A DNA stretch of 64,000 nucleotides from Planctomyces sp. SH-PL62. Lineage in GTDB: Bacteria > Planctomycetota > Planctomycetia > Isosphaerales > Isosphaeraceae. The stretch is from the NCBI RefSeq assembly GCF_001610895.1, contig NZ_CP011273.1, positions 372,001 through 436,000 on the forward strand, read 5' to 3'. A program made the position numbers and the translations under genes. Shown here in pieces: positions 1 to 64,000 of this stretch. The notes below the pieces were generated by a model, which made no database searches, was not told the DNA's origin, and saw nothing but the letters and a program-made list of their open reading frames with translations. The number at the start of each line of letters is the position of its first letter. Positions within the stretch are counted from its first letter, which is position 1.

Positions 1-1
1 C

Positions 2-1396
2 CGGATCGCCGCCGAGGGCGTGTCGTTCACCGATTACTACGGCCAGCAGAGCTGCACGGCCGGACGCGCCGCGTTCATCGGTGGGAACGTGCCGGTCCGC
101 ACCGGCATGACCAAGGTCGGCCTTCCCGGCGCGAAGGAAGGCTGGCAGAAGACCGACGTGACCGTCGCCACCGTGATGAAGAGCCTGGGGTACGCCACCG
201 GCCAGTTCGGCAAGAACCACCAGGGCGACCGGGACGAGCACCTGCCCACGATGCACGGGTTCGACGAGTTCTTCGGCAACCTCTATCACCTGAACGCCGA
301 GGAGGAGCCCGAGAACCGCGACTATCCCAGCAACCTGAAGATGGCCGACGGCAAGTCTTTCCGAGAGACCTACGGCCCTCGCGGGGTCCTGAAGTGCAAG
401 GCCGACGGCAAGGGCGGGCAGACAATCGAGAACACCGGCCCGCTGACGAAGAAGCGGATGGAGACGATCGACGAGGAGACCCTCGCCGCCGCGAAGGACT
501 ACATCGCCCGACAGAAGGAAGCCGGTCGGCCCTTCTTCTGCTGGTGGAACGCCACCCGGATGCACTTCCGCACCCACGTCAAGGCCGAGAACACCGGCAT
601 TTCCGGCCCGAGCGGCGACGAGTACCACGACGGCATGGTCGAGCACGACCGCCACGTCGGCGAGCTGCTCAAGCTCCTCGACGATCTGGGGATCGCCGAC
701 GACACGATCGTCTACTACTCCACGGACAACGGCCCCCACTACAACACCTGGCCGGACGCCGGCACCACTCCGTTCCGCAGCGAGAAGAACTCCAACTGGG
801 AAGGCGCTTACCGGGTCCCCGCGTTCGTCCGCTGGCCGGCCCGATTCCCCGCCGGGACGACCCTGAACGGCCTCGTCGCCCACGAAGACTGGCTGCCGAC
901 CTTCGCGGCGGCCGGCGGCGACCCGGACATCGCCAGGAAGCTGAAGGACGGGGTCGACCTGAACGGCCGCCGCTACAAGAACATCATCGACGGACATAAC
1001 ATGCTCGGCTACCTGAGCGGCGAGGTGAAGGACTCGCCGCGCCAGGACTTCTTCTACGTCAACGACGACGGCCAGGTCGTGGCGATCCGCTACCAGGACT
1101 GGAAGACGGTCTTCCTTGAGAATCGGGCCAAGGCGTTCGAAGTTTGGCGAGAGCCGTTCATCGAGCTTCGCGTGCCGCTCATCTTCAACCTCCGACGGGA
1201 TCCCTTCGAGAAGGCCCAGCACAATTCCAACACCTACAACGACTGGGTCCTCGACCACGCGTTCGTCATCGTCCCCTTGCAGCAACTGGCCGCCAACTTC
1301 CTCATGAGCATGAAGGAGTTTCCGCCGAGCCAGTCGCCCGGCTCCTTCAACCTCGAGAAAATCCAGAAGATGCTCTCCAATCCCGGCGGCGGCTGA
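2..1396 (+). CDS. Sulfatase (arylsulfatase-type), 5' end outside window
   Basis: The reading frame is already open at the window edge, so the N-terminus with the first metal-binding aspartates is missing. The segment GQQSCTAGRAAF carries the sulfatase signature C-x-A-x-R, whose Cys is converted to formylglycine in active enzymes. Further on, STDNGPHYNTWPD supplies the Asp-Asn pair that binds Ca2+ in the family, and a lysine-containing segment (FRSEKNSNWEGAYRVP) follows as expected. The role is hydrolysis of a sulfate ester; such enzymes are abundant in planctomycetes feeding on sulfated glycans, but the substrate cannot be read here. The Cys motif has Ala where the common form has Pro. The next downstream gene is a pseudogene, so no operon is implied. 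Confidence 0.93.
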   Translation, partial: RIAAEGVSFTDYYGQQSCTAGRAAFIGGNVPVRTGMTKVGLPGAKEGWQKTDVTVATVMKSLGYATGQFGKNHQGDRDEHLPTMHGFDEFFGNLYHLNAEEEPENRDYPSNLKMADGKSFRETYGPRGVLKCKADGKGGQTIENTGPLTKKRMETIDEETLAAAKDYIARQKEAGRPFFCWWNATRMHFRTHVKAENTGISGPSGDEYHDGMVEHDRHVGELLKLLDDLGIADDTIVYYSTDNGPHYNTWPDAGTTPFRSEKNSNWEGAYRVPAFVRWPARFPAGTTLNGLVAHEDWLPTFAAAGGDPDIARKLKDGVDLNGRRYKNIIDGHNMLGYLSGEVKDSPRQDFFYVNDDGQVVAIRYQDWKTVFLENRAKAFEVWREPFIELRVPLIFNLRRDPFEKAQHNSNTYNDWVLDHAFVIVPLQQLAANFLMSMKEFPPSQSPGSFNLEKIQKMLSNPGGG

Positions 1397-1482
1397 TCCC
1401 CAGGCGCGACCACCGACGGCCGAGCTCCCTCCGCCGTCGGATTTCCGAGTGGGATCCCGCCGATCGCCCGGGCGGATCGGAA

Positions 1483-2062
1483 GTGGAGACGCGTCGCACG
1501 TTTCTGGTGGGGGCTGCGGTCTAGCCCGAGGCCAGGCCGACGGCGATCCCCTACCGTCCTGGAACGACGGCACCGCGAAACTGGCGATCCTCGCGTTTAT
1601 CGCGAAGGCCTCGAGCGGGGACTCGCCGGATTTCGTCGCGCCGGAGGGCCGCCTCGCCGTCTGCGACAACGGCGGCACGCTCTGGTCGGAGAACCCGATC
1701 CCGTTCGAGGCGACCCTCACGCTCGACTCGGCGCGGGCGCTGAAGGCGGCGCGGCCGGACCTGGCCGACGCGCCCGCCCTCCGCGCCCTCACGTCCGGCG
1801 ACAGGGGCGCGCTGGTCGCGGCAGCCAGGATTTCACGCGCATTTGGGCGAGCAAGCTTCACGGCATCCTGCCCGAGCAGGTCATCGGGAGGATCTTCAAG
1901 ACGGTCCACGACCTGAAGGACGATCGGCCGACCTTGCCGATCCAGCCCGAAATCGCCCTGAACGACGACAAGGCCGGCAAGCCGGTCGCGATCCACCAGA
2001 TGATCGGCCGGAAGCCCCTTGTGCGCCTGCGGGAGCAGGGCGTCGAGCCGATCGACGATTGA
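1483..2062 (+). pseudogene. Decayed HAD-family phosphatase (phosphoserine-phosphatase-like)
   Basis: Three pieces in different frames match one exported HAD-type hydrolase. First, a GTG-started signal-like segment VETRRTFLVGAAV ends at a stop at 1522-1524. Second, after a frame change, comes ADGDPLPSWNDGTAKLAILA and then the motif region VCDNGGTLWSENP. Third, in another frame from about 1862, PEQVIGRIFKTVHDLKDD and LNDDKAGKPVAIHQMIGRKP run to a stop at 2062. The catalytic motif, normally DNDGTLW, has lost its second Asp (now Gly). The middle of the protein (cap domain) and the normal C-terminus are missing. Frameshifts, an internal deletion and a lost catalytic residue together make this a real pseudogene rather than a sequencing slip. 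Confidence 0.85.
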
Positions 2063-2184
2063 GGTGGGTTAGGTGGCTCTCTCCGGCCGCAGCTCCAGAG
2101 TCTCGAGGATGTTCCCGGCGACCTCGGCCGCGCGGGCGATCGGTCCGTCGAGGCGCGGCGTTCTCCCGAATCCGCAAAACAAAC

Positions 2185-2260
2185 TTGACACGTATGCTTT
2201 GTATCGCAAATCGAATGTGGTTCGTTTTTCGTGTCGGGCTTTGTTTCGCAAAGGTGATGT
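2185..2260 (+). promoter_or_regulatory. Candidate promoter with two operator-like direct repeats
   Basis: A consensus -35 hexamer ttgaca lies at 2185-2190 in an AT-rich patch of an otherwise GC-rich region. Two near-identical 23-nt direct repeats follow at 2196-2218 and 2238-2260. Both start gctttgt, share tcgcaaa and end in atgt, and each has a partly palindromic core TTTG-n-CAAA. Their spacing is 42 nt, four helical turns. This looks like a tandem operator for a repressor placed over and downstream of a promoter. It reads towards the decayed radical-SAM gene. No regulator gene is adjacent, and the -10 box is not clear. Confidence 0.4.
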
Positions 2261-2339
2261 CGCCAGAACGGCTGGCTTGAACGTCGCGGGCAGCAACCCA
2301 GGCGATTCGACTCGGGGCGATCGACGCCCCCCTCCCCGG

Positions 2340-3110
2340 CTCGACATCATCGTCGTCTGCGTGCAGCGATACCGCCAGGGGCACGAGGCCCACTTTGTGC
2401 CGCCGATCACGGGCATTCATCTGGCGGCCTTGACCCCCCCCCGGCTATCGCGTCCGGGTTTGCCACCAGCAGATCGAGCCTGTCGATTTCGACTCGGAGG
2501 CGCATCTGGTCGCGCTCTCCTTCTTGAGCGGGTTCGCGCCCGAGGCTTAGAGCCTGGCCCGTGAATTCAAGAAGCGCGACAAACGGGTCGTAGCGGGAGG
2601 GCCGCACGCCATCCTCGCCCCGGATGAGGTTTTGAGATGTTGCGACAGCGTCGTGATCGGCGAGGCCGGATCGCGCTGGGCGGAAGTCCTGGCCGACGCG
2701 GAAAACGGCCGGCTCCGCAACCGATTCAGGGCAAGGCGCTGCCTTTGGGCGGCGTCCCCCGCCCTCTCTATGATCTGCTCCCGCGAAGGTTCTTCGTCCA
2801 GCGCGTCGTCCAGGCGACTCACGGCTGCCCGTTCACATGCTCTTTCTGTACGGTCCCGACCCTCAACCCCGGCTTCCGTACGCGCCCCGTCGCGGAAGTG
2901 GTCGAGGATATCAAGAACGACCGATTCCGACACCGGTGGCCGCGCAAGGTCGTCTGGTTCTGGGACGACAACCTGCCGATCAAGCGCAGCTAAATCAAGA
3001 GCCTTCTTACCGTCATGATCCCGTTGCGGAAATGGTGGTTGACTCAGGCGAGCATGGATATCGCCGACAGGGATGGCGCGCATGGATGTGTGGGTTGAGC
3101 GGTCTTGCGC
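2340..3110 (+). pseudogene. Decayed B12-binding radical SAM protein
   Basis: Pieces in alternating frames reconstruct one protein. The first is [16 protein letters not shown]-like sequence (here [20 protein letters not shown]), broken by a run of nine C at 2434-2442. The frame then continues through [20 protein letters not shown] and [14 protein letters not shown] to an in-frame TAG at 2548-2550, and on to [20 protein letters not shown]. After a further shift near 2740 comes the radical-SAM core [20 protein letters not shown] with its CxxxCxxC cluster, then [14 protein letters not shown], a TAA at 2991-2993, and residual [12 protein letters not shown]. The C-terminal part is lost. The family (B12-binding domain plus radical SAM) is well supported; loss of function is clear from at least two frameshifts and two stops. 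Confidence 0.85.
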
Positions 3111-3303
3111 GTCGGGGTTGATCGATTACCTTCGTGACGTCCGTCGGATTCGGGTTCGCACGCCGCGGGCGGGGCCGGCGTTTCGATGCGGCGATCCTAC
3201 TTGCGATGACTCCTCGCTCTTGCCATGATCTGATGTTGACGGAATCCAGACGTATTACGAGTGAGGATCTGTTGGCTGGCTTGACGCCGAGGAAGGAGTA
3301 AGC

Positions 3304-3531
3304 ATGCCCTTCGCTCATGTAAGGGTCATCGAGGGAGTCTTCTCCGAGGACGAGAAGCGGCAGATCATCGCGAAGGTGACGGAGGCCCTGGTGTCCGTAG
3401 AAGGCGAGAGCCTTCGAGACAAAACCATGGTCATCATCGAAGAAGTTCGGAGTGGGGACTGGGGCATCGGTGGGATGCCGCTGACGACGGCGGCCGTGAA
3501 CGAGCTGAGGGCCGGAACGTCGACGCGCTGA
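3304..3531 (+). CDS. 4-oxalocrotonate tautomerase family protein
   Basis: A 75-residue protein beginning Met-Pro, which gives the N-terminal proline that acts as general base in this superfamily after Met removal. The sequence MPFAHVRVIEGVFSEDEKRQ followed by IIAKVTEALV and the later MVIIEEVRSGDWGIGG matches the beta-alpha-beta subunit of 4-OT enzymes. Length is slightly over the usual 60-65. A good ribosome-binding site (aggaaggag) lies just upstream of the ATG. The substrate is unknown; family members interconvert keto and enol forms of small acids. It stands alone between a decayed region and a tRNA, with no aromatic-degradation genes nearby. Confidence 0.85.
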   Translation: MPFAHVRVIEGVFSEDEKRQIIAKVTEALVSVEGESLRDKTMVIIEEVRSGDWGIGGMPLTTAAVNELRAGTSTR

Positions 3532-3833
3532 GGCCGCCGAATCGGTGGGGTTCCCGAGCCCGACCGATCGCTCCAGCGACCCGCCTCGTCGCAGCGCGTT
3601 CGGGTATCCTGCGACGCGCTCGGCGGGCCGGGCCGTCGAACTTCCTCGTTCGGCGGCTGAATTCGACGTCGCCGGCTCGACTTGCCGCGGGCGACGCTTC
3701 GAGGCCACGGCGACCGGCGACCGCCGCGGAGCCTTCTCCGCCGTCACGGCTCAACATGGTGGTCCACTCGGCCAGCCATGGTCGTTCGGCGGCGCTCCCC
3801 TCGCCCGTTGGCGGAGAAAGACCGTCGACCCAA
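3532..3833. other. Intergenic stretch without recognisable genes
   Basis: About 300 nt between the tautomerase gene and the tRNA terminator. I see no conserved protein segment, repeat-family copy or promoter here. Open frames exist on both strands but show no family motif and look like GC-rich chance frames. Confidence 0.5.
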
Positions 3834-3834
3834 C

Positions 3835-3870
3835 AAAAAAAGGCTTGCGGCTCATGCGAGCCGCAAGCCT
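3835..3870 (-). terminator. Rho-independent terminator of tRNA-Leu
   Basis: A perfect inverted repeat (aggcttgcggct at 3841-3852 and its complement at 3859-3870, with the stem extendable by one pair) is followed on the minus strand by seven T. It lies 10 nt beyond the 3' end of the tRNA, so it is placed to end that transcript. The opposite side has four T, so it may act in both directions. Confidence 0.85.
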
Positions 3871-3879
3871 TTTCGTAAG

Positions 3880-3966
3880 TGCCGAAGAGAGGACTTGAAC
3901 CTCCACGGGCATGGTTAGCCCACTAGGACCTGAACCTAGCGCGTCTGCCAATTCCGCCACTTCGGC
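3880..3966 (-). tRNA. tRNA-Leu (anticodon CAG)
   Basis: Read on the minus strand, the acceptor arm GCCGAAG pairs with CTTCGGC and is followed by discriminator A. The anticodon stem CTAGG/CCTAG encloses the loop TTCAGGT, giving anticodon CAG. The T arm contains GGTTCAAGTCC. A long variable arm and total length of about 87 nt fit a class II leucine tRNA. The CCA end is not encoded (the genome reads A then C). A strong terminator follows directly. Confidence 0.95.
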
Positions 3967-3980
3967 TTCGAGAATGTCGA

Positions 3981-4002
3981 ACGTGCGATTGGTGTCGCAC
4001 GT
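3981..4002 (-). other. Hairpin between trpF and tRNA-Leu
   Basis: An 8-bp perfect inverted repeat (acgtgcga / tcgcacgt, 6-nt loop) sits between the end of trpF at 4025 and the tRNA start at 3966. It has no T tract. It could be a weak terminator for trpF or a processing signal if trpF and the tRNA share a transcript. Confidence 0.4.
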
Positions 4003-4024
4003 CGTCAGGTCGAGGGGGATTGTA

Positions 4025-4756
4025 TCACCCTGATCGGGGAGAGTCGAGAGGGTAGTGCGGGAACTCGCGCGAATTCATCGCGGGGCGGAGGGCGCGGACC
4101 AGGTTGCGGACCTTGGCGGGGTCCTTGCGGCCGGGGGCGGATTCGACGCCGCTGGCGGCGTCGACCATCCAGGGGCGGACGAGGGCGGCGCGGGGGGCGA
4201 CGTTCTCCGGGGTCAGGCCGCCGGCGAGCATCAGTCGGGGGATCGGCGGCAGGTCGTCCAGCAAGGAGGCGGAGATGGTCGCGCCGGTGCCGCCGAAGGC
4301 CGAGGGCGACCAGGCGTCGATCAGGACGGCGTCGGGACGGCGGCCGAGTTCCTCGGCGCGTTCCAGGTAGGCCGACATGGCGGCGACGGCCGAGGCGTCG
4401 CGGAGGCGGAAGGCCCGGATCAGGAAGAAATCGGCCAGCTCCGCGAGGTCCTCGGGGGGCTCGTCGCCGTGGAGTTGGACGCGCGACAGCCCCAGCGCCC
4501 GGCAGGTCGCGGCGACCTCGGCGGGGGGGCGGTCGACGAACAGGCCGACGAAGGCGTCGGCCCGATCGCAGGCGGAGAGGACGGCTCGGGCGCGATCCGG
4601 GCTGGCGAACCGCGGCGAGGGGGGGTGGAAGTTCAGGCCGATCCAGTCGACCCCCGCCGCCAGGCAGTCGACCGCCTCGGCGGGCTCGATCAGCCCGCAG
4701 ACCTTGATGCCGGGGGTCTCCCGGAAGGCGGGCGCGGCGGCGAGGGGGTGGGACAT
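4025..4756 (-). CDS. trpF: Phosphoribosylanthranilate isomerase TrpF
   Basis: A 243-residue TIM-barrel enzyme of tryptophan biosynthesis, converting N-(5-phosphoribosyl)anthranilate to CdRP in the cytoplasm. Family landmarks in order are IKVCGL (general base Cys20), VQLHGDE near 93-99, VLIDAW with catalytic Asp147, GGTG at 155-158, LAGGLTPENV, and DAASGVES plus PGRKD for phosphate binding. Length is normal, with a slightly extended N-terminus. It lies 39 nt downstream of trxA on the same strand, so the two are probably cotranscribed. Other trp genes are not in the window, so the pathway is scattered here. Confidence 0.95.
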   Translation of the reverse strand: MSHPLAAAPAFRETPGIKVCGLIEPAEAVDCLAAGVDWIGLNFHPPSPRFASPDRARAVLSACDRADAFVGLFVDRPPAEVAATCRALGLSRVQLHGDEPPEDLAELADFFLIRAFRLRDASAVAAMSAYLERAEELGRRPDAVLIDAWSPSAFGGTGATISASLLDDLPPIPRLMLAGGLTPENVAPRAALVRPWMVDAASGVESAPGRKDPAKVRNLVRALRPAMNSREFPHYPLDSPRSG

Positions 4757-4795
4757 GGGGCGTCGGGCGCTCCGCTCGGATCGGCCAGGCTCGGG

Positions 4796-5131
4796 TCAGG
4801 CCTCGACGCCCAGCTTCTCGAGGGCGTCCTTGAACTTGTTGAGCGGGTTGACGCCGACCAGGCGGTCGACTTCCTTGCCGCCGTGGAAGACCAGGACGGT
4901 CGGGATGGCCGAGATCCGCAGGCCGCCCGGCGTGTCGGTGTTCTCGTCGGTGTTCAGTTTGCCGACCTTCACCTTGTCTCCGAACTCGGCCGCCAGCTTC
5001 TCGATGGTGGGGGCGAGCATGCGGCAGGGGCCGCACCAGGGCGCCCAGAAGTCGACGATCACTGGGGTCGTGGAATCGAGTACTTCCGACTTCCAGTTGG
5101 CGTCGGTAAACTCCTTCACGCTGTCGGCCAT
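4796..5131 (-). CDS. trxA: Thioredoxin
   Basis: A 111-residue thioredoxin reducing protein disulfides in the cytoplasm. The active site WCGPC is at 32-36, preceded by VIVDFWAP, with the cis-proline in SAIPTVLVF at 77. I chose the ATG at 5131, not the possible start at 5185, because MADSVKEF matches the normal N-terminus and a GAGGGAC ribosome-binding site precedes it. It is the promoter-proximal gene of a trxA-trpF pair and is divergent from the Ca2+/H+ exchanger gene. Confidence 0.95.
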   Translation of the reverse strand: MADSVKEFTDANWKSEVLDSTTPVIVDFWAPWCGPCRMLAPTIEKLAAEFGDKVKVGKLNTDENTDTPGGLRISAIPTVLVFHGGKEVDRLVGVNPLNKFKDALEKLGVEA

Positions 5132-5232
5132 ATTCTTGTCCCTCGCTGCGATGCATTCGAATAGAGAGGCTGGGTGGATTCCCATGAGCCTACCCGGCTT
5201 CCGGCGTTCCCGAAAGATGGAGGCATTATAAG

Positions 5233-6543
5233 TTGCGGCAAGCGCGAGTCAACCAGTCGGGGGGCGGGGGGGGTGGGGGCGCCGGGGGGGCCGAGGCGGG
5301 CTCGCCCTGGTGGGATTTCCTGGACCCGAGGGGGGGGAATTGGCTGACGATCTTGCTGCTGGCCGTCCCGGTCGCGGTCGGCCTGAGGTTCGCCGGCGCG
5401 GGGCCGATCTGGCTGTTCGCGGCGGCCTGCACGGCGATCATCCCGCTGGCCGGGCTGATGGGCAAGGCGACCGAGAAGCTGGCCGAGCGGCTGGGGCCGG
5501 GGATCGGCGGGCTGCTGAACGCGACCTTCGGCAACGCGGCCGAGCTGATCATCGCGATGTTCGCCCTCTTCAACGGGCTCGACGCGGTGGTCAAGGCCTC
5601 GATCACCGGCAGCATCATCGGCAACATCCTGCTGGTGATGGGGGCGAGCCTCCTGGCCGGCGGCCTGAGGTTCGAGGTCCAGCGGTTCAATCGTACGGCG
5701 GCCGGGGTGGGGGCGACGATGCTGGTGCTGGCCGCGATCGGGATGCTCATCCCGGCCATGTTCCACGCCCTCCCCGAGGTGGCCGCCGCCGGCCCCTTGC
5801 TCGAGCACGAGCTGAGCGTCGGGGTCTCGATCGTCCTGCTCCTGACCTACGGGGCGCACCTGGTCTTCAGCCTGCGGACCCACAAGAGCCTGTTCAATCC
5901 CGAGCCTTCCGGGGCGTCTCCCCAGCCGGAGGGGGACCACGGCCCTTACTGGAGCACCACGAAGTCGGTGGCCGTGCTGGTGGGGGCGACCCTGTTCATC
6001 GCCTGGATGAGCGAGATCCTCGTCGGCGCGGTCGAGGGGGCGAGCCATACGCTGGGGATGAACGCGGTCTTCGTCGGCGTGATCGTGGTGGCGATCGTGG
6101 GGAACGCGGCCGAGCACTCGACGGCCATCCTGATGGCGATGAAGAACCACATGGACCTGGCGGTGGGGATCGCGATCGGATCGTCACTGCAGATCGCCCT
6201 GTTCGTCGCCCCGGTCCTGGTCCTGGCGAGCTACCTGCGGGCCGAGCCCATGGACCTCCTGTTCACCGAGCTGGAGGTCCTCGCGGTGCTGGTCTCGGTG
6301 GCCATCGCCCGGATGGTCGCCGAGGACGGCGAGTCCAACTGGCTGGAAGGGCTGATGCTCCTGATGGTCTACGCCCTGCTCGCCCTGGTCTTCTTCTTCC
6401 TCCCCGGCCGGACCGGCTCCCACCCCCACGGCGGCGGACCCGAGGAAGCCCCGCCGGCGGCCTTCGCCCCCAGCTTCGGCGTCCCCCGGCCCGTCGTGGA
6501 GCTTCCGCGACTCGAGCCCCCGACCTTCGCCGCCCACGCGTAG
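5233..6543 (+). CDS. Calcium/proton exchanger (CaCA family, Cax type)
   Basis: A roughly 436-residue inner-membrane antiporter with two homologous halves. The family alpha-repeat signatures are present: [16 protein letters not shown] with [19 protein letters not shown] in the first half, and [16 protein letters not shown] with [16 protein letters not shown] in the second. The acidic residues in both GNAAE motifs are the ion-binding glutamates of the family. About eleven hydrophobic segments can be counted. It exports Ca2+ in exchange for H+. The start is uncertain: a TTG at 5233 gives a Gly-rich leader; initiation may be further in, before PWWDFLDP. Divergent from trxA. Confidence 0.92.
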
Positions 6544-6622
6544 CCGTAAGGCCGGCACCCCCCTGCCCTTCAGCCCCCGCGCGGCGATCGACTCGCCCGC
6601 CGCGCGGGAGGCTTCCGGTCGG

Positions 6623-9600
6623 TCAGCCCTGTTGAACGGCCTTCCCGTTGGGAGCGGTGCGCCGGAAGGCGCGCGAGTGTCTCCACCGACAGGTCGGCCC
6701 TTCGTGCCCGTCGCGGCAGTCGCAACACCCGGGGGCGTCCTGCGCGGGCAGACCGTCGACCACCTCGCCGTCCACCGCCTGCCGCAAGGCCACGCGCATG
6801 ACGGGGTCGTGCATCAACTCGGTGGCGATGTGGCGGCCGAGGAGCCGGTAGAGGCTCATCCTGGCGGGGGTGTAGAACTGGTCGACCGGGTCGTCGTCCG
6901 GGAAGTCCGAGCTGCGCGATGCGAGCAAGAGTCCGTCCCCCTCGTCGCCGGTGAGCGTGGGACGTAGATAGGCGAGCAGTCCCTTCTCTCCGCCCGGGTA
7001 GATGATCTGGGCGAAGACGTAGTGCTCCTGGGCGATCCTCCCGAGCCTCTCCTTGTCGTCCGTTTGATCGGGGGCCGCTCCGCCGTCGCCGTTTCCTCGC
7101 GCGGCCTCCGGCGGCAGGGTCGACCTCCTCCACCGCCACTGCCGCTTTCGCTTCGCTTTGTCCTCCCCGCCTTCGGAGGGGTCCGGCCTGGAATCGTAAG
7201 GGAGGACGAGGTCGAGGCCCACCGCCCGGCTGCGTTCGCAATCTTTTTGAGGACCCCCGCAGTCGGCGATCGAGCCGTCCTTCAGCCACTCGCGGTAGGC
7301 ATGCGAGTTGAGGAAAGGCCCGACCTGGACGCCGTCGACCCCCGCCTGCTGGAGGACCTGGATCAAGGCGTCGAACCGCCGCTCGGCGGGCGTCCCCCGC
7401 TCTTCCTGGCCGCAATCCGAGACGAGGATCAGCGAACAGCGGCGCTGGAGGAGGACGTAAAGGCCGAGGTTCTCCACGTGCGCGCCGTCGGTGAGCATGA
7501 ACCGGCTGTCGCCGTCGCAGTCGACCCCCAGCGACTGGCTGGCGTGGAACTTGAAGCTCTCGATCGGCGACCGATTTTCGTACTCGTTCGGCTTGTGGGC
7601 CCAGTACCCGGTCTGGACGTTCAGAAGGTGCAGCAGCGCCGAGAGGGCCGGGTTGGCGATGGTGCCGGGGGCGAGGAACGCGCCCGAGGTCGCCACGATG
7701 TTGCCGATGTCCAGGTGATTGCGGCGCGAGAACGGCTCGCGACGGCCGTTGCGAACCCAGTGCCCGGTGGAGCCCGACCCCGAGGCGATGGGCGAGAAGG
7801 TGAAGATGTGTCCCGGCAGGTCGGGCTCGTCGCCCAGCGAGCGATTCCCTTCCTGGGTCGCGTTGATCAGCAGGAACGGCGCGCGTCGCGACGGATCCGG
7901 GGCCGGGGGGCCGCCGGGGGGACGCCAGCCGCGATATTTGCGGCCGGTCTGATAGAGCCAGCGTTTGTTCTCGACGTCGCCCGTCGGGACCCAGCAGTCG
8001 ATGACGTGGCCCCGGTAGAACTTGTGGAGGGCGAACGAATTGACGTCCACGGCGCAGCACAGGAGCCAGAGGATCCCCGCCACGACGAAGATCCGGATCC
8101 GGGTCCACTGGTCCTCGGTCCAGACGACCGACGCGAAGGCCACCCGGTCCCGGCGGTCCCTCATGAGGCTCCCCAGGTAGAGATTCAGGGCGAGACGGTT
8201 GTTGCTCCGAATGGCGGCCTGGATCGCGGGCCTGGACCTCGCGGCCTCGGGGAGCGAGGCGAGGGCCACGGCCCGACGTCGGTAGAGCTCGTCCAGCTCG
8301 CGATACTTTCTGGCGCCGTCGAGCGACTCCCGCGCTTCGGGCGGCGCCGCGCCGGTCGGGACGAGGAGGTGGAGTTCGGGCTCGCTCAGCACGGAGTCGG
8401 CGATCGCGAGGGCGAGCTTGGAGTCCTTCCAGTGCAGTGTCGAAAGCAAGTCGTAAAGCTGGGCGGCGGACGGGGTGACGTCCTGCCGGTCTTCCCGCCA
8501 GTCTTCCCGCCAGGGGGCCGGCGCGCTCAGTCCCACCAGGGGGCCGACGAGGCGGACGATGCCGGAAAGGGATTCCTGGGCGCCGATCTTCGCGTTCAGG
8601 ACCTGCTCATCTTCGAGACGGTGGCCGGCGGCTGTCCGCGCTTCCATCAACCGGCGGGCCAGCTCCCGCCAGGGGGATTTCGAATCCGGCTCGTCCACGT
8701 CGGCGTCCCGCGCGATCTGATCCCACGCCGCGGTCGAGTTCCGGAAATCCGTCGGGTGCATGGCCGCGTCGGGGAGGAATTCTCGCCAATCGATGTAGCC
8801 CGAGATGTTCTCCCGCGCCATCGTGCTGAAGATGACGAACACCACCAGGAGGACGAAGCCGTAGCTGCACAGGAAGATCACGACCCGGAATACGGGCTCC
8901 CACCCCCAGGACCGGGAGCCGCCGCCGACGGGCTCGCGACGCGCCGACGCCTCCTCGACCTGTCGGACGCTCCGGAACAGGTCCCTCGGGAAGATCAGAC
9001 CCACCGAGGCGACCCCGAGCGCCACGCAGGCCGCCGCGTACAGCTGGTCTCCGAGCCGGTTGTACCAGCGGTCGGCCTCGGCGACCGCCGCCGTGGTGGC
9101 GAGGTCGGCCTCCGAGCCGAAGCCGATCTCGAGATCCCCAGTCGAGATCAGCGCGGCGAAACAGGACAACGCCGTCAACAGGGGGATCAGGAGCCCCGCG
9201 CGGAGCCCAAGCCAGCGGGCATGGGAGCCCCCCAGGGGCTCGTCTCGCTCGGGCTTGTCGAGGGCGGGTTTCGGCGGCCGGCCCGCCTTGATCGCACACC
9301 AGCGCGTGAGCCGCACCGCCAGGGCGATCAGGCCGAAGACGAAGACCGGCACCACGAGAGCGGCCAGGAAGCCGGCGTGGACGCGGAACGGGAGCGTCGC
9401 CTTATCCACCGGATACTCGCCCCCGCAAAACCAGACGGTCACGGAGTAGCCGCCGATGAGGAGCACACTGCCCCCGAACCAGATGAAGAGTACGAGCCCT
9501 CGCCACCGTCCCGGCCTGGTCGTATCGAACCAGTAGCCCACCACGAACACCCAGAGGGCGAGCCAGAACGGCGCGAAGCCCCGCGAGAGGTCGCTGTTCA

Positions 9601-10204
9601 GACCCAGGGCGCTGCAGAACCGCCTGACGTCCGGCGCGTCGAAGATGCGCATCCCGAACGCCACCAGGGCGAGGCCCGCCACCAGGAGGGCCCCCGTCTT
9701 CAAGAGCTGGAACGCCATCCCCAGGAACCAGACCCCGAGGCCCCAGAGCCAGCCGGGGACCGTCTTGGAGGTCAACGGCACCTTGCCGAGCCACTCGTCC
9801 CCCGACTTCAGCATGGCCGTCGCCAGGTGACCGGCCGCGTAGCTCCCCCCCGAGACGCTGGAGACGTAGTCGATGTATTCGAGATGGCTGTGGTCGCCGG
9901 CCACCTCCCCCGTCGACTTCAGCGGCTCGGACGGCGGCGCGTACGCGAGGCGGTCCAACCCCTCCAGCAGGCCGAGATTGAAGCACGCCGATCGCACTCC
10001 CCCGCCCGACAGGCTCAACCCCGTCAGTTGCGTGTCCGTCTTCTCAAAACCAAGCCCCGCCTCCTCCCTGCGCTCGTGAATCTCGATCGCTTCCGCCCGC
10101 CTCAGGTCGCGCAGCTTGATCGTCCCGACAGGGATCGGATAAGGCGGTCCGACCGGGTCGGCGGCGTTGGTCCGCGGTCGATCCTGGGGCGTGGGGGTGG
10201 GCAT
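6623..10204 (-). CDS. Patatin-like phospholipase fused to a large membrane region
   Basis: A 1193-residue protein. The N-terminal part carries the oxyanion-hole motif SGGGVR (66-71) and the nucleophile elbow SVSGG (Ser118). The dyad Asp is in LTDGAHVENLG near residue 905, so the catalytic fold is split by roughly 780 residues. The insertion contains several hydrophobic stretches (about 140-480 and near 690) and a soluble region. This suggests a membrane-embedded lipid acyl hydrolase with an inserted transmembrane module. The ATG at 10204 is preceded by GCGAGGCG. Long open frames on the opposite strand are GC-rich shadows. Convergent with the exchanger gene. The substrate and role are unknown; lipid turnover is inference. 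Confidence 0.88.
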   Translation of the reverse strand: MPTPTPQDRPRTNAADPVGPPYPIPVGTIKLRDLRRAEAIEIHERREEAGLGFEKTDTQLTGLSLSGGGVRSACFNLGLLEGLDRLAYAPPSEPLKSTGEVAGDHSHLEYIDYVSSVSGGSYAAGHLATAMLKSGDEWLGKVPLTSKTVPGWLWGLGVWFLGMAFQLLKTGALLVAGLALVAFGMRIFDAPDVRRFCSALGLNSDLSRGFAPFWLALWVFVVGYWFDTTRPGRWRGLVLFIWFGGSVLLIGGYSVTVWFCGGEYPVDKATLPFRVHAGFLAALVVPVFVFGLIALAVRLTRWCAIKAGRPPKPALDKPERDEPLGGSHARWLGLRAGLLIPLLTALSCFAALISTGDLEIGFGSEADLATTAAVAEADRWYNRLGDQLYAAACVALGVASVGLIFPRDLFRSVRQVEEASARREPVGGGSRSWGWEPVFRVVIFLCSYGFVLLVVFVIFSTMARENISGYIDWREFLPDAAMHPTDFRNSTAAWDQIARDADVDEPDSKSPWRELARRLMEARTAAGHRLEDEQVLNAKIGAQESLSGIVRLVGPLVGLSAPAPWREDWREDRQDVTPSAAQLYDLLSTLHWKDSKLALAIADSVLSEPELHLLVPTGAAPPEARESLDGARKYRELDELYRRRAVALASLPEAARSRPAIQAAIRSNNRLALNLYLGSLMRDRRDRVAFASVVWTEDQWTRIRIFVVAGILWLLCCAVDVNSFALHKFYRGHVIDCWVPTGDVENKRWLYQTGRKYRGWRPPGGPPAPDPSRRAPFLLINATQEGNRSLGDEPDLPGHIFTFSPIASGSGSTGHWVRNGRREPFSRRNHLDIGNIVATSGAFLAPGTIANPALSALLHLLNVQTGYWAHKPNEYENRSPIESFKFHASQSLGVDCDGDSRFMLTDGAHVENLGLYVLLQRRCSLILVSDCGQEERGTPAERRFDALIQVLQQAGVDGVQVGPFLNSHAYREWLKDGSIADCGGPQKDCERSRAVGLDLVLPYDSRPDPSEGGEDKAKRKRQWRWRRSTLPPEAARGNGDGGAAPDQTDDKERLGRIAQEHYVFAQIIYPGGEKGLLAYLRPTLTGDEGDGLLLASRSSDFPDDDPVDQFYTPARMSLYRLLGRHIATELMHDPVMRVALRQAVDGEVVDGLPAQDAPGCCDCRDGHEGPTCRWRHSRAFRRTAPNGKAVQQG

Positions 10205-10287
10205 GGCTTCGCCTCGCTCGGTGCCGGGCCTGCGCTGGGTCGTTGGGGGGGGGCGACGAATCGCCTCGAGGGGCTCGCTCCTTATCC

Positions 10288-10318
10288 TTATAACGCAGTC
10301 TGGCTTATTGTCTTACAA
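10288..10318 (-). promoter_or_regulatory. Possible promoter of the patatin gene
   Basis: On the minus strand TTGTAA (10318-10313) and TTATAA (10293-10288) are separated by 19 nt in a local AT-rich patch about 85 nt ahead of the patatin-gene start. The spacing is longer than optimal, so this is tentative. The rest of the 320-nt gap between patatin and the histidine kinase shows nothing else I recognise. Confidence 0.35.
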
Positions 10319-10525
10319 AAGATGGCCGATGGCGGTTCGATTTGTGCTGAACGATTGGTTCCGCTGCGCAGCTCGCGAGGTCCCGCAGCCTGGCGGCGCC
10401 TTTCAGGGCCGGTCCCGGGGCGTGCGAGGGCACGGAATCCCAACGCGGGATCGAAGGGGCGTTCCGATCCGGAATGCGGCTGCGTGGCGACGGCGACGGC
10501 ACCGGGGCGGCGGCGCGACCGTCGG

Positions 10526-13500
10526 TCAGGCGCGGGGGGGCGGGTCGGCGAGGAGGCTTTCGAGTTCGGAGAGGTCGACGGGCTTGACGAGGTGGGCGTC
10601 GCAGCCGGCCTGGCGGGAGAGGGCGCGGTCGGCGGGTTGGCCCCAGCCGGTGAGGGCGACGACGAGGATGTCTCGGCCCCAGGGGGCCTCGCGGATGCGG
10701 CGGGTGGCGTCGTAGCCGTTGAGCCGGGGCATGCCCACGTCCATCAGGATCACGTCCGGGCGGAAGTCGTCGGCGGCGGCGACGGCCTCGACGCCGTCGT
10801 GGGCCGTGCGGACCTCGCAGCCCAGGATCCGGAGGATCTCGGCCATCGAGAGGGCCGAGTCGCGGCTGTCGTCGACGACCAGGATCCGCCTCGGGACGAC
10901 GGCGGTCGCGGCGGTCGCGGCGGGGTCGGCCGTCGGGTCGGGCTCGGGCTCGGGTGAGACGGGGAGCCGGACGGTGAAGGTGCTCCCCAGGCCGGGGCCG
11001 TCGCTGGCGGCGTCGACCGAGCCGCCGTGCATCTCGACCAGGCCCTTGACCAGCGCCAGGCCGATCCCGAGCCCGCCGGCGATGCGATCGTCGCCGCGGT
11101 CCACCTGGGAGAACATGTCGAACAGCCTGGGGAGGGCGTCGGCCGGAATCCCGAGGCCGTCGTCGCGCACCGCGACCACCACTTGGCCGGCCTCGCGATG
11201 GGCCGAGAGCCGGATCCGGCCGCCGGGGGGCGTGTACTTGGCGGAGTTGGTCAGCAGGTTGCTGAAGACCTGGGCCAGCCGGGTCAGGTCGGCGTCCAGC
11301 CGGATCGGCTCGACGGGGAGGGCGACGGTCAGCTCGTGGCCGGCGGCCTCGATCGTGGGCCGGGCGGTCTCCACGGCGGTGGCGACGACCTCGTCGAGCG
11401 ACACCCGGGCCCGCCTCAGTTCCAGCTTGCTCTGGTTGATCCGCGAGACGTCCAGCAGGTCGTCGATCAGGCGGACCATGTGGCCGAGCTGGCGGCCCAT
11501 CATGTCTCGCGCCCAGGCCAGCGGGGCGGGGACCTCGGCCTGCCGCATCAGTTGCAGGCCGTTGCGCAGCGGGGCCAGGGGGTTGCGCAGCTCGTGGGCC
11601 AGGAGGGCGAGGAACTCGACCTTGCGGCGGTCCTCCTCGCGAAGTTCGGCGTAGAGCCGGGCGTTCTCGATGGCCACCGAGGCGACGTGGGCGAGCTGGA
11701 CGAGGACCGCCTCGTCGGACTCGGTGAACTCCCCCTCGGACTTCTCGCCGAGTTCCAGGCGGCCGAGGATCCGGCCGTCGCGGCCGACGAACGGCACGTC
11801 GAGCCGTCCAACCCGTGGGCGACGCTCCCCGCCCCCGCCGGCGGCCGCCCCGTCGTGCGTCAGGCTGGTGACGGCCAGCTCGGCCCCCACGACGCGTCGG
11901 GCCTCGTCGGCGACGGCCTGGATGACGCCGTCGAGCGAGCCGGCGGCGTGGATGGCCAGCGCGGCGTCGGCCATCCGCCGGAGCAGTCGGGTGCGCTCGC
12001 GCTCGCGCTCGAGCAGGTGGGCGAGCCGGTCCGCGTCCCGCTTCCGGTCGGTGGCGTCGACGGTCACGCCGTCGAACCGGATCGGCGAGCCGTCGGGGCC
12101 GTAGGAGGCGCCCCCCAGGGCCCGGATCCACTTCACCGCCCCGGTGGCCGGGTCGACCGTCCGGTAGTCGACGTCGTAGGGGGTGCGGGTCTGGATCGCG
12201 GCCTCGATCGCGCGTCGGGTCGGCTCGCGGTCCTCGGGGTGGAGGCGGTCGTAGAACGTCTGGATCGTCACGCGGGCGTCGGGCGGCAGGTGGAAGTGCT
12301 CCTTGACGCGGGGGTCCCAGTCCAGCTCGTCGAACGGCAGGTCGGAGTACCAGAAGCCGACGCCGGAGAGGCGTACGGCGTACTCCACCCGCGCCCGGCT
12401 CTCGACCAGCGCCCGCGCGGCCTGGACGCGCTCGGTCACGTCGCGCGAGACGGCCAGTTGGTGGAATCCGCCCCCCTGGGCCGGCATCGGCACGGCCGAG
12501 GTCTCCATGTGGCGGCGGGTGCCGAGGCGGCCGACGAGCTCGAACTCCAGCGTCCCCGGCACGCCCCGGCAGACCCGCTCGTTGAAGGCGATGAAGGCGT
12601 CGCGGTGCTCCGGGGCGATCGCCGGATAGACGATGTGGCCGATCGCCGACTCCGCGTCGGCCTCCAGCATCGCCAGGCCGGCGTTGTTCATCTGGAGCAG
12701 TCGGCCCTCGGCGTCGACGAGCTTCACGCACTCGGGCGTGGTCTCGACGATCGCCCGGTATCGCGCCTCGCTGGCGCGGAGGCCACGCGCGATCCTCGCC
12801 CGCTCCAGGGTCTCCCAGCAGCGGTCGACGACCGTGCGCAGCAGCGTGACTTCCTCGTCGGCCCAGCGGCGGGGGCTCGCCTGGTGGACGGCCATCACGG
12901 CGATCAGCCGCCCCTTCTTGTGCAACGGGACGTAGATCGCCGCCCGGATCCGCGCCGTCCGGTACGCCTCGCGGCTGTCGCGGGTGGCGGGGTCGACCTC
13001 GGAGTCCTCAACCACGAACGGCTCGTTGGCCCGCATCCGCCGCCCCAGTTCGACCCCGAGGCCGTCCAGCGGACGGCGGCCGACGAGGCTGGGGACGCCC
13101 CGGACGAAGTCGCCGAGGACGTCGAGGATCGAGTCGTCCTCCACCTCGGCGTAGACGGAGCGGTCGGCGTCCAGGTGCTCGGTCAGGAGCCGCGCCGCGA
13201 CCTCCAGGATCGCGTCCGGATCGGTCGACTCCTGCGACGCCTCCGCCAGCTCGACGAGGAATCGGAGCCGCCCCTCGCTCGCCCGCAAGGCCCGCTCGGC
13301 GGCCCTGGCGGCCGACACGTCGCGGGCGATCTTCGACGCCCCCACCACCCGGCCCTCGTCGTCGCGCATCGGCGACATCGTCGCCGAGATCTCGACGGTG
13401 CGGCCGTCCTTCCGCATCCGCACGGTCTCGAACGGCTCGACCCGCTCGCCCCGCCGCAGGCGCTCCAGGATCCGTTCCTCCTCGTCCAGCCGGTCGGGCG

Positions 13501-14146
13501 GGATGATCAGCGACGCCAGCGTCCGCCCGACCGCCTCCTCCCGCGTCCAGCCGAACAGCCGCTCGGCCCCGCCGTTCCACGACTGCACGACGCCGTCGAG
13601 GTCCTTGCTCACGATCGCGTCGTCCGACGACTCCACGATCGCCGCCAGCCGCGTCTGCGCCTCGTGGGCCCGATTTCGGTCGGTCACGTCGCGGAAGACC
13701 AGCACCGCACCCATCGCCGAGCCGTCGGCGGCGAACATCGGCGCGGCGCTGTCGTCGATCGGCCGCTCGGAGCCGTCCCGGGCGATCAGGATCGTATGGT
13801 TCGCCAGGCCCACGACGATCCCCTCGCGAAGCGCCCTGAGCGCCGGGTTCTCGACCTCCTCACGGGTGTACTGGTTGACGATCCGGAAGATCTCGGTCAG
13901 GGGCCGGCCCTCGGCCTCGGCGGCCGTCCAGCCGGTCATCACCTCGGCGATCCGGTTGAGGAACGTCACCCGACCCTGGGCGTCGGTACTGACCACCCCG
14001 TCGCCGATGCTCGCCAGCGTGATCCGCAGCCGCTCGCGCTCCGCCGTGAGCGCCTCCTCGGCTTGGTCCCTCGCCTTCAACTCGCCCCGCACGTCGCTCA
14101 GGGCCCTGGAAAGCCCTCCCGCCGCGTCGTCTCCGGCCGTCGTCAT
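10526..14146 (-). CDS. Multi-PAS/GAF hybrid sensor histidine kinase with receiver domain
   Basis: A 1206-residue cytoplasmic-type sensor kinase without obvious membrane segments. In order there are a PAS domain starting near LRITLASIGDGVVSTDAQG, a second PAS (IVESSDDAIVSKDLDG), a GAF, two further PAS domains (including a PAS with the LHPEDRE motif), another GAF ending AHVASVAIENARLYAELREE, the HisKA H-box FLALLAHELRNPLAPLRNGL (His about 850), HATPase with N and G boxes (SNLLTNSAKYTPPGG, GGLGIGLALVKGL), and a C-terminal receiver with phospho-acceptor Asp about 1135 in ILMDVGMP. The ATG at 14146 follows a GGAGGGT ribosome-binding site; in-frame sequence upstream is low-quality leader. Signal and partner are unknown. 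Confidence 0.93.
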   Translation of the reverse strand: MTTAGDDAAGGLSRALSDVRGELKARDQAEEALTAERERLRITLASIGDGVVSTDAQGRVTFLNRIAEVMTGWTAAEAEGRPLTEIFRIVNQYTREEVENPALRALREGIVVGLANHTILIARDGSERPIDDSAAPMFAADGSAMGAVLVFRDVTDRNRAHEAQTRLAAIVESSDDAIVSKDLDGVVQSWNGGAERLFGWTREEAVGRTLASLIIPPDRLDEEERILERLRRGERVEPFETVRMRKDGRTVEISATMSPMRDDEGRVVGASKIARDVSAARAAERALRASEGRLRFLVELAEASQESTDPDAILEVAARLLTEHLDADRSVYAEVEDDSILDVLGDFVRGVPSLVGRRPLDGLGVELGRRMRANEPFVVEDSEVDPATRDSREAYRTARIRAAIYVPLHKKGRLIAVMAVHQASPRRWADEEVTLLRTVVDRCWETLERARIARGLRASEARYRAIVETTPECVKLVDAEGRLLQMNNAGLAMLEADAESAIGHIVYPAIAPEHRDAFIAFNERVCRGVPGTLEFELVGRLGTRRHMETSAVPMPAQGGGFHQLAVSRDVTERVQAARALVESRARVEYAVRLSGVGFWYSDLPFDELDWDPRVKEHFHLPPDARVTIQTFYDRLHPEDREPTRRAIEAAIQTRTPYDVDYRTVDPATGAVKWIRALGGASYGPDGSPIRFDGVTVDATDRKRDADRLAHLLERERERTRLLRRMADAALAIHAAGSLDGVIQAVADEARRVVGAELAVTSLTHDGAAAGGGGERRPRVGRLDVPFVGRDGRILGRLELGEKSEGEFTESDEAVLVQLAHVASVAIENARLYAELREEDRRKVEFLALLAHELRNPLAPLRNGLQLMRQAEVPAPLAWARDMMGRQLGHMVRLIDDLLDVSRINQSKLELRRARVSLDEVVATAVETARPTIEAAGHELTVALPVEPIRLDADLTRLAQVFSNLLTNSAKYTPPGGRIRLSAHREAGQVVVAVRDDGLGIPADALPRLFDMFSQVDRGDDRIAGGLGIGLALVKGLVEMHGGSVDAASDGPGLGSTFTVRLPVSPEPEPDPTADPAATAATAVVPRRILVVDDSRDSALSMAEILRILGCEVRTAHDGVEAVAAADDFRPDVILMDVGMPRLNGYDATRRIREAPWGRDILVVALTGWGQPADRALSRQAGCDAHLVKPVDLSELESLLADPPPRA

Positions 14147-14350
14147 CGAGACCCTCCACCCTAGCCAAGCCGAGCCGGACGACGAAAGCCCTCGATCCCC
14201 ACCCGCGGCCCCGAATTCTCTCCTACGTGTAAGTATAGCCATCCCTTCCCCAGTCGTACAAACCGACCGGGTCCGCTTTCCGTGCGATGTCGCTCCACGG
14301 GGCGATGTCGACGAAACGCGACGAGACTCCTTACGGAACACCACTTCAAG

Positions 14351-14404
14351 GGGGTGGGGAGACTGCGATCGGGGTGCCACGGGTTCTCCGAATCCGTGGA
14401 TCGG
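14351..14404 (+). repeat. Dispersed repeat family B, copy 1
   Basis: The string gggtggggagac, then gcgatcggggtgccacgggt and tctccgaa, recurs at 50208-50263 with few differences. This copy has the left arm of an inverted repeat (gtgccacgg) and a decayed right arm (ccgtgga). It lies in the 450-nt gap between the histidine kinase and the PEP-CTERM gene, where I otherwise see no gene. Confidence 0.7.
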
Positions 14405-14596
14405 CGTCGGGCCGGTCCCGAGCCTGCGCGACCTGTTCCCGCCCCGCTCCTCGCCCGCCCCCTGCCCTGATCGAGCCCGACACTTCGCCATACATTGACC
14501 GAGCGCCGCCGATCGACTAGAGTCGCCGAGGCCCGATGGCTGCGCCGGGCTCGCCGCCGCCTCGCATCATGATCGGCTCGCATCAAGGAGGATGGG

Positions 14597-15325
14597 ATGT
14601 CGCCGAACCGCCGCCCCGTATGCGCGTGGACCCTGTCGGCCCTTGCTCTCGCCCTGGCCGTCGGGGGCGACGCATTCGCCTCGCCGATCGACTCGGCCGC
14701 GCCCGAAGGGCCGCGACACGAATTCTCCTACAGCACGACCGCCCGGCTCGACGATTTCGGGCCGTGGCCGCTCCCCGGCCTCACGTTTCAGGGGGTGCAG
14801 GGCCGGACCGTCCAGTCCGCCTCGCCATTCCCGGCCGCTTCCTTCCCCGACGCGCTGCCCGAAGGCTCGACCGTCGACTTCCCGCTCGGCCGCCTGGTGA
14901 TCGACGCCGCCCCGCAGGGGATCACGGAAGGGAGCGGGACGTTCCGGATCGAGGTCCGCGTCGAGGCCGTCGACGGCGTCCGCCTCGCCGACCCGCTGCT
15001 CGCGACGATCCAGGGCTTCGCCTCGGTCGTCCTTCGCGCCGACGGCGAGCCCATGCTGCGCTACGGGGTCGTCGGCTACGAGGTCCACCCCCCCTACACC
15101 CCTCCGCTTCCGACCGCCGGCCATTTCGCCCACGACGAGCTGAGCCACAGCCTCCTCGTCCCCGACCTCCATCACGAATTCGCGGCCTCCCCCGGGTCCT
15201 CCTTCTCGCTCGACGCCCGCCTCCTCAGCGCCCGGATCTATCACAATCCCGAGCCCGCCGCCTGGCTCGTCTTCGCCGCCGCCATCACCCTCGCCGGCGC
15301 CCGCCTGCGCCGAAATCCCGCCTGA
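14597..15325 (+). CDS. Secreted PEP-CTERM protein of unknown function
   Basis: A 242-residue protein with an N-terminal signal peptide (WTLSALALALAVGGDAFA, cleavage after about 29). The C-terminus NPEPAAWLVFAAAITLAGAR followed by LRRNPA has the Pro-Glu-Pro motif, hydrophobic segment and basic tail of PEP-CTERM sorting signals, which are processed by exosortase. The middle part is beta-rich and has no family I recognise. The ATG follows a strong aaggagga site. The protein is expected at the outer surface or in extracellular matrix. No exosortase gene is in the window. Confidence 0.82.
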   Translation: MSPNRRPVCAWTLSALALALAVGGDAFASPIDSAAPEGPRHEFSYSTTARLDDFGPWPLPGLTFQGVQGRTVQSASPFPAASFPDALPEGSTVDFPLGRLVIDAAPQGITEGSGTFRIEVRVEAVDGVRLADPLLATIQGFASVVLRADGEPMLRYGVVGYEVHPPYTPPLPTAGHFAHDELSHSLLVPDLHHEFAASPGSSFSLDARLLSARIYHNPEPAAWLVFAAAITLAGARLRRNPA

Positions 15326-15344
15326 ACCGCGGCCGTCGCGTTGC

Positions 15345-15446
15345 GATCATGCCCTCACCCTTGGTGGGAGAAGACGGCCGAAGTCCGGATGATGGTCCCC
15401 CTCGCCCGGCGTTCGGCCTACTTCTGCCATCAGGGGGGGAGGGATG
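15345..15446. repeat. Dispersed palindromic repeat family A, copy 1
   Basis: This copy reads gatcatgccctcacccttgg then tgggagaaga, then cggatgatggtccccctc and a complementary arm ccatcagggggggag. Related copies lie near 25821, 33690, 38348 and 57376. It sits in the gap between the PEP-CTERM gene and mdh. Confidence 0.65.
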
Positions 15447-15605
15447 ACGTCGCCGGCTTCCGGCTTCGTCGACGGCCGACGGAATCGCGCATGCCGGGGC
15501 GCATTCGGGCGCATGGTCAAGGTAAGGGACGCTGCGCGGCGTCGCTCCTGGGCAATCCGATGTACACCGGAAGATCGGCCGAATGCGGGGGTGAAGGAAG
15601 TGCGC

Positions 15606-15702
15606 GAACGAAGCCAATTGAAAACGGGACAAGTCCTTGAAAATAAAGGACTTGCCCCGGAAATCGCGATTGGCTTCGCTCGTGGAGCGAAGCCAATTTT
15701 CG
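15606..15702. repeat. Dispersed repeat family C with two perfect hairpins
   Basis: The motif gaagccaatt occurs at both ends of this segment, in direct form near 15610 and 15690 and inverted near 15670. The pair at 15669-15681 and 15685-15697 forms a perfect 13-bp stem (attggcttcgctc) with a gtg loop followed by TTTT. Inside it lies another hairpin, caagtcctt / aaggacttg at 15630-15654. Located 20-110 nt beyond the end of mdh on the opposite reading side; it could act as a terminator, but sequence relatives near 51271 suggest a mobile repeat. Confidence 0.65.
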
Positions 15703-15719
15703 GTTTGATTCGCGGATCG

Positions 15720-16715
15720 TCAGAGGGCGGGGCCGAGGAGGTCCTTGACGGCGTCGCGTTCGGAGATGAGTTCGGCGGCGGAGGCGTCGAGGCGCTTCCG
15801 GGCGTCGTCGTCGATGGCGACGTCGGGGACGATGGACCAGGCGCCCTCGCCCTTGGACTGGAGCGGGAAGCTGTAGATCAGGCCCGAGGGGATGCCGTAG
15901 CTGCCGTCGGAGACGACGGCGGTGCTGAACCACTCGTCGGTCGGGGTGGGGTGGTAGAGGTTGGCGACGGTGTCGATGGCGGCGTTGGCGGCCGAGGCGG
16001 CCGAGGAGGCGCCGCGGGCCTTGATGACGGCCCCGCCCCGCTTGGCGACGGTGGGGATGAAGGTGTCGGTGAACCAGGCGTCGTCGCGGATGACCTTCGG
16101 AGCCGGCACGCCGGCGATCTCGGCGTTCTTGTAGTCCGGGTACTGGGTGTCGCTATGGTTGCCCCAGATGGTCACCTTCTTGACCGAGGAGACCGGCACG
16201 CCGGCCTTGCGGGCGATCTGCGCGGTGGCCCGGTTCTGGTCGAGCATGGTCATCGCGAACCAGCGATCGGCGGCGACCTTGGGGGCGTGCGACTTGGCGA
16301 TCAGGCAGTTGGTGTTGCACGGGTTGGCCACGGTCACGACCCGGACGTTCGGCCCGGCGACCTCGTTGACCGCCTTGCCCATGCCGGTGAAGATCGGTCC
16401 GTTGGCCCGGATCAGGTCGGCCCGGGTCATGCCGTCCTTGCGCGGCAGGCCCCCCACCAGGATCACCCAGTCGGCGTCGGCGAAGGCGACCTCGGCCTTG
16501 TCCGAGGCCTTGACGTCGGTCAGCAGCGGGAAGGCGCAGTCCTCCAGCTCCATGATCGTCCCGTTCAGCGACGGCAGGGCCGGCGTGATTTCCAGGAGCT
16601 GCAGCGCGACCGGGCGGTCGGCGCCGAACAGGGCGCCCGACGCGATCCGGAACAGCAAGGCGTATCCGATCTGGCCGCCGGCCCCGGTGATCGCGACGCG
16701 GATGGGAGTGGACAT
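15720..16715 (-). CDS. mdh: Malate dehydrogenase
   Basis: A 331-residue NAD-dependent malate dehydrogenase of the TCA cycle. The Rossmann glycine motif TGAGGQIG is at 10-17. Substrate-binding arginines lie in [14 protein letters not shown] (Arg92, Arg98), with Asn131 in VANPCNTN. The catalytic pair is Asp159 (LDQNRA) and His187 (WGNHSD). The sequence belongs to the cytosolic-type MDH group with [13 protein letters not shown] start preceded by GGAG. It stands alone, with repeat copies on its 3' side. Confidence 0.95.
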
Positions 16716-16805
16716 CTTGAAAGGTTCTCCAAAATCATCGAGTAAAGAGACGTTTAGGATTGATACGTGTCTAGGTGTTTCGGCGATCCGGGCTCGCGCT
16801 CGCGT

Positions 16806-18287
16806 TCAGGGGCCGGGGGCGGCCTCGGCGCGGGGGGCGGCGGGCCTCGGCGCCGCGGCGCGGAGGTTGCCCAGCATCAGGGCCGACTCGCGCGGCAGGT
16901 GGCGGGCCCCGCAGGCCAGCACGAAGCACGCGGCCAGGAGGGTGGGCGCCGCCGCCAGCAGCGCGGCGGACAGGTTCTCCGGGGGACGCCCGCCCATCAC
17001 TCGGGGGACGGCCCCCATCGCCGCCAGCGCCCGGCCGAACGGGGTGGCCATGGCGTCGGCCTGTCCGAAGACCTCGGCGGCCCAGGCCATCAGCCGGGGC
17101 GACCAGGCCTCCCCCAGCAGGTGCGAGACCGCCAGAGCCGAGCCGCAGGCCACCCCGCGGAGGTTCGGCGCGGCGACCGACGCCAGGATGGCGTAGCAAG
17201 GGCCGATCGTGGCGAACAGCAGGGCGATCGTCGCGAACAGCACCGCGAACTGCCAGGTCCGGCCCGGCCCCAGGACCATCACCAGCCAGAGCGGCGCCGC
17301 CGCCATCGCCGCCGTCGCCGCGACCAGGAAGTCGGCCCGAGGATCGGTTCGCCCCCAACGGTCGGCCAGCCAGCCGCCCGCCAGCAGGCCCACGGCGGCC
17401 GCCGCCGGCGGCAGCGTGGCCGTCACCAGCGCCGCCTGGGGCTCCGACAGATTGCGCACCCCCACCAGGAACGTCGGCAGCCAGGCGAACAGCCCGCCGA
17501 TCGCGAACCCGGTGAACGTCAGGCCGAAGACCGAGTAGGTGAACGACGAGTTGACCATCAGGTCCACGTAGTCCGCCCCGCTCGCCCCCAGCGCCTCATG
17601 CCGGCGAAGCAGCGGGACGGGCACCCCCTCGCTGACCCCGCGCACCGGGTCGGGGAGGGTCAGGCTGGCCATCGCCAGGATCAGGGCCGGCGCCCCGGCG
17701 ATCAGAAACGCCGTGTGCCAGGTGGTGAGGTCGGCCAGGACCGGACCGAGCCCCAACGCGGCGGCCGCGCCGACGGGACCGGCCAGGAAGTAGATCGCCA
17801 GCACCCGGGCCCGGACCGTCCGGGGGAACAGGTCCATCAGCATCGTCAGGGCGACGACGCTGAACGTGGCCGTGCCGATCCCCACCAGGGCCCTCGCCCG
17901 CTGGAGCGGTTCGAACGAGCCCGCCAGCCCCGTGCCGACGCTCGCCAGCCCGAAGACGGCGATCCCCAGCGCCAGCAGGCGGGGGCGTCGGATGCGGTCG
18001 GCGAAGTAGCCCAGGGTCGGGGCCACGAGCGCCGCGGCGACCAGCGGCAGGGTCTCCAGGCGATCGGCCTGGTCTTCCCAGAGGTCCAGCTCGCGGCCCA
18101 GGGGGAGGAGCAAGGCAGTGAACAGCCAGCGGTCGACCGAGGCCAGGACATGGGCCAGGAAGAGAAATCCGAGCATGGCCCACGCCCACCACGGGGCCGA
18201 TCGGGGGTCGGGCAGGCTCGCGAAACGGTCGGGTCGCGACGGCGACGGTTCCCCCTCCGCGGTCGACTCGTTGCTCGGCTGGCTCAC
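16806..18287 (-). CDS. MFS transporter (spinster-like)
   Basis: A 493-residue protein with about twelve hydrophobic segments. The first helix region LGFLFLAHVLASVDRWLFTA is followed by the A-motif region GYFADRIRRPRLLALG between helices 2 and 3, and the equivalent in the second half, GGWLADRWGRTDPRAD. These are standard major facilitator features. Ser/Pro-rich N-terminal and Ala/Pro-rich C-terminal tails are probably cytoplasmic. The start is GTG at 18287. The substrate cannot be assigned; sequence style resembles spinster-type carriers. It follows the HEAT/cytochrome gene on the same strand with a gap of about 150 nt to that gene's end, in the order cytochrome then MFS. Confidence 0.85.
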   Translation of the reverse strand: MSQPSNESTAEGEPSPSRPDRFASLPDPRSAPWWAWAMLGFLFLAHVLASVDRWLFTALLLPLGRELDLWEDQADRLETLPLVAAALVAPTLGYFADRIRRPRLLALGIAVFGLASVGTGLAGSFEPLQRARALVGIGTATFSVVALTMLMDLFPRTVRARVLAIYFLAGPVGAAAALGLGPVLADLTTWHTAFLIAGAPALILAMASLTLPDPVRGVSEGVPVPLLRRHEALGASGADYVDLMVNSSFTYSVFGLTFTGFAIGGLFAWLPTFLVGVRNLSEPQAALVTATLPPAAAAVGLLAGGWLADRWGRTDPRADFLVAATAAMAAAPLWLVMVLGPGRTWQFAVLFATIALLFATIGPCYAILASVAAPNLRGVACGSALAVSHLLGEAWSPRLMAWAAEVFGQADAMATPFGRALAAMGAVPRVMGGRPPENLSAALLAAAPTLLAACFVLACGARHLPRESALMLGNLRAAAPRPAAPRAEAAPGP

Positions 18288-18434
18288 GGACGTGGCTCTC
18301 CGCTTCGGTCGTCCCCTGGTCGCTTTGAGCCAGAGTTCAGGCGTCGATCGTACGCCAGCGCCGGTGCGGCGTCCAGGGGGCTGGGGCCGCCGCCCGCCCC
18401 CTGGAGGTGAGGAACGAAGGCGGCGGCCCTCCCG

Positions 18435-21400
18435 TCAGGGGCCGGCGGGCGCGGGGGCCGTCGCCGGCTTGACGTCCTTGAGCGACTCCAGGTAGGCGAT
18501 CAGGTCGGCGAAGTCTCCGGGGGCGAGGCCCTCGGCCAGCCCGGGGGGCATGATCGAGACGTCGCCTCGTTTGCGATCCTCGATCCGCTCGGACTCGATC
18601 CGAACGACTTTGGCGTCGGCGTCCTGGATCTCGACGGCCTCGGCGGTCTCGGACTTGAGGACTCCGGAGACGACCCGGCCGTCGTCCAGCGCCAGGACGA
18701 CCGGCTCGTACCCGCTGGAGATCTTGGCCGAGGGGAACAGGACGGCCGTGATCAGCTCGTCTCGCGGATACTTGGCCCCGACGCTCGACAGCTCCGGCCC
18801 GACGGTCGCCCCGCCGGGGCCGACGGCGTGGCACTTGACGCAGGCGAGCCCCTTCAGGTCGTCGAAGATCACCTTCCCCTTCATCGGGTCGCCCTCCCCC
18901 TTCAGCGCCTCCACGCGGTAGGCCTCGGGGTCGAAGCCGCCGGCGGCCGGATCCTTCAGGAAGGCGTAGTCGGCCGCCCCGGCGACCGCGACCGAGAAGT
19001 CCCACGGTCCGCCGCCGTTGCCGCAGCGGATGACGATCCGATTGGCCCCCGCCTTGAGCTTCACCTCGAAGCGGTCTGACTCGGGAGAGTAGCTCCGATT
19101 CTTGGAGAAATCATAGACCGACTCGCCGTTGACCCAGACGGTCAGGGTGTCGTCCGAACCGACGACGACGGCCGCGACGCGGTCGGAGGGGCTCTCGACG
19201 TCGGCGACGCCGAAGGCCGATTGCGAGTCGCCGCCGTAGATGCGGGCCAGATTGACCCGGCCGCGAGGGTCGCGGGGCTCGAACGGTTTCCAGCCGATCT
19301 TGCGGTCGTCGAGACCGTCCATCTCGGCGTCCGGGTCGATCTCCCCGACGAGCGGGAACGGCGGCGGGGCGTCCTTCGGGAACGGGCCGGCGAGCCGCCA
19401 CGACCGGATCGGCTCGGCCACCGAGAACGACTCGCGAAGGTCGGGCAAGGCGGCGGCCGGAAGCTCGCGACGGTCGGCGAGCTGATCGAGCCGGGGGACG
19501 GACTGGTCCTTCAGCCGGGCGAGCGCGACGGCGGCCCGCTTCCGAAGAACCGGGCTCTTGTCGCCCAGGGCGCCAAGGTAGACCGGGATCGCCGCCGGGT
19601 CGGGCGTGGCGGTCAGGGCCTCGACCGCTTCGAACCGGACGTCGTCGCGGTCGGCCGCCGCGATCAGGGCGGGGACCGACGCCGGGTCGGCCAGCTTCCC
19701 CAGGGCCTCGACGGCCCGCTTGCGGACCTCCAGGGCCGGGTCTTCGAGACGGCCCCGGATCGCCGCGAGGGCCGGTCCGACGCCCACGCCCCGATTCGGG
19801 TCCGGCGACGAGGTCAGCGCCTTGATGAGGGAGGCGGGGGCCTCGCGCTTCACCTTCTCCAGCACCGCGGCCAGCGCCTCGACGGCCGCCTCGCGGACGG
19901 CCGGGGCGGGGTTGTCGAGCGTCTTGACCAGCGCGGAGGCCGCCGCGCCGGACTGGAACCGCCCGAGCGCCTCGACCACCCCCTTGCGGCGGTCGTCGCC
20001 CAGCGAGGGATCGTCCAGGACTCCCAGCAAGACCGTCGTGGCCGGCTCGCCGCCGATCGCCTCGACCGCCTGGAGGGCCGCGTCGCGAACGACCGCCGGC
20101 CCGTTCGGGTCGCGGAGGGCCGCGGCCAGATCCGGCAGGGCCTCGGCGTCTTGCAGCCCGCCGAGCGCCCGGGCGAGCGCCGCACGGGCCTCGGGATCGG
20201 CGTCCCTGGCGAATCCGGCCCGAACGAGGGCCTTCGCCTCCTGGTCATCCACCGTGGTCACGGCGTCGGCCGCGGCGATCCGGACGGCCGGCGCGGGGTC
20301 CTCGAGCCGGGCTCGGAGCGCGCCCAGGACGGTCGCGGTCTCCTCCCAGTCGACGGTCTTCGCCGGGGCCTTCCCCTTGGCGGGCTGCGTCCCCCACCAC
20401 TTGCCGTCCCACGGGGGCGTCTCGCGGGCCGCCGAGGCCAGCCGCCGCACCGCGATCGCCCGGTCGGCCGGCTCGCCGCCGCCCACCGCGAAGTCCGCCA
20501 GGACCTTCACGGCCTCCTTGCGGTAGACCCCTTCGAGGGCCAGCAGCAGCCCCTCGCGGACCTGGGCGTCGGGCGAGGCGAGGCCCTGGCCGACCTTGTC
20601 CCAGTCGCCGATCCGGGCCAGCGCCTTGCGGGCGGAGAAGGCGAGGAAGACGTCCGGGTCGGCGACCATCGGGATCAGCGCCGCCACCGACTCCGACGCG
20701 CCGAGGCGTCCCAGGGCGATGACCGCCTGGAGTCGGACGACGGGCTCGGGGTCGGAGAGCCGCTCGATCAGGGCGTCGGTCGCGATCGGTCCGAACTCCA
20801 GCCCGATCGCGCGGGCGGCCTGGGCGCGGACGTCGGCCGCCTCATCTTTCAGGGCCGCCATCAGGGGCTCGGCCCCGCGAGGGGATCGGGGGGCGATCCC
20901 GGCGACGGTCCAGGTCAGGTGGCGTTTGGCGACCTCGGGGGTCTCGGGCTTCGCCAGGGCGGCCGTCACGTCGTCGTAGGCGGCCTCGCCGTGGGCGATC
21001 AGCGCCCGCTGGGCGCGGAGTCGCTCGGACCGCGCGGGGTGGTCGAGCTGGGCGATCAGCGCGGGGACGGGATCGGCGTCGGAGCCTCGGGGCTTCGTCG
21101 CGATCGGCCCGCCCGCCTCGTCGGGCGTGACGGCGTACACGCGGCCGAGCATGTCCTTCTTCTCGCCCCAGCCTCCCATCGACCAGTCGGCGACGTACAT
21201 CGTCCGGCCGTCGTGCGAGAGGGCCAGGTCGATCGGCCGGAAGTCCTCGACCTCGCCGGGCTGGACGAAGTCGATCACGTCGGCCACCTCGAAGCTCGCC
21301 CCTTTGGGCTTGAACCGGAAGGCCCGCACGGCGCGTTTGCCCCACTCGGCCCAGAAGGCCCGGCCGCGGTACTCCTCGGGCCAGGCGTCTTCCTCATAGA

Positions 21401-22243
21401 CGACGCCGCCGCAGGGGGAGCCGCCGCCGTATTCGGCCATGTGGGGGAGGATCCTGTCCTTGCGGTCGTGGTAGTCGAACGGATAGCCGTAGTAGCCGCC
21501 GTCGACGTGGTGGACGACCCGCGTCCACCAGCCGAGGCCGTCGTCGGTGTTGTCGTAGGTGAACAGGTCGTCGCGGGCGTCGAGGTTCGGCTCCAGGTGG
21601 TTGCGGGTGCCGTTGGAGAGGACCTCCAGGTCGGTCCCGTCGGGGCGGCAGCGGACCACGCCCCCCCCTTGAGCTGGATCGTCCGGCCGTCCGGCCCCGT
21701 CGCCTTCGGGACGCCCTTGTCCCCCACGGAGATATAAAGATAGCCGTCCATGCCGATTTGAATGCCCGAGACGATGTGGTCGTTGAGCATGTTCGGGAAG
21801 CCGGGGCCGACGCCCATGTCGGTGAACAGCTCCTTGCGCTCGTCGGCCTTGCCGTCGCCGTCGGTGTCGCGGAGGACGGTCAGGTTGGGCATGTTCATGA
21901 CGTAGAGCGCGCCGTCGCGCCAGAGCATCCCGAAGACGGCGTTGAGCCCCTCGGCGAAGACGGTCGGCTCCTGGCCGGGGCGGAACAGCAGGACGCGGTC
22001 GATGGGCTTGTCGGCCGGCCCGATCTGGTCCATCGGGTCCTCGCCGACGAACAGCGAGCCGTCCGGGGCCGTCGCCAGCTGGCACGGGTACGAGACCGCC
22101 GGCACCGCCGCGACCAGGCGGATCTTGAACCCGTCGGGCACCTTGGGCAGGTCTCCTCGGGCCGGGGCGGCGAGGGCCAGGCCGAGCAGAAGGGCGACCG
22201 GGGCGGCGAGCCGCGAGGCGCGCGGGAGGGGGGCCGAGGGCAT
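18435..22243 (-). CDS. PVC-type propeller/HEAT-repeat cytochrome c protein, apparent 1-nt frameshift
   Basis: About 1269 residues if one base is restored. It has a signal peptide (LAAPVALLLGLALAAPARG), then a beta-propeller dehydrogenase-like part (KVPDGFKIRLVAAVPAVSYP, LRDTDGDGKADERKELF, VVRCRPDGTDLEV). HEAT-like repeats rich in RIAAADAV and VRLQAVIALGRLG elements occupy the centre, then a lectin-like module, and a haem domain with CVKCH and the family ending PPGLAEGLAPGDFADLIAYL. The frame breaks in a run of eight G (coding strand) at 21661-21668; nine G would join IQLKGG to VVRCRPDG. Everything downstream is intact, so this is most likely a homopolymer error or very recent mutation. Probably periplasmic carbohydrate oxidation; substrate unknown. 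Confidence 0.88.
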
Positions 22244-22477
22244 GGGGCGGGCGTCCTGTGGGGGGGCGAATGACCGGAAGACGAGGGATGGCGACGATTG
22301 TACAACCGTTGTCGAACCGGCCGCAACCTTGGCGCGGGCCTCGCGAAGACGCGATCGACGGCGGCCTCGGCGAACCGCGCGGCGGCTCGCGCCGTCTTTT
22401 CTTAGACTGGGGATCGTCGATGTCGGGGGGAGGACCCCGGTCGCGACGCTTTCGCGGCGAGGTTCAGGGAGGGGCGC

Positions 22478-23704
22478 ATGGTGGAGAGCGGTGATGGGGT
22501 CGTGGTCTCGATCGATCGACGGGCCGTGGAGGGGACGGCGGCCGCCGTGCTGGCGGCGCTCAGCGTGTCGCACATGCTCAACGACGCGATGCAGTCGCTG
22601 ATGCCTGCGGTCTATCCGCTGCTGAAGGTCAAGTACGCGCTGACGTTCACCCAGGTGGGGCTGATCACGTTCACCTTCCAGGCGACGGCGTCGCTGTTGC
22701 AGCCGGTGGTCGGGATCTCGACGGATCGTCGGCCGCGGCCGTTCTCGCTCGCCTTCGGGATGATCTTCACCTTCGTCGGCCTGCTGATGCTCGCCGGGGC
22801 GAACCGGTTCGGGGCGATCCTGCTGGCCTCCGGGCTCGTGGGGGTGGGCTCGTCGGTGTTCCACCCGGAGGCTTCGCGCGTGGCCCGGCTGGCGTCCGGG
22901 GGGCGGCACGGCTTCGCGCAGTCCTTCTTCCAGGTCGGCGGCAACGCGGGGACGGCGCTCGGGCCGTTGCTGGCGGCCTACGTCGTCATGCCGTTCGGCC
23001 AGGGGAGCATCGCCTGGTGCTCGGCCGCCGCCTTGACGGCCATCGCCATCCTCTACGCGGTGGGACGTTGGTACGACCGCCGGCTGGTCGCGGGCCGGGC
23101 GGTCGCGGCGCGAGCGACCGCCGGCCCTCGCGAGGGGCTGTCGCGGGCCCGCGTGGGCTGGGCCGTCGCGATCCTGCTGGTCCTGGTCTTCTCCAAGTAT
23201 TTCTACATGGCCAGCCTGGGGAGCTACTACACCTTCTACCTGATCGACAAGTTCGGCGTCTCGGTCGAATCGTCGCAGCTTTATTTGTTCGTGTTTCTGG
23301 GGGCGGTGGCGGCCGGTACGCTGGCGGGCGGGCCGATCGGCGATCGGATCGGGTTCAAGGCGGTGATCTGGGGCTCGATCCTGGGCGTCGTCCCGTTCAC
23401 GCTGGTCTTGCCTTATGCGAACCTCTTCTGGACGGTCGTCCTGACGGTCCCGATCGGGGTGGTGCTGGCCTCGGCGTTCTCGGCCATCATCGTCTACGCG
23501 CAGGAGCTGCTCCCCAGCCGCGTGGGGCTGGTGGCGGGCCTCTTCTTCGGATTCGCCTTCGGCATGGGGGGCCTCGGCGCCGCCGTGCTCGGGGTGCTCG
23601 CCGACCGCACGAGCATCGAGTACGTCTACCACGTCTGCTCGTTCCTGCCCCTGATCGGCGTGCTGACCGCCTTCCTGCCGGACCTGAAGGCGAAGCCGGC
23701 CTGA
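22478..23704 (+). CDS. MFS transporter, fosmidomycin-resistance (Fsr) type
   Basis: A 408-residue inner-membrane carrier. The signature SVSHMLNDAMQSLMPAVYPL at the start of helix 1, followed by SSVFHPEASRVARLASGGRH and SFFQVGGNAGTALGPLLAAY, matches the Fsr branch of the major facilitator superfamily, which exports fosmidomycin in E. coli. About twelve hydrophobic segments are visible. The ATG follows agggagg. Divergent from the HEAT/cytochrome gene; the 230 nt between hold both promoters. Natural substrate is unknown. Confidence 0.9.
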   Translation: MVESGDGVVVSIDRRAVEGTAAAVLAALSVSHMLNDAMQSLMPAVYPLLKVKYALTFTQVGLITFTFQATASLLQPVVGISTDRRPRPFSLAFGMIFTFVGLLMLAGANRFGAILLASGLVGVGSSVFHPEASRVARLASGGRHGFAQSFFQVGGNAGTALGPLLAAYVVMPFGQGSIAWCSAAALTAIAILYAVGRWYDRRLVAGRAVAARATAGPREGLSRARVGWAVAILLVLVFSKYFYMASLGSYYTFYLIDKFGVSVESSQLYLFVFLGAVAAGTLAGGPIGDRIGFKAVIWGSILGVVPFTLVLPYANLFWTVVLTVPIGVVLASAFSAIIVYAQELLPSRVGLVAGLFFGFAFGMGGLGAAVLGVLADRTSIEYVYHVCSFLPLIGVLTAFLPDLKAKPA

Positions 23705-23737
23705 CCGTCGAGGCCGGCGGCGATGAGCGCCGGCCGC

Positions 23738-24328
23738 CTACTCCCCGCCGAAGTGCCCGAAGGCCAGCCGCATCCCCTGGAGCACGACCAGGCCCGTCGC
23801 CAGGCAGCCGGTCAGGATCACGAATCGACCCAGGCCGGGGCGGCGGCGCTCGACCACCTCGCCGACGACGACCACGAAGGCGACGACCGAGAACTTGAAC
23901 ACGGTCATCCCCGCGATGTCCCACCTGACGAAGACGAACTGGGCGATCGGGTTCGACTCGTAGAATTTCGGGTGGGCTCGCAGCAGGTGATGGGTCGTCA
24001 TCAGGTCGGCCACGCTGAGCAGGACCAGGGCGAGGATCTCGGCCTCCAGGACGTTGCCGCGACGGGCCGTCTCGTGGAAGAAGCCCCGCCAGAAGGACCT
24101 CGTCGGACGCGGCGCGGGGACCGGCGAGGGCTCCGGGGCCGGGATCGCGGCCGGCGGCGATTCCGCCAGCGCGTAGGGCTCCGGCGCGGTCCCGCGCGGC
24201 GCCCGCTGGACGGCCCCGCAGTGCGGGCAACGCCCCCGCCCCCCCGCGACGATCGCCGGCGCGACCACGATCAGGCCGCACCATTCGCACGGGAACCGGA
24301 CGTTCCCCGCCTCGTCCCCCGTCGTCAT
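23738..24328 (-). CDS. Zinc-ribbon plus DUF5658-type membrane protein
   Basis: A 196-residue protein. Residues about 10-45 form a four-cysteine ribbon (FPCEWCGLI and GRCPHCGAVQ). A Pro-rich linker follows, then three or four membrane segments with LVLLSVADLMTTHHLLRAHP and YESNPIAQFVFVRWDIAGM, typical of DUF5658. The Asp in helix 1 and the NPIAQ motif are the conserved points. The ATG at 24328 follows GGGGAGG; an upstream in-frame extension overlaps the MarR promoter and is unlikely. Function unknown. Convergent with the Fsr transporter gene and divergent from the MarR gene. Confidence 0.8.
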   Translation of the reverse strand: MTTGDEAGNVRFPCEWCGLIVVAPAIVAGGRGRCPHCGAVQRAPRGTAPEPYALAESPPAAIPAPEPSPVPAPRPTRSFWRGFFHETARRGNVLEAEILALVLLSVADLMTTHHLLRAHPKFYESNPIAQFVFVRWDIAGMTVFKFSVVAFVVVVGEVVERRRPGLGRFVILTGCLATGLVVLQGMRLAFGHFGGE

Positions 24329-24411
24329 CGAAGAACCTCCCCGGCCCTCGGCCGACCGCCGATCACACCATGCACGCCCCCGCCCCGTCCAGCGGAATCC
24401 GTCGCCGAAGG

Positions 24412-24440
24412 TTGACTCGACGATAGTTGACGTGTAAATT
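24412..24440 (+). promoter_or_regulatory. Promoter of the marR-pirin-doxX group
   Basis: TTGACT (24412-24417) and TAAATT (24435-24440) are separated by exactly 17 nt, in a short AT-rich island about 45 nt ahead of the marR start. This fits a housekeeping sigma promoter. Confidence 0.65.
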
Positions 24441-24453
24441 AAATACGGGTCAA
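24427..24453 (+). promoter_or_regulatory. Palindrome over the -10 box, likely MarR operator
   Basis: An imperfect inverted repeat with arms ttgacgtgta (24427-24436) and tacgggtcaa (24444-24453), 8 of 10 positions pairing, with a 7-nt AT spacer. It covers the -10 box of the promoter of the MarR gene, so the regulator probably represses its own operon. Operator assignment is inference from position and symmetry. Confidence 0.55.
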
Positions 24454-24482
24454 GCAAGTGGGTCGTGATGGGGGAGGCGGTC

Positions 24483-24959
24483 ATGTCGGGGAGCGACCTG
24501 GGGCGGAGGATCGGCAAGCGGGAGCCGTTCGGCGCGAAGGAGGAGGCGGCGATGCTGAATCTCGTGAGGACGGCGGATCGCGTGCAGTCGCACGCCGGGA
24601 GGCTGCTCCGCGAGCACGGCCTGTCGCACGCCCAGTACAACGTCCTGCGGATCCTCCGGGGGCTCGGCGGGCCGACGCCGATCCTGGAGATCGCCGAGCG
24701 GATGCTCACGGAGACCCCCGGAATCACCGGCCTGATCGATCGCCTGGAGAAGCTGGAGATGGTCGAGCGCCGACGCTGCGAAAGCGACCGGCGAGTGATC
24801 CACGTGGTCATCACGCCCAGGGGCGAGGCGGTCCTCAAGGGGCTGGACGCCCCCCTCAAGGAGTTGCAGGCCCGCGTCTGCTCGCCGCTGACCGCGACCG
24901 AGCTGGACGCCTTCGTCCGCCTGCTGGACAAGGTCCGCGAGCCGCTCGAAGGGCCGTAG
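24483..24959 (+). CDS. MarR family transcriptional regulator
   Basis: A 158-residue winged-helix regulator. The recognition-helix region is TPGITGLIDRLEKLEMVERR and the wing follows in CESDRRVIHVVITPRGEAVL, the usual MarR pattern. The helix HGLSHAQYNVLRILRGLGG lies before it. I chose the ATG at 24483 because a gggggagg site precedes it by the right distance; a GTG and ATG slightly upstream are possible. It heads a probable operon with a pirin and a DoxX protein, a combination often tied to electrophile or quinone stress. The ligand is unknown. Confidence 0.9.
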   Translation: MSGSDLGRRIGKREPFGAKEEAAMLNLVRTADRVQSHAGRLLREHGLSHAQYNVLRILRGLGGPTPILEIAERMLTETPGITGLIDRLEKLEMVERRRCESDRRVIHVVITPRGEAVLKGLDAPLKELQARVCSPLTATELDAFVRLLDKVREPLEGP

Positions 24960-25027
24960 CGCCGGGGGAGCCCTGGGCGTCGACCGGTGGTTTCCAACGC
25001 ACGCGATTCATATGAGGAGTTCGAGCC

Positions 25028-25726
25028 ATGATCACGATTCGTAAGGCGGCTGACAGAGGCGGCGCCGACTACGGCTGGCTGCAGACGGCCTACACCTTCT
25101 CATTCAACACGTATCACGACCCCGAGCACATGGGGTTCCGCGTCCTTCGCGTCATCAACGAGGACGTGATCCAGGGCGGCGGCGGGTTCGGCGAGCACGG
25201 GCACCGCGACATGGAGATCGTCACCTACGTCCTCTCCGGGGCGCTGGGCCATCGCGACAGCATGGGCCACGCGTCGGAGCTTCGGGCCGGCGAATTCCAG
25301 CGCATGACCGCCGGCAAGGGGGTGCGGCACAGCGAGATGAACGCGTCGGCCGACGAACCGGTCCACCTCTATCAGATCTGGCTCCTGCCCGATCGACGGG
25401 GGTTGGAGCCCGGTTACGAACAGAAGGCGTTCCCCGAGGCCGACCGGCGCGGCGCGTGGCAGCTCGTCGCCTCGCCCGACGGCCTCGACGGCTCGCTCCG
25501 GATCCATCAGGATGCGTCGATCTACCTGGCGAACCTCGACGCCGACGCCGCGCTGAGCCGCCCGCTCGACGACGGCCGCCACGCCTGGCTCCAGGTCCTG
25601 AAGGGCTCCGTCGAGATCGACGGCCAGACCCTCGACGCCGGCGACGGCGCGTCCGTCAGCCGCCAATCGTCCCTCGACCTCCGGGCCGTCCAGCCCGCCG
25701 AGGTCATGCTCTTCGACCTCGCCTGA
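25028..25726 (+). CDS. Pirin family protein
   Basis: A 232-residue double cupin. The metal site of the pirin N-terminal cupin is visible: His57 and His59 in GEHGHRDMEIVTYVLSG, and His101 and Glu103 in GKGVRHSEMNA. The length and the opening MITIRKAADR match bacterial YhhW-type proteins, some of which cleave quercetin with an iron or other divalent metal. The ATG follows gagg. It starts 68 nt after the MarR gene and is probably in the same transcript, so it is expected to be induced by the MarR ligand. Quercetinase activity is not proven from sequence. Confidence 0.92.
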   Translation: MITIRKAADRGGADYGWLQTAYTFSFNTYHDPEHMGFRVLRVINEDVIQGGGGFGEHGHRDMEIVTYVLSGALGHRDSMGHASELRAGEFQRMTAGKGVRHSEMNASADEPVHLYQIWLLPDRRGLEPGYEQKAFPEADRRGAWQLVASPDGLDGSLRIHQDASIYLANLDADAALSRPLDDGRHAWLQVLKGSVEIDGQTLDAGDGASVSRQSSLDLRAVQPAEVMLFDLA

Positions 25727-25820
25727 GCCGAGGCCGCGAACACTCAAAGCCGACTTATGTCGATGCGAGGCCGGATCGAGAGGGCGAGCACGGAGATCGT
25801 CGCTTTCTCGCTTCCTCCGC

Positions 25821-25880
25821 GATGATGGTCCCCCTCATCCGGCCCTTCGGGTCACCTTCCCCCACCAGGGGGAAGGGGTG
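25821..25880. repeat. Dispersed palindromic repeat family A, copy 2
   Basis: The segment gatgatggtccccctcatcc, then ggcccttcgggtcacc and ttcccccaccagggggaagg, is the family in inverted orientation. It lies between the pirin and DoxX genes, so it may affect readthrough or stability inside the operon. Confidence 0.65.
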
Positions 25881-25925
25881 TTTGCCTAAAACGGTTTCAG
25901 GTTTTCATGTCCGCAGGAGTTTCTC

Positions 25926-26369
25926 ATGCATCCGACGATTCAGGGTCTGCTGAGCGTGGCGGGGCGGGTGGCGCTTTCGACGATCTTTCTGCTGAGCGCG
26001 GTCGGGAACAAGATCCCGAACTACGGCGCGGTGACCGAGTACATGGCGTCGCACGGCGTCCCGGCGCCCGGGCTGCTGCTCGCGCCAGCGATCCTCTTCC
26101 TGGTCGCCGGGAGCGTCTCCGTGGTCCTCGGGTACAAGACGCGGATCGGCGCCCTGCTGCTGTTCCTGTTCCTCGTGCCGACGACGTACTACTTCCACGA
26201 CTTCTGGAACCTGAGCGGCGATGCGGCCCAGCAGCAGACGATCCAGTTCATGAAGAATCTGTCGATGGCCGGCGCGATGCTTTTCCTGATCGCCAACGGC
26301 GGCGGGGCCTGGAGCCTCGACGGCCGCCGGAAGGCGGAGCGGGTCGTCGCGGTCGAGCCCGCCGCCTGA
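25926..26369 (+). CDS. DoxX family membrane protein
   Basis: A 147-residue protein with four hydrophobic segments: GRVALSTIFLLSAVGNKI near the N-terminus, LLLAPAILFLVAGSVSVVLG, GALLLFLFLVPTTYYFH, and MAGAMLFLIANGG. This is the DoxX four-helix pattern, including the conserved FxxxAVGNK and FHDFWN segments. The ATG follows aggag. It lies 200 nt after the pirin gene with a repeat copy between. DoxX proteins are linked to redox and sulfur stress; the exact reaction here is unknown. Confidence 0.88.
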   Translation: MHPTIQGLLSVAGRVALSTIFLLSAVGNKIPNYGAVTEYMASHGVPAPGLLLAPAILFLVAGSVSVVLGYKTRIGALLLFLFLVPTTYYFHDFWNLSGDAAQQQTIQFMKNLSMAGAMLFLIANGGGAWSLDGRRKAERVVAVEPAA

Positions 26370-26407
26370 CGCCCCGCTCGCGACGTCTTCGTCGGGGCCG
26401 GATCGCG

Positions 26408-28011
26408 TCAGGGGAGGATCCGGGCCCCGACGGCCGAGTTGACGTCCAGGGCGTCGCGGCGATGGCGGACGATGGCGTCTCGGTAGCCCCGCACCCGCTC
26501 GTTGAAGTCGCGCTGGGCGTTGAGGAACTCGACGATGTTGGTCTCGCCTCCCTGCCAGCGTCGATAGGCGGCGTCGCGGACGCGGCGGGCGGCGGGGAGG
26601 ATCTGGCGCTCGGATTCGAGCATGGCCTGGCGGCTCAACTCGAATTCGTGGGCGATCTCGGCGACCTCGTCCTGGACCTGCCGTTCCAGGCGGGCCAGTT
26701 CGATGCGGGTCTGGTCGACGTTGAACCGGGCGCGGGCGATGTTCCCCTGGTTGCGGTTGTAGACCGGCAGCGGCGCCGTCAGGCCGACCGCCCATGATCG
26801 CGCGGGCTTGAGGCCGTCCGGGGTGTTGTCCTGGAAGGTGTAGGGCTGGTAGAGGAGGTAGAAGTCCGAGAGTCGCGAGCGCTCGGCGAGGCGGACGTCG
26901 GCGTGCGAGCGCATGACCCCCAGCCGCTGGGCGGCCAGGTCGGGCCGACGCTCCATCGCGACGGCGATCAGCTCGGCCTCGGCCATCGGCAGCGGGCGTT
27001 CGTCGCGGAGCTTGTCGTGGATCTCGATCGAGAGGGCCTGGTCGCGGGGGATGTTCAGGACCTGGGCCAGCGAGCGCGTGGTTCGCACGACCGCCTGGCT
27101 CGCCTCGCGGACCTGGAGCCTGGCGACCTCGCTCTGGGCGCGAAGGGCGAAGACCGGGTCTTCGGCGATCTGCTGCTTGTCCAACAAGTCTTCGTTGATG
27201 GAGAGGAGGCGATCGATCCCCTCCTGATACTTCAGGCTGTACTCTCGCGTCAGCGTGGCCGCGGCGACGTCGATGAAGGCCGTGTAGAGGTTGTCGATCA
27301 GGCGGCGGACGGCGTCCTGGAGCTGGGCCTCCACGGCGCGTTTGGCGACCTCGGCGACCTGGAGCCGGGCCTGCCGCTTCCGGTTGACGTCGAGCGGGTG
27401 GGTGATGTTGATGTCGTACTGGGTCTGGCCGCCGGGCCGCTCGCGGTTGAAACTTCCATACGGGACGAGCTGGGCGTCGGCGTAGAAGATGGGGTTGGCG
27501 CGGAGGCCGGCGGTGAGGACGTCGGCCTCGGCCATCGGGACCTCGTACTTCAGCGCCAGCAGGTCGAGGTTCTGCTGGAGGAGCAGGTTGACGGCGTCGT
27601 CGAGCGACAGGCCGGTCTCGGGCCCGACGGGGACGTCGGCGGCCGGCAGGTCGAGCGCGCCGTAAGCGGGCACGTCGGCCTCGGGGATCGCCGGGATGCG
27701 GAAGTCCGGGAGCCCCTCGCGGCGGATGCGGGTCGGGGGGGCGTGCCGGAGTCCAGCGGAGCCCGGGTGTTCGACGGGCCCGGGCGCCCGCCGATGACGG
27801 CCGACTCGACCTGGAACGGTGAGAATCCCGAGGCCCCCACCGCCGGCCCGAGCGCGCTCCGGCCCTCGCTGACGCCGGGCGGGTCGGGGACGTCGAATTC
27901 CGGGGTCTGGCCGAGGGCCGTCGAGGCGGTCGCCAGCCTCAACAGCCCGACCGCCAACGCCTGGCCGATGACGGATCGGCCGCGCCGCACCGCCGCGATT
28001 CGATGGAACAT
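26408..28011 (-). CDS. TolC family outer-membrane protein, apparent 1-nt frameshift
   Basis: About 534 residues when one base is restored. The first piece has a signal peptide (GLLRLATASTALGQ) and a linker up to APLDSGTPP. The second begins TRIRREGLPDFRIPAIPEAD and continues through the TolC core: SLDDAVNLLLQQNLDLLALK, VGLTAPLPVYNRNQGNIARA, and the C-terminal coiled coil ending GGETNIVEFLNAQRDFN. The break is in a run of seven G on the plus strand (27735-27741), where eight would restore the frame. It resembles CusC/CzcC-type efflux channels, but no RND pump or adaptor gene is nearby. It follows the riboswitch-linked DUF4465 gene on the same strand. Confidence 0.85.
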
Positions 28012-28200
28012 CCTGGGCCCACTCCTGGGACGGCTCCGCCGTCGCCCGCGATCCGCCGGATCGCCGAGGCGAGGTCCGCCCCGGCGCGTCGTTTCGGTTC
28101 GTTCCAGGTATCGGTTCCCGGAGTCCCCCCGGTTTAGCGGGTTCCTTTCAACTTCCTGCGCCTGTGGATTCTGCCTGAAGCGCCAGGAGCGCCGAGAGCG

Positions 28201-29064
28201 TCAGGCCGCGCGTCGACGGCCGCGATGCAGGGCGATTCCGGCCAGGCCGAGCCCCAGCATGGTCCAGGTCGCGGGCTCGGGGACGGCGGTCCCGGTTCCG
28301 GGGGCGGACGTGGTGAGGTTGTCGATGGCGGCGACGAGCGGCGTCCGGGCCTCGCCGTTGCGGTCCAGGTCGGTGGACTCGAAGTTGAAGCGGAGGGTCC
28401 GGGCGTCCGAGCCGAGCGAGGTCAGGTCGATCGTGCGCCATTTGTCGACGACGTACCAGTCGAGGGGGTTCGCGGCCCGGTAGTCGGCCAGGGTGACGAG
28501 GACCGAGCCGATCACGGCGCCGGAGGCGTCGAGGCCCTCGATCGCCAGTTGGAAGAAGTCGCCCGCGGCGAAGGCTCGCGCCCAGCCGTCGCCCTGGGTG
28601 ACGGCCTGCTGGGTGTACAGCGTGTTGGTCACGTCGATCGAGTAGGCGGACTGTCCCGCGGCCAGCGCGATCGTCGCGTAGCTCGTCAGGTAGGCGCTCT
28701 CCGGCGAGAAGGCGATCGCGTAATTGGCCGATCCCCCCGCGCCCGATCCCGGCGCGGCCAGGTACTGATTGAGGAAGTCGAGGTTGGGGTCCGTGCTCAG
28801 GGGCGTCGTCTGGTTCGAGAGGGCCCAGCCGTCCCAGTACGGGCCCCAGGTGTCGTCGAACGAGTTGTTGAACCGGTTGCCGTCGATGTCGAAGGCCCGT
28901 GACGGCCCGGCGTCGTTGACGATGCTCTCGGGGGCGGTCAGGCCGGGGAGATTCTCGAACGTGGTCGTCGTGTAGACGTCCCCCGCGCGGGCGGACGCGA
29001 CGACGGCGAGAGAGGAGGAAAGGATGACGGCGAGGATTCGAGCAGAAGCGGACGCGAGGCGCAT
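28201..29064 (-). CDS. PEP-CTERM DUF4465 protein under a cobalamin riboswitch
   Basis: A 287-residue secreted protein. Signal peptide about 1-28 (ILAVILSSSLAVVASARAG). The body shows DUF4465 hallmarks: TTFENLPG near the N-terminus, FNNSFDDTWGPYWDGWALSN, SYATIALAAGQSAYSIDVTN, NPLDWYVVDKWRTIDL, and FNFESTD. The C-terminus VPEPATWTMLGLGLAGIALH plus a basic tail is a PEP-CTERM signal, so the protein should be held at the cell surface. A cobalamin riboswitch and promoter lie directly upstream, so expression should fall when B12 is plentiful. From memory, Bacteroides DUF4465-type proteins near B12 transporters bind cobalamin; if so, this may be a surface B12 binder. That role is inference. Confidence 0.85.
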   Translation of the reverse strand: MRLASASARILAVILSSSLAVVASARAGDVYTTTTFENLPGLTAPESIVNDAGPSRAFDIDGNRFNNSFDDTWGPYWDGWALSNQTTPLSTDPNLDFLNQYLAAPGSGAGGSANYAIAFSPESAYLTSYATIALAAGQSAYSIDVTNTLYTQQAVTQGDGWARAFAAGDFFQLAIEGLDASGAVIGSVLVTLADYRAANPLDWYVVDKWRTIDLTSLGSDARTLRFNFESTDLDRNGEARTPLVAAIDNLTTSAPGTGTAVPEPATWTMLGLGLAGIALHRGRRRAA

Positions 29065-29204
29065 GGTTGGGACTCCGAGGGAAGACGCGCGCAGGGGGTC
29101 CCGCGCGGGGATGGGAGGTCGTCGTTTCCGGTGAGTCGCTGGGAGCAGAAGGCCTGCGTACGCGCTCGCCCGGATGCTCGCGGCCGAAGCATCCCAAGCA
29201 ATGA

Positions 29205-29394
29205 GGAGCCTGACGGGCAGGTCTTCTGGCTCTCGGCCTGGCGTCGAGCGGCCTTCCCACCTTGCGGCAGTGGCCCTGCGGCTCGCGCTTCCGGCCGATT
29301 ACAGCGGCGGCCCCGCGCCGGATTCTCACCGGCTTCCCTATTCTTCCCGTTCCGGGGCCGAGCCGAAGCCGACCCCCCGGGACGCCCGTCAAGC
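29205..29394 (-). ncRNA. Cobalamin (AdoCbl) riboswitch
   Basis: Read on the minus strand, the conserved elements appear in order. They are GGGAAGCCGGTGAGAATCCG, then GCCGCCGCTGTAATCGG, GCCACTG, GGGAAGG, and the B12 box AGCCAGAAGACCTGCC near the 3' end. These match the cobalamin riboswitch consensus in both sequence and spacing. The start of the DUF4465 gene is about 140 nt downstream, with a small hairpin between (ggatgct / agcatcc near 29169-29193) that lacks a T tract. Translational control is thus more likely than termination. No other gene lies between. Confidence 0.93.
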
Positions 29395-29400
29395 AGGCCG

Positions 29401-29430
29401 ATTAGACCATCGCGTCATGCGGGGCGTCAA
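29401..29430 (-). promoter_or_regulatory. Promoter of the riboswitch transcript
   Basis: On the minus strand TTGACG (29430-29425) and TCTAAT (29406-29401) are separated by 18 nt. Predicted initiation near 29394 falls just before the riboswitch aptamer, which supports both calls. Confidence 0.65.
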
Positions 29431-29610
29431 GTCGCGGGGCTTTCGGTCGATCGGCGATTGGACTTGAGTCGTTTTTCGAGGTCTGCTAGTTTTCCGCTCG
29501 ATGATCGCGCGGGGAGCGTCGGGTCCGTCGGCGCCGAAGCTGACGGCGACGGGCCCCTCCCCTGCGCGAGCCGTCCGGATCCGCCCCAACCGGCAAGGAG
29601 GCCTCGTGGC

Positions 29611-30873
29611 ATGGATCGCCGCACCGCGCTGAAGCTGACGACTCTGCTGGGCGCCCTCGCGCCGTCGAGGCTCCTGGCGCAGGAGGACAGGCGGCGCGCG
29701 CCAAAGTCCCGCCCCCGCGAGGACCTCGAATTCCGCCCCGCCGGCTCCACCACGGCCTCGGCCGACCCGGCGGCCGGCGAGCCCCTGGACTCGGCCGACG
29801 CCCCCCCCGCCGGGTTCGTGAACGAGCCCGGCTTCCAGTGGCGGCGCTACCCGATCTCGCGCTACACGCAGGCCGCCCAGGAGCAGAAGGCGCCCCAGAA
29901 GGCGATCCTGGACTGGATCTTCCGGCGCACCGGCACGGCCGACTGGCACGGCGAGAGGACCGCCGTGCTGACGGCCAGCAAGAGCGAGCTGCGGGCGTAC
30001 AACAGCCCCGAGGTGCTCGACCAGGTGGACGAGGTGGTCGAGCGGTTCACGGACTCGATCGAGGACGTGCTGTCGCTGCGCATCCAGGTGGTCGCGGCGG
30101 TCGACACCCGCTGGCGGCACACGGTCTACTGGCGTCTGGAGCCGGTCGGCAGCGGCCCCCAGGGGCAGCAGATCTGGACCCTGCGCATGGACGACGCGGC
30201 CCTGGTCCTCTCCCAGATGCAGATGCAGCAGGGCTTCCGCCGCCTGGTCGACCAGCGGGTGGAGGTGGTCAACGGCCAGACCTTGACGATCCGCACGTTC
30301 GAGCCCCGGACCTACTCCGGCGGCATCCAGCGCGAGAGCGCGGCGGGGACCGGCTTCCAGCCCAAGTCCGACAAGCTGGAAGAGTCCGTCGTCCTGCGGC
30401 TCAGCCCCCTGCTCACCTACGACGGCGACGCCCTCGACGCGGCCGTCGACCTGACGGTCAACTCGGTGCAGGCGTTCCAGCGGACCAAGATCATCGCCCC
30501 TCGCGAGGTCGGCTCCAGCGAGATGTCGATCGACGTCCCGGTCGCCTACCAGACCCGGCTCGACCAGACCGTCAAGAGCTGGCCGCTGGGCCAGACGCTG
30601 CTGCTCAGCGGCGGGATCCACCCCGGCGTCATCGACAAGAAAGGCGGCTGGCTGGGGACCCCCCTGGGGGCGCCCAGCAGCACCGAGGTCCTCGTCTTCC
30701 TCGACGCCGAGGTCGCCAGCCGCGCCCGGGGCCGCGCCCGCACCCCGGCCCCCGACGTCGCCCGGAGCCCGGCCGACGAGCTGGACGACAGGTCCGCCAG
30801 GGCCCCCGCCCGCAAGCCCGGCGGTCGCGCCGTCCGCGGCCCCGACCTCGACTATGACTATGAGGAGCCCTGA
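29611..30873 (+). CDS. Exported protein of unknown function, secretin-like C-terminal half
   Basis: A 420-residue protein starting MDRRTALKLTTLLGALAPSR, a twin-arginine-like signal followed by LLAQ. Central sequence SIEDVLSLRIQVVAAVDTRW and the later VVLRLSPLLTYDGDALDAAV, SSEMSIDVPVAYQTRLDQTV and GQTLLLSGGIHPGVIDKKGG resemble the beta-domain layout of secretin-type proteins (short strands, then a glycine turn before a final strand). I cannot place it firmly in a family. The Arg/Pro-rich tail ends in an acidic DYDYEEP. The ATG follows aaggagg. It is divergent from the riboswitch transcript. Confidence 0.7.
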   Translation: MDRRTALKLTTLLGALAPSRLLAQEDRRRAPKSRPREDLEFRPAGSTTASADPAAGEPLDSADAPPAGFVNEPGFQWRRYPISRYTQAAQEQKAPQKAILDWIFRRTGTADWHGERTAVLTASKSELRAYNSPEVLDQVDEVVERFTDSIEDVLSLRIQVVAAVDTRWRHTVYWRLEPVGSGPQGQQIWTLRMDDAALVLSQMQMQQGFRRLVDQRVEVVNGQTLTIRTFEPRTYSGGIQRESAAGTGFQPKSDKLEESVVLRLSPLLTYDGDALDAAVDLTVNSVQAFQRTKIIAPREVGSSEMSIDVPVAYQTRLDQTVKSWPLGQTLLLSGGIHPGVIDKKGGWLGTPLGAPSSTEVLVFLDAEVASRARGRARTPAPDVARSPADELDDRSARAPARKPGGRAVRGPDLDYDYEEP

Positions 30874-31049
30874 CCGCGACGGCCGACCGCGTCGGGCTCC
30901 GACCTTCCCTTGATTTCGACCTCCGGCGTATCATGAGATCGCCGGATCATCCCAGTGACGGTCCGTGACGGCGGCCCCACGGGCCCCGGGCGGCGAGGAT
31001 CGCCCCCGAGCCGTATGCGGCGGATTCGACCCCCAGGAGGTTTTCAACG

Positions 31050-31943
31050 ATGTCGCTCGACCCCGCCCTTTCCACCCGACCGACCCTGGATGGCCCCGAA
31101 ACCCTCGGCGATCACCCCTCCGACAAGCCGAACTTCATGATCGATGAAGAGCGCCGGGAGTGGCTGCTGAAGAACCTGGGGGCGTCGTTCTGCCGCAAGA
31201 TCGGCGTCTATCCCATCCCCGCCGAATTCCTGCTCTCCGTCGTCATCCCGGTCTACAACGAGAAGCGGACCATCCACGAGATCCTCCGCCGCGTCCGCGC
31301 CGTCCCCATCCGCAAGCAGATCATCCTCGTCGACGACTGCTCCAAGGACGGCACCGCCGACATCCTCCGCGAGCTGGCCGCGACCCAGGACGACCTGGTC
31401 GTCGCCTTCCATCAGGTCAACCAGGGGAAGGGCGCCGCCCTCCGCACCGGCTTCCAGCACGCCACCGGCGACGTCGTCATCGTCCAGGACGCCGACCTCG
31501 AATACGAGCCCGAGCAATACCCCGAGCTGCTCCAGCCGATCATCGAAGGCCGCGCCGACGTCGTCTTCGGCTCCCGGTTCGTCGGCGAGACCCACCGCGT
31601 GCTCTACTTCTGGCACTCGGTGGGCAACAAGGTCCTCACCCTCCTGTCGAACATGTTCACCAACCTGAACCTGACCGATATGGAAGTCTGCTACAAGCTG
31701 TTCAAGCGCGAGATCATCCAGAACATCCCGCTGAAGAGCAACCGCTTCGGCTTCGAGCCCGAAGTCACCGCCAAGGTGGCCCGGTTCCGCATGAAGGACG
31801 AGAACGGCGGCGACCGCGCCTGCCGGATCTACGAAATCCCCGTCTCCTACCACGGCCGGACCTACCGGGAAGGGAAGAAGATCGGGGTCAAGGACGGCTT
31901 CCAGGCCCTTTACTGCATCGTCCGCTACGCCTTCGGCGACTGA
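31050..31943 (+). CDS. Glycosyltransferase family 2 (dolichol-phosphate-mannose-synthase-like)
   Basis: A 297-residue GT-A fold enzyme. Motifs in order are [18 protein letters not shown], the nucleotide-sugar binding VDDCSKDGT, and the metal-binding DAD in [18 protein letters not shown], then [13 protein letters not shown] and [15 protein letters not shown]. This arrangement is typical of DPM1-like bacterial transferases that load a sugar on a polyprenyl phosphate. An N-terminal extension of about 55 residues precedes the domain. No membrane segments follow, so it is soluble or peripheral. The ATG follows caggagg. The next gene starts 11 nt downstream and is probably cotranscribed. Confidence 0.92.
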
Positions 31944-31954
31944 GCGACCACACC

Positions 31955-32785
31955 ATGACCAACTCGACCGGACGACTCCTCGCGGCGATCCTCTGCGCCG
32001 GCGCCTTCCTGACCGCGCCCGCCGCCAGGGCCCAGCAGCCCGCGCCGGAACCGTCCGGCGAGGTGAAACCGCAACCCCCCGCGCGGGCCAAGGCCAAGGC
32101 CCCCCGCCGCGACCGCCCCGGCTTCTACAAGGGGCGGCGGATCGCCGACGTCATGTCGTGGCAGGGCGTCGAGTGGCTGTTCCGCGAGACCCGCGTGGAG
32201 GAGGAGCAGCCCGAGGCGATGCTCGACGCCCTCGAAGTCGCCCCGGGCATGACCGTCGCCGACGTCGGCGCCGGCGCGGGCTATCACAGCATACGACTGG
32301 CCCGCCGGGTCGGCGACGAAGGGGTCGTCCTGGCGACCGACGTCCAGCCCCAGATGCTCAGGATGCTTCGCGACAACGCCAAGGCCGCCGGCGTCCGCAA
32401 CGTCCGCCCCTTGCTCGCGTCCCAGCGCGAGACCAAGCTCCCCGCCGGCGAGGTCGACCTGATCCTGATGGTCGACGTCTACCACGAATGCTCCGACCCG
32501 GAGACGCTCCTCGACGGCCTCCTCGCCGCCCTGAAGCCCGGCGGCCGACTCGTCCTCGTCGAGTTCCGCGGCGAAGACCCCGAGGTCCCCATCAAGCCCG
32601 AGCACAAAATGACCCTGGAACAGGCGCGCCTCGAAGTCGAGCCCCGGGGCTTCGACTTCAAGACCTCGCACGAGTTCCTCCCCTGGCAGCACGTCATCGT
32701 CTTCGAAAAGCCCAGGCCCACCAGGCCCGAGCCCTCGAAGGACGACCCCCCGGCGAAGCCCGAGGAGCCGAAGCCGGCTCCGTGA
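31955..32785 (+). CDS. Exported SAM-dependent methyltransferase-like protein
   Basis: A 276-residue protein with a signal peptide (AAILCAGAFLTAPAARAQ, about 1-26) and a Pro-rich stretch, then a class I methyltransferase domain: motif I MTVADVGAGAGYHSIRLARR, the acidic loop VVLATDVQPQML, motif IV region VDLILMVDVYHECSDPE, and GGRLVLVEFRGEDPEVPIKP. The tail is Pro/Lys/Glu-rich. A secreted enzyme needing S-adenosylmethionine is odd, because the cofactor is cytoplasmic, yet such proteins recur in this phylum. The start at 31955 is chosen because the signal peptide begins there. It is 11 nt after the glycosyltransferase. Confidence 0.82.
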   Translation: MTNSTGRLLAAILCAGAFLTAPAARAQQPAPEPSGEVKPQPPARAKAKAPRRDRPGFYKGRRIADVMSWQGVEWLFRETRVEEEQPEAMLDALEVAPGMTVADVGAGAGYHSIRLARRVGDEGVVLATDVQPQMLRMLRDNAKAAGVRNVRPLLASQRETKLPAGEVDLILMVDVYHECSDPETLLDGLLAALKPGGRLVLVEFRGEDPEVPIKPEHKMTLEQARLEVEPRGFDFKTSHEFLPWQHVIVFEKPRPTRPEPSKDDPPAKPEEPKPAP

Positions 32786-32813
32786 TCGGATCCGGGCGGG
32801 CCCAGGCTCACGC

Positions 32814-33530
32814 TCACGCCGTCCGATCGTCGTTCCGGCCGCCTCGACCCGCCGCGCCCGATCGGATCAGGAAGTAGACGAGCTGCGCGACGCCCGTGAG
32901 GGTCGCGGCGACGTAGGTCATGGCGGCGGCGTTCAGGACCTTGCCGACGACCACGTCCTCCTCGGGCGAGATCAGGCCCGACTCCTGGAGCATCGTCCGC
33001 GCGCGTCGGCTGGCGTTGAACTCGACGGGCAGGTTCACCACCTGGAACAGCACGGCCAGGGAGAACAGGCCGATCGCCAGGTACATCAACGTCGGCCACT
33101 GGAGCGCGATCCCGCCGATCAGGAGCAGCATCGAGGCGTTTGACCCCAGCCCCGCCAGCGGCACCATCAGGTTGCGGACGACGAGCAGCGGATAGTGGGT
33201 CGCGTCTTGGATCGCATGCCCCGCCTCGTGCGCCGCGACGCCGACCGCCGCCAGCGAGTCCTGCGAATAGTTGCCCGAAGACAGCCGCAAGACCTTGTGC
33301 GACGGATCGTAGTGGTCGGTCAACTGCCCCGCCACCGGCTCGATCGCGACCCCCTGCACGCCCCCCTCCCGCATCACCACCTGCGCCGCCTGCGCCCCCG
33401 TCACCCCCGACGACGCCCGATACCGCGAGCCCTCGCGATACGCCGACATGATCCGGGACTGGGCCCAACCCGCCAGCAGCAGCGCCGGGGTGACCAAAAG
33501 GAGATACAGCGGATCGGCGCCGAAGTACAT
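32814..33530 (-). CDS. Zinc metallopeptidase (YugP-like, Zn_peptidase_2)
   Basis: A 238-residue membrane-bound peptidase. The zinc motif HEAGH is at 101-105 within VAAHEAGHAIQDATHYPLLV. Hydrophobic segments lie at the N-terminus (LYLLLVTPALLLAGW), and in the later part (ASMLLLIGGIALQWPTLMYL, AVLFQVVNLPVEFNASRRA). The sequence DHYDPSHKVLRLSSGNYSQD ahead of the active site is characteristic of the family. I prefer the ATG at 33530, preceded by AAGGAA, over a GTG six codons upstream. Function in bacteria is poorly known. Convergent with the methyltransferase gene. Confidence 0.88.
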   Translation of the reverse strand: MYFGADPLYLLLVTPALLLAGWAQSRIMSAYREGSRYRASSGVTGAQAAQVVMREGGVQGVAIEPVAGQLTDHYDPSHKVLRLSSGNYSQDSLAAVGVAAHEAGHAIQDATHYPLLVVRNLMVPLAGLGSNASMLLLIGGIALQWPTLMYLAIGLFSLAVLFQVVNLPVEFNASRRARTMLQESGLISPEEDVVVGKVLNAAAMTYVAATLTGVAQLVYFLIRSGAAGRGGRNDDRTA

Positions 33531-33689
33531 GGGATCGTTTCCTTGCACGGATTCGGGACGTGACGTCGTCTCGGAACGGACTCGATCATCCGTCGTCCGA
33601 ACCTCTCATGCAAATCCCGATCCAGACTCCCAGGCCATCAACCCCAGGACGAGCACGAACGCCATCGCCCTCTCGCCCAGCCTCTAACG

Positions 33690-33862
33690 TCCTTCCCTCC
33701 CGGCGGGGGAAGGTGGCCCGAAGGGCCGGATGAGAGGGGGACGAGCACGGAAGCCGTCGGCGTTCTCGAAAGGCCGGACTGCGAATCCCGACGCTCGACT
33801 TGCTCGTCCCCCCCCTCGTCTGACGCCTTCGGCGTCTGTCTTGCCCCTCCAGGGGGGAAGAC
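33690..33862. repeat. Dispersed palindromic repeat family A, copy 3 (long form)
   Basis: This copy has the core gggggaaggtggcccgaagg, then gccggatgagagggggacga, and a complementary arm tgctcgtccccccc about 60 nt on, followed by another short palindrome at cgccttcggcg and a final gcccctccaggggggaag. The whole folds into nested stems. It fills the 395-nt gap between the metallopeptidase and the dienelactone hydrolase, where I see no gene. Confidence 0.65.
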
Positions 33863-33925
33863 CTTTCTTGACCGAGCACGGGAACCGGCGGCGGCAACTC
33901 GCGCCGGGGCGCGAGTCTCGTCGGC

Positions 33926-34813
33926 TCAGCGCGGGGTCGCGGCGACGCCGTGCTTTTCGAACCAGGCGAGGAGGCGCTTCCAGCCGTTCTGGGCCTCGGC
34001 CTTGCGGTAGCTCGGGCGATAGTCGGCGTGGAAGGCGTGGGGGGCGTCGGGGTAGACGTGGATCTCGACCTCGGTCCTGCCGGCCTTGGCGGCCTCGCGC
34101 ATCTGGTCCAGGCTGGCGACCGGGATGCCGCCGTCGGCGCTGCCGTAGAGGCCCAGGACGGGGGCCTTCAGCTCGCCGGCCACGTCGATCGGATTCTTGG
34201 GGTGGAGTTCGTCATGGTCGCCGACGACCCGCCCGTACCAGGCGACGCCCGCCTTGAGGTTCGGGTTGTGCGCGGAGTAGAGCCAGACGATCCGGCCGCC
34301 CCAGCAGAACCCGGTGATCGCCAGCCGGTCGACGTCCCCCTTGGAGGCCTTGGCGAACGCGACGGCCGCGTCCAGGTCCGACATCACTTGCTTGTCGGGC
34401 ACCTTGGAGACGACCTTGCCGATGATCTCGCGGAAGTCGGTCGTCTTGGAGACGTCCCCCTGTCGCGCGTACAGTTCGGGGGCGATCGCGAAGTAGCCGA
34501 GCTTGGCGAACCGGCGGCAGACGTCCTTGATGTGTTCATGGACGCCGAAGATCTCCTGGACGACCAGGACGACCGGGAACGGCCCCGCGGCTTTCGGCAT
34601 GGCGCGATAGCCGGGGATCTTGCCGTCGGCCGTCGGGATCTCGACCGCGCCGGCCTCCAGGCCTTCGTCGTCGGTCGTGATCGTCTGGGCCGAGACCGGC
34701 TGGACCGCCGCCGCGAACCCCACGGCCAGCGTCGTGACCGCGAAGCCCCGCCGCGAGACCCCCGACGCCAACTCCTCGACCCCGCCGCCCACGCTCGTTC
34801 GATCGTCGTGCAT
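33926..34813 (-). CDS. Dienelactone hydrolase family protein, exported
   Basis: A 295-residue alpha/beta hydrolase. The N-terminus holds a twin-arginine-like signal ([17 protein letters not shown]). The catalytic features of the family are visible: Glu in [14 protein letters not shown], the nucleophile Cys in [14 protein letters not shown], and the His in [14 protein letters not shown], with Asp in [12 protein letters not shown]. The Cys nucleophile is typical for dienelactone hydrolase. The ATG at 34813 follows GGGGGAGAG. Export is unusual for the textbook enzyme but common in this subgroup. Substrate unknown. Divergent from the glycosidase-like gene. Confidence 0.88.
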
Positions 34814-35004
34814 GCGTCTCTCCCCCTTTGGATTCGTTCGAGATGATGGTGATCGACCGTCCGCCATGATAACCGCGCCGGGAGCCTCCTGGACGGGAAA
34901 CTTCGAATCCCGGTCGAAGCCTGGCGGGCGGTCGCGAACCGACTTAGCATGACGCGTCGACGACCCGCGAAGGCGTGGTCCCCAGACACCCGCAGGGAGA
35001 CGCG

Positions 35005-37407
35005 ATGGTGACGAGACTTCATGAAGCGGCGGCCCGCCTGGCGATCGCGGCGGCCTGCCTGGCGGTCGCGGCGACGGTCCGGGCCGGCGAGCCGGATTTC
35101 GAAACGGCGAAGAACTGGTTCCCGCCGATGCGGAACGTCTGGACGCCCGTGGGCGAGCCCGGCCACCCGTTCCGGTTCAACGTCCTGTACGACGGCTCCA
35201 TCGCCGCCGACCCGCACCCGCTGCAGAACATCAACGGAACCCCGATCAAGACGTACTTGAACCCCTTCGTCGGCAAGGGGGTGATGCTCACCCTGACCGC
35301 GTCGCCGGACGGGAACCTCCCGCCCCGCGCCACGTCCCCCTTCCAGCTATCCGACCGGCCCGACGGCGGCGTGGGCCTCCAGGCCTGGGACGACGCCCAC
35401 GCGGCGCCCCTGCTCCAGACCCGATGGCCGATGACGACCCTGTTCGGCAATACGGGCGTGGTCGTCCGCGAGGAGGTCTTCGCGCACGTCCCCGGCGGCG
35501 GGCCGGTGCGCACGGGCCGGGAGCCGATCTACCTCTGGATGCGGCTCGAGATCGAGCACGTCGACCCGTTCGATGCGGCCTCCTCGGCCACGATGATGAT
35601 CCACCTGGGCGACCCGACCACGGTGCAGCGCAGCATGTGGCACGAGCTGAACCTGACCGTCGACCCCGCTCGCTCCGCCTACCCACGCGCCCTGACCCGC
35701 GATTCCTATGCGAGGGGCGAGCTGTCCCATTGCCGCCTGGTCGAGCCCGACGGCCGCATTCGCCTGGTCGCCATGACCACCAGCGGCTCGGCCATGCTGA
35801 TCGAGCGCCCCGAGGCGCCCCGCGACTACTTCCTCCAGGTCGCCCAGCCGGCGAAGGCGGGGAACCGCGTGGACATCCTCCTGCCGATGATCCCGGGCGA
35901 CCCGGCCGAGGTCCGCGCCGAGGCCGACCTGGGCTTCGACGCCGCGCTGGCCGAGGCCGACGCCGCCTGGACGTCGCGGCCCGCCTCCGCGGCGACGATC
36001 GACACCCCCGAGCCCCAGGTCAACCGCGCCGTGAGACGCACGGCCCAACTCGCCCGGGTCGTCTCGGAGACCAACCCCGAGAACGGCGAGCGGGCGCTGC
36101 TGACGGGCTCGTGGAACTACGACACCCTCTGGCCGACCCCGTCCTGCATGGCCTCGCATATGCTGATGGATTACCTGGGCTGGCACGAGTTCACGGCCGA
36201 GAACCTGGAGATCTTCCGGACCCATCAGGGGACCGTGAAGCCGCCGGGGGCCTCGTATTCGAAGCATCCCGGCTACTTCGGCGCCCCCCGGAACCTCAGC
36301 TCGGTCGACTGGCTGACCGACCACGGGGCCGTCCTCCACGCGGCCTCGCTGCACGCGCTCCTGACCGACGACGAGGCGTTCGTCGCACGCTGGATCGAGC
36401 CGATCCTGAAGGCCTGCGCGTTCCTCAAAGAGAGCCGGGCGCGCGTCGACCACGACGGCGTTCGCGGCGTGCTGCCGCCGGCCGTCGCCACGGACAGCGA
36501 GGTCGTCACCCAGGCGGTCTGGAACATCGCCTGGAATTACAAGGGGCTCGACACGGCCGTCCGACTCCTTCGCCGTCTCGGCCGCCCCGAGGCCGAGGAG
36601 TACGCCCGCGAGGCCGACGAGGCGAAGGCCGCCTTCCTGAAAGCCTTCCGCGAGGCGGCGGCGAAGACGCCCACCTGGACCGACGACGCGGGCGCGACCC
36701 ATCCGGTCGTGCCGTCGACGGTCTCCGGGCCCGACCACCGCAGCCACCCCTTCTTCCTCGACGCCGGCCCCCTGGTCCTCGTCTATGCGGGGCTCGTGGA
36801 CGCCGACGACCCCCTCATCCAGAGCGCCCTGGCTTTCTACCGAGAGGGCCCCAACGTCAAGCTCTACGACCCTCGCGGCAACATGCACCAGCGGGCCGTG
36901 CTGACGCACGAGATTTCCAGTTGCGAGCCCTGCTACAGCTTCAACATCCTCTGCTCCTGGCGCTCGGGCGACCGGGCGCGGTTCCTTGAGGGCACCTACG
37001 CCCTGCTCTCCGGGGCGATCTCGCAGCAGACTTTCAGCGGCTGCGAGCACCGGCACGGCATCTTCGCCCTGCCCGCCCCCGGCGCGCTGATGTTCTACGC
37101 CATGCGGCTGTCGGTCGTCGACGACGCCCTCGAACCCGAGGCGCTCCACCTGCTCCGCCTGACGCCCGCCGCCTGGATCGTCCCGACCCACCGCACGCGG
37201 TTCGAGAACATGCCGACCGAGTACGGGCCGGTCGACCTGACGTTCGGCCTCACCCCCGACGGCAAGACGCTCGACGTGACCTTCGCCCCGCGCTGGCGTC
37301 GCAAGCCGGGGAAGGTCGTGCTCCACGCCCCGCCCGTCCCGGGCGTCGAGCGCATCCTCGTGAACGGCGAGCCCCACCCGGCGGGCGACGTGGAACTGGC
37401 ACCCTGA
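35005..37407 (+). CDS. Six-hairpin glycosidase-like secreted protein
   Basis: An 800-residue protein with a signal peptide ([17 protein letters not shown]). The N-terminal 300 residues look like a beta-sandwich with [20 protein letters not shown]. The second half has the helical pattern of alpha/alpha-barrel glycosidases: [58 protein letters not shown], and a final small beta domain ending [11 protein letters not shown] cannot give a glycoside hydrolase family. The ATG at 35005 follows a gggaga site; an earlier in-frame start would spoil the signal. It faces the DUF1080 gene on the opposite strand and probably works on the same glycan. Confidence 0.7.
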
Positions 37408-37474
37408 CGCGCGCCGCGTCGAACGGTCGCCGCCGCCTCGCGTCGGGGCGGCGGCGCGACCGTTGCGGCGGGCC

Positions 37475-38272
37475 TCAGCGGGCCGGCTTGATCTCGACGT
37501 TGCGGAACCAGATCTCGGCGGCCTCGATCTCCAGGGCGATCCGGCCTCGAGTCAGCGGCCTGGGGGCGCCGGGCTGGGCGGGGTCGTCGAAGCGCACGGC
37601 GGTGCCGCGATTCACGACCTTGCCGTTGAGCAGGTGGGTGATCTCGGCCCCCTTGCAGATGATCTCCACGTCGTTCCAGCCCTCGCGCTCGGGAACCACG
37701 GCCAGCCGATGCTGATAGTCGATCCCCTTCAGCCCCAGGACGCGCGGTTCGCCTCCCTCGTCGGCCGGGAGGAACGTCGGATAGTCGGGCGATGCGGCGT
37801 CGCGCGTCTTGGGGTCGATCGTCGTGTCGAGCTGCATGCCGAAGAGCGCGATCAGGTCGCCGACGTTCGTCTCCTCGATCTGGTACTGCAACGACCGGGG
37901 CCAGACGGCGTCGGGGCCGGTGATGTGGTAGTACAGCCCGGCGTCCTTCTTGAGCGCGTAGCGGGGCTCGAACTTCTTGTCGCCCCATCGGTACTGGAGC
38001 CGCAGGTGGTAGTCGCCGTGCTCCTTCTCGGTGCCGATGTAGCCCATCACCACCTTGGACTTGTCCTCGTGGTTCTTGTAGAGGTGGATCGCGCCGTCCT
38101 CGATGGTGATGATCCCGTCCGGGTCGGAGTTGCGGCCGTGCTCCTGGAGGAACGTGTACCAGCCGGTCAGGTCCTTGCCGTTGAACAGGGGCGTCCAGTC
38201 TTCCGACGAATCCGGGGGCGCGGCCAGGGCCAGGCAGGACGCCAGCGCCAAACAGGGGAGAGACAGAAGCAC
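37475..38272 (-). CDS. DUF1080 (3-keto-disaccharide hydrolase) family protein
   Basis: A 265-residue secreted protein with signal peptide LALASCLALA followed by the typical start of the domain, WTPLFNGKDLTGWYTFL. Conserved segments include AIHLYKNHEDKSKVVMGYIG, DYHLRLQYRWGDKKFEPRY, WPRSLQYQIEETNVGDLIAL and HLLNGKVVNRG. The concanavalin-like fold is common in planctomycetes and Bacteroides; some members cleave 3-keto-glucosides. The start is a GTG at 38272. It is 200 nt downstream of the HEAT/cytochrome gene, with a repeat copy in between, and may belong to the same regulon. Confidence 0.88.
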   Translation of the reverse strand: MLLSLPCLALASCLALAAPPDSSEDWTPLFNGKDLTGWYTFLQEHGRNSDPDGIITIEDGAIHLYKNHEDKSKVVMGYIGTEKEHGDYHLRLQYRWGDKKFEPRYALKKDAGLYYHITGPDAVWPRSLQYQIEETNVGDLIALFGMQLDTTIDPKTRDAASPDYPTFLPADEGGEPRVLGLKGIDYQHRLAVVPEREGWNDVEIICKGAEITHLLNGKVVNRGTAVRFDDPAQPGAPRPLTRGRIALEIEAAEIWFRNVEIKPAR

Positions 38273-38347
38273 GGATAACCACCTTTCATGTCATGATTCG
38301 GATACGGGATTCGAGGTCGCTGCATTCGTTCAAAGGAAGACTGGCGT

Positions 38348-38457
38348 GATCATGCCTTCACCCCTGGTGGGGGAAGGTGGCCCGCAGGGCCGGATGAGGG
38401 GGACCGTCAAGGCGGACGACACGAACAGGCGACGACTCCCCCGCTCGTCCCCCCTTC
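38348..38457. repeat. Dispersed palindromic repeat family A, copy 4
   Basis: The string tcatgccttcacccctggtg, then gggaaggtggcccgcagggc and cggatgagggggacc, is followed by a loosely complementary ctcgtccccccttc. It lies just beyond the stop codon of the HEAT/cytochrome gene, in the position of a transcript end. Confidence 0.65.
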
Positions 38458-38473
38458 GACCGCCGCGCCCGGG

Positions 38474-41371
38474 TCATGGTTGTTTGAGGAAGGCGATGAG
38501 GTCCGCGAGGCCCTGCTCGCCGAGGGCGTCTTCGAAGCCTTCGGGCATGAGGGAGCGGCCCGACGGGCGGACGGCCTCGATCTCGGAGCGGAGGATGGAT
38601 TCTTCGACCCCCTCGGCGGCGCGGAGCTTGAGGCTGGCGGCGGTCTCCTCGACGAGCAGGCCCGAGAGCGTCTGGCCGCGTTTGGTCAGCACGGTGAAGG
38701 CGACGAGGTCGGGCGACACGTCGGCGTTGGGGTCGAGCACGTCCTTGAGCAGGGCCGACTCGGGACGGCTCGCGACCCCCGAGAGGTCCGGGCCGACCTT
38801 GTAGCCGTCGCCCCGGTGCTGGTGGCAGGTCCGGCAGTTCTTGACGAACAACTCGCGGCCCCGTCCGGGATCGCCGGTCAGGCTCAGCACCGGCTGGAAC
38901 CTGGCCACGACCTCGGCGCGGTCGCGGGGCGTGCGCGACTCCAGCAGGGCCGCCGCCCGGCCCGCGACCTCGGAGTCGGGCGAGGACCGGAGCGACTCGC
39001 GCTCGGCGGGCGTCAACTCGGACAGGGCCACCACGTCGTCCTCGATCGCCTCGACGAGCCGCCCGGCCAGCGGCGTCGAGCGGATCATCGCGGCCAACAC
39101 CGCGCGCCGGGGGGCGGTGGGGATCGTCTCCCAGGACTCGAAGATCCGAGCCGCCAGGGGCGCCGAGCCGACCTCGACGACGGCCTCGGCCGCCGCCGCC
39201 TGCACCGCCGGGGGCTGGTCGGCCGACAGCAGCGCGGGGACGAGCGCGGCCGCGTCGTCGGGGCGGAACCGCGCCAGCAGGGTCAAGGCCCGCGCGCGGT
39301 CGGTCGGGTTCGCGTGGGCCGACCCGACCGTCTCGGCCGCGCGATCCAGCAGGACGCCGAGCTTCTCGAACCCCGCCTGGTTCGCCAGCTCGCGCGGCGA
39401 ACGGTTCGCGCGGGCCAGGCCGTCGGAGAGCCCGAGCAGGAGCGCGATCCGCCCGGCCGAGCCCTCGCCTTCGGCGGGGGGGGCGAGCCTGGCCGCGAGG
39501 GCCTTCAGTTCGTCGGGGATCGCCCGCGCCCCCAGGATGGAGGCGGTCGCGTCGAGGAGTCGCGCCTGGCCCGGTGTCGCCGTCGCGAGCCATTCGGGGT
39601 GGGCCGTGAGCAGGGTCGCGAGGAACGGCGAGGCGGTGTCGCGCAGGCCGCTCAGGACGGCCAGCCGCGTCCACTCGTCCTCGGCGTCGCGGGCGGCGAT
39701 CCGCGCCAGCGCCTCGACGGCTCGCGGCGCGTCCGAGTCCCCCAAAACGACGGCCGCCTGGAATCGGACGCGGCTCTCGGGGTCGTCGGCCCGCGTCGCG
39801 ACGGCCTCGACGAGGCCGGGGCGGCCGGCGGCGAGCTTCGCGGCGGCCTCGCGTACGTCGGCCGAGGCGTCGGCCAGGAGTCCCACGACGATCGCGTCGT
39901 CGAGCGTGCCCAGGCCGTCGAGCGTCCAGGCCGCGTGGATCCGCCCCAGCGGCGTCGCGCCGGTCCTCGCCAGCGTCTCCAGGAGCGGCAAGGCCGCGAG
40001 GTCGCGACGGTTCGTGAGCAGCCGTTGGGCCGTGTCGCGACGCCAGCCGTTGGGGTGCTCCAGCAGGGCGACGAGTTCGCCGGTGTCGGCCTGGCCGAGC
40101 CGGGGCGGCTGGGCGGGCGTCGATCCCTTCCGCGCGATCCGCCAGATTCGCCCGCGATTTTGCCAGCGTCGGAACTCGATGGACTCGCGGAGGTCGGCCG
40201 GGACGAAGTCGGGGTGCTCCACCATCTCGCGGTAGAAGTCGACGACGTAGAGCGCCCCGTCGGGGCCGGTGGCGGTGTTCACCGGGCGGAAGTAGGGATC
40301 GGTGGAGGCCAGGAATTCGCGGTCGGGCTCGGCGCGGCGGGCGAGGAACGTCGGCCCCTGGTGCTCCAGGATCCGGCGCTGGACGAGGTTGGTAAGCGAC
40401 TCCCCGAAGAAGGCGTTGCCGCGATAGACGTCGCCCAGCAGGTCGCCGCGATAGATCGTCGGGCCGCAGCTCGCGTTGAAGTAGGTCGTCGACTCGCGGT
40501 TGAAGGTGGTCGGCGGCGGGCTGAGGGGGAAGACGCGGCCGCCGTCGGCGGGGTCGAGGATCGTCGCGACCGTCGCCGATTCGGCGAGGTACGGGTTGCG
40601 GGCGAGCGTCCGCTCCTCCAAAACGACGTGGCGGATCGGGATGGTGTTCCACGAGGGGAACCGCCGCCCCCAATCGTCGCGAGGCAGGCCGAACTGGCTG
40701 AAGCCGGAGACGGTCTGGATCTCGCCCGTGTCGGGGCGGAAGCGGAAGTCGTGGAACCGGAGCGGGACGGCGGCGGAGTCGGGATCGCCGGGCTTTCGGA
40801 CCACGCCGTCGCTTCTCCCGTTCGCGCCGTAGACCCAGCCGTCGGCGCCCCAGGTCAGGCCGTTGACGCGGAGTTGCGTGTTCCCCTCGGCGAAGCCGGT
40901 CAGGACGACCCGGCGGGTGTCGGCCCGGCCGTCGCCGTCGTCGTCCTTGAGGAAGAGGATGTCGGGCGCGGCGGTGACCAGCACGCCGCCGTTCCAGGGG
41001 AGGACGCCGTTGGGAAAGTTCAGCCCCTCGGCGAACGTCGAGGCGCGCTCATACCGGCCGTCGCCGTCTCGGTCCTCCAGCAGCCGGACCTTGCCCGAAG
41101 CGGGCCCGCGGGGGTAGTCGAGCATCTCCGCCACGAACAACCGGCCGTCCTCGTCCCAGGCCGCCGCGACCGGGCTGCTCACGTCCGGCTCGGACGCGAC
41201 GAGCGTGATCGTCAGGTCCGGGTCGATCAGCTTCAGCGTCTTCACGGCCGCCTCCGGCGCGAGCGGCTCCGGCACGACCGGGGCGTCCCCGAACGCGGCC
41301 CTCGCCGCCACGACCAGACCGATCAGCCCAACGCCGCAAGCCCGCCTCGGGGCGTTCGAGTCATACCGCAT
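38474..41371 (-). CDS. PVC-type propeller/HEAT-repeat cytochrome c protein (intact)
   Basis: A 965-residue protein with the same domain plan as the frameshifted gene ending at 18435. A signal segment (GLIGLVVAARAAFGD) is followed by a propeller part (LTITLVASEPDVSSPVAAAW, LEDRDGDGRYERASTFAEGL, FLKDDDGDGRADTRRVVLTG), then HEAT repeats, and the haem domain with CRTCH in VKNCRTCHQHRGDGYKVGPD, ending MPEGFEDALGEQGLADLIAF. The frame is intact. The ATG at 41371 follows AAGGA. It starts 53 nt after the ceramidase-like gene and is likely the last gene of that operon. Probable periplasmic sugar oxidation with electron transfer to the haem; inference. Confidence 0.93.
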   Translation of the reverse strand: MRYDSNAPRRACGVGLIGLVVAARAAFGDAPVVPEPLAPEAAVKTLKLIDPDLTITLVASEPDVSSPVAAAWDEDGRLFVAEMLDYPRGPASGKVRLLEDRDGDGRYERASTFAEGLNFPNGVLPWNGGVLVTAAPDILFLKDDDGDGRADTRRVVLTGFAEGNTQLRVNGLTWGADGWVYGANGRSDGVVRKPGDPDSAAVPLRFHDFRFRPDTGEIQTVSGFSQFGLPRDDWGRRFPSWNTIPIRHVVLEERTLARNPYLAESATVATILDPADGGRVFPLSPPPTTFNRESTTYFNASCGPTIYRGDLLGDVYRGNAFFGESLTNLVQRRILEHQGPTFLARRAEPDREFLASTDPYFRPVNTATGPDGALYVVDFYREMVEHPDFVPADLRESIEFRRWQNRGRIWRIARKGSTPAQPPRLGQADTGELVALLEHPNGWRRDTAQRLLTNRRDLAALPLLETLARTGATPLGRIHAAWTLDGLGTLDDAIVVGLLADASADVREAAAKLAAGRPGLVEAVATRADDPESRVRFQAAVVLGDSDAPRAVEALARIAARDAEDEWTRLAVLSGLRDTASPFLATLLTAHPEWLATATPGQARLLDATASILGARAIPDELKALAARLAPPAEGEGSAGRIALLLGLSDGLARANRSPRELANQAGFEKLGVLLDRAAETVGSAHANPTDRARALTLLARFRPDDAAALVPALLSADQPPAVQAAAAEAVVEVGSAPLAARIFESWETIPTAPRRAVLAAMIRSTPLAGRLVEAIEDDVVALSELTPAERESLRSSPDSEVAGRAAALLESRTPRDRAEVVARFQPVLSLTGDPGRGRELFVKNCRTCHQHRGDGYKVGPDLSGVASRPESALLKDVLDPNADVSPDLVAFTVLTKRGQTLSGLLVEETAASLKLRAAEGVEESILRSEIEAVRPSGRSLMPEGFEDALGEQGLADLIAFLKQP

Positions 41372-41424
41372 TCGCAAGATCCTTCACGAACGTCGTCGGC
41401 GGTTTGGTCCGTCCGCGATGAGGG

Positions 41425-42789
41425 TCAGGGCTTCGGGGCTTCGTCGTGCAGGGTTTTGAGCAGGCCCAGGGCCTCGTCGACGATCTGCTCGCCGACGCCG
41501 GGGGCGGTGTAGCTGTGGAGGCCGGTCCAGGTCTGGTAGCCTCCCAGCTCGAAGCCCTTGCGGTCGGGGACGTAGCCGATGTAGTCGTTGGCCAGCTCGA
41601 AGACGAAGGTGTCGCGGAACGGGCTCCGGCGCTTGATGTCCTGGCCCAGCACGGTGAAGAACTCGGCCGGGACGCCGACGACGGCCGTGTCGCCGATGCG
41701 GATCGCCTGGACCCAGGTCTTGCGTTCCTCGCCCTTGCGGGGGGCCAGCTCCTTGCGCATGTCGCGGAAGACGTCGACGACGAACTGGGCGATCTGCGGG
41801 TGGTCCTTGAGCTTGTAGGCCTCATAAGCGACGACCGCCGCGTCGTCCTTCTCCTCGTCGAAGTCGCGGACCTTGACGGTGATCTCCTTGCGGATCCCCT
41901 TCACCCGGTCGACCGCGCGAGGCTCGGCCCTGGCGAGCGCGTCGAGGACCGCGGCCTTCATGCGGACGATCATCTCGTCGGCCTTGAGCTCGAGGTTGTG
42001 GGTGGAGCCCGAGGCGCCCTCGAAGAACAGGGCCGTCCCCCCCAGTTCCTTCTCAAGCTCCTGGGCCGTCAGGCCGTAGAAGCCCGGCGAGCGGACGCCC
42101 GGGGTCCGGGCGCCGATGGTGTGCGTGGAGTGGTTGAACATCAGGGCCGCCAGCGCGCCGTCGGGGCGATGGAAGGCCCAGACGGGGAGTTCGGGGTCGA
42201 ACGGGCCGGTGGGGCGGACGAAGTCGTCCGTCGCCCCGGTCCAGTAGATCATCCCGTTCGCCAGCAGCAGCCGACTGTTGCGGCCGACCGAGGATTCCTC
42301 GCCGAGCCGGAACGACATCGTCGCCGGGGCCAGCCGTGCGTTCGCGGCGACGGCCGCCTCGACGGCCTTGTCGCCGACATGCTTCGTGAACGCTTCCTCG
42401 CGGCTGTAGCCGTGGATCGTGCAGGTGGTGGGGGCGTGGTGGGTGTGGGTGGCGTTGATCAGGACGTTGTCGAACGGGACGCCCGCCTCCTTCTCGATCC
42501 GGCGGGCGGCGTCGTCGAGCACGTCGCGCTCGACCATCAACACGTCAAGCTCGACGAGCGCGACCTTCTCCCCGTGGGGGTCCTCGATCACGATGGCCGT
42601 CGCCCGCAGCTCCCCCTCCTGGCCGGTCGCCTTGCCGGGGCCGATCCCGCCGCCGATCACCATCGAATCGTCGGCCGTCAGGTTCGCGGCGGCGGCGCCG
42701 ACCTTCAGCTCGCCGGCCGAGGCCGGGCCCCGCGCGGCGGCGACCGCCATCGCGAGGCCGACCGAGAACGTAAAGAAATTTCGATGCAT
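41425..42789 (-). CDS. Neutral/alkaline ceramidase-like secreted protein
   Basis: A 454-residue protein with a signal peptide (TFSVGLAMAVAAARGPASAG). The N-terminal domain follows the neutral ceramidase plan: LKVGAAAANLTADDSMVIGG, LRATAIVIEDPHGEKVALVE, and the zinc-site His-x-His in LINATHTHHAP (His115, His117), with a later MFNHSTHTIGARTP. The full eukaryotic ceramidase C-terminal immunoglobulin-like domain is not evident. In planctomycetes such proteins often sit in glycan-degradation loci and may not act on ceramide. The ATG at 42789 is the start of the signal; a longer in-frame leader is unlikely. It lies between the lipoprotein and HEAT/cytochrome genes. Confidence 0.85.
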   Translation of the reverse strand: MHRNFFTFSVGLAMAVAAARGPASAGELKVGAAAANLTADDSMVIGGGIGPGKATGQEGELRATAIVIEDPHGEKVALVELDVLMVERDVLDDAARRIEKEAGVPFDNVLINATHTHHAPTTCTIHGYSREEAFTKHVGDKAVEAAVAANARLAPATMSFRLGEESSVGRNSRLLLANGMIYWTGATDDFVRPTGPFDPELPVWAFHRPDGALAALMFNHSTHTIGARTPGVRSPGFYGLTAQELEKELGGTALFFEGASGSTHNLELKADEMIVRMKAAVLDALARAEPRAVDRVKGIRKEITVKVRDFDEEKDDAAVVAYEAYKLKDHPQIAQFVVDVFRDMRKELAPRKGEERKTWVQAIRIGDTAVVGVPAEFFTVLGQDIKRRSPFRDTFVFELANDYIGYVPDRKGFELGGYQTWTGLHSYTAPGVGEQIVDEALGLLKTLHDEAPKP

Positions 42790-42878
42790 CGGCGCTGTGA
42801 CTCCCGGGTGCGGAAAGAATCGGGCGAGCGGGCCGGTCGACCCGCTCGGGATCAGGATCGTCGTCGGGCGAGGGGGAG

Positions 42879-43085
42879 TCAAGGCCTGGCCTTGCTCCGG
42901 CCCTTCACCTTCGCGGTCTTCGCCAGGTCCACGGGCGACTGCTCCAGCGGCGGCGCCGGGGGCATCGTCCCGGGGGGGAGGTTGGTGGGGGTGCCCGCCA
43001 GCCGGTCCTCCGACCAGCAGCCGGGCCCCAGCGCGGCGATCAGCGCCGCCGCGACGGCGACCCTCACCCGCTTGATCACCTTCAT
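42879..43085 (-). CDS. Small lipoprotein of unknown function
   Basis: A 68-residue product: a signal with basic start (MKVIKRVRVAVAAALIAALG) leads to GPGCWSEDRL, where the Cys would be lipidated. The rest is Pro-rich (TPTNLPPGTMPPAPPLEQSP) with a basic end. It lies 69 nt after the DUF1559 gene and 89 nt before the ceramidase-like gene, so it is probably in one operon with both. A short lipoprotein next to DUF1559 recurs in planctomycetes. The ribosome site is weak. Confidence 0.6.
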   Translation of the reverse strand: MKVIKRVRVAVAAALIAALGPGCWSEDRLAGTPTNLPPGTMPPAPPLEQSPVDLAKTAKVKGRSKARP

Positions 43086-43154
43086 GTTCTCATTCGTCGT
43101 CGGGATGGCTGGCATCGGGCGGCTCCGGGATTCGTGGGGACGCGGTCGGGTCGA

Positions 43155-44234
43155 TCAGTACGAGTCGGCGCTGAGGACCTCGCCGCCGGAGCGGGAGCCG
43201 AGCGCCCACCAGGCGGGGAGGCTGATCGAGTCCTTGACGAACCGGACCGAGCCGTCGGCCAGGGCGACGTTCACGCCGCCGGAGTGGTTGCTGCTCGCCG
43301 CCGCCGAGCCCGTCGGGCCGACGAACTGGACGTACGAGATGTCGCCCGCGTTGCCGCAGTGCAGGCTGTTGGGCCGGGCGACGTGCATGTAGTTCACCAG
43401 CGAGACGTGCGTCGGATACCCCAGCAGCCAGTTGTAGCCGAGGTAGGCCGAGGCCCCCGCGTTGGCCGTGGTCGTCGGCGGCAGGGTCATGCACGCCTGG
43501 GCCGCCCTCATGGCCCCGTCGGCCCCCGTCCCCACCCCCGACGTGTCCACGCCGGGGAAGATCACCCGCCTGGCGTCCTTGGAGTTGGGCGTGATCGACG
43601 CCACCCCCGGCGCGAGGCCCAGGCCGATCAGGTGCTCGCTGAAGACCGCGGTGTTCGACGTGCCGTCGGTGATCGAGGCGATCCGGACGGTTCCCGCGCC
43701 TCCCCCCCAGCCGGTCGTGCCGATCCCGCCGTTGAGCAACAGGTCCTTCGGCGGCACGATCGTCCCGCTGTAGGCCATGATCTGGCCGGGGCCGCCGTAG
43801 TTGCCCACGTAGCTGCTGGTCGCCCAGGGATAACCCGGCCGCTGGGAGATCGACTCCGACGGGCAGAGCAGAGACGCGACCTGCGTGTAACCGGCCGTCG
43901 TCATGTGCAGGCCGTAGTTGCCGAGCGAGAAGTTCATCGAGTCGAACAGCGCGCCCTGCTCGATCTGCGGCAGGATCGCCACCGTCCAGGACCACGAGAA
44001 GCCCGAGTCCTGGATCTCCGACGTCGGGTAGTTGCACTGCATCGGCATGACGTCATAAGTCGAGATGTAGTTCTGCGCCGCCAGCCCGAGCTGCTTCAGG
44101 TTGTTGACGCACTGCGCCCGGCGGGCGGCCTCGCGCGCCGACTGGACGGCCGGCAGCAGCAGGGCGATCAGGACGGCGATGATGGCGATGACCACCAGCA
44201 GCTCGATCAGCGTGAATCCACGGTTCCGACGCAT
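43155..44234 (-). CDS. DUF1559 domain protein with pilin-like N-terminus
   Basis: A 359-residue protein starting [20 protein letters not shown], a type IV prepilin-like signal with the cleavage Gly and Glu5, then [20 protein letters not shown] and [15 protein letters not shown]. The C-terminal [20 protein letters not shown] is the DUF1559 hallmark ending. A prepilin peptidase is expected to process it; the mature protein should be on the outer face of the cytoplasmic membrane. The ATG at 44234 follows TTGAGGAG. It is the first gene of a likely operon and is divergent from a XylR-type regulator. Confidence 0.95.
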
Positions 44235-44377
44235 GGGCGGGTGACTCCTCAAGACCGGGGGATGTGCTAGGGGCGACAAGGACGGTCGGAGCGATCGCGG
44301 AGCGCGGACGGGGCGGTTGGAACGCCCGGAAGACGCATCGGAAGAGAGGGCGGCCGGCCCGGGGCCCGGGTGGCGGA

Positions 44378-44455
44378 TCAAGTTAAACAAAGGCTGTGCA
44401 GTAATGGAATTGAGCTATCATGCAAATCCGATTAAGAAATCGTGTCACGACGGCG
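44378..44455. promoter_or_regulatory. AT-rich divergent promoter region
   Basis: In the roughly 500-nt gap between the DUF1559 and XylR-type genes lies a single AT-rich island (gttaaacaaaggctgtgcag and on through gattaagaaatcg). It contains a -35-like TTGAGC followed 16 nt later by TTAAGA on the plus strand, and a TTGCAT on the minus strand. It is the likely site for both promoters and for the regulator. The remaining sequence of the gap shows no gene I recognise. Confidence 0.4.
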
Positions 44456-44732
44456 AGGTCTGGACGAGCGGCGAGCGCCCCCCCGAAAGCCCCGCGCGGC
44501 CGCCCCGAGGAACCGCGTCGGGGCCGGGGCCGGGCCCCGATCCGACGTATCGACGCGTCCACGCATCAAGAGGATTCGCCCCGCTCCGGGGTCGCGAGGC
44601 CGGGCGTGGCGGCCTTCGGATGTAGGATTTCCGCCGCCCGTCGGCGGGCCCTGGACCCGACGTTCCACCCACTGTAGCATGGCCCGAATCTCATTCCGAT
44701 CGACCCCGAGGATCACCCGGCGGGCCCTCGCC

Positions 44733-45965
44733 ATGCCACGACGACGGCGACGAACCGGCCCTCCGCACGTCGCGTTCATCATCGAGACCTCGATGGCCTA
44801 CGGCCGCGAGATCCTCCACGGCACCGTCCAGTACGTCCGCGAGAACGGGCCGTGGACCGTCTTCTTCGAGCCCCGATCGATGCAGGACCCGGCCCCGCCC
44901 TGGCTGGAGCACTGGGACGGCGACGGCATCATCACCACCCTCTACCCCCAGTTCTCCGAGCTGATCCGCCGGACCGGGATCCCGACGATCGACCTGGACG
45001 ATCAGGAGCCGCGCTCCGGGCTGCCGAGCGTGCAGAGCGACCAGGCCGCCATCGGCGCGACGGCCGCCGCGCACCTGATGGAGCGGGGCTTCACCCGCTT
45101 CGGCTTCTTCGGCTACCCCCAGTTCGAGTGGTCCCGCCTGCGGCTGGAGGCCTTCCGCCGGGCCGTGGCCGCCGCCGGCTTCGCCTGTGAGGAGTACGAG
45201 CCGGCGCACGCCGTCTCCTGGGGGCACCAGATGCCGGCCTGGGAGGCCGAGATCGAGCGCGTCTCGCGCTGGATCGCCGGCCTGCCCAAGCCGCTGGGCC
45301 TGATGGCCTGCAACGACTTCCGGGGCGTCCAGGCGCTCGACGCCTGCCGTCGCGCCGACGTGGCGGTGCCCGAGGAGGTCGCCGTGATCGGCGTCGACGA
45401 CGAGATCCTGGCCTGCGAGTTGGCCCAGCCGTCGCTCTCCAGCGTGATCCCGGACTGCCGCCGGATCGGTTACGAGGCCGCCCGCCTGCTCGACGGCGTC
45501 CTGGCCGGCAAGCCCCCCCCGCCCCGCTCCGTGCACATCCCCCCTCGGGGCATCGCCGTGCGGCAGTCGAGCGACGTCACCGCGATCCCCGACCCGATCG
45601 TCGCCGACGCCATGCGGTTCATCCGCGAGCACGCCTGCCGGGGCATCCGCCTGGACGACGTGGTCGAGCACGCCGGGATCTCGCGCAGCTCGCTGCACCG
45701 TCGCTTCCGCGCCTCGACCGGGCGGACCATCCACGACGCGATCTCGGGGATGCGGCTCGACCGGGTCAAGCACCTCCTCATCGAGACCGAGCTGCCGCTC
45801 CACGCCGTCTCCGATCGCGCCGGCTTCGCCCACGTCGAATACCTGGCCGCCGTCTTCCGCAAGGCCACAGGCGCGACCCCGGGCGCCTTCCGCCGGGCCC
45901 ACCGCGAGGCCGACGCCCGATCGCCGTCGCTCCGTCCCCGCCCCGGCGGCCGAGGGGGCGAGTGA
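44733..45965 (+). CDS. XylR-type AraC family transcriptional regulator
   Basis: A 410-residue regulator of XylR type: a periplasmic-binding-like sensor domain (HVAFIIETSMAYGREILHG, ATAAAHLMERGFTRFGFFGY, VAVIGVDDEILACELAQPSL) joined to a C-terminal AraC helix-turn-helix pair (GIRLDDVVEHAGISRSSLHR and DRAGFAHVEYLAAVFRKATG). Such proteins sense a sugar and activate catabolic genes. The start is uncertain; I chose 44733 because MPRRRRR precedes the domain at once, but an ATG at 44679 is in frame. It is divergent from the DUF1559-lipoprotein-ceramidase-cytochrome genes, the likely target. Confidence 0.92.
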   Translation: MPRRRRRTGPPHVAFIIETSMAYGREILHGTVQYVRENGPWTVFFEPRSMQDPAPPWLEHWDGDGIITTLYPQFSELIRRTGIPTIDLDDQEPRSGLPSVQSDQAAIGATAAAHLMERGFTRFGFFGYPQFEWSRLRLEAFRRAVAAAGFACEEYEPAHAVSWGHQMPAWEAEIERVSRWIAGLPKPLGLMACNDFRGVQALDACRRADVAVPEEVAVIGVDDEILACELAQPSLSSVIPDCRRIGYEAARLLDGVLAGKPPPPRSVHIPPRGIAVRQSSDVTAIPDPIVADAMRFIREHACRGIRLDDVVEHAGISRSSLHRRFRASTGRTIHDAISGMRLDRVKHLLIETELPLHAVSDRAGFAHVEYLAAVFRKATGATPGAFRRAHREADARSPSLRPRPGGRGGE

Positions 45966-46147
45966 GTCGACGGCCGGGGCGACGAGTCCGACGAATGCGG
46001 GATGCCCTGATCGACCCTCGATCCGGATTCGGGAGATCGGGGGATCCTCCGCGGCTCGGCAGTTGCATAAGATGTCGTGAAGGACCATCGTGCGGCGAGC
46101 GGGCCCGCGAGGTGAATCAATCGAGGCCGCGCAGGGGGAGCGTCGAG

Positions 46148-47215
46148 ATGGCGGCTATGCCGATGAAGTTCGAGACCGCGCATTACGAGTTCCTGGTCAG
46201 CCCCCTGACCGCCTCGGGGGCGCGCCCCTCGGCCAGGGAGCCGGCCAGCTCGTCGGTTCGGGTGGACCTGGCGGCGACCTCGCATCCGGGGAAGGTGCGG
46301 AATCGCAACGAGGACCATTACATGGTCGCCAAGGCTTCGCGGCGGATCGAGGTCCTGATGGACAACCTCCCCGCCGGCGAACTCCCGGGCCACCTGGGGG
46401 AGGAAGCCTATTCGATGGTCGTGGCCGACGGCATGGGGGGCATGAACGCGGGCGACGTGGCGAGCATGCTGGCCATCAGCACGGGCGTCCGGCTCGCCGA
46501 CAAGTCGGTCAAGTGGGGCTTCAAGATCAACGAGCGCGAGGCCCGCGACCTGCTCAATCGGATGAGCATGTACTTCCAGGAGATCGACCTTCGACTCACC
46601 CGCAAGAGCGACGACGACCGCCGGCTCTTCGGCATGGGGACCACGCTGACGCTCGCCTACAGCGTGGGGTCGCACCTGTTCCTGATCCACGTCGGCGACT
46701 CCCGCGCCTACCTCTTCCGAGGCGGCGAGCTCGCCCAGCTCACCCACGACCACACCGTCGCGCAGGCGCTCGCCGACGCCGGACAGATCAAGCCCGAGGA
46801 CGTCCGCCAGCACGCTCGCCGCAACACCCTCACCAACTACCTCGGCGGCCACCGCGGCAAGGTCCGGGCCGACGTCCGCTGGACCCGCCTCGAAGACGGC
46901 GATCGCCTCCTGGTCTGCACCGACGGCCTCACCGACATGGTCTCCGACGCCGACATCGCCGGGGTGCTCGCCCGCGGCGAGGATTCCCAGCGCAGCGTCG
47001 ACGTCCTGCTGGAGAAGGCCCTCGACGCCGGCGGCAAGGACAACATCACCCTGATCGTCGCCGGCTACACCATCCCCTCCCCCGAATCGTCGGCGATCCT
47101 CGAAGGCCACGCCCAGACCGCCCACGCCCAGGAGACGACCATCACGGACACCGGCGAATTCCCCGCCGCCCCCCCCGATCCCGGAAGCCGGAATCTAGGC
47201 CGGGAAGCCTCGTAG
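46148..47215 (+). CDS. PP2C-type serine/threonine protein phosphatase
   Basis: A 355-residue cytoplasmic phosphatase. Motifs in order are KVRNRNEDHYMVAK, SMVVADGMGGMNAGDVASM (metal-binding Asp), GMGTTLTLAYSVGSHLFLIH, VGDSRAYLFRGGELAQLTHD, RLLVCTDGLTDMVSDADIA and GGKDNITLIVAGY. These include all Asp ligands of the two-metal centre. An N-terminal leader of about 45 residues and a Thr/Ala-rich tail flank the domain. The ATG follows ggggga. No kinase partner gene is adjacent, though planctomycetes carry many Ser/Thr kinases. Confidence 0.94.
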   Translation: MAAMPMKFETAHYEFLVSPLTASGARPSAREPASSSVRVDLAATSHPGKVRNRNEDHYMVAKASRRIEVLMDNLPAGELPGHLGEEAYSMVVADGMGGMNAGDVASMLAISTGVRLADKSVKWGFKINEREARDLLNRMSMYFQEIDLRLTRKSDDDRRLFGMGTTLTLAYSVGSHLFLIHVGDSRAYLFRGGELAQLTHDHTVAQALADAGQIKPEDVRQHARRNTLTNYLGGHRGKVRADVRWTRLEDGDRLLVCTDGLTDMVSDADIAGVLARGEDSQRSVDVLLEKALDAGGKDNITLIVAGYTIPSPESSAILEGHAQTAHAQETTITDTGEFPAAPPDPGSRNLGREAS

Positions 47216-47315
47216 CCCTCCCGCTCCTCAAGGGCGAAGGGGCGACGAGCGCGAACGCCGGCGCGTCCTCGGTTCGGCCGCCTTCCCCCGCCATGAATCC
47301 GCCGGCGTCGGCCCG

Positions 47316-48227
47316 TCAGCCCTGTTCGTCGACCCGGATGACGCCGTACTCGTGCTTCAACTCGTCGGTCAGGTTGGTGAAGTCGGTGGGGACCGGGGCC
47401 TCGACGCGGATCGACTGGCCGGAGAGCGGGTGGATGAAGCCGAGGGACGCGGCGTGGAGCGCCTGGCGCCGGAAGCGGACCGGGAACTTGGGCCGGCCTC
47501 GGCGGCCGTAGACGGGATCGCCCACGACCGTGTGGTCGAGCGCCGCGAGGTGGATGCGGATCTGGTGCGTCCGGCCGGTCTCCAGGCGGATGGCGACGAG
47601 GCTGGCGACGGTGCCGTAGCTCTCGATCACGCGGAAGTGGGTCGTCGCCGGGACGCCCACGCCGGGCTCGCGCGAGACCCCCCGGCGGTTGTCGCCGGCG
47701 TCGTCCACCAGCGGGAGGTCGATGCTCCCCTCGGGGGTCAAGAAGACCCCCTCCACCACCGCGAGGTATTCGCGCTCGATCGTGTGGGTCCGGAACAGCT
47801 CCTGGAACGGCCGCAGGGCGCGCGGGGAGGTCACCAGCAGGATCACGCCGGAGGTGAGCTGGTCGATCCGGTGGACGATCCCGACGTAAGGCTTCTTCAC
47901 GCCCCGCTTGTGGATCTGATAGCGACCCGCGCGTTCCAGCAGGGTGTCGCGCTCGCGGAGCTGCGTGGGCTGCACGAGCAGGCCGGGGGCCTTGTCCACG
48001 ATCATCACGTCGCGATCTTCATAGAGGACGGTGAGCCGCCGTTCCGCCAGGTCGACCCGGGGCCGGTTGGGGTGGAACGACAACTCGTCGTCGGGCCCGA
48101 TCTCCTCGGCCGGGTCGATCCGCCGCGCGCCGCCGACGTCGACCTGGCCGCGCTCGACCGCCTCGCGCGCGGCGCGGCGGGAGAGCTGGAATCGCTCGGC
48201 GACGAGCTTGTCGAGCCGTACCTTCAT
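47316..48227 (-). CDS. RluA family pseudouridine synthase
   Basis: A 303-residue RNA-modifying enzyme. An N-terminal S4 domain (VRLDKLVAERFQLSRRAARE) is followed by the catalytic motif VGIVHRIDQLTSGVILL with Asp122, the base that attacks uridine in the family. Then come GRTHQIRIHLAALDHTVVGD and the RRQALHAASLGFIHPLSG motif. Length and order fit RluD-like enzymes acting on 23S rRNA; the exact site cannot be told. The ATG gives MKVRLDK. Divergent from the second DUF1559 gene. Confidence 0.93.
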   Translation of the reverse strand: MKVRLDKLVAERFQLSRRAAREAVERGQVDVGGARRIDPAEEIGPDDELSFHPNRPRVDLAERRLTVLYEDRDVMIVDKAPGLLVQPTQLRERDTLLERAGRYQIHKRGVKKPYVGIVHRIDQLTSGVILLVTSPRALRPFQELFRTHTIEREYLAVVEGVFLTPEGSIDLPLVDDAGDNRRGVSREPGVGVPATTHFRVIESYGTVASLVAIRLETGRTHQIRIHLAALDHTVVGDPVYGRRGRPKFPVRFRRQALHAASLGFIHPLSGQSIRVEAPVPTDFTNLTDELKHEYGVIRVDEQG

Positions 48228-48534
48228 CTCGTACTGCCTTCTCGCTGGACCGTCCGGGGCCGCGATCCGTCTCCCGGATCGCCTGAGGGTCCAGTATAGC
48301 CGTCCACCGGCCTCGGGTCATATCGACGTCGGCCGAAAGATCGCGCGACGGGCGGGAGTAGGCCGGATCTTAGAAAAGGAATGCCGAAAATTGAATTGTC
48401 GCATCCAGGTGAGGACTCTATGGTGAGTGCACCTCTCTCTGTCCCCCGATCCCCCTGCGTCCTCTTCCCTCGTCGCGACGTGATTCGTCGGGTGCCCGTC
48501 CCCTTTCCCGGACGCCCGCGGAGGAGACTTATTG
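48228..48534. other. Divergent intergenic region
   Basis: A gap of just over 300 nt between the pseudouridine synthase and the DUF1559 gene. It holds one AT-rich patch near 48371-48400 (cttagaaaaggaatgccg and gaaaattgaatt) that may carry promoters. The frames open here show no conserved protein. Confidence 0.45.
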
Positions 48535-49572
48535 ATGATGACTGCCCTACCCCGGCGCGCGTCTCAACGCGGGTTCACGCTGATCGAGCTCCTCGTGGTG
48601 ATCGCCATCATCGCCGTCCTGATCGCCCTGCTGCTGCCGGCCGTCCAGTCGGCTCGCGAGGCCGCCCGCCGCTCGCAGTGCACGAACAACATGAAGCAGA
48701 TCGGCCTGGCGATGCACAACTACGAGTCGGCCCACGGCTCGTTCCCGCCGGCGAAGATCTGGTCGGCCACGACCATCGCGACGTCCAACGACGCCGAAGG
48801 CCAGGGCTTCGTGCTGAACACCACCGCCCTGGTCCTGATCCTGCCCCAGCTCGAGCAGACGGCGCTGGCCAACGCCTACAACTACGCCCTGCCGTCGTGC
48901 CCGGCGACCAACGCCGCGCCCAACAACAAGCCGGTGGGCGGGGTGTCGTCGTACCTGGCGAACACGACCGTCACGTCGTCGGTCGTCGCCGCCTACAACT
49001 GCCCGTCGGACGAGGTCGTCGAGCCCTACAACCCCACGGCGGCGACGGCCGTCGGCCCCTACAACGGCTACCTCTCGCAGCGTTGCAACTACGCCCTCCC
49101 CTGCGCCCTGCTGTATGAGAACGGCAACGGCCGGTCCAACACCAGCCGGCCCCGCGACGGCGGCGTCTTCTCGTACAACGACCGGGGGACGACGATCGCC
49201 AACATCACCGACGGCACCAGCAACACGACGCTGATCCTGGAATCCCGGAAGCTGAAGACGAGCATCGCCTACGGCCCGTACTGGGGCCAGGGGCTGTGGA
49301 CGTCGACGCACGCCCTGGTCTACCCCAAGACCAGCACCGGCTGGCCCGGCACGATGCCGAACGGCGTGGCGTTGATCGCCAACGTCTCCGCGGCCAACAA
49401 CCCCAAGAAGCTCGGCTACGCCTGGTCGAACAGCAGCCGGCACCCCGGCGGCGTCAACGTCGCCTTCGCCGACGGCTCGGTCAAGTTCATCAAGAACTCG
49501 ATCGACCCCGAGGCCTGGTACGGCATCCAGACCATCGGCAACGGCGAGGTCGTCAGCTCCGACTCGCTCTGA
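48535..49572 (+). CDS. DUF1559 domain protein with pilin-like N-terminus
   Basis: A 345-residue protein. After a short leader comes the prepilin-like segment [20 protein letters not shown], then [20 protein letters not shown]. Internal DUF1559 landmarks are [19 protein letters not shown] and the final [20 protein letters not shown]. It shares the plan of the copy at 43155-44234, but the middle differs. ggaggag lies ahead of the start; the second of two adjacent ATG codons (48538) is also possible. A lipoprotein gene follows 105 nt downstream, the usual partner. Confidence 0.95.
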
Positions 49573-49677
49573 TCGGCCCGCCCCGGAGATTCCCGGCCGC
49601 GCGGTCCCCTTCGACGCTGAGGGGGGCCGCCGGTCGGCACCTTTCCCCGTCCTTCCAGCAGGATTGGATCGATCCTC

Positions 49678-50136
49678 ATGAAACGCGCCCTGTCGCTCCT
49701 CCTCGGCTGCACCCTGCTCGCCTCCGCGGGCTGCGGCTCCGGCCCCACCTTCGTCCCGGTCGCCGGCACGATCACGCTGAACGGCGAACCCCTGGCCGAC
49801 GCGGCGGTCATGTTCCTCCCCGAAGGACCCGACGGCTCCCTCACCGCCGATGCGAACACCGGCCCCGACGGCAAGTACTCCCTCGTCACCCGGGAGACCC
49901 CCGGCGCGGCCGTCGGCAAGTACCGGGTCGTCGTGACCCGGCTCGCGACCACCCCCGCCGGCGCGGACCCCGCCTTCCAGGACGACCCCTTCATGGCCTC
50001 GCTGAGCGCCCAACCGGCGGCCAAGAAGAAGGGCTCCAAGAACGACCCCGTCGAGCACGAAGAGCAGGTCGAGGTCACCACCGAACGCCGCCCTTACGAC
50101 TTCGACGTCAAGGCGAAGGTCGAAGCCGAGAAATGA
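49678..50136 (+). CDS. Lipoprotein with carboxypeptidase-regulatory-like domain
   Basis: A 152-residue protein. The lipobox LASAGCGSGP has the Cys at about 19. The core FVPVAGTITLNGEPLADAAV, MFLPEGPDGSLTADANTGPD and GKYRVVVTRLATTPAG is the beta-sandwich seen in many planctomycete lipoproteins that accompany DUF1559. A charged tail follows. It lies 105 nt downstream of the DUF1559 gene on the same strand and is probably cotranscribed. Function unknown. Confidence 0.85.
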   Translation: MKRALSLLLGCTLLASAGCGSGPTFVPVAGTITLNGEPLADAAVMFLPEGPDGSLTADANTGPDGKYSLVTRETPGAAVGKYRVVVTRLATTPAGADPAFQDDPFMASLSAQPAAKKKGSKNDPVEHEEQVEVTTERRPYDFDVKAKVEAEK

Positions 50137-50207
50137 CGCGATCCGCCGCTCGCGGCGCGTCTGGTGCGCCGGACCGCCCTCGCGAGACGCCTCGGGCCGA
50201 TGCTCGA

Positions 50208-50263
50208 GGGGGTGGGGAGACGGCGATCGGGGTGCCACGGGTTCTCCGAACTCGTGGCACCCG
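50208..50263 (+). repeat. Dispersed repeat family B, copy 2 (intact palindrome)
   Basis: Matches 14351-14404. The intact arms gggtgccacg (50230-50239) and cgtggcaccc (50253-50262) form a perfect 10-bp stem around ggttctccgaact. It lies in the 300-nt gap after the lipoprotein gene, and could serve as its transcript end. A short AT-rich stretch near 50290-50330 beyond it may hold the promoter of the next gene. Confidence 0.7.
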
Positions 50264-50438
50264 AAGCGATTCCGCCGGGACTCGGTGGAGTTAAGTGAGA
50301 AGTCTCAAAAATTCAGGTTTGTATCCAGGGGGGTTCTGCTCCACTCAGCTATTGGGAATCGGCCCCGAAACGGCGGTCGGGTTCCGTTCGGGACGAGAGC
50401 GCTTCTTCCCGATCTCGAGGAACAACAGGAGGTCCGGC

Positions 50439-50996
50439 ATGAGACGATCGACGCTCTTCGGCATCGCCGTTCTTGGGCTCCTCGCCGCGCCGAGCTGGTA
50501 CTTGACCAGGACGATCCTCGCTCAAGGACCAGAGGGTGGCGGCCCCAGACATGCGTCGGAAGGAAAGATGGCTCGTCCCGGCGAACATCCCCCCGCCCTG
50601 CCGCCGGGTGCGATCGAGGCGAAGGGACCGTCCGCCAGTTTCTCGCTTTCCAAGCTAAGCCTGTCGCGGCGAGAGGCAGCCTTGGAGGTTTCCTCCGAGG
50701 GGACGTTTCAAGATCACGTTTCCACCTTCTCGTGCCTTTGGGGCCTGAAGGTCGAGGATTCGGCCACCGGCGAAGAGGTCGTCTCGCGTCATTACGCGGA
50801 CCAGATCTTCAAGTGCGGCCCTGAGGTCTCGCATCCGACTTTCTCCGAGTCGTTGGTCCTGCCTCCCGGACGCTATACCGTGCGGTTGATGCTCTTCAGG
50901 GTCCCCCTCGGCGCTGATCCCGACGAGATTCTGCAGGGCGGTTCGGACGATCCCCGTCTCATCGCTCTCAAGGCCGGGCGAGTCACCATCGATTAA
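50439..50996 (+). CDS. Secreted protein of unknown function
   Basis: A 185-residue product. The N-terminus MRRSTLFGIAVLGLLAAPSW is a signal-like segment. A linker (GGGPRHASEGKMARPGEHPP) is followed by a compact domain SFSLSKLSLSRREAALEVSS with VSTFSCLWGLKVEDSATGEE and LPPGRYTVRLMLFRVPLGAD, which looks like an immunoglobulin-type beta-sandwich. I recognise no family. The ATG follows aggagg, which supports translation. Its base composition is less GC-rich than its neighbours, so it may be a newer acquisition. Confidence 0.65.
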   Translation: MRRSTLFGIAVLGLLAAPSWYLTRTILAQGPEGGGPRHASEGKMARPGEHPPALPPGAIEAKGPSASFSLSKLSLSRREAALEVSSEGTFQDHVSTFSCLWGLKVEDSATGEEVVSRHYADQIFKCGPEVSHPTFSESLVLPPGRYTVRLMLFRVPLGADPDEILQGGSDDPRLIALKAGRVTID

Positions 50997-51260
50997 CGTA
51001 ACGTCGCGGAGACTTCGGGAGCGACCGCGCCGAGTCCCCGGAGGACGTCGGAGTCGCAGCCCCGAGCCGGGCCCCGTCCCCTCCTTCGCGAACCAGGAAC
51101 CAACCCCCGCGCCGCCCTCCCCCGAGGCCGTCGCGGGGGTTCTTCATTCCAGGACGACGATCGTGATCCAGATTCAAGGTGGGGGGCTCCGTTCGAGGCC
51201 GTCGTTCCCGTGGTTTCGGCGATCACGACGCCCGCACGGGTTCGAGATTTCCTACGACGA
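50997..51260. other. Intergenic stretch without recognisable genes
   Basis: The first half of a 500-nt gap. Nothing recognised besides GC-rich frames with no family motif. Repeat family C occupies the following part. Confidence 0.4.
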
Positions 51261-51270
51261 AACGCGCCGA

Positions 51271-51380
51271 ACGAAGCCAATTTTCGGATCCGTTTTCCTG
51301 GGATATCGTCTGGTCTGGAAAGGGTTTGCGGCCGATGGGTTCGGTTTCGGGGGCGGGCGGACGAAGCCAATTTCGGGGGG
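51271..51380 (+). repeat. Dispersed repeat family C, tandem direct copies
   Basis: The string acgaagccaattttcgg at 51271 recurs as acgaagccaatttcgg at 51361, exactly 90 nt apart. The same core occurs three times near 15608-15697. The element is translated in no plausible gene and lies ahead of the XPB-type helicase gene. Confidence 0.65.
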
Positions 51381-51496
51381 CGCGGCGAGCGGCCGAAGGG
51401 GCGGACTCGTCGGCGGCGAAGCGGTCGGGTAGACTGGATAAATAGTCAGCGGCGCGGCGAGGGGCGAGGCGGCTAGCGGATCGGAGCGGCCGGTTC

Positions 51497-52915
51497 ATGA
51501 GCGAGGGCGGGGCGAACGCGGAACTGGGCGAGAAGGCCCCCTTGCGGCTGGCCTTCGACCGGGGGACGGTGATCGTCGAGGGTTTGGCCGAAGGGGACGA
51601 GGCGGGGCTCCCCGGCGTCAAGTTCGATCCCCGGTCGAAGATCTTCCGGGCCGAGGCGATCTGGTATCGCCCGCTCGTCGAGCACCTCCGCGCGCGGAAG
51701 GTCGCCTACGCCGACGAGGCCCGGGGCTACGGCCCGACCCAGACCCCCTGGAAGATCCTGGTCGCCAAGGAGGCGTTCCCGCATCAGGTGGAGGGGCTCG
51801 ACGCCTGGTGGAAGGCGGGGGGCCGGGGCGTCGTCGTCCTCCCCACCGGCACCGGCAAGACCCACCTGGCGAACATGGCGATCGAGAAGGCCGGTAGGCC
51901 CACCCTGATCGTCACCCCGACCATCGACCTGATGAACCAGTGGTACGACGAGCTGACGATGAGCTTCGGCGTCGAGATCGGCCTCCTCGGCGGCGGCTAC
52001 AACGACGTCCAGCCGATCACCGTCACCACGTACGACTCGGCCTACCTCAACATGGAGCGGCTCGGCGATCGGTTCGGCCTGATCGTCTTCGACGAGTGCC
52101 ACCACCTGCCGGGCGCGACGTACGGGCTCTCCGCCGTCGCCTCCATCGCCCCGTTCCGCATGGGCCTGACCGCCACCCCGGAACGGGCCGACAACGCACA
52201 TACGCACCTGGATCAATTGATCGGGCCGATCGTCTATCGTCGCGAGATCACCCAGCTCAAGGGCCAGTTCCTGGCCGAATACCAGACGATCCCCCTGTTC
52301 GTCGCCCTCAGCGACGAGGAGCGGCTCCAGTACGAGAACGCCCGCGAGTGCTACCGGGCGTTCGTCAGCGGATCGGGCATCGACATGCGCCGGCCCGACG
52401 GCTGGAGCCGGTTCCTGTTCCTGGCCTTCCGCTCCCCCGAAGGCCGCGAGGCCTTCCACGCCTATCGCCGCCAGCGCGAGCTGGCCCTGGCCGCCCCCGC
52501 CAAGCTCAAGCTCCTGGACCGGCTCCTCGACCGCCACAACCAGGATCGCGTGCTGATCTTCACCCACGACAACGCCACCGTCTACACCATCGCCCGCCGC
52601 TTCCTCGTCCCGGTCATCACCCACCAGACCAAGACCAAGGAGCGCCGGGAGATCCTCCTCCGGTTCAACTCCGGGGCCTACCCGATCGTGGCCACCAGCA
52701 AGGTCCTGAACGAAGGCGTGAACGTCCCCGAGGCCAACGTCGCCATCATCCTGAGCGGCTCCGGCTCCGTCCGCGAACACGTCCAGCGCCTCGGCCGCAT
52801 CCTCCGCAAGTCGGGCGACAAACAAGCCGTGCTGTACGAGGTCGTCACCCGGGGCACCGTCGAGGAATACACGTCCAACCGTCGGAGGCAGCACAGTGCA
52901 TACGACGGCGAGTGA
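51497..52915 (+). CDS. XPB-type SF2 DNA helicase
   Basis: A 472-residue ATP-dependent helicase. An N-terminal region of about 85 residues resembles the damage-recognition-like domain of archaeal XPB. The helicase core shows Walker A VVLPTGTGKTH (115-122), DECHH (199-203), GLTATPER (223-230), and in the second half FNSGAYPIVATSKVLNEGVN and REHVQRLGRILRKSGDKQAV with the arginine finger motif. This fits XPB/RAD25-like enzymes rather than UvrB or RecQ. A DUF790 gene (Bax1-like nuclease) lies 2.5 kb downstream on the same strand, as in archaea where XPB and Bax1 act as a pair. DNA repair is the likely role. Confidence 0.9.
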   Translation: MSEGGANAELGEKAPLRLAFDRGTVIVEGLAEGDEAGLPGVKFDPRSKIFRAEAIWYRPLVEHLRARKVAYADEARGYGPTQTPWKILVAKEAFPHQVEGLDAWWKAGGRGVVVLPTGTGKTHLANMAIEKAGRPTLIVTPTIDLMNQWYDELTMSFGVEIGLLGGGYNDVQPITVTTYDSAYLNMERLGDRFGLIVFDECHHLPGATYGLSAVASIAPFRMGLTATPERADNAHTHLDQLIGPIVYRREITQLKGQFLAEYQTIPLFVALSDEERLQYENARECYRAFVSGSGIDMRRPDGWSRFLFLAFRSPEGREAFHAYRRQRELALAAPAKLKLLDRLLDRHNQDRVLIFTHDNATVYTIARRFLVPVITHQTKTKERREILLRFNSGAYPIVATSKVLNEGVNVPEANVAIILSGSGSVREHVQRLGRILRKSGDKQAVLYEVVTRGTVEEYTSNRRRQHSAYDGE

Positions 52916-53117
52916 CGGCCGGCGCGACGGCCAGGCGATCCCGCGACGCCCTTGACAGCGGGGGCGGGAAGGCGTCTCCTGGACGGATCCGCCGCGATGA
53001 CGCGGTCGTTAGACGATCTCTAACCCCCATTCGGCCGGCGGACGCTCGCGCGCCGCACACGCGGCGAAGACGACGACGCGCGGGCTCGCGGCAAGGGCGT
53101 CGCGCCGGGGGTCGACC

Positions 53118-55118
53118 ATGCACGGGTCCGAGGGGATCAGGGCGGCGGAAGGCGATCAGGCGGGGCAGGCCTCGCCGCAGGAGAAGCCGGCCAACGGCGT
53201 GGCGGGGCTGAAGTACTGGCGGCACGACCTGATGGCCGGGCTGCTGGTCTCCCTGATCTCGCTGCCGCTGTCGCTGGGGATCGCGGTGGCGTCCGGGGCG
53301 CCGCCGATCGCGGGCCTCTTCTCGGCGATCATCGCCGGGCTGCTGCTCCCCTTCCTGGGGGGGTCGTACGTGACCGTCAGCGGGCCGGCGGCCGGGCTGG
53401 CCCCGGTGCTCCTGGCCGCGATGCTGACCCTGGGGCGGGGCGACCTGGCGACCGGCTATCCCCTGCTCCTGGTCGTGATCTCGATCGTCGGCGTCGTCCA
53501 GGTGGTGCTCAGCCTGCTCAAGGCGGCGCGTTTCAGCGCGATCTTCCCGGCGGCGGTGGTGGAGGGGATGCTGGCCTCGATCGGCCTGATGATCATCGCC
53601 AAGCAGCTCCCGAACTTCCTCGGCGCCAACTACCACGCGCACGAGTTCTTCGAGTACCTCGCCGAGACGCCGGCGGCCCTGCGGCACATGCAGCCCCGGG
53701 TCTTCGGGCTGGGCCTGGCCTGCCTGGCGCTCCTGTTCGCGCTCGGTTCGCGGCGGGCCGGCCCGCTGCGGAAGGTCCCGCCCCAGCTGACGGTGGTCGT
53801 CGTGGGGATCGTGCTCGGCCGGCTGCTGGGCCTCGGGGACGGCGCGCTGATCCACCTCCCCGACCAGATCCTGGGCCACGGGCTGGTGCTGCCGAACTTC
53901 GCCGGCCTTCTCGGCGACACCGCCCTCTGGGGCGCCGCCCTGGCCGCCGTCCTGACCTTGACGCTGGTGGACGGGGTGGAGTCGCTGGCGACGGCCCAGG
54001 CGATCGACAAGATCGACCCGTTCCGGAGGAAGTCGAGCCCGAACCGGGTGCTGTTCTCGATGGGCGTGCTGAACATCGCGTCCAGCCTGGCCGGCGGCCT
54101 GACGATCATCCCGGGCGGCGTGAAGAGCAAGGCCTGCATCGTCGGCGGCGGGCGGACGCTCTGGGCCAACTTCTACAACGCCGTCTTCCTCCTCTTCTTC
54201 CTGTTCGTGGCGAGGCCGCTGATCGGCATGATCCCCCTGGCCGCGCTGGCGGCGATCCTGATCCACACCGGCTACAAGATGAGCGAGCCGGGCGTGTGGC
54301 GGCACGTCGCGAGCATCGGCCGCGAGCAACTGGGCCTGTTCACGATCACGGTCGTCGCCACCCTCATGAGCGACCTGCTGATCGGGATCGGCGTGGGGAT
54401 CGCCGCCAAGCTGGCGCTCAACCTGGCGTTCGCCTCGCGGGGCGCGGGGGTCGCGGAGGCGATCGCGCGGGCCCCCGGGCGCCTGGCGGGCCTGTTCCGC
54501 AGCCCGGTCGCCCAGGCGGCCGTCGACGGCGGCTCGTACCACGTCCGGTTCGACGGCCCGCTCGTCTGCTTCAACTCGCTGCAGGTCAACCGGGCGCTGG
54601 CCGCGATCCCCCACCAGGCGGATCGGCTCCTGCTCCACTTCCAGGACGGCGTGACGATCATCGACCACACGACCTGCGAGAACCTGATCCACTTCGCCGA
54701 GGAGTTCGAGCGCTCGGGGCGCGGGACGGCCGAGTTCGTCGGGATGGACCTGCTCCGCCGGCTGTCCGACCATGATTCCTGCACCAGGATCCGGCAGATC
54801 AACCTGCCCGGCCCGCTCCCCCCCCGGCCGTCGCGAGCCTTCCCCGGCGAGCTCTGGGGCGGCCTGCCGCTCCTGTCCGCCTCGTCGGCCCTCCAGGGCC
54901 TGGCGCTCGACGAGGCGCTCAGGGACGCCTTCGGCGCTCAGCCCGTCCACGCCGACCACCCCCGCGGGGTCCTGGTCCGCCTGGGCATGGTCCCCGTCGA
55001 CCGTTACATCAAGCACCCCGAGGGGGATCTCGCCGCCTTCTCGCTGCACCAGCAGGACCCCCGGGGCGTCGATTACGCCTCCGATCCCAGCGCGGAGCGG
55101 GCCAGACCGATCATGTAG
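53118..55118 (+). CDS. SulP family inorganic anion transporter
   Basis: A 666-residue inner-membrane carrier with a Ser/Gly-rich start and about twelve hydrophobic segments. Family motifs include LISLPLSLGIAVASGAPPIA in helix 1 and VTVSGPAAGLAPVLLAAML in helix 3. The C-terminal half after helix 12 includes a STAS-like domain (SYHVRFDGPLVCFNSLQVNR, VTIIDHTTCENLIHFAEEFE), which has the charged DHT segment seen in bicarbonate- or sulfate-type members. The substrate is not fixed by sequence; sulfate or bicarbonate is likely. It sits between the XPB and DUF790 genes, all on the plus strand, which is an odd placement. Confidence 0.92.
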   Translation: MHGSEGIRAAEGDQAGQASPQEKPANGVAGLKYWRHDLMAGLLVSLISLPLSLGIAVASGAPPIAGLFSAIIAGLLLPFLGGSYVTVSGPAAGLAPVLLAAMLTLGRGDLATGYPLLLVVISIVGVVQVVLSLLKAARFSAIFPAAVVEGMLASIGLMIIAKQLPNFLGANYHAHEFFEYLAETPAALRHMQPRVFGLGLACLALLFALGSRRAGPLRKVPPQLTVVVVGIVLGRLLGLGDGALIHLPDQILGHGLVLPNFAGLLGDTALWGAALAAVLTLTLVDGVESLATAQAIDKIDPFRRKSSPNRVLFSMGVLNIASSLAGGLTIIPGGVKSKACIVGGGRTLWANFYNAVFLLFFLFVARPLIGMIPLAALAAILIHTGYKMSEPGVWRHVASIGREQLGLFTITVVATLMSDLLIGIGVGIAAKLALNLAFASRGAGVAEAIARAPGRLAGLFRSPVAQAAVDGGSYHVRFDGPLVCFNSLQVNRALAAIPHQADRLLLHFQDGVTIIDHTTCENLIHFAEEFERSGRGTAEFVGMDLLRRLSDHDSCTRIRQINLPGPLPPRPSRAFPGELWGGLPLLSASSALQGLALDEALRDAFGAQPVHADHPRGVLVRLGMVPVDRYIKHPEGDLAAFSLHQQDPRGVDYASDPSAERARPIM

Positions 55119-55409
55119 CGGGGGCCCCGCCGCCGTTCAGGCCGCCCATCCCGCGGCCCCCCTCCCGAGGGGGCCCGGGATGGCGATTCTCGCCCGACGC
55201 GCCCCCTCCCAGCCCGCGATGCGGTAAGATAGCTCCACTCGCGGCGCGGGTCGAGGATCGCCCCGCAAGGCCCGGCGAGCCGCACGAAGCGAGGGTGAAG
55301 TGGACCAACTCAGCCAATTCCAGCCGGCGCCACGCCGGCGCGAGCGCCCGGCGGGTGCCGCCCAGGGACCGGCCCGCTCCCCGAGAGGCCGGCGCGGGGG
55401 TCCCCCCCG

Positions 55410-56696
55410 ATGCTGACCGGAGACCTGGTGCGGGTGAAGATCAGCAAGGAGCGGGTGCTGCCGCTGTATCTGAACCGCGAGAGCGCGCAGTGGCTGGAGG
55501 CGGCGGAGAGCCTGCTGGCGATCTTCCGCGAAGGCGTCGGGATGACCCGAGGCGAGATCGAAGGGGAGATCGACGAGCTGTTCGGCGGCGGGGGCAAGGC
55601 GACGCTCGTGCATCGCGGGCTGGCGAAGGTCCTGGAGGACGGCGCGGAATTCGAGGTCGTCGCCGACGTCCCCCCGGACGTGATCCGCGAGAAGGTCTTC
55701 ACGGCCGCCGCCGAGTATCGCAAGACGCTCGCCCAGGCCCATCCCCACGACGGCAACCCGCTCCCCGAGGCCGGCCGAGGCCCTCGCCCCGCCTTCCGGC
55801 GCGACGTGGTGCTGGAAGGGGTCGCCAAGGAACTGGGCGTCGAGCCCAAGACCCTGATCGACGGCCTCTTCGCCGATCTCCGCGACGAGAACCGGATGCT
55901 CTCGTTCCAGGACATGACCGCCCAGCGACTGCTCGATCGCTACAACACGGCCCTCGCGCAGACGGTCCTCCTGCGCTCGGTCCGCGTGACGGTCGACGTC
56001 CGCAACGAGACCCCCGCGCGGTATCGGCAGTTGTTCCGCCAGCTCAAATTCCACCGGCTCCTCTACCGGGTGAGCGGGACGATGCGCGAGGGCTACACCT
56101 TCCACCTGGACGGCCCCCTGAGCCTGTTCAGCGCGACGACGCGATACGGCCTCCAGATGGCGCTCTTCCTGCCGTCCCTGCTCCGCTGCCGCGACTTCCG
56201 GCTCGACGCCGAGCTGCGCTGGGGGCCCAAACGAGACCCCCGGAGCTTCCACGTCGACGCCAACATCGGCCTGGTCTCGCACACGGCCGACACGGGCGTC
56301 TACGTCCCTCCCGAGATCCCCGCCTTCGCCGAGCGGTTCCGCCAGGTCGCCCCCGCGTGGGAGCTGACCGAGACGACCGAGATCGTCGAGCTGGGCCGCG
56401 AGGGGGTCTGGGTCCCCGACTTTCGCGCCGTGCACAAGAAGACCGGCGTGGATGCGTTCGTGGAGGTCGTCGGCTTCTGGAAGAAGGCCACGCTCGACCG
56501 CCTGCTGGACCAGCTCCCCCGGCTGGGGCCCCCCCGGTTCGTGATGGTGATCTCCGAGAAGCTCAAGGTCGACGAGGACGCCGTGGAGAAGCTCCCCGGC
56601 CCGATCCTCTGGTTCAAGGAGATCCCCAGCGCGCCGGAGCTGGCGGCGCTGCTGGAGCGATTCCTCCCCGAGAAACAGGAAAGCATGCTCCCATGA
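55410..56696 (+). CDS. DUF790 family protein (Bax1-like nuclease)
   Basis: A 428-residue protein. N-terminal part LTGDLVRVKISKERVLPLYL through RNESAQ-like sequence and FREGVGMTRGEIEGEIDELF matches DUF790, the family of archaeal Bax1. The C-terminal part has the nuclease-like core EGVWVPDFRAVHKKTGVDAF followed by VEVVGFWKKATLDRLLDQLP, with the acidic D and E plus the K of a PD-(D/E)xK-type site. In archaea Bax1 cuts DNA bubbles opened by XPB. The gene is the second of the pair here. It overlaps the KDPG aldolase start by 4 nt (ATGA), so the two are translationally coupled. Confidence 0.88.
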   Translation: MLTGDLVRVKISKERVLPLYLNRESAQWLEAAESLLAIFREGVGMTRGEIEGEIDELFGGGGKATLVHRGLAKVLEDGAEFEVVADVPPDVIREKVFTAAAEYRKTLAQAHPHDGNPLPEAGRGPRPAFRRDVVLEGVAKELGVEPKTLIDGLFADLRDENRMLSFQDMTAQRLLDRYNTALAQTVLLRSVRVTVDVRNETPARYRQLFRQLKFHRLLYRVSGTMREGYTFHLDGPLSLFSATTRYGLQMALFLPSLLRCRDFRLDAELRWGPKRDPRSFHVDANIGLVSHTADTGVYVPPEIPAFAERFRQVAPAWELTETTEIVELGREGVWVPDFRAVHKKTGVDAFVEVVGFWKKATLDRLLDQLPRLGPPRFVMVISEKLKVDEDAVEKLPGPILWFKEIPSAPELAALLERFLPEKQESMLP

Positions 56697-57343
56697 GTCG
56701 CGAACGCAACCTCAGGCGGATCCTCGACGGCGGGATCGTGGCGGTCGTCCGGGCGGAGTCGGGCGAGGCCCTGGTGAAGGTCGTGGAAGCCCTGGCCGAC
56801 GGCGGCGTGACGGCCGCCGAGATCACGTTCACGGTGCCCGACGCCCTGGACGTCATCCGCGACGCCCGACGCGCCCTGGGCGACGCCCTGGTCCTCGGCG
56901 CCGGGACCGTACTCGATTCCGAGACCGCCCGCGCGGCGATCCTGGCCGGGGCCGAGTACCTCGTCAGCCCCACGGTGAACCTGGACGTGATCCGGCTCTG
57001 CCGCCGCTACGACAAGGCCGTGATGCCCGGCGCCTTCACCCCCACCGAGATCCTCACCGCCTGGGAAGCCGGGGCCGACGTGGTCAAGGTCTTCCCCGCC
57101 GAGATCGGCGGCCCCCCCTTCCTCAAGGCCGTCCGCGGGCCGCTCCCCCAGATCCGGCTCATGCCCACCGGCGGCGTCGACCTGACCACCGCCGCCGCCT
57201 TCCTCAAGGCCGGCGCCTGCTGCCTCGGCGTCGGCGGCTCCCTCGTCGAGCCCAGGGCCGTCGCCGCCGGCGACTTCGCCCGAATCCGCGACCTCGCCTC
57301 CCAGTACACCGCCATCGTCAAGGATTTCCGGGCCAACGCCTGA
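56693..57343 (+). CDS. eda: KDPG/KHG aldolase
   Basis: A 216-residue class I aldolase cleaving 2-dehydro-3-deoxy-6-phosphogluconate to pyruvate and glyceraldehyde-3-phosphate. Landmarks are GGIVAVVRAE at the start, Glu43 in TAAEITFTVP, Thr in GAGTVL, and the Schiff-base Lys132 in DVVKVFPAEIGG, followed by PTGGVDLTTAAAFLKAGACC. Length is normal. The ATG overlaps the stop of DUF790 by 4 nt. Its placement behind a DNA-repair gene is unexpected; no other Entner-Doudoroff gene is in the window. Confidence 0.94.
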   Translation: MSRERNLRRILDGGIVAVVRAESGEALVKVVEALADGGVTAAEITFTVPDALDVIRDARRALGDALVLGAGTVLDSETARAAILAGAEYLVSPTVNLDVIRLCRRYDKAVMPGAFTPTEILTAWEAGADVVKVFPAEIGGPPFLKAVRGPLPQIRLMPTGGVDLTTAAAFLKAGACCLGVGGSLVEPRAVAAGDFARIRDLASQYTAIVKDFRANA

Positions 57344-57375
57344 ACCGCCCGTTCGGACCTCGCCCGCAATCAAAC

Positions 57376-57542
57376 GGACTTCCCCCCTCGCGGGGGAAGA
57401 CAGACCCCGGAGGGGTCAGATGAGGGGGAGGACGAGCACGGAAGCCGTCGGGATTCGCAGTCCGGTCGCTTGAAACGCCGGCGGCCTTCGTGCTGGTCTT
57501 CCCCCTCATCCGGCCCACGCGGGTCACCCCCCTCCCGAGGAT
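57376..57542. repeat. Dispersed palindromic repeat family A, copy 5 (inverted pair)
   Basis: The arms [24 protein letters not shown] at 57419-57447 and their near-complement at 57482-57510 (29 nt, about four mismatches) can form a long stem-loop. Flanking them are another palindrome tcccccctcgcgggggaaga at 57381-57400 and the tail ccacgcgggtcaccccc. This is the clearest copy of the family. It fills the gap between the aldolase and the next gene; I see no gene in the remaining 420 nt. Confidence 0.7.
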
Positions 57543-57763
57543 GCTGACGGAGCGCCGCGATGGGATCGGGGTTCGCCATTTCGCCCTCCCTTCCCATCCT
57601 CGATCGGACTGGGGGATTGCCGTCGGCGCAATCGGCCTGGGCGGACGAATCGTTTCAAGCCGGTCGACGCGAGGGGTCGATAAGACCGGCGTAGGCCGTG
57701 CGCCCGGGGTGATGGAGAAGGGGCGCGCGACGACGGCTGGACACGGGCCGGGGGATTGAGACT

Positions 57764-59584
57764 GTGGCGTTAACGGCGACCAAACGCGGACTGAGGGCGA
57801 GAGCGATCCGGGCGTGGGCCCTCGCGCTCGGTCTCGTCGCGCCCTGGTCGCCGGCGGCGATGGCGGCCGACGACGACGCGATCGCCCCGATCTATCACAA
57901 GGAGCGTTCGTTCCGGATCCCGTTCGACCTGGGGGGCCAGGACCTGGACCGGATCAAGGAGTTGCAGCTCTGGGCGTCCGAGGACGCCGGGTTCCACTGG
58001 GCTTCCGTCAGCCGGACCACGCCCGACCAGAAGGTCTTCACGTTCCGGGCCCGCCGCGACGGCGAATACTGGTTCGCGGTCCGGACGATGTCGTCCACCG
58101 GCCAGTTCTCGCCCGCCAGCGACGACACGATCAAGCCGGGCCTGAAGGTGATCGTGGACACCCTGGCGCCGACCCTCGTGCTGGAGTCGAACGGCCGCCA
58201 GGGGACGGTGGCTAAGGTGCGCTGGGAGGCCAAGGACGAGAACCTGGACCTGAAATCGCTGGCCCTGGAGTATCAGGTCGCCGGCGCCCGCGACTGGAAG
58301 CGGGCCCCGATCCGCCGCCCCGCCTCGCTGGGGACGGAAAGCTGGGACGCGAGCACGGTCGAGTCGATCCGGGTCCGGGCGTCGGTCGCGGACCGGGCCG
58401 GCAACGTGTTCGAGACCCAGATCGAGCTGCCCGAGGGGGCCTCCGCGCCGCTCGACATGGCGTCGCTCGATCCCGAGGGCGCCTCGGCCCCGGCGATCGA
58501 GCCGTTCCGCCGGAGCCGATCGCCGATCGAGCCGGACTCCAGCTTCACGCCCGTCGAGGACGAACCGACCCCCCGCGGCGGGTCGCCGGCCTGGGGGAGC
58601 GGCGGCAAGCGGCCGATCGCCCGCCAGGCCCGCGCCGGGTCCGATTCGCTGGTCAACTCGTCCCCCCCGGTCCCCAACTGGGACGCCAGCTCGAACGCCG
58701 GCGCGGCGGGAGCCCCCGCCCCGGCCGCACCGGCCGCCCCGGCGCCGAACTCCGCCGCCTCGTCGGCGCCCGCGCCTGGCGCCAGCCCAGCCCCGACGCG
58801 ACCGCCCGGCTTCCCCGATCCGTTCCCGGCCCCCGAGTCGGCGCCCGGCGCGTTCGCGAATCCGGGGGGAGGCCCAGGAACCGGCGCGAGCCCGAGCCCG
58901 AAATCGGACGCCGCCGGGACCATGCTGGTCGGCAGCCCTCAGTTCAAGCTCCAGTACGCGGTCGACGACGCGGGTCCCGGCGGCCCGGCGATCGTCGAGC
59001 TGTGGATGACCCGCGACGGGGGCCGGACCTGGATCCGTCGCGGCGAGGACCCGGATCGCGCCTCCCCGATCGACGTCGACCTCGGCGGCGAGGGGACCTT
59101 CGGCATCAGCCTCGTGGCCCGGTCCAGCTCGGGGCTGGGGGACTTGCCCCCCTCCTCCGGCGACCTGCCCCAGACCTGGGTGGAGGTGGATACCACCCCG
59201 CCGAGCATGCAGCTCTTCCCGCCCGAGATCGGCTCGGGCGTCCACTCCGGAAAGGTCGCGATCTCGTGGCGGGCCGGCGACCTCAACCTGGCGCCCAAGC
59301 CGGTCTCGATCCTCTGGCGTCCCGACCAGCCCGGCGCGGAGTGGGTGCCGGTCGTCCAGGCCCAGGACCCGGTCGGCCAGTTCGTCTGGACCGTCCCCGC
59401 CCACTTCCCGCCCCGGTTCCACATCCGGGTGGAGGCGGTCGACACCGCCGGCAACCGCGGCGGAGCCGAGACGCCCGAGGCCGGTCCCGTGATGGTGGAC
59501 CGCAGCCGCCCCAAGAGCCGGATCATCGGCCTCGATCCCAACGGACGGACCGGCGACGGCCCCAGCGCCCACCCGGTCCGCTGA
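57764..59584 (+). CDS. Secreted protein with two Ig-like halves and a Pro/Ala linker
   Basis: A 606-residue protein with a signal segment (IRAWALALGLVAPWSPAAMA). The first half (about 40-230) contains RSFRIPFDLGGQDLDRIKEL and FTFRARRDGEYWFAVRTMSS, which look like Ig/fibronectin-type modules. Residues about 265-385 form a long Pro/Ala/Ser-rich linker. The second half repeats the layout with QFKLQYAVDDAGPGGPAIVE, TFGISLVARSSSGLGDLPPS and a third module ending in VRIEAVD-like sequence. Function unknown; such proteins are frequent in planctomycetes. The start is GTG at 57764 and is not firmly fixed. Confidence 0.7.
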   Translation: MALTATKRGLRARAIRAWALALGLVAPWSPAAMAADDDAIAPIYHKERSFRIPFDLGGQDLDRIKELQLWASEDAGFHWASVSRTTPDQKVFTFRARRDGEYWFAVRTMSSTGQFSPASDDTIKPGLKVIVDTLAPTLVLESNGRQGTVAKVRWEAKDENLDLKSLALEYQVAGARDWKRAPIRRPASLGTESWDASTVESIRVRASVADRAGNVFETQIELPEGASAPLDMASLDPEGASAPAIEPFRRSRSPIEPDSSFTPVEDEPTPRGGSPAWGSGGKRPIARQARAGSDSLVNSSPPVPNWDASSNAGAAGAPAPAAPAAPAPNSAASSAPAPGASPAPTRPPGFPDPFPAPESAPGAFANPGGGPGTGASPSPKSDAAGTMLVGSPQFKLQYAVDDAGPGGPAIVELWMTRDGGRTWIRRGEDPDRASPIDVDLGGEGTFGISLVARSSSGLGDLPPSSGDLPQTWVEVDTTPPSMQLFPPEIGSGVHSGKVAISWRAGDLNLAPKPVSILWRPDQPGAEWVPVVQAQDPVGQFVWTVPAHFPPRFHIRVEAVDTAGNRGGAETPEAGPVMVDRSRPKSRIIGLDPNGRTGDGPSAHPVR

Positions 59585-59690
59585 CGCCCGCCCGGCGGCG
59601 CCTCTTGCCAGCCGGGCCGTGAAGGGCCACAATCGGCGGCGGCGGCCGACCGACCGATTTCGACCTGGCGTTTCCCGGAGCGTGCGAGCG

Positions 59691-60380
59691 ATGGCACTGG
59701 AACTCACCTACGGCTTGATCGCCAAGCGGATCGACCATTCGCTCCTCCAGCCCACGCTGACCGAGGAGGAGATGGAGTCGGGCTGCCGGGTCGCCGCCGA
59801 CTACGGCGTCGCCAGCGTCTGCATCAAGCCGTTCGCCGTGCCGCTGGCCTCGCGGCTCCTGCGAGGCACGGGCGTCGAGGTGGGGACCACCGTCGGCTTC
59901 CCGCACGGCGGCCACGCCACGCGGGTCAAGGTGTACGAGGCCAAGCAGGCGATGGACGACGGGGCGACCGAGCTGGACATGGTCGTCAACATCGGCCAGG
60001 TCGTCGGCGGCCACTGGACGGCCGTCGCCGCCGATATCGAGGCGGTCGTCGAGGCGGCCCACGAGCGCGAGGCCGTCGTGAAGGTCATCTTCGAGAACTG
60101 CTACCTCACCGACGAGCAGAAGGTCCGCCTCTGCCGCATCTGCGGCGAGGTCGGAGCCGGCTACGTCAAGACGTCCACCGGCTACGGGACCGGCGGCGCG
60201 ACCCACGACGACCTGATCCTGATGCGCAAGTCGTCCCCCCCGCGCGTGAAGCTCAAGGCCGCCGGCGGCGTCCGCACGCTCGACCAGGCCATCGCGGTCG
60301 TCGAACTGGGCTGCGACCGCTTCGGCGCCTCCAAGACCGCCGAGATCCTCGACGAGCTCAAGGGCCGCCTCGGCCTCTGA
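59691..60380 (+). CDS. deoC: Deoxyribose-phosphate aldolase
   Basis: A 229-residue class I aldolase that splits deoxyribose-5-phosphate to acetaldehyde and glyceraldehyde-3-phosphate in nucleoside salvage. Motifs are IDHSLLQPTLTEEEMESGCR, VGTTVGFPHGG, Asp96 in TELDMVVNIG, the Schiff-base Lys160 in AGYVKTSTGYG, and Lys189 in VKLKAAGGVRTLDQA. All three catalytic residues are present. I chose the ATG at 59691 because it begins the conserved domain and follows a weak ggag; an upstream frame extends into non-conserved sequence. Confidence 0.95.
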   Translation: MALELTYGLIAKRIDHSLLQPTLTEEEMESGCRVAADYGVASVCIKPFAVPLASRLLRGTGVEVGTTVGFPHGGHATRVKVYEAKQAMDDGATELDMVVNIGQVVGGHWTAVAADIEAVVEAAHEREAVVKVIFENCYLTDEQKVRLCRICGEVGAGYVKTSTGYGTGGATHDDLILMRKSSPPRVKLKAAGGVRTLDQAIAVVELGCDRFGASKTAEILDELKGRLGL

Positions 60381-60443
60381 GCGCAGGCCGTCGCGTCCCT
60401 GGCGGCCGCCCGCCCGGTTCCTCGGCTTCGGCGAGGCCCGGGA

Positions 60444-62162
60444 TCACTCGTCGGGGAGGTCGTCCGGGGGGACCGGGTCGTCGGCGTGATCCCTGGGCTC
60501 GGGGCGACGGACGGCGGGAAGTTCGATGCTGAAGGTGGAGCCCCGCCCCAGCTCGGAGGCGACCTGGATCGAGCCGCCGTGCTCCCGGACGATCTTCTGG
60601 GAGACGGGGAGGCCCAGGCCGGTCCCGCGCGAGCCCTTGCTGCTGGAGAAGATCTGGAACATCCCCGGGATGTCGCCCTCCTCGATGCCGCGGCCGTTGT
60701 CCTTGATGCGGATTCGGATGAGGCCGGCGTCGGCGTCGTGCTCGATCTTGATCGCCACGCAGGCGTCGACCGCCCCCTCGGCGGCGTCGATCGCGTTGGT
60801 GAGGACGTTCAGGACGGCCCGATGGATGCCGTCGGGATCGACCCAGATCTTGGGGAGGTCCGGTCGCGGGTCCCATTCCAGGCGGACGTCGAACTCCTCG
60901 GCGCGGGACTGCATCAGCTCGACGACGTCGCCGACGGTCTCGTTCAGGTCGGTCGGCTCCAGGGCCGGCTCGCGATCCTTGGAGAACGAGAGCATGTCCA
61001 TGACGAGGTTGTAGATCTTCGTCTGGTTCTTCTCGACGATCGTCCAGCCCCGGCGGACGATCGACTCATCCTTCTCGTTGAGGCCCAGGTCGATCAGGTA
61101 GCTCCCGCCGCGGACCCCCTGGAGGATGTTCTTGATGTGGTGGGAGAGCGTGGCGATGGTCTGGCCGACGGCCGCCAGCCGCTCGGCCTGGATCTTGTCG
61201 TTATAGAAGGTGGTGTTCTCGATCGCCAGGCCCGCCTGGTGTCCGATGGCCACCATGAGCATGAGGTGGTCCTGCGAGAACTTGCCGCCGCGGCCGGGCT
61301 TGCCGACGGGGATCAGGGCCGAGCCGTCGGCCTGGATGTCGGCGTAGAGGACGCCAAGGGTGGTGTGGCGGCCCTGGACGGGGACGCAGATGGCCTCGCG
61401 GATGCGGAGGTCGAGGATCGACTCGGCGGGGCCGAACCGGGTGTCGCCCGGGGCGTCGGTGGTGATGACCCCCTGGCCCTGTTCGAGCACGTAGTCGGTG
61501 ATCGTGCTGGAGATGGCCATCCGCTCGTCGGCCTCGACCGAGGTCCGCCAGCGGACGGCCTTCGGGGTCAGCACGCCGGCCTCGTCGCGGAGGAGGATCG
61601 CGCCGCGGTCGGCGCCGATGGACTCGAAGACCAGCTCCAGGACCTGGGGGAGGAGCGAGTCGACGTCGAGGATGTGGCTGACGGCCTGGGTGGCCCGGTA
61701 CATGACCGAGAGGCTCATCAGCCGCTCGCGGAGCCAGCCCGCCGCGCCGTCGGGCTGCTGGAGCACGCGCGAGCCCTCGTCGGAGGGGATGCTCCGGAGG
61801 ATGGCGGAGCGGTCCTCGGGGCTGCTCTTGCTCAGCAGGTCCACCCGCGCCGTGAGGTCGCGGCGGGCGCCCAGCGGCCCTTCGTTGTAGAGCATGACCG
61901 TCTGGCCGAGCTGGAGCCGGTCGCCGGTGCGCAGCGGGGCCTGGTCGACGAGGTGGCCGTTGACGAACGTCCCGTTGGCCGAGCCCAGATCGAAGACCCG
62001 ATACAGTTCGTCGTCCAGCCGGATCTCGGCGTGGCGCCGCGAGACTTCCGTATCATGGAGCCGGATGGCGTTCGAATTGTCGCGTCCCAGGGCGACGGGG
62101 CTCGCTTGGAATTCGTATCGCTTGCCCTGATCGGCCCCTTGGATGACGAACAAGGAGGCCAC
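60444..62162 (-). CDS. FHA-GAF sensor histidine kinase
   Basis: A 572-residue protein. Residues 1-95 form an FHA domain (VALGRDNSNAIRLHDTEVSR, RHAEIRLDDELYRVFDLGSA, NGTFVNG), a phosphothreonine reader. A GAF domain follows (about 165-320, VLELVFESIGADRGAILLRD). The kinase part has an H-box TIATLSHHIKNILQGVRGG (His about 339), then N box VLNVLTNAIDAAEGAV, and G box GTGLGLPVSQKIVREHGGSI. No receiver or membrane segment. The combination of a phosphothreonine reader and histidine kinase may join Ser/Thr and His signalling. The start is GTG at 62162. Confidence 0.92.
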   Translation of the reverse strand: MASLFVIQGADQGKRYEFQASPVALGRDNSNAIRLHDTEVSRRHAEIRLDDELYRVFDLGSANGTFVNGHLVDQAPLRTGDRLQLGQTVMLYNEGPLGARRDLTARVDLLSKSSPEDRSAILRSIPSDEGSRVLQQPDGAAGWLRERLMSLSVMYRATQAVSHILDVDSLLPQVLELVFESIGADRGAILLRDEAGVLTPKAVRWRTSVEADERMAISSTITDYVLEQGQGVITTDAPGDTRFGPAESILDLRIREAICVPVQGRHTTLGVLYADIQADGSALIPVGKPGRGGKFSQDHLMLMVAIGHQAGLAIENTTFYNDKIQAERLAAVGQTIATLSHHIKNILQGVRGGSYLIDLGLNEKDESIVRRGWTIVEKNQTKIYNLVMDMLSFSKDREPALEPTDLNETVGDVVELMQSRAEEFDVRLEWDPRPDLPKIWVDPDGIHRAVLNVLTNAIDAAEGAVDACVAIKIEHDADAGLIRIRIKDNGRGIEEGDIPGMFQIFSSSKGSRGTGLGLPVSQKIVREHGGSIQVASELGRGSTFSIELPAVRRPEPRDHADDPVPPDDLPDE

Positions 62163-62277
62163 GGGGATCGATCTCCTCGGCGAGCGTGGTGGGCGTCCCG
62201 GGAAGTCCGGTGAAAGTCACCCTACCGCATGGCGCACGCGCCGTCAACCGGCGGCGACGACGCGGCGCGAGGGCGTC

Positions 62278-63024
62278 TCAGCCGGCGACCCTCGTGATCT
62301 TCATGGAGCTGGCGGAGTCGTCCAGGACGAACCCGCCGGACAGGCCCCGCAGGAATTCGTCGGCGGCCTTCCGGCAGCCTCCCCAATCGAGATAGTCGTC
62401 GAGGATGATGCTCCCGCCGGGCGCGAGGTTCGGGTAGATCCGCCGCAGGCACGTCATGACGGGATCGTACCAGTCGACGTCGACGTGCGCGAAGGCGACC
62501 GGCCCGTCGATCTTCAACGTGTCCTGGACGAGCCCCTTGATCAGCGACATCGACCGTTCCTCGGGATCGATGCCGAAGCTTCTCAGGTTCGCCAGGACCA
62601 CGTCGTAGAGGTTTTCCTGGTATCCGTAGTACTCGTCGCCGGCGATCCCGAGCGACTTCCCCTCGACGATATCGCGATACCGGTCGTGGACGTCGGCCGT
62701 ATCCTCCTCCGTCGGCGGGGGGATCATCCCGAAGACGTCGTAGACGAAGAAGGGGCGATCGGGCCTCTTGAGGCTCGCGATCAGGATCGACGAGCCCCCC
62801 AGCGCGCAGCCCGCCTCGAGGAAGACGCCGGGCGTCCCGGCCGCCTCGAGCGCGCGGCAGGTCGTCGCCACGGAGGCCAGCTTTCGAGCCGTGAGATAGG
62901 TGAGCCTCTGCTCCCGGACCCGCTCCAGAAGTTTCCGATCTTCCGCACGCAGCGACGCCATCCGTTTGGCGTTCTTCGTCCAGTCGACGAGTTTCTTGAG
63001 ATAGCCCTTCGCTGTGGTTGCCAT
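62278..63024 (-). CDS. TylF/MycF-type O-methyltransferase
   Basis: A 248-residue SAM-dependent enzyme. The core has LEAAGTPGVFLEAGCALGGS, RPFFVYDVFGMIPPPTEEDT, VAFAHVDVDWYDPVMTCLRR and SIILDDYLDWGGCRKAADEF, matching the TylF (macrocin methyltransferase) family, which methylates sugar hydroxyls using Mg2+. The AHVDVDWYDP and DDYLDWGG motifs supply the metal ligands. The ATG at 63024 gives MATTAKGYLKKLVDW and follows GGAGAG. No secondary metabolite cluster is near, so the acceptor may be a cell-surface glycan. Confidence 0.88.
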   Translation of the reverse strand: MATTAKGYLKKLVDWTKNAKRMASLRAEDRKLLERVREQRLTYLTARKLASVATTCRALEAAGTPGVFLEAGCALGGSSILIASLKRPDRPFFVYDVFGMIPPPTEEDTADVHDRYRDIVEGKSLGIAGDEYYGYQENLYDVVLANLRSFGIDPEERSMSLIKGLVQDTLKIDGPVAFAHVDVDWYDPVMTCLRRIYPNLAPGGSIILDDYLDWGGCRKAADEFLRGLSGGFVLDDSASSMKITRVAG

Positions 63025-63216
63025 CGATGGCTCTCCGGGCGGCCGCCGCCGGCCGCCCGTCGGCGGTGGATCCGCGGCGTGGACGCCCGGCCCTCTCCCG
63101 AGCTGTTCGACGATCGAGAACATTTTGTTCAGAACGGATCATTTCGCGGCTCGCGGCGGAGTGCAAGCGCTAGATCGCGCGCGCGTTTAAAAAAATCAAC
63201 GCGGTGCGGCCGGAGG

Positions 63217-64000
63217 TCAAGCCTGGGGCGTGAACAGGATGATCTCGATCCGACGCGCCGGCAGCTCGTCGACGTTCTCGGCCAGGCGGGGGGCCTGCCC
63301 GCCGAAGCCCACGGCGGCCACCTTGCGGCTGCGGAACCAGCCCGCCGAGCCGATCCCGTGCTGATCCACCAGATATTTGCGGACCGCGTCGGCCTGCTCC
63401 TGGGTGAGGGCGTCGGCCAGGTCGGGATCGGCGTCGGGGTCGGTGAAGGCGGCGATCACGACCTCGGACTTCTGCCTGCTGGTCTTGCGGAACCAGCGGG
63501 CGACCTCGTCGAGCCGGGTCTTGCCGACCGGCGTCAGAACCGCGAGGCCGGGCTCGAACAGCTCCTCGGAGGTGAGCGATCGACTCTCGCGCAGGGCACC
63601 GGGCCGGTAGAGGACGAGGTCCCGCTCATAATACGCCCGAGACTCGAAGTAGCGGGAGATCGGCCACGTCTGCTTGATCGCCGTCAGGTCGTCGTCGAGC
63701 GTCTCGACGGCCTTCTCGCCCTTCCTCGTCAGGGCGACGAGGTTGTCATAGACCGAGTCGTCCTGGATCAGCTTGCCCAGGCTCCCCTTCCCCGCGCGGA
63801 CCTCCCCCGCCAGCGCGGCGAGATGCTCCAGCCCGCTCCGGGCCTCGGTCGCGGTCGCGTCGAACTTCCTGAGCGATTCACCCGCCTGGCGCATCAGGTC
63901 GGCGAGGTCGGTCGGGGCCTCGGATCGGATCAGGGCCCCTTCGGGCGCGGCGGGGGCGTCCGGCTCGCCGGGCTTGAGGTCGACGACCCGCGCCCCGATC
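63217..64000 (-). CDS. MCE (MlaD-like) protein with OmpA-like C-terminus, 5' end outside window
   Basis: The frame is open to the right edge of the window, so the N-terminal membrane helix and most of the MCE domain lie outside. What is visible starts ARVVDLKPGEPDAPAAPEGA, typical of the late MCE region, then a coiled segment SLRKFDATATEARSGLEHLA and GKGSLGKLIQDDSVYDNLVA, which is characteristic of MCE/MlaD proteins. A C-terminal part with VARWFRKTSRQKSEVVIAAF, ALTQEQADAVRKYL and PARRIEIILF resembles an OmpA-like peptidoglycan-binding fold. MCE proteins move lipids between membranes; the OmpA-like tail may anchor it to the wall. Confidence 0.75.
   Translation of the reverse strand, partial: IGARVVDLKPGEPDAPAAPEGALIRSEAPTDLADLMRQAGESLRKFDATATEARSGLEHLAALAGEVRAGKGSLGKLIQDDSVYDNLVALTRKGEKAVETLDDDLTAIKQTWPISRYFESRAYYERDLVLYRPGALRESRSLTSEELFEPGLAVLTPVGKTRLDEVARWFRKTSRQKSEVVIAAFTDPDADPDLADALTQEQADAVRKYLVDQHGIGSAGWFRSRKVAAVGFGGQAPRLAENVDELPARRIEIILFTPQA

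Follow-up and report, generated by a model that had tools for sequence, protein, structure and literature searches.

The window, a 64-kb stretch of the genome of Planctomyces sp. SH-PL62 (64,000 nucleotides), carries a cobalamin riboswitch ahead of a gene for a secreted DUF4465 protein with a PEP-CTERM sorting tail. We consider it rather likely that this is a B12-starvation locus for cobamide capture in the manner of BtuJ1/BtuJ2 of Bacteroides, in which an exosortase anchor would take the place of the lipid anchor, BtuB would be absent and the window copy would be a remodelled paralogue. B12 binding by DUF4465 proteins is already known from work published in 2025-26 (PMC13398666, PMC12751083), and the pairing of DUF4465 and riboswitch in the window is of an ordinary kind, the copy itself being a variant. 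What makes the locus interesting is its context, a B12 regulon that is exosortase-anchored, apparently lacks BtuB and includes a group of pseudopilins. New here is that the regulon also contains a BtuH-like PEP-CTERM protein, DUF1559 genes and, in the genus of the window, a TolC-like gene. The features are collected in Table 1.

Table 1. Features of the window locus and the riboswitch-linked BtuH-like gene of the same genome. Positions are those of the window unless a locus is named.
Feature	Position	Strand	Evidence
TolC-family outer-membrane protein	26408..28011	-	PF02321 OEP, E 1.2e-30, 107.2 bits vs 22
DUF4465 secreted protein, 287 aa	28201..29064	-	PF14717, E 8.4e-40, aa 72-250
PEP-CTERM sorting tail, aa 260-283	28216..28287	-	PF07589, E 8e-7
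Short hairpin GGATGCT / AGCATCC, candidate expression platform	29172..29194	-	sequence, directly 3′ of aptamer
Cobalamin riboswitch aptamer RF00174	29199..29397	-	79.4 bits, E 6.3e-18, model 1-189
Promoter-like TTGACG-18-TCTAAT adjoining aptamer	29401..29430	-	seen by eye
Riboswitch-linked BtuH-like PEP-CTERM protein	L014:2542-3426		PF07589, 22.6 bits vs 20.7

The riboswitch and the DUF4465 gene of the window

An Rfam search of the 64-kb window at gathering score returned the full-length cobalamin riboswitch (gathering score 31.5) and one tRNA, with no further match. The preliminary description had placed the riboswitch at 29205-29394, which is correct within a few bases at the ends, and the comparison with the Rfam cobalamin model that it proposed gave a score above gathering. 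The aptamer ends 134 nt before the start of the DUF4465 gene. The riboswitch had also been credited with a promoter of its own; a promoter-like sequence is indeed seen by eye, but a strict sigma-70 scan returned no promoter ahead of the riboswitch, and the element is an unproven candidate. A loose promoter pattern of this kind was found ahead of 36 of the 82 Isosphaeraceae riboswitches examined (92 known), and a hairpin similar to the candidate expression platform was found by pattern search on the 3′ side of 31 of the 82. The two terminator-like sites detected (shuffle mean 1.8) both lie on the opposite strand, at 26.1-26.3 kb. When adenosylcobalamin is scarce the riboswitch would leave expression on, and the locus would be one of B12 starvation.

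The gene product had been described as a DUF4465 protein with a PEP-CTERM tail, and both parts were confirmed by profiles above cut-off. PF14717 scored 137.4 bits against a cut-off of 25, PF07589 29.3 bits against 20.7 and TIGR02595 18.5 against 16. A signal peptide can be recognised by eye, and the C-terminus displays a PEP motif, a hydrophobic stretch and a basic end. The genome contains three matches to exosortase (PF09721, E 5.3e-62 to 3.7e-54). After export the protein is predicted to be sorted via its tail by exosortase and presented in the cell envelope; there it would hold cobamides for delivery to an inner-membrane importer of the BtuCDF type, encoded behind another riboswitch of the genome.

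The exosortase-anchored form had been proposed as a new architecture in a planctomycete; the PEP-CTERM tail was present (E ≤ 0.01) in 26 of the 29 DUF4465 proteins scanned, taken from the 39 Isosphaeraceae matches, and a tail special to the window gene is ruled out. The main text of PMC13398666 mentions neither PEP-CTERM nor exosortase. Literature searches returned no paper joining Planctomycetes, cobalamin and PEP-CTERM and none joining "cobalamin riboswitch" and "Planctomycet"; among the papers naming both PEP-CTERM and vitamin B12, none was by its title on this subject.

Known B12 binders and the pocket of the window copy

Eight DUF4465 proteins with identities as low as 16%, one of them from the planctomycete Mucisphaera calidilacus, have been reported to bind B12, with a complex solved at 1.85 Å (9HMU) (PMC13398666), and BtuJ1/BtuJ2 of Bacteroides thetaiotaomicron (PDB 9FCT, 9I2L) are the subject of PMC12751083. 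The role in B12 binding which the preliminary description gave to DUF4465 proteins therefore stands for the family (PMC13398666), but the naming does not, as the family is BtuJ and not BtuH. A PDB sequence search found the closest solved relative of the window protein in the B12 complex of D5EK51 from Coraliomargarita akajimensis (9HMU, E 2.4e-24); D5EK51 and the protein "Pan" of M. calidilacus are both B12 binders (PMC13398666). With BtuJ1/BtuJ2 the window protein shares the DUF4465 domain, secretion, the equivalents of Tyr146 and Thr242 and a riboswitch-regulated locus (PMC13398666). It differs from them in the PEP-CTERM tail in place of the lipid anchor, in the absence of the HI-loop tyrosine and asparagine, and in its setting, where no neighbouring btuB was seen and the Isosphaeraceae genomes searched gave no TonB plug.

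The conserved hydrogen-bonding residues named in PMC12751083 are read here as BtuJ1 Tyr146, Asn241, Thr242 and Tyr245, the asparagine pair being printed there in the other order. The HI-loop tyrosine is termed universal in the same paper and was reported as retained in 97% in PMC13398666. The window copy keeps the DE-helix tyrosine (Tyr150, corresponding to BtuJ1 Tyr146), Thr241 and Pro242, whereas Asn241 is changed to Arg240 and Tyr245 to Val244, and its HI-loop reads RTPLV where known binders have Asn-Thr-Pro-x-Tyr. Because this feature of the known binders is missing, the copy is not filed as a canonical BtuJ. The earlier proposal of B12 capture thus holds for the family and is less certain for the window copy, since the pocket tyrosine and asparagine are gone; the copy may still bind cobamides. 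Its AlphaFold model, made from the single sequence, is too poor for use on the pocket (pLDDT 32.8).

Among 35 aligned Isosphaeraceae proteins, the position of the HI-loop tyrosine is occupied by Tyr in 27, Ser in three, Thr in two and by Ala, Phe and Val in one each, the Val being that of the window copy. The corresponding counts in the named multi-phylum set were 75 Tyr and 4 Phe of 79, a biased set in that the search patterns contained NTP[AG]Y. Three DUF4465 copies of another genus (L118, L119 and L144) carry the Ser, apparently a separate loss. The RTPL motif is common to the window copy and two other Paludisphaera copies (genomes G029 and G031). The three RTPL copies are 67-75% identical with a dN/dS of 0.36-0.48, a rough value given the biased synonymous sites of a GC-rich genome, and their genomes' canonical paralogues are 55-59% identical to one another. 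Since the RTPL copies are more alike than the canonical paralogues, the altered protein appears to be maintained. Sister copies in the genus of the window diverge around the pocket, and the same genome encodes a canonical riboswitch-linked DUF4465 paralogue with NTPAY and a PEP-CTERM-like end (L013:9236-10159). Judged by these residues, the window copy is probably a remodelled paralogue with a changed affinity or cobamide preference.

The DUF4465-riboswitch pair and the B12 regulon

DUF4465 was found in 29 of 45 Isosphaeraceae genomes (39 matches) and cobalamin riboswitches in 41 of them (n = 92). When these genomes were searched for the pair, as had been suggested beforehand, 36 of the 39 DUF4465 matches had a same-strand riboswitch within 4 kb upstream; of the three unlinked ones, two lie near contig ends (710 and 172 nt upstream) and the third is fragmentary, covering 63 of 176 profile positions. 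Across 392 genomes of the phylum DUF4465 occurred in 11, the genome of the window among them. The other ten genomes contributed 11 further loci, of which ten had a riboswitch upstream and the eleventh gene lies 128 nt from a contig end. In a named set of 79 loci from Planctomycetota, Bacteroidota, Proteobacteria and others, collected with a small canonical alignment because one of 29 DUF4465 members proved too diverse for that scan, 66 had an upstream match to our own riboswitch model (E up to 0.1, three of the 66 being weaker than 1e-3). All 69 riboswitch matches were on the strand of the gene, and several of the 13 loci with no match have little upstream sequence. A riboswitch linkage special to this clade is ruled out by its presence across phyla.

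The genome (6.78 Mb, 5 contigs, with the window at 372001-436000 of contig 1) most likely belongs to Paludisphaera, a genus of Isosphaeraceae. Its seven cobalamin riboswitches precede the window DUF4465 gene, the nrdAB genes of class I ribonucleotide reductase, a desaturase gene, an inner-membrane importer (PF01497, PF01032 and PF00005 proteins 3′ of the riboswitch), the canonical DUF4465 gene, the BtuH-like gene and a DUF1559-TolC pair. The PF03405 desaturase (L010:9358-10640) stands directly behind its riboswitch and adjoins the riboswitch-linked nrdAB operon. MetE and CobN are riboswitch targets in relatives. A plasmid search gave one distant partial match.

The preliminary description had referred to DUF4465-type proteins of Bacteroides acting near BtuB, which found no counterpart here: no adjoining btuB was seen, and the TonB plug (PF07715) was detected in none of the 45 Isosphaeraceae genomes, including the 26 with a completeness of 90% or more and little contamination. 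The same profile matched in 286 of the 392 genomes across the phylum and, among 14 control genomes, in the three of E. coli, Caulobacter and Bacteroides. Isosphaeraceae thus apparently have no evident BtuB, a statement drawn from the plug domain PF07715 and covering receptors with a recognisable plug.

The riboswitch-linked BtuH-like PEP-CTERM locus covers L014:1995-3426. The protein had 15 strong matches in Isosphaeraceae, three matches of 20.9-22.7 bits having been dropped beforehand, and all 15 were behind riboswitches within 4 kb. A homologous domain was detected in 54 of the 79 named DUF4465 loci. In all seven chosen Pirellulaceae-type loci and in two Isosphaeraceae genomes this domain and DUF4465 are joined in a single open frame; such single frames, in either order, are exemplified by L111:3068-4729, L112:5260-6996 and L206:5302-6819. 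Pfam returned nothing convincing for the family besides PEP-CTERM. Its profile, however, matched BtuG1 of the BtuB1G1 complex (8blw_B, E 3.2e-4) at residues 385-497, where the C-terminal extension of BtuG1 begins, and this extension is homologous to the B12-binding BtuH2 (PMC10404256).

An AlphaFold model of a homologue from Aquabacterium (L223, not the L014 protein itself) reached a pLDDT of 94.2. A structure search with this model placed 7biz_B (BtuH2) first with a Z of 12.5 over residues 318-593, ahead of 8blw_B (11.4) and the next row (9.3), and in Foldseek 8blw_B ranked first (E 1.8e-4). Judged on this homologue, the fold is that of the C-terminal B12-binding domain of BtuH2. The L014 protein family is related to BtuH2 and the BtuG1 H-domain (7BIZ, 8BLW) by fold and by weak sequence kinship, but the L014-type protein is only 18-22% identical to them, and it is distinct from the window protein. 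On the modelled fold, the family is probably a further B12 binder across several phyla.

TolC and DUF1559 genes and a possible passage through the outer membrane

The TolC-family gene reported downstream on the same strand was recovered in the profile search. It starts about 190 nt 3′ of the DUF4465 stop (gaps of 189-194 in three relatives). The main frame extends from about 27922 down to 26408 and the signal-peptide end lies in another frame (27550-28011), with the shift near 27.9 kb; four TolC relatives compared by tblastn each have a single open frame, and the frame change is either a sequencing error or a real lesion. Of 84 TolC matches kept from 25 Isosphaeraceae genomes after weaker rows were dropped, eight stand no more than 6 kb downstream of a riboswitch, every one of them from Paludisphaera and two from the genome of the window (the window and L012); no linkage outside Paludisphaera was seen among the 84. 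The second locus reads riboswitch-DUF1559-TolC (L012:2348-5595), with the DUF1559 gene at L012:2684-3658. In another Paludisphaera genome (G028) the order is riboswitch-DUF1559-DUF4465-TolC in one row. This arrangement links the window locus with the L012 type and suggests the loss of a DUF1559 gene from the former. By their regulation and neighbourhood, TolC and DUF1559 may have a role in transport.

The window copy might instead have lost B12 binding and kept its riboswitch by descent, serving now as a partner of TolC, as a structural protein or for another ligand under B12 shortage. This we hold to be unlikely, though it has points in its favour: two of the four conserved hydrogen-bonding residues are gone, a change common to three Paludisphaera copies that are otherwise constrained, TolC is the neighbour in five of the six genomes of the genus, and a canonical DUF4465 copy remains elsewhere in the genome. 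Yet Tyr150, Thr241 and Pro242 are kept, the DUF4465 profile score is still high at 138.7 bits, and the WX and YA pocket loops also differ among known binders (PMC13398666).

A role of the locus in metal or cobalt homeostasis, with TolC as part of a CzcCBA-like line of efflux or uptake, appears very improbable. The TolC protein is weakly similar to the metal exporter subunit IhpA, far below cut-off, and in some bacteria cobalt transporters are under cobalamin riboswitch control. Against metal traffic, inspection of the ORFs of 22-35 kb by eye showed no CzcA/CzcB-like gene, B12 binding has been demonstrated for the DUF4465 fold, and the other riboswitch targets seen serve to spare or import B12 or, in one relative, to make it. 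Cobamide capture by a remodelled BtuJ-like paralogue remains the preferred reading.

DUF1559 is described as a family of unknown function, with 68 paralogues in Planctopirus limnophila, two of them essential (PMC10632474). PF07596 and an N-methylation domain are present in the two riboswitch-linked genes that were scanned, as in the DUF1559/SBP_bac_10 prepilin-like proteins of Planctomycetes. A DUF1559 start was found on the same strand 3′ of 42 of 80 riboswitches, and on the opposite strand of none; the 80 are those with 1.26 kb downstream among 82 of the 92 Isosphaeraceae riboswitches, and 42/80 overstates the fraction, seven of the ten left out having the BtuH-like gene 340-593 nt downstream. 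By density about 1% would be expected (107 DUF1559 matches in the 6.78 Mb of the genome). Upstream of the riboswitch, on either strand, DUF1559 was present in 6 of 36. In many loci, also in Pirellulaceae, a DUF1559 gene separates the riboswitch from DUF4465. The window has DUF1559 matches at 43224-44144 (-) and 48646-49512 (+), not near its one riboswitch.

When 103 DUF1559 domains were placed in a tree, one group (SH-aLRT 99; bootstrap 70, a value that had not settled) took in 54 of the 66 riboswitch-linked rows together with four others and spanned Isosphaeraceae and Pirellulaceae, and 20 other DUF1559 genes picked from the genome of the window all fell outside it. Of the four others, L190 has a same-strand riboswitch and was mislabelled, L209 lies further down a riboswitch operon, L226 is at a contig end and L193 is divergent from a riboswitch. 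The remaining 12 linked rows are elsewhere in the tree, where the starred branches force at least eight label changes, and the linkage has therefore been gained or lost repeatedly; the loci are related by descent and the counts overstate their independence. No paper joining DUF1559 and riboswitch was returned by the literature search.

The content of the regulon suggests TonB-independent cobamide capture and uptake, with an inferred route of the cobamide across the outer membrane. A wider and tentative proposal, possible rather than probable, is that Planctomycetes without BtuB would take up cobamides at the surface independently of TonB and under riboswitch control, by BtuJ-like and BtuH-like PEP-CTERM capture, a B12-dedicated group of DUF1559 pseudopilins handling or moving the vitamin at the envelope and, in Paludisphaera, a TolC-like passage; DUF1559 paralogues would then be ligand-specific, nutrient-switched capture pilins. 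A B12 riboswitch ahead of DUF1559, BtuJ-like, BtuH-like and TolC-like genes supplies a defined set of genes together with their ligand and their switch, which makes both the passage of B12 through an outer membrane that lacks BtuB and the role of DUF1559 testable in a genus with cultivated members.
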